Origin: Lachnospiraceae bacterium
GTDB lineage: Bacteria > Bacillota > Clostridia > Lachnospirales > Lachnospiraceae
Reading direction: 5' to 3'
Assembly (NCBI GenBank): GCA_021204285.1
Contig: JAJPZP010000118.1
Coordinates: 1-10,656, forward strand
Length of the DNA: 10,656 bases
The translations under genes were made by a program, and so were the position numbers. The notes beneath the pieces are model-generated. The model was not told where the DNA came from. It made no database searches and saw only the letters and a program-made list of their open reading frames with translations. Shown one piece after another: positions 1-10,656 of the stretch; positions within the stretch are counted from its first letter, which is position 1, and each line of letters begins with the position of its first letter.

Positions 1-1
1 C

Positions 2-58
2 TCTGTGAAGACGGAGCCGTATGAGAAGAAGGGGTTTTCGCTGTTTCATAAAAACTAG
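2..58 (+). CDS. C-terminal tail of an unidentified upstream gene (partial)
   Basis: Frame 2 is open from the left edge to a TAG stop at 56-58 and encodes SVKTEPYEKKGFSLFHKN. The other two forward frames close within the first 24 bases. A promoter for the next gene begins only 4 bp after the stop, which fits the end of a rightward gene. Eighteen residues are too few to assign a family, and there is no start in the window. The lysine- and phenylalanine-rich end resembles an ordinary soluble C-terminus. This open frame could be chance. Confidence 0.4.
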   Translation, partial: SVKTEPYEKKGFSLFHKN

Positions 59-61
59 GAC

Positions 62-90
62 TTGCGAAACCGAAAAAATTATTGTATAGT
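62..90 (+). promoter_or_regulatory. Sigma-A-type promoter for the Lrp-family gene
   Basis: A -35 box TTGCGA (62-67) and a -10 box TATAGT (85-90) are separated by exactly 17 bp, with an A-rich spacer. Transcription would start near 97, giving a leader of about 77 nt that contains the hairpin at 115-153. Confidence 0.6.
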
Positions 91-114
91 AGTCACGAAC
101 TGAAAAATGTACAT

Positions 115-153
115 GAAAGGGCATGGAAGAGCGAAAGCGTTCCATGCCTTTTC
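115..153 (+). promoter_or_regulatory. Leader hairpin with GAAA tetraloop, possible attenuator
   Basis: Bases 115-128 pair with 140-153 over 14 bp with one G-U pair. The 11-nt apical part (129-139) can fold further into GC-GAAA-GC, a GNRA tetraloop. An A-run in the left arm faces a T-run (149-152) in the right arm, as in intrinsic terminators, but no extra T-tract follows. The hairpin lies between the predicted promoter and the ribosome-binding site (162-166), so it would be transcribed in the leader of the regulator gene. It could be an attenuator, an mRNA-stability element, or a weak terminator for the upstream gene. Confidence 0.55.
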
Positions 154-173
154 TGATTTACGGAGGAAATACT

Positions 174-623
174 ATGGATGGTATGGATCGCAGTATTTTA
201 AAATGTCTCAGCGAGAATTCCAGACGTTCCGCGACGGAGATCAGCCAGACCGTGCATCTGTCAGTGGCCGCGGTGATCGAGCGTATACGTAAGATGGAGC
301 GTGGCGGGATCATCCGTCAGTACACTGTGATACTGGATCAGCACAAAATCGGAAATGATGTGACGGCTCTGATGGAAGTCTCACTTGAGCATCCCAGGTA
401 TTATGACGGGTTCACAGAGATTGTGAACGCGAATCCGGGCATTGTAGCCTGCGATTATCTGACCGGCGACTATGATTTTATGCTGCGGATACAGACGAAA
501 TCATCGGAGACGCTGGAGCAGATTCACCGGGTTATCAAAAATATCCAGGGAGTTTCGGCCACGAAGACTTATTTCGTATTGAAGGAGGTCAAATGCGGCG
601 CGGCTGCGGCGGACGATGTATAG
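174..623 (+). CDS. Lrp/AsnC family transcriptional regulator
   Basis: The 149-aa product has the length and layout of Lrp/AsnC (feast/famine) regulators. An N-terminal winged helix-turn-helix (about residues 4-50, recognition region near 20-41) is followed by a linker and a C-terminal RAM ligand-binding domain (about 63-140) with the typical GDYDF turn at 98-102. Such proteins form dimers and higher oligomers that bind DNA and sense amino acids. ATG at 174 was chosen because GGAGG (162-166) lies 7 bp upstream; an earlier in-frame ATG at 123 lies inside the leader hairpin and has no ribosome-binding site. A second ATG at 183 is also possible. The gene has its own promoter and is followed 60 bp later by DUF378. 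Its ligand and targets cannot be read from sequence; the aminotransferase 1 kb downstream is a possible target (inference). Confidence 0.9.
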   Translation: MDGMDRSILKCLSENSRRSATEISQTVHLSVAAVIERIRKMERGGIIRQYTVILDQHKIGNDVTALMEVSLEHPRYYDGFTEIVNANPGIVACDYLTGDYDFMLRIQTKSSETLEQIHRVIKNIQGVSATKTYFVLKEVKCGAAAADDV

Positions 624-640
624 CTTCTTTTTCCTCCGGT

Positions 641-661
641 TATACTAGTACAACGTACTAG
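641..661 (+). promoter_or_regulatory. Perfect palindrome overlapping a -10-like box, candidate operator
   Basis: CTAGTAC (645-651) and GTACTAG (655-661) form a perfect 7-bp inverted repeat around AAC. A -10-like TATACT (641-646) overlaps its left end by two bases; no good -35 is seen 16-18 bp upstream. The palindrome ends 8 bp before the ribosome-binding site of the DUF378 gene. A 17-bp dyad here fits the binding site of a dimeric repressor, for example a GntR-type protein, but the regulator is unknown. In RNA it would be a short hairpin near the ribosome-binding site. Confidence 0.45.
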
Positions 662-683
662 ATGTAAAAGGAGGTATACTTTG

Positions 684-884
684 ATGAATAAAGGTTTGGA
701 TTGTTGTGCACTGACCATCGTTATCATCGGAGCCATTAACTGGGGATTGATCGGATTCTTCAGGCTGGATCTTGTTTCATGGCTTTTCGGAAATATGAGC
801 TGGCTGTCCAGGATTATCTACGCCCTGGTCGGAATCTGTGGTCTGTACCTGATTTCGTTCTATGGCCGGATTTCCAGGGACTGA
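684..884 (+). CDS. Small DUF378 membrane protein
   Basis: The 66-aa product matches the DUF378 family (YuzA-like small membrane proteins of unknown function). The family hallmark of a hydrophobic stretch with N-W-G-L is present as IIGAINWGLIGFFRLDLV (residues 14-31). Two membrane segments are predicted at about residues 7-27 and 41-60, separated by a short loop with an LSR motif, and a basic tail (GRISRD) follows. ATG 684 is preferred because GGAGG (670-674) is 9 bp upstream; an in-frame TTG at 681 is a possible alternative. No transporter or enzyme motif is present. The gene stands between the Lrp regulator and an HD hydrolase that has its own promoter just after the DUF378 stop, so it is probably monocistronic or the tail of the Lrp transcript. 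Confidence 0.85.
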   Translation: MNKGLDCCALTIVIIGAINWGLIGFFRLDLVSWLFGNMSWLSRIIYALVGICGLYLISFYGRISRD

Positions 885-894
885 AAAGAATTAA

Positions 895-923
895 TTGCCA
901 TTTTGCAGCGTCTGTGCTATACT
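895..923 (+). promoter_or_regulatory. Extended -10 promoter for the HD hydrolase gene
   Basis: TTGCCA (895-900) and TATACT (918-923) are spaced by 17 bp, and TG at 915-916 makes an extended -10. It starts 10 bp after the DUF378 stop codon. Predicted transcription start is near 930, about 27 nt before the GTG start. Confidence 0.7.
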
Positions 924-956
924 CGACTCACTGGCGGGTTTCAATAAGGGTGACGG

Positions 957-1580
957 GTGCTTGCAAATATGAAAATTGAGATGACAGAGGAAATCGACCG
1001 CATGCTTTCCGGCAGCAGGCTGCCGCTTTATGAGAAGGCGGTCGTCTTTGCGGCTACAGCGCATCAGAGAACGACGCGGAAGGGAAGCCGGATTCCTTAC
1101 CTGACGCATCCGGTTGAGGCGGCGGCGATTGTTGCCGAGCTGACCGACGATGAGGAGCTGATTGCGGCTGCAGTGCTGCACGATGTGGTGGAGGATACCG
1201 ATATCACATTGCCGATGATTGAACAGTACTTCGGGAAGCGGGTCGCGTACTATGTCGGCTGCGAGACGGAGAATAAGCGACGGGATCTCCCTCCGGAGAG
1301 CACCTGGGAGCTTCGCAAGCAGGAGATGATCACCTATCTGCGGGAAAAGGCTGACCGGGGCGCGAAGATGCTGGCGCTGGCCGATAAACTCTCAAATCTT
1401 CGTTCCATTGAGCGGGATACACGGAAGATCGGAGATCGTGTGTGGGAGCGCTTCAATCAGAAGGACAAGGCAAAGCATGCCTGGCTGTACCGGCAGATCG
1501 CGGAGGCGCTGCGGGATCTCGATGAGTATCCGGCCTGGATAGAATACGACGGACTGGTGAAGGCAGTATTTGAAGAGTGA
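957..1580 (+). CDS. Stand-alone HD hydrolase, RelA/SpoT hydrolase-domain-like
   Basis: The 207-aa product carries the HD-domain signature of (p)ppGpp hydrolases: H36 in an AHQ motif, H51 in THP, H75-D76 followed by E79-D80 in LHDVVEDTD, and D143 in LADKLSNLR. These residues would hold the metal ion and attack the 3'-pyrophosphate of (p)ppGpp. The order and spacing resemble the single-domain MESH1/small alarmone hydrolase group. No synthetase, TGS or ACT domain is present; full RelA/SpoT proteins are over 700 aa. The GTG at 957 was chosen because AAGGG (946-950) lies 6 bp upstream; ATG 969 is too far from it, though a start there would lose only four residues. The gene has its own strong promoter. 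The alarmone-hydrolase role is inferred from motifs; other nucleotide pyrophosphate substrates, such as NADPH for MESH1, are possible. Confidence 0.82.
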   Translation: MLANMKIEMTEEIDRMLSGSRLPLYEKAVVFAATAHQRTTRKGSRIPYLTHPVEAAAIVAELTDDEELIAAAVLHDVVEDTDITLPMIEQYFGKRVAYYVGCETENKRRDLPPESTWELRKQEMITYLREKADRGAKMLALADKLSNLRSIERDTRKIGDRVWERFNQKDKAKHAWLYRQIAEALRDLDEYPAWIEYDGLVKAVFEE

Positions 1581-1585
1581 GTTTA

Positions 1586-1626
1586 GCGAGGAGGCTGTAT
1601 GATCTGTATACAGTCTCTCGCTTTGT
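1586..1626 (+). terminator. Interrupted hairpin after the HD gene, weak terminator candidate
   Basis: GCGAG (1586-1590) pairs with CTCGC (1617-1621), and CTGTAT (1595-1600) with ATACAG (1608-1613), separated by an internal loop of GAGG against TCT. The apical loop is 7 nt. The stem is followed by TTTGT, a short T-run, so termination would be weak. It begins 6 bp after the HD-hydrolase stop and 66 bp before the aminotransferase start. Confidence 0.4.
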
Positions 1627-1686
1627 AATAGAGTGAACGATAAAAATAAATTTTCGTTTACCATAAGCAGAAGGAGGAGACGTAGG

Positions 1687-2973
1687 ATGAAACCGTATTG
1701 CGAGATGAGCAGGGAAGAACTGCTGGCACTGGAAAAAGAGCTGACGCTTCAGTATGAGGAAGCAAAAGGAAAGGGACTGAAGCTCGATATGTCGAGAGGG
1801 AAGCCTGCACCTGCACAGCTGGATATGACGATGCCGATGATGGATATTTTCAACAGCAGTTTTGATATGACGGACGAGGCAGGGGTAGATGTGAGAAACT
1901 ACGGATGCCTTGAGGGTATCGTAGGTGCCCGGCGTCTGCTCGGCGAGATGCTCGGCGTGGATGCACAGCACGTGATCGTGTTTGGCACCGCCAGCCTGAA
2001 TGTGATGTATGATACGGTTTCCCGTTCTGTGACACACGGTGTCATGGGCAGCACGCCCTGGTGCCGGCTCGACAAGGTAAAATTTCTGTGCCCCGCGCCC
2101 GGTTATGATCGCCATTTCTCGATCACGGAACACTTCGGTATTGAGATGATCACGATCCCGATGCAGGAAGACGGGCCGGACATGGATCTGGTGGAGGAAT
2201 ATGTGAAGGATCCGGCGGTAAAAGGCATCTGGTGTGTGCCGATGTACACAAACCCGCTCGGAATTACATACTCGGAGGAAGTCTGCCGCCGGATGGCGCA
2301 TCTTGCGCCTGCCGCGGAGGATTTCCGGATCTACTGGGACAACGCCTACTGTGTCCATCACCTCTATGAGGACCGGCAGGATACACTTCCGGAGATGCTC
2401 GCGCTCTGTCGTGAGGCAGGAAACGAAGATATCGTGCTGGAATTTGCATCCACCTCAAAGATCAGCTTTGCAGGCGCCGGGATCAGCTGCATCGCCGCTT
2501 CCATCGGAAATCTGGAATGGGTGAAAGACTCCATGACTTACCAGATTATCAGCCACGACAAGATCAATCAGCTGCGTCATGTGCTGTATTTCAAGAATCT
2601 TGACGGCATCAAAGCGCATATGAGAAAGCACGCCGATATTCTGCGCCCGAAGTTTGAGCTGGTGCTGGAGACGCTGGAGCGCGAGCTCGGCGGTCTCGGC
2701 ATCGGAACCTGGACGAAACCCCTGGGCGGCTACTTCATCTCATTCAATGCCATGGATGGCTGCGCGAAGGCGATCGTTGCAAAATGCAAAGAAGCCGGCA
2801 TCACCCTGACCGGAGCCGGTGCGACCTACCCCTACGGAAAAGACCCGCACGACAGCAACATCCGCATCGCCCCCTCCTACCCGAACCTGGAGGAGCTGAA
2901 GATCACGGCGGAACTCTTCGTCCTGTGCGTCAAACTGGTAAGCGTGGAAAAACTGCTGGAGACTGCGAAATAA
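1687..2973 (+). CDS. PLP-dependent aminotransferase, class I, MocR-type/aspartate aminotransferase-like
   Basis: The 428-aa product is a fold-type I PLP enzyme of the group Pfam calls Aminotran_MocR, which includes the aspartate aminotransferase AspT of Corynebacterium. It lacks the DNA-binding domain of true MocR regulators. Expected active-site residues are visible: N189 in PMYTNPLG, D218 in YWDNAYC (binds the pyridine nitrogen), the PLP-lysine K258 in STSKISFAGAG, and R393 in NIRIAPSYP (binds the substrate carboxylate). The likely reaction is amino transfer between aspartate or a related amino acid and 2-oxoglutarate; exact substrate is not certain. ATG 1687 follows GGAGG (1673-1677) by 9 bp; an upstream in-frame ATG at 1633 would add an arginine-rich leader and has no ribosome-binding site. 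The weak hairpin upstream suggests a separate transcript, but no convincing promoter was found between 1622 and 1670. Confidence 0.88.
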   Translation: MKPYCEMSREELLALEKELTLQYEEAKGKGLKLDMSRGKPAPAQLDMTMPMMDIFNSSFDMTDEAGVDVRNYGCLEGIVGARRLLGEMLGVDAQHVIVFGTASLNVMYDTVSRSVTHGVMGSTPWCRLDKVKFLCPAPGYDRHFSITEHFGIEMITIPMQEDGPDMDLVEEYVKDPAVKGIWCVPMYTNPLGITYSEEVCRRMAHLAPAAEDFRIYWDNAYCVHHLYEDRQDTLPEMLALCREAGNEDIVLEFASTSKISFAGAGISCIAASIGNLEWVKDSMTYQIISHDKINQLRHVLYFKNLDGIKAHMRKHADILRPKFELVLETLERELGGLGIGTWTKPLGGYFISFNAMDGCAKAIVAKCKEAGITLTGAGATYPYGKDPHDSNIRIAPSYPNLEELKITAELFVLCVKLVSVEKLLETAK

Positions 2974-3002
2974 GAGAAGTTTGTATGGGGCCTTTGATGT
3001 GA

Positions 3003-3170
3003 CAAAGGGACGCGGTTCCCGACCGATATATGCATTCGGACTCGCTTTCGCTCAGGGGGAGGACGCAGCGGTACTAGGCTCAATCTTCGCTTTCAGCTCG
3101 ATTTCGCCAAGAACCGGTGCCTCCCCGATGGTCCGTATGCATATATCGGTCGGGGAACGCTATGCTATGG
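3003..3170 (+). repeat. Structured 168-bp repeat element, copy 1
   Basis: This element begins with CAAAGGGACGCG and ends with CGCTATGCTATGG. It is a long imperfect palindrome: 3018-3035 pairs with 3137-3154 (18 bp), then after one T-T mismatch 3037-3041 pairs with 3131-3135, then GGGGAGG (3056-3062) with CCTCCCC (3120-3126), then CGGT (3069-3072) with ACCG (3113-3116), and an inner GGC..AATC/GATT..GCC stem around 3077-3108. An asymmetric loop (3042-3055) on the left side holds CGCTTTCGCTCAG. A second copy lies inverted at 3380-3547. It has no convincing protein-coding content. It could be a non-autonomous mobile element (MITE-like) or a structured RNA; it starts 30 bp after the aminotransferase stop. 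Confidence 0.75.
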
Positions 3171-3346
3171 CCGATGTACAAGTGTCTGTAAAACACTACT
3201 TCTACATTCAAAAATCCAACAAGTCCATATAAAAGCATCCGATGCAAACACATCTTCTCGGATGTTGCATATTATGGCGAACAGACAGATGACAATATGG
3301 CAGATGACCCTGACTCCTGATTTCTATAGCAATTAAACCAAAGGCT
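3171..3346. other. Non-coding spacer between the inverted repeats, with small hairpins
   Basis: No gene is supported here. AGTGT (3181-3185) pairs with ACACT (3193-3197). CATCCGA (3236-3242) can pair with TCGGATG (3258-3264), and ATGCAA (3242-3247) with TTGCAT (3265-3270); these two stems interleave, giving a possible pseudoknot or alternative folds. A 20-codon open frame from ATG 3274 to TAA 3336 (MANRQMTIWQMTLTPDFYSN) has no ribosome-binding site. GACTCCT (3312-3318) pairs with AGGAGTC (3362-3368) in the next repeat unit. The string TATGGC occurs twice here and also at the repeat-unit junctions, which suggests the spacer belongs to the repeat cluster. Confidence 0.5.
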
Positions 3347-3379
3347 TATAGCGTAGCGGAAAGGAGTCCTGCCATTAGA
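3347..3379 (-). repeat. Short tandem unit sharing the element's end motifs
   Basis: Read on the minus strand, this 33-bp unit starts with TAATGGCAGGAC and ends with CCGCTACGCTATA, the same end motif as the 168-bp copy that adjoins it. It looks like a remnant whose interior has been lost, or a minimal unit of the same repeat family. Confidence 0.45.
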
Positions 3380-3547
3380 CATAGCGTAGCGCCCCTGCCG
3401 GCATGTACATACGGACCATTGGGGAGGCGTCGGTTCTTAGTGAAGTCAAGCCGTCAGGCGCAGACTGAACTTAGAACCGCTACGTCCTCCCCCTGAGCGA
3501 GAGCGGGTCCGAATGTACATACCGGCAAAGGGACGCGTCCCTTTGCC
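3380..3547 (-). repeat. Structured 168-bp repeat element, copy 2 (inverted)
   Basis: On the minus strand it runs from GGCAAAGGGACGCG to CGCTACGCTATG and matches copy 1 in two blocks: one with CGGAC, the CGCT-TCGCTCAG loop and GGGGGAGGACG; the other with AAGAACCG, GCCTCCCC and ATGGTCCG. Stems are 3397-3410 with 3513-3526 (14 bp, one wobble), 3412-3417 with 3506-3511, GGGGAGG (3421-3427) with CCTCCCC (3486-3492), and CGGTTCT with AGAACCG. The outer and inner stem sequences differ from copy 1 but still pair. The right end contains a perfect 24-bp palindrome (3524-3547). The element ends 57 bp from the stop of the DUF815 gene, which is transcribed towards it. Confidence 0.75.
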
Positions 3548-3587
3548 ATAGTATAGCGGTAGCCGACAGCCGCGTCTCTTTGCCATA
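3548..3587 (-). repeat. Short 40-bp unit with both element ends and no interior
   Basis: On the minus strand it begins TATGGCAAAGAGACGCG, nearly identical to the start of copy 2, and ends CCGCTATACTAT, like its other end, with only about 10 bp between. It directly abuts copy 2, so the two are in tandem. It is best read as an internal deletion derivative or a minimal unit of the same family. Confidence 0.5.
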
Positions 3588-3603
3588 ACCTTTCTGTGGC
3601 CAT

Positions 3604-4908
3604 TCAGCCCATCCCTGCCATGTAATTGATGAACTGCTGCGCCGTCCGCCCGGAGATCCCGCCGTGACTGAGCTCCCATTTGTTGGCTTCGGCGCACAGC
3701 TCCTCATCGGAGCAGGTGATCGACGGATAGCGTTTCCGCAGCTCCTTTACGATCGTGAAATATTCCTTCGGCGTCGGTTTGCCATAGTAGATCGTTACGC
3801 CGAAGCGGGCGACGAGTGACAGCTTCTCCTGCATCGTGTCGGAGCGGTGCATGCCGTTCTCGTTCTCCATATCATTGCGGTCGTTCCAGCTCTCCTTGAT
3901 CAGGTGGCGCCGGTTTGAAGTGGCGTAGATCAGGACATTGTCCGGCTTCGTCTCCATGCCGCCTTCAATAATCGCCTTCAGGTATTTGTATTCGATTTCG
4001 AAGTCCTCAAAAGACAGATCGTCCATATAGATAATGAAGCGATAGTTCCGGTTCTTGACCTGCGCGATGATATTCGACAGATCCTGGAACTGATGCTTGT
4101 AGATCTCGATCATTCGCAGACCCTGGTCGTAGTATTCATTCAGGAGCGCCTTGATGCTTGTTGACTTGCCGGTTCCGGCGTCGCCGCAGAGCAGCACATT
4201 GTTGCAGGGCAGCCCTTTGATAAAAGCTTCCGTGTTATCGATTAATTTCTTTTTCTGAATTTCATAGCCGATCAGATCGCTTAAGACCACGCGGTCTGTA
4301 TTGTTGATCGGAAGGAACTCCACGCCATTTTCGAGGTGTCGGATGCGGAAGGCCCGGTTCAGGCCGAACATGCCAACGCCGTAAGCCGCGTAAAAATCGG
4401 TGATGATATCGAAAATCTCATTTTCATCCTTCGCCTGTTCGATCTTTTCACTGATTGCCTGTACCTTTTCACTGACATTGCGGTTGTACATGCGCTCCTT
4501 CTTCGGGATTGCGCGGTAGTGGCAGACGGTTGTGAAGCAGTCGATGCCGAGCGCCTCCTCAATCGGAGCGAAATCAAAGTCGAAGAGCCTTTTGAAGACG
4601 GCGAAATCTCCCTTCGCGAAGTGATTGACCGTGCCGTCGTTCGCGCCGACCTTCTCGCTTGTCATGCTGAAAGAATTTTCATTTGTCAGCAGGATAAAGG
4701 TCAGATAGTTGTGCCACAGATTTTTGTCGAAACCGTACAGGGTCGACAAATCGAGCAGCGCTTTCATCTGTTCATAGATACGTGTGGTCAGCTCTGCGTT
4801 GCTCGCCCGTTTCAGTTCGAAGTCCTCAAAGATGCCGGAGAGCTTCAGCAGAATACTGTTCTCCCCGAGGTCGCGGTATAAGATTAATTTTGCTGTTTCT
4901 CTGTACAT
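3604..4908 (-). CDS. DUF815 family AAA+ ATPase
   Basis: The 434-aa product matches the DUF815 group of predicted AAA+ ATPases. The P-loop is GDAGTGKST (residues 242-250, K248). Walker B is FIIYMDD (291-297). A sensor-1-like asparagine is N332 in YATSN, and GGISGRTAQQF near 416-426 is a likely sensor-2 region (R421). The first 200 residues, helical and without a recognised motif, may bind a partner. It should hydrolyse ATP in the cytoplasm to remodel an unknown target; no physiological role is established to my knowledge. It follows uppP by 9 bp, and the uppP TAG stop overlaps the AGGAG ribosome-binding site of this gene, so the two are surely co-transcribed and perhaps translationally coupled. 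No terminator with a T-tract is seen after it; leftward transcription would run into the repeat cluster. Confidence 0.9.
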   Translation of the reverse strand: MYRETAKLILYRDLGENSILLKLSGIFEDFELKRASNAELTTRIYEQMKALLDLSTLYGFDKNLWHNYLTFILLTNENSFSMTSEKVGANDGTVNHFAKGDFAVFKRLFDFDFAPIEEALGIDCFTTVCHYRAIPKKERMYNRNVSEKVQAISEKIEQAKDENEIFDIITDFYAAYGVGMFGLNRAFRIRHLENGVEFLPINNTDRVVLSDLIGYEIQKKKLIDNTEAFIKGLPCNNVLLCGDAGTGKSTSIKALLNEYYDQGLRMIEIYKHQFQDLSNIIAQVKNRNYRFIIYMDDLSFEDFEIEYKYLKAIIEGGMETKPDNVLIYATSNRRHLIKESWNDRNDMENENGMHRSDTMQEKLSLVARFGVTIYYGKPTPKEYFTIVKELRKRYPSITCSDEELCAEANKWELSHGGISGRTAQQFINYMAGMG

Positions 4909-4917
4909 ATTTTTCTC

Positions 4918-5730
4918 CTATCCCAGTATCAGGAAATATCCCAGGACGAGAATACCGAGGACGATGCGGTAGACGCCGAAGGAAATAAAGTTGTGCTTCC
5001 GGATGTAGCCCATCAGGAAGCGGATCGAGAAGATCGAGACCAGGAAGGCGGTGATCATGCCGACGAGCAGGACTGCGATCTCATAGCCGGTAAATACCAG
5101 GCCGAATTTCAGAATTTTCAGAAGGCTGGCTCCGAACATCACCGGGATGGCGAGAAAGAAACTGAACTCCGCCGCTACGCCCCGCGATGTACCGAGCAGG
5201 ATGCCGCCGAGAATCGTGGCTCCTGAACGCGAAGTGCCGGGGATCAGCGCCAGTACCTGAAAGACTCCGATGCCGAAGGCAACGGACCAGGGCAGCTGTT
5301 CAAGCGATTTATAGCGCCGCTTCGGGCGATGGTTTTCGACGACGATGAACAGGACGCCGTAGACGATCAGCATGACGGCTACCGTTACATAATTGTAGAA
5401 GGCCGCGTCGATCGCGTCGTCAAACAGAAGTCCGATCACCGCCGCGGGCAGCGCAGCTACCAGCACCTTGAACCAGAGAATCCAGGTATCTCTCTTAATC
5501 CAGCCGTTTTTCGGGGAGCAGAGAGGCCAGAGTTTCTGAAAATACAGGACGACGACGGCCAGAATCGCACCGAGCTGGATGACGACGCGGAACATCTCCA
5601 TAAACTCTTCTGATACATTGAGCTGGATGAATTCCTCCACGAGGATCATGTGTCCGGTGCTGGAAATGGGAAGCCACTCCGTGATTCCTTCCACAATTCC
5701 CAGGATAATGACCTTTAAAAATTCCAACAT
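4918..5730 (-). CDS. uppP: Undecaprenyl-diphosphate phosphatase (BacA type)
   Basis: The 270-aa product is an integral membrane enzyme that removes a phosphate from undecaprenyl diphosphate, recycling the lipid carrier for peptidoglycan and surface polysaccharides; it can confer bacitracin resistance. Both family signatures are present: [14 protein letters not shown] (residues 14-27, with E14, E18 and H27) and PGTSRSG (164-170, with R168). About eight hydrophobic segments fill the chain, and the length is typical of the family. ATG 5730 was chosen because the protein then begins [15 protein letters not shown], as in homologues, and AAAGGAG lies about 10 bp upstream; a longer frame up to 5793 would reach into the promoter. 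It is the first gene of an operon with the DUF815 ATPase and is driven by the promoter at 5765-5793. Confidence 0.95.
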
Positions 5731-5764
5731 CTGTAAAATCTCCTTTGCCAGAAAATACATACTC

Positions 5765-5793
5765 ATTGTAGCGAGCGACTGCTTAAAAGTCAA
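5765..5793 (-). promoter_or_regulatory. Promoter for uppP-DUF815
   Basis: On the minus strand TTGACT (5793-5788) and TACAAT (5770-5765) are separated by 17 bp, a near-consensus sigma-A promoter. The leader would be about 28 nt. Its -35 box is only 1 bp away from that of the divergent galK promoter. Confidence 0.75.
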
Positions 5794-5794
5794 C

Positions 5795-5823
5795 TTAACA
5801 AAAAAAAGGATTTATGCTATGAT
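5795..5823 (+). promoter_or_regulatory. Extended -10 promoter for galK
   Basis: TTAACA (5795-5800) and TATGAT (5818-5823) are spaced by 17 bp, with TG at 5815-5816 as an extended -10. Transcription from about 5830 would leave a leader of about 38 nt before ATG 5869, which excludes the in-frame ATG at 5833 as a practical start. Confidence 0.72.
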
Positions 5824-5868
5824 AATAAAAATATGTCGATTTGGCGGACCTGGGTGGGAGAAAATACG

Positions 5869-7035
5869 ATGAAACAGCGGATGATCGAGAAGTTTGAGGA
5901 AATCTACGGAAAGGGCGGCGAAGTCAGCGTCTACTTCGCGCCGGGACGGGCAAACCTGATCGGGGAGCATACGGACTATAATGGAGGACATATCTTTGCC
6001 TGTACACTGACGGCGGGAACCTACGCGGCGGCGAGAAAGCGTCCGGACAATCGTTTCCGTTTCTGTTCGCTGAACTACCCGGAAAGCGGCATCCTGGACC
6101 GCGCCGGCGACGAGCTTGATTACCGGGAGGAGGATAACTGGGGAAATTATCCGAAGGGAGTCATCCGTACTTTCATCGCGAAGGGCTATCCGGTGGAGGG
6201 TGGACTGGACCTGCTGTATTACGGTGAGATTCCGAAGGGGCTGGGCATCGGCTCTTCTGCCGCGATCAATGTGGCGACCGGACTGATTCTGCGCGACCTG
6301 ATGGGTCTTGAGAATGTGACAAAGATCGATATCGCGCTGTTCAGCGCATTGGCGGAGGGAGAATACATGAAGAATGGCGGCGGAATTCTTGATCCTTTTA
6401 CCGTTGCGATGGGAAAGAAGGATCACGCGATTCTGCTCGATACGAGCGATTTCTCCTACAGCTATGCGCCGCTCGATCTGCCGCACGAGAAGGTGATCAT
6501 TACGAACAGCGGAAAGGCCAGAGAGGGTCTGGTGGAACGCACGCTCGAGCGCAGGCGCGAGTGCGACCAGGCGCTGCGGGAGCTGCAACGGGTGATTGCG
6601 ATCAACAATCTCTGTGAACTGACCGCGGAAGTTTTTGAACAGGTGCAGGAGATGATCAAGAGTCCGGTTCGTGTGCGCAGAGCGCGCCATGTTGTGACGG
6701 AAAACCAGCGGACCCGGCAGGCAGTGGAGGCGATGAAGAGGGGCGATATCCGGGAATTTGGTCAGCTCATGAACGCTTCGCATCTGTCGCTGAAGGAGGA
6801 CCATGAGGTGTCCTGTGAGGAGCTGGATGTTCTGGTGGAGGAGGCCTGGGAACTTGACGGCGTCATCGGTTCCCGTATGATGGGAGCCGGATATGGCGGC
6901 TGTACCATCAGCATCGTCGATGAGGACTCCGTCAGTGAATTTATCGAGAAAGTCGGGACAAATTATACCCGGCGGACGGGCCGCCGGGCAGAGTTCTATG
7001 TGGTAGAGACAGGTGACGGAGCTACAAGACTGTAG
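5869..7035 (+). CDS. galK: Galactokinase (divergent GHMP kinase)
   Basis: The 388-aa product phosphorylates galactose at C1 with ATP, the first committed step of the Leloir pathway. Length and layout are those of galactokinase. The N-terminal sugar-binding signature PGRANLIGEHTDYNGG (residues 25-40) is intact, the GHMP ATP motif is GLGIGSSAA (124-132), the catalytic aspartate is probably D175 in GGGILDPF, and the C-terminal glycine motif is GAGYGGC (339-345). The stretch HVVTENQRT (274-282) is also galactokinase-like. Two motifs differ from the usual GLSSSAS and CGIMDQF, so sugar specificity could be altered. ATG 5869 has GGGAG (5856-5860) 8 bp upstream. No galT or galE is in the window. The gene converges on fkp, overlaps it by 14 bp, and its stop codon lies in the terminator stem at 7018-7044. 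Confidence 0.88.
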   Translation: MKQRMIEKFEEIYGKGGEVSVYFAPGRANLIGEHTDYNGGHIFACTLTAGTYAAARKRPDNRFRFCSLNYPESGILDRAGDELDYREEDNWGNYPKGVIRTFIAKGYPVEGGLDLLYYGEIPKGLGIGSSAAINVATGLILRDLMGLENVTKIDIALFSALAEGEYMKNGGGILDPFTVAMGKKDHAILLDTSDFSYSYAPLDLPHEKVIITNSGKAREGLVERTLERRRECDQALRELQRVIAINNLCELTAEVFEQVQEMIKSPVRVRRARHVVTENQRTRQAVEAMKRGDIREFGQLMNASHLSLKEDHEVSCEELDVLVEEAWELDGVIGSRMMGAGYGGCTISIVDEDSVSEFIEKVGTNYTRRTGRRAEFYVVETGDGATRL

Positions 7036-7044
7036 CTCCTTTTT
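7018..7044 (+). terminator. Intrinsic terminator spanning the ends of galK and fkp
   Basis: GGAGCTACA (7018-7026) pairs perfectly with TGTAGCTCC (7031-7039) around the loop AGAC and is followed by five T (7040-7044), a classic rightward terminator. The galK TAG (7033-7035) is in the right arm and the fkp TAG (minus strand, 7024-7022) in the left arm. On the minus strand the hairpin lacks a T-tract, so it should terminate galK and only fold as a 3'-end hairpin in fkp mRNA. Confidence 0.85.
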
Positions 7045-9910
7045 CTATCCGGCTCTCCCAGACAGAGACGCCGCTGTCCTGGAAGACGTCGCGCAGCCGC
7101 TTCCGGAGCGCTTCCTTTGATACTCCGCGGCGGAGCACCACCTGCAGGAAACCGCCGCCGCCCGCGCCGCAGATCATCTTTCCGGCGATCAGATCATCGA
7201 TGGACAGCAGAATCTGGTCGATACAGAGATTCGTGCAGCCTGCGTCCAGCTTCTTCGAGAGTTCCCAGTGCTCGCTGAGCAGCCGGGCGAAGCCGTCCAC
7301 ATTTCCTTTTTCCAGTTCAAAACGCATCAGTACCGCCGAGCGCTGAATATCATAGAGCGCTTCAAGGCTGTCCGGATTATTTCCAATATAGCGGCCGGTC
7401 ACTTCGCGCAGCAGATTTCGCGCAAGCCTTCGCTGACCGGTGTAGATCAGGCAGAAACGGTCGTTCAGTTCCGCCAGCGTCTCATCGGAAATCCGGAGCG
7501 GTGTGCACGCGATCTCCTGCTTCAGGCCGACATGGGATGTGACCATTTTGACACCGGGAGCGAGGCCGCCGACCTGATCCTGCCAGCCGCCGCCCGTTGA
7601 CATGAGCTGCTCCATACACAGGACGCGGTTGTAGAGTTCATTCTGCGTAGCTTCCATGCCGAGAATATCATAGAGTCCCTTGACGCAGGCGCCGGCCAGG
7701 ATCGAGCTGGTGCCAAGACCGGAGCCCTTCGGGATGTCGATGACCCTCGTGTTGAAATACAGGCCGCCGCCGAGCCGTTCGCAGATCGCCTCCACAGGAA
7801 TTCCCTCCTGCAGGGGAATGAGACCGCAGACAATCAGCGCCGCCTTGTGGAGGGCAAAGGCGTCATGCGGATTCCGGCAGTCCTGCAGTTCTCTCACATC
7901 GGTAAACTCCCGGTAGGAGCCAATGTCGGTTGAGGTGAGGACAATTCTGCGCTCCGGGATCTTTTTCAGCGTCACTTCGATCGGCAGTCTCCCATCGAAG
8001 GAGAGCGCGGCGTTCAGCACCGTGCCGCCGTGCTCCATGCAGTAGGGCGGGGTGTCGCTCCAGCCGCCGCCCCAGTTGACGCGGACGGGCAGGCGTGTGA
8101 CAGTCTGTTCCTTCATCAGCCGCAGCTCCGGCCGGTAATGAGTTCCGGCGATCGCAGCGTTCAGGACGCTCGCGGAAATGGTGCCAAAGCATTTTTCTGC
8201 AAGCCGCTGAGCGGCGTCCCTGTCCGTGACAAGACGTGACAGGTAGTAGTAGATACGTATTTTGCGGCTGAACTGTTCCGGAATATTTTCATCCATCCGG
8301 TCCGCTTCCTGCACGAGATAGCGCTCAATCCGCGGCGTCACCTCGATGTGAACCTTCTCCACCCAGGTACCGTCGTCGATTGCCTGTAAAATACTCTCGG
8401 CCCGCACTTTGTCCAGCAGTTTCTCCTGCCAGGGCAGGATCGCGGTCACATCCGCGCGGCGGAAACTGTCGCTGAGACTGGTCATCTCGTCAGCGGGCGT
8501 TCGTGAAAGCGCTTTTGCTACGGCCTCCTCAATGGTATCACAGACCGGGCAGACCGGCGCGGTCCAGAGTGGCTGATCCAGCGGTTCCCCGAACAGACGG
8601 TTTTCTTTGGGATTGTCTCCAACGCCGTACATGCGGACGGCAAAACGCCCGTCTTCGAGCTTCAGTCCATGCAGAACGGTACCGTCCGGTACCGTTTCTC
8701 CGTTCAGTGTCACACCGGAGAGAATGCAGCTGCGTCCGACCCTGCTGCCGTGGTGGATATAACAGTCCTCAATGTAGCTGCCTTCCGCGACAAAGGCCCG
8801 GCGGCTGATGTAGCTGTTGCTGACGGCATAGGGTGTATCTGTCGTGTTGGAATTTACATTTCCGGACCAGCTGAGGAAGCGGTATTTTCCGAGGTCGGCC
8901 ATCATCATGCGCAGCAGCTCCTGTGTGGTTCCGAAGTGAATAAAAGACGCGGGCGACATACGGATCAGACGCATGCGGAACGGGTGCAGCGCCTCCCAGA
9001 GCGCGGCACGGCAAGCGCGCAGCTGCGGGGTAAAATCGCCTTCCGGCTGTTCCAGGTAGAACTGTTCCAGCGAGGAACTGCTTGCCAGCGGGTAGAGAAA
9101 GTCCGCATAGAAGGAGAGCCGGGCATCCTCGTTGATATATTCTTCCGGATGGTCCTTTACCAGTTCATACAGGGCCATCAAAAGTTCTCTGTCAAGAATC
9201 ACGGCGCCGGTATCAATGTCAACTTTTCCGGAAGCGTCCACAGCGCCGAGCTCCTGCAGCTTCTGTGCGCTTTGTTTGTGTAGAAAATGCCCGACGTTCC
9301 CTTCTTCATCGCGTGTGTAGACGCCGTGATTTTTCCCGGTTTCCACATCCTCCTTGATCGAGAGGGCGGCAGCACCGCGGGAATAAAAATCAATCTGAAG
9401 TGCGTTGAACAGGAGCAGTACATCTCCGGAACAGACGAGCATTCCTTCGCTGATCCGCGGCGCGACGGTACTCATGCCGATCATGAATTCGTCGAACAGC
9501 GTGGAGCGCCGTCCATCCGGCAGCAGCCGCGGTACCGGTGAGAACAGCTTGCCACAGGCGGAATACTGCGGAATCCGCTTACTGTCGCCGCCGGAGTGGA
9601 TGACGAGAATCCGCCTGCCGTCCAGCGCTTCCCGCCGGCATACATAGAGCAGCGCGTTCAGCGTCGCGCCGCCGCTGCCGACCCTTTTCCCGCCCGGATC
9701 CGGAAGAACTGCAAAGTGTGTCGTCTCCGGGAGCTGGTGAAGACGTTTCCGATAGGAAATCTGCTCTTCGTAGGCACGGGCCTGCGCCTCATTTGAGGCG
9801 GTCAGTATGACATAATCCCAGGCGGTTGCCCGTCCGGCGAGCACCTGCTGGTAATTTTCGAGGGCGTCATTATAGGACTGCTGCTCAAACAGTGTAGTAT
9901 AATCCGTCAT
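7022..9910 (-). CDS. fkp: Bifunctional L-fucokinase / fucose-1-phosphate guanylyltransferase
   Basis: The 962-aa product closely matches the layout of Bacteroides fragilis Fkp (about 950 aa), which makes GDP-L-fucose from free L-fucose by the salvage route. The N-terminal half is the GDP-fucose pyrophosphorylase: PDPGGKRVGSGGATLNAL (residues 70-87) is the nucleotide-binding loop and HSGGDSKRIPQYS (105-117) a fucose-pyrophosphorylase motif. A hexapeptide-like stretch (about 360-420) suggests a left-handed beta-helix. The C-terminal part is a GHMP fucokinase with RVNWGGGWSD (610-619), the ATP loop PKGSGLGTSS (727-736) and GAGGGGF (915-921). ATG 9910 follows GGAGG and AAGGAA sites. The gene has its own promoter, diverges from rpiB and converges on galK. 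GDP-fucose normally feeds fucosyltransferases for capsule or glycoprotein, none of which is seen here. Confidence 0.92.
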   Translation of the reverse strand: MTDYTTLFEQQSYNDALENYQQVLAGRATAWDYVILTASNEAQARAYEEQISYRKRLHQLPETTHFAVLPDPGGKRVGSGGATLNALLYVCRREALDGRRILVIHSGGDSKRIPQYSACGKLFSPVPRLLPDGRRSTLFDEFMIGMSTVAPRISEGMLVCSGDVLLLFNALQIDFYSRGAAALSIKEDVETGKNHGVYTRDEEGNVGHFLHKQSAQKLQELGAVDASGKVDIDTGAVILDRELLMALYELVKDHPEEYINEDARLSFYADFLYPLASSSSLEQFYLEQPEGDFTPQLRACRAALWEALHPFRMRLIRMSPASFIHFGTTQELLRMMMADLGKYRFLSWSGNVNSNTTDTPYAVSNSYISRRAFVAEGSYIEDCYIHHGSRVGRSCILSGVTLNGETVPDGTVLHGLKLEDGRFAVRMYGVGDNPKENRLFGEPLDQPLWTAPVCPVCDTIEEAVAKALSRTPADEMTSLSDSFRRADVTAILPWQEKLLDKVRAESILQAIDDGTWVEKVHIEVTPRIERYLVQEADRMDENIPEQFSRKIRIYYYLSRLVTDRDAAQRLAEKCFGTISASVLNAAIAGTHYRPELRLMKEQTVTRLPVRVNWGGGWSDTPPYCMEHGGTVLNAALSFDGRLPIEVTLKKIPERRIVLTSTDIGSYREFTDVRELQDCRNPHDAFALHKAALIVCGLIPLQEGIPVEAICERLGGGLYFNTRVIDIPKGSGLGTSSILAGACVKGLYDILGMEATQNELYNRVLCMEQLMSTGGGWQDQVGGLAPGVKMVTSHVGLKQEIACTPLRISDETLAELNDRFCLIYTGQRRLARNLLREVTGRYIGNNPDSLEALYDIQRSAVLMRFELEKGNVDGFARLLSEHWELSKKLDAGCTNLCIDQILLSIDDLIAGKMICGAGGGGFLQVVLRRGVSKEALRKRLRDVFQDSGVSVWESRIEKGATVL

Positions 9911-9944
9911 ATTTCCTTATCCTCCGGGGAAATTTCATTCCTTC

Positions 9945-9973
9945 ATTATAGCAGAGTCTTCATATTTTGTGTA
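9945..9973 (-). promoter_or_regulatory. Promoter for fkp
   Basis: On the minus strand TACACA (9973-9968) and a consensus TATAAT (9950-9945) are spaced by 17 bp. TGC (9953-9951) directly before the -10 makes it an extended -10, which compensates for the modest -35 (4 of 6 matches). Confidence 0.65.
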
Positions 9974-10000
9974 GTCAAATTGGCGAGGGTTTGTTATACT
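9972..10000 (+). promoter_or_regulatory. Promoter for rpiB
   Basis: TAGTCA (9972-9977) and TATACT (9995-10000) are spaced by 17 bp. The -35 box overlaps that of the divergent fkp promoter by two bases, so the two promoters probably compete. The -35 is only a 4 of 6 match. Confidence 0.55.
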
Positions 10001-10010
10001 ATAAGAAACA

Positions 10011-10025
10011 GCGGCACATTGCCGC
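10011..10025 (+). promoter_or_regulatory. Short GC hairpin in the rpiB leader
   Basis: GCGGC (10011-10015) pairs with GCCGC (10021-10025) around ACATT. It would sit at the very 5' end of the rpiB mRNA, about 12 nt before the GGAGG ribosome-binding site, and may protect the transcript from decay. Confidence 0.4.
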
Positions 10026-10052
10026 AAATACAGACTGGAGGTCAAAAAGGAA

Positions 10053-10505
10053 ATGAAAGTAGGCTTTGGCTGTGATCACACAGCGATCGATCTGAAGAAA
10101 GAAATGATGGAGTATATGACGCAGAAAGGCTATGAGTGCGTGGACTATGGTGCGTATGACGCTTCTGTCCGTGTGGACTACCCGGATCAGGGACTGAAAG
10201 TGGCGGAGGCCATCAAGGCCGGGGAAGTCGAGAAGGGCGTCCTGATCTGCGGGACGGGCATCGGCATTTCTCTGGCGGCGAACAAGGTGCCAGGTATCCG
10301 TGCGGCGGCATGCAGCGAGCCGTATTCCGCGATGATGACCGCTAAGCACAACAACTCGCAGATCATCGCCTTCGGCGCCCGTGTGGTGGGAAATGAGCTT
10401 GCGAAGATGATCCTGGACGCATTCTTTGACAGTGAGTTCGAGGGTGGCAGGCATGCGGAGCGCGTGCAGAAGATCTGCGATATCGAGGCGAAGTACAGTA
10501 AGTAA
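10053..10505 (+). CDS. rpiB: Ribose-5-phosphate isomerase B
   Basis: The 150-aa product belongs to the RpiB/LacAB sugar-phosphate isomerase family and should interconvert ribose 5-phosphate and ribulose 5-phosphate in the non-oxidative pentose phosphate pathway. Active-site features sit at the same positions as in E. coli RpiB: D8-H9 in GCDHTA, the catalytic base C66 in ICGTGIGISLAANK, and H99 in AKHNNSQIIAFGARVVG. DYPDQG (42-47) and FEGGRHAERV near the C-terminus are also family hallmarks. Length is typical. GGAGG (10037-10041) lies 11 bp upstream of ATG 10053. The LacA/LacB galactose-6-phosphate isomerases are close relatives, but the cysteine and strong general match favour RpiB. The gene diverges from fkp and is followed by a terminator region. 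Confidence 0.93.
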   Translation: MKVGFGCDHTAIDLKKEMMEYMTQKGYECVDYGAYDASVRVDYPDQGLKVAEAIKAGEVEKGVLICGTGIGISLAANKVPGIRAAACSEPYSAMMTAKHNNSQIIAFGARVVGNELAKMILDAFFDSEFEGGRHAERVQKICDIEAKYSK

Positions 10506-10524
10506 GGCACAAATAAGTAAGCGC

Positions 10525-10558
10525 AAAAACATCCCCCTTTCCGTGACGGCAGGGGGAT
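10525..10558 (-). terminator. Leftward terminator-like hairpin
   Basis: ATCCCCC (10531-10537) pairs with GGGGGAT (10552-10558), with an inner CCGT/ACGG stem. Read on the minus strand, the hairpin is followed by GTTTTTG (complement of the A-run at 10525-10529) and preceded by a T7 run (10565-10559). It fits an intrinsic terminator for a leftward gene located beyond the right edge. Confidence 0.6.
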
Positions 10559-10571
10559 AAAAAAAGGGAGG

Positions 10572-10600
10572 ATGCCGGGGGCTGTTCCCCCGGCATTATT
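10572..10600 (+). terminator. GC-rich terminator hairpin after rpiB
   Basis: ATGCCGGGGG (10572-10581) pairs perfectly over 10 bp with CCCCCGGCAT (10587-10596) around CTGTT, followed by TATT. The stem is very stable but the T-run is poor, so its efficiency is uncertain. It lies 66 bp after the rpiB stop. Confidence 0.6.
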
Positions 10601-10656
10601 ATGAAAAAGTTTATTTAAAAGTATTAACTGGCTGCCTTGTTTTGATGGTTTTATTA
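10601..10656. other. AT-rich right edge without an assignable gene
   Basis: The last 56 bases are AT-rich. A minus-strand frame that stays open to the edge would end in a TAA near 10610, giving a 14-residue tail NKTIKTRQPVNTFK. It could be the end of a leftward gene served by the terminator at 10525-10558, but it is too short to judge. Confidence 0.25.

Follow-up and report, generated by a model that had tools for sequence, protein, structure and literature searches.

A short, gene-less repeat that folds around a conserved three-way-junction core is dispersed through genomes of the Lachnospiraceae. That much we hold firmly. The reading that we prefer, and consider likely, is that this is a MITE-like, non-autonomous repeat of the family, built from one or two units of a structured domain that is probably selected as RNA. 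One such element lies in the window discussed here, that is, in the whole stretch of DNA that was analyzed (10,656 nucleotides, contig C10 of a 2.19-Mb genome assembled in 272 contigs and 88.5% complete).

A composite element between two genes

The element in the window covers 543 bp (3003..3545). It is bounded by a plus-strand gene for an aspartate aminotransferase (PF12897) and by a minus-strand gene for a DUF815 ATPase. Its parts are these.

3003..3545, no strand: whole composite element, from terminal repeat to terminal repeat; an orthologous composite element stands at the same locus in genome G010
3003..3014, plus strand: left terminal inverted repeat, CAAAGGGACGCG; likewise at the left end in G010
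3016..3156, sense minus: structured domain, copy 1 (outer stem, three-way junction, inner arm, mini-hairpin); model match 140.9 bits, this copy being among the ten sequences used to build the model
3044..3051, minus strand: mini-hairpin GC-GAAA-GC of copy 1, read from the sequence; a GNRA alignment column
3157..3390, no strand: 234-nt spacer, with the 5' side of a sense domain on either flank
3391..3532, sense plus: structured domain, copy 2; model match 138.2 bits, this copy being likewise among the ten
3497..3504, plus strand: mini-hairpin GC-GAGA-GC of copy 2, read from the sequence; a GNRA alignment column
3524..3547, no strand: perfect palindrome of 24 bp at the right end, in which the terminal repeat is joined to an inverted copy beside it
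3534..3545, minus strand: right terminal inverted repeat, the exact reverse complement of the left; likewise at the right end in G010

The first-pass annotation had described two separate elements here. The two copies are where it placed them, 78% identical over 167/168 bases; their stems follow in the same order, and their outer stems, unlike one another in sequence, each pair with themselves, as it had said. What it took for two elements are halves of one, oppositely oriented copies of a single domain enclosed by a perfect 12-bp terminal inverted repeat. On their sense strands, the two halves point away from the spacer, each with its 3' side toward an end of the element.

The strand that it had read is also not the informative one. 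The informative strand is the opposite (minus in copy 1, plus in copy 2), because there the small loop is GNRA and G.U outnumbers A.C. A loop that reads CGCTYNCGCT in the earlier orientation reads AGC-GNRA-GCG on the opposite strand. A mismatch that had been given as T-T in one copy and A-A in the other turns out to be an effect of strand; in one orientation it is T.T in both (A.A on the RNA-sense strand).

No target-site duplication was seen by eye at this element. A simple scan found no promoter-like or terminator-like site in the spacer, and no promoter-like site in the window element or in one doublet from genome G005. One terminator-like site lies just outside the element, at 3556-3573. 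The 24-bp palindrome was not seen in G010 at this locus.

Two side observations belong here. Beyond the element, at 3569-3587, the right end occurs once more by itself (CCGCGTCTCTTTGCCATA), perhaps as a decayed neighbor. Farther along, the product of 7022-9910 (minus strand) combines a fucose pyrophosphorylase domain with a GHMP kinase domain (PF07959, PF00288), and a galactokinase-like gene at 5869-7032 (plus strand) adjoins it.

Fold, conserved core and covariation

The domain is a three-way junction of about 141 nt that joins a long, variable outer stem, a conserved inner arm and a GC-GNRA-GC mini-hairpin. The outer stem ends inward in a conserved GGAC/GUCC step; together these have a median of 32 pairs (range 19-38, from minimum-energy folds of 85 copies). 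The junction strands are AUYG and CUGA, and most copies have GA internal loops in the inner arm. In some distant members the tip of the arm is plain, though the mini-hairpin is retained. The GNRA loop, the junction strands and these internal loops stay unpaired and are conserved in one strand sense. Judged by alignment column, the GNRA loop is present in all rows of alignments A5 (61/61), A6 (34/34), A7 (21/21) and A4 (85/85), which overlap and whose rows were collected by a model trained on such loops. Folding of the window copies beats 200 of 200 shuffles in each case (z of -7.7 for copy 1 and -8.1 for copy 2).

The proposal of the first-pass annotation that changes in the stems keep pairing is borne out by the alignments. 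A5 comprises 61 distinct copies from 7 genera, being matches at E <= 1e-6 from 39 chosen loci. Here, in an alignment fitted to the model, a procedure that favors pairing, two-sided changes are found in 40 of 45 pairs and in 821 cells, compared with 231 ± 16 cells after shuffling; 95.3% of the cells are paired, compared with 65.6% when shuffled and 34-43% when slid, and none of 500 shuffles reaches what is observed. Covariation is seen in the inner-arm pairs too, not just in the outer stem. Ten copies from the window's own genome, aligned with MAFFT, have two-sided changes in 30 of 45 pairs and in 80 cells (shuffles, 21 ± 4), the structure in this case being taken from the very alignment that was tested. 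Within single genomes, two-sided cells number 143 in G005 (shuffled, 53) and 21 in G242 (shuffled, 7.5).

The first-pass annotation had not recognized the element and had suggested a search of Rfam. The whole of Rfam 15 (4227 models) gives no match: none reaches its gathering score in the window, where only chance-level matches at E <= 10 fall near the element, and none reaches E <= 1 in six further loci. HEARO and Clostridiales-1, which had been named as candidates, are presumably among these 4227 families.

By itself, the inner arm (CTTARYGA..GARYTTAG, with its GA internal loops) also matches outside the big hairpin, at loci L104, L105, L052, L053 and L054, perhaps as a relative of the arm that stands free. 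In L104 (G000:C88, 1017-1124, minus strand), the match consists of two tandem hairpins after an apparent stop codon. In L105 (G000:C121) it lies at 1063-1105 on the plus strand; a stretch there that looked tRNA-like by eye was not called by ARAGORN. Three single copies, L152 (G011:C64), L168 (1843-2058, G016:C1) and L188 (1216-1450, G010:C16), give model matches 216-235 nt long rather than about 141. The extra 75 nt or so of L152 sit in the inner arm.

Distribution of copies

Further copies in related genomes, whose absence the first-pass annotation had named as a refutation, were found with covariance models. In the window's own genome, model R1 matches 19 times, in 12 places, with E no higher than 1.3e-9, ten of these matches having trained the model. 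Among relatives, matches at E <= 0.01 occur in 20 of 61 genomes and in 11 of 45 genera; for four of those 20 (G017, G026, G029 and G035), the best match covers the inner part only. Up to 53 candidates per genome were scored, a ceiling that two genomes reached. No match was found in 24 genomes from other families of the order. Even within the window's genus, the distribution is patchy. Matches occur in 10 of 17 genomes and are absent from seven, and copy number runs from none to at least 53.

In a wider sample of the same family, model R2 detects the domain at E <= 1e-5 in 124 of 299 genera, with 10 candidates scored per genome. A sample of the phylum has it in 5 of 398 genomes: the window's own, three others of the family, and G695, which belongs to another class and is the only one from outside the family. 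G695 holds at least eight strong copies (L325, for example), all eight of the candidates scored being matches; its copies reflect either horizontal transfer or a misplaced genome. The core pattern was found as well in 19 stretches of metagenome-assembled genomes assigned to Lachnospiraceae, Clostridiales or Eubacteriales. Collections of plasmids and phages gave no match. One pattern match on a viral contig has no hairpin and reads as chance.

Mobility and the ends of the element

The first-pass annotation had set selected structure against a transposon. The half of its argument that concerned structure stands, with stems that covary, unpaired sequence that is conserved and copies dispersed in large number. 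The other half, the contrast with a decayed transposon, is not supported, given terminal inverted repeats, presence and absence at one site within the genus, and target duplications of about 10 bp in genome G242.

The site in question is the window locus itself. A doublet stands there in G000 and G010, and one half, with an insertion, in G011. No copy stands there in G001, G002, G005, G006, G013 or G016, although the gap lies between the aminotransferase and DUF815 genes; by eye, several of these gaps contain other coding sequence. Seven further genomes of the genus (G012 is not one of them) have no hairpin at the locus.

Movement leaves its clearest traces in G242, where a single domain sits inside a MITE-like element of about 265 bp with 15-bp ends, CACGGTAAACGCAWG. 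The pattern of these ends occurs 109 times, compared with 3 for a reversed control. Among 13 two-ended elements, 10 have flanks that match at 9 or more of 10 positions, 6 of them perfectly, although one of the ten matches does not adjoin the ends; for mispaired flanks, the count is 2 of 156. Three derivatives of 189 bp have one deletion of the core in common and different flank repeats (9, 10 and 9 of 10). Copies that lacked the core have therefore moved, and the structured core is probably not the transposition signal.

Genome G005 offers doublets instead. It has at least 37 near-full-length doublets of about 430 bp, counting the query, the others being 85-91% identical (40 of 109 candidates scored), and 14 of 20 fetched loci are doublets. 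Their ends have only a short GGACGCY in common, and no target duplication was found in the flanks of the 14. MITE-like movement is well supported in G242, as are, elsewhere, the site polymorphism and the ends; the case for mobility of the doublets, without visible target duplications, is weaker.

A transposase that recognizes the terminal repeats would move, or would once have moved, the element in trans. No autonomous relative with matching ends was found in the loci examined (G005, G242, G016:C25, G032:C52 and G032:C156). In G242, the ends in the fetched loci (about a third of the 109 sites) belong to the gene-less MITE, and no autonomous partner turned up. Three gaps had been considered as autonomous copies. 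The 2.3 kb between separate copies in G032:C156 contains what is by eye a CTP synthase-like gene, and the gaps in G016:C25 and G032:C52 have no transposase-sized open reading frame.

G242 also has a second family of long-stem hairpins (L314-L317 and L319), which starts with CAGGGGACGCAAG and has the ACGCAAG end letters of the MITE; no matching second end was found for it.

Arrangement and neighboring genes

When two copies lie within 900 nt of each other, they are mostly arranged as in the window. The order minus-plus was found at 33 distinct places, plus-plus at 4, minus-minus at 3 and plus-minus at none (85 hairpins plus added genome matches, three G005 doublets, with orthologous places counted separately).

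The element is short, has no coding capacity and is dispersed between genes. That intergenic position is partly by construction, because open reading frames were called mechanically and any that shared more than 60 nt with a hairpin were discarded. A tally of the flanking genes at 56 loci from six species gives 32 codirectional pairs, 8 convergent and 6 divergent ones, and 10 not assignable; it is rough, since it scores the window locus in G010 as codirectional, whereas the genes in the window converge. Where a single copy lies between codirectional genes, it follows their sense in 11 cases and runs against it in 5. In 75 loci, no gene recurs beside the hairpins except for two groups common to 3 genera, one an unannotated frame and the other, by eye, an ABC-type ATPase. 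Many copies have been inherited at equal sites in 5-6 species.

How pairing is kept

The mismatches in recently amplified copies lean strongly in one direction. For G005 (33 distinct copies), G.U to A.C is 14:0, with 38 other mismatches, mostly in two columns; for G242 (18 distinct copies), it is 12:1, with 3 others. Combined, these sets give 26 to 1, counts made inside single genomes, of course, coming from related copies and not from independent events. Over A5, the ratio is 86:23, with 103 others. A triplet in mid-stem varies in G242 together with the matching arm; among 15 unique copies, pairing is perfect in 10, includes G.U in 4 and has T.T in 1. The bias in the recent sets suggests that the sense strand is under selection, in the simplest case as RNA. 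Selection on one DNA strand is compatible with it as well, because G.T also beats A.C in DNA.

Comparison of orthologs gives a different picture. Here, 35 comparisons at 16 loci were made, using 51 of the 85 hairpins in 16 groups hand-picked from 128 ortholog pairs; each hairpin was compared with a single reference for its group, and the set excludes second paralogs, ungrouped copies and any row with an insertion or N. Of 274 changed pairs, 156 are altered on both sides, at a difference of 9.5% in the flanks and 12.8% in unpaired columns. Single changes comprise 43 that give GU, 42 that give AC and 30 others, with no excess of G.U. For the outer stem, 20 comparisons differ by 0-0.17 and 15 by 0.25-0.69, as counted without gaps, a count that is inflated by any indel common to both arms (as in the L095 group). 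Transitions and transversions among the two-sided changes stand at 45:40 in the outer stem and at 45:7 in the inner arm. The most striking case is copy 2 of the window compared with its counterpart in G010. The core is 96% identical, while 69% of the letters of the outer stem differ when aligned ungapped (33-38% gapped), and the replacement stem in G010 is again self-paired.

This pattern is hard to obtain by stepwise selection alone; templating between the arms or recombination probably contributes. The excess of two-sided changes fits arm templating or recombination at the level of DNA at least as well as it fits stepwise selection on RNA. The missing excess of G.U among these long-resident orthologous copies is the main result against a simple RNA version.

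Alternative explanations

It is worth asking, then, whether pairing might be maintained in DNA altogether. Template switching or conversion between the arms of a palindrome would keep the stems paired, and the element would otherwise be an ordinary mobile or decayed repeat with no function as RNA. The orthologs speak for this, with their 156 of 274 pairs changed on both sides in so little flank divergence and their single changes without a G.U excess, as does the G010 stem replaced around a 96% identical core. Such a view must, however, contend with unpaired parts (the GNRA loop, the junction strands, the GA internal loops) that are conserved in one strand sense, with the 26:1 ratio of G.U to A.C in recently amplified copies, and with covariation that extends to the inner-arm pairs. 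We judge it unlikely.

Two other accounts appear to us very unlikely. One would have an IS200/IS605-type Y1 transposase recognize the hairpins as single-stranded DNA, in the manner of REPINs, with the inverted doublet as the moving unit. The doublets do have a fixed orientation, as do REP dimers (PMC3733652), and part of the copies from the window's genus have, by eye, a GTAG or similar box 5' of the stem. Against this, the Y1_Tnp domain of RAYTs (PF01797) is not associated with copies, being found in 10 of 20 genomes that have them and in 21 of 41 that do not; it was not found in the window's own genome (88.5% complete) or in G010, G011, G013, G018 and G033. REPs are also 20-40 bp long, against a domain of 141 nt. 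Finally, elements in G242 have terminal repeats and target duplications. To our knowledge, Y1 elements make no target duplications. The other account, which we hold to be just as improbable, takes the domain as a free-standing functional RNA gene, or a cis-regulator of neighboring genes, multiplied by duplication. Covariation of riboswitch grade, a conserved core and the inheritance of many copies at equal sites in 5-6 species are what it would lead one to expect. It sits poorly with the lack of a recurrent neighbor in 75 loci beyond the two groups in 3 genera, with an orientation to genes that is inconsistent (11 against 5 for single copies between codirectional genes), with the failure to find a promoter or terminator in the scanned elements (the window and one G005 doublet), with a copy number that varies from none to at least 53 within a genus, and, again, with the terminal repeats and target duplications of G242.

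What the domain might do

Under the preferred reading of a MITE-like repeat, action of the fold as RNA is favored. Selection would act on the domain in its folded, single-stranded form, most likely as RNA within intergenic transcripts that read through it. Transcription of the copies is an assumption here, because a simple scan found no promoter-like site. The most likely job would be to act in cis on such transcripts, and not in transposition itself. A long duplex free of sequence constraint, joined to a specific core, would serve as a platform for processing or for the docking of proteins, and might make an insertion tolerable or alter the fate of an mRNA.

A bolder version is possible, and we offer it tentatively. 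The fold (three-way junction, GNRA mini-hairpin, GA-rich inner arm) would in this case be a new class of folded RNA, carried by the element as functional cargo that processes or protects read-through transcripts. The RNA would be selected while the element spreads, its outer duplex being free in sequence and turned over by concerted double changes. If true, this would make the element a bacterial counterpart of SINEs that bear structured RNA.

Whichever applies, at one locus in sister species both arms change in concert around a nearly unchanged core. Selection on RNA and templating between DNA arms thereby become directly testable against each other. There is also a warning in this, that covariation of riboswitch grade is possible in a mobile repeat.

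Comparison with known systems

Neither the element nor its fold was found in Rfam 15 or in the open-licence literature, a scope that leaves most subscription papers outside. It would be a structured repeat of the Lachnospiraceae that is very widespread and so far undescribed. HEARO and other Rfam RNAs are structured RNAs tied to mobile elements, a likeness shared here; the present element differs in having no Rfam match and no linked open reading frame. Among bacterial MITEs and small palindromic mobile repeats, ERIC, RUP and NEMIS are familiar. Two others, RU-1 (127 bp) and RU-2 (168 bp), are small repeats of enterobacteria (PMC2759123). Like the Lachnospiraceae element, MITEs such as these are short, gene-less and intergenic, with terminal inverted repeats and many foldable copies. 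What sets the element apart from them is a three-way-junction core, a GNRA mini-hairpin, strongly compensating stems and a build of one or two units.

REPs and REPINs (PMC3733652, PMC3116915) are likewise palindromic intergenic units that occur as singlets, inverted doublets and larger groups, unevenly among species. Here, the unit is 141 nt rather than 20-40 bp, has a complex core and no association with Y1, and comes with target duplications in G242. The REP/REPIN feature of a 20-40 bp unit with a GTAG or CGTC tag is not matched by a domain of 141 model positions.

Another point of comparison is MRSC-65-2, described in PMC11109978 as a single long stem in which a UYCCGG repeat is conserved, and found in diverse phyla. 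Like the other mobile or repeat candidates there, it has dozens of copies per genome and a long covarying stem, and the level of action, RNA or DNA, is left undecided, all of which holds here as well. UYCCGG is absent from both window copies, and none of the 61 rows of A5 has two. The motif of the present element may be among the 3161 candidate RNAs reported in PMC8040213. The kind is already known, from MITEs, from REPINs and from the mobile or repeat sequence candidates of PMC11109978; compared with MRSC-65-2 as described there, the present element has a three-way junction and is almost confined to one family.
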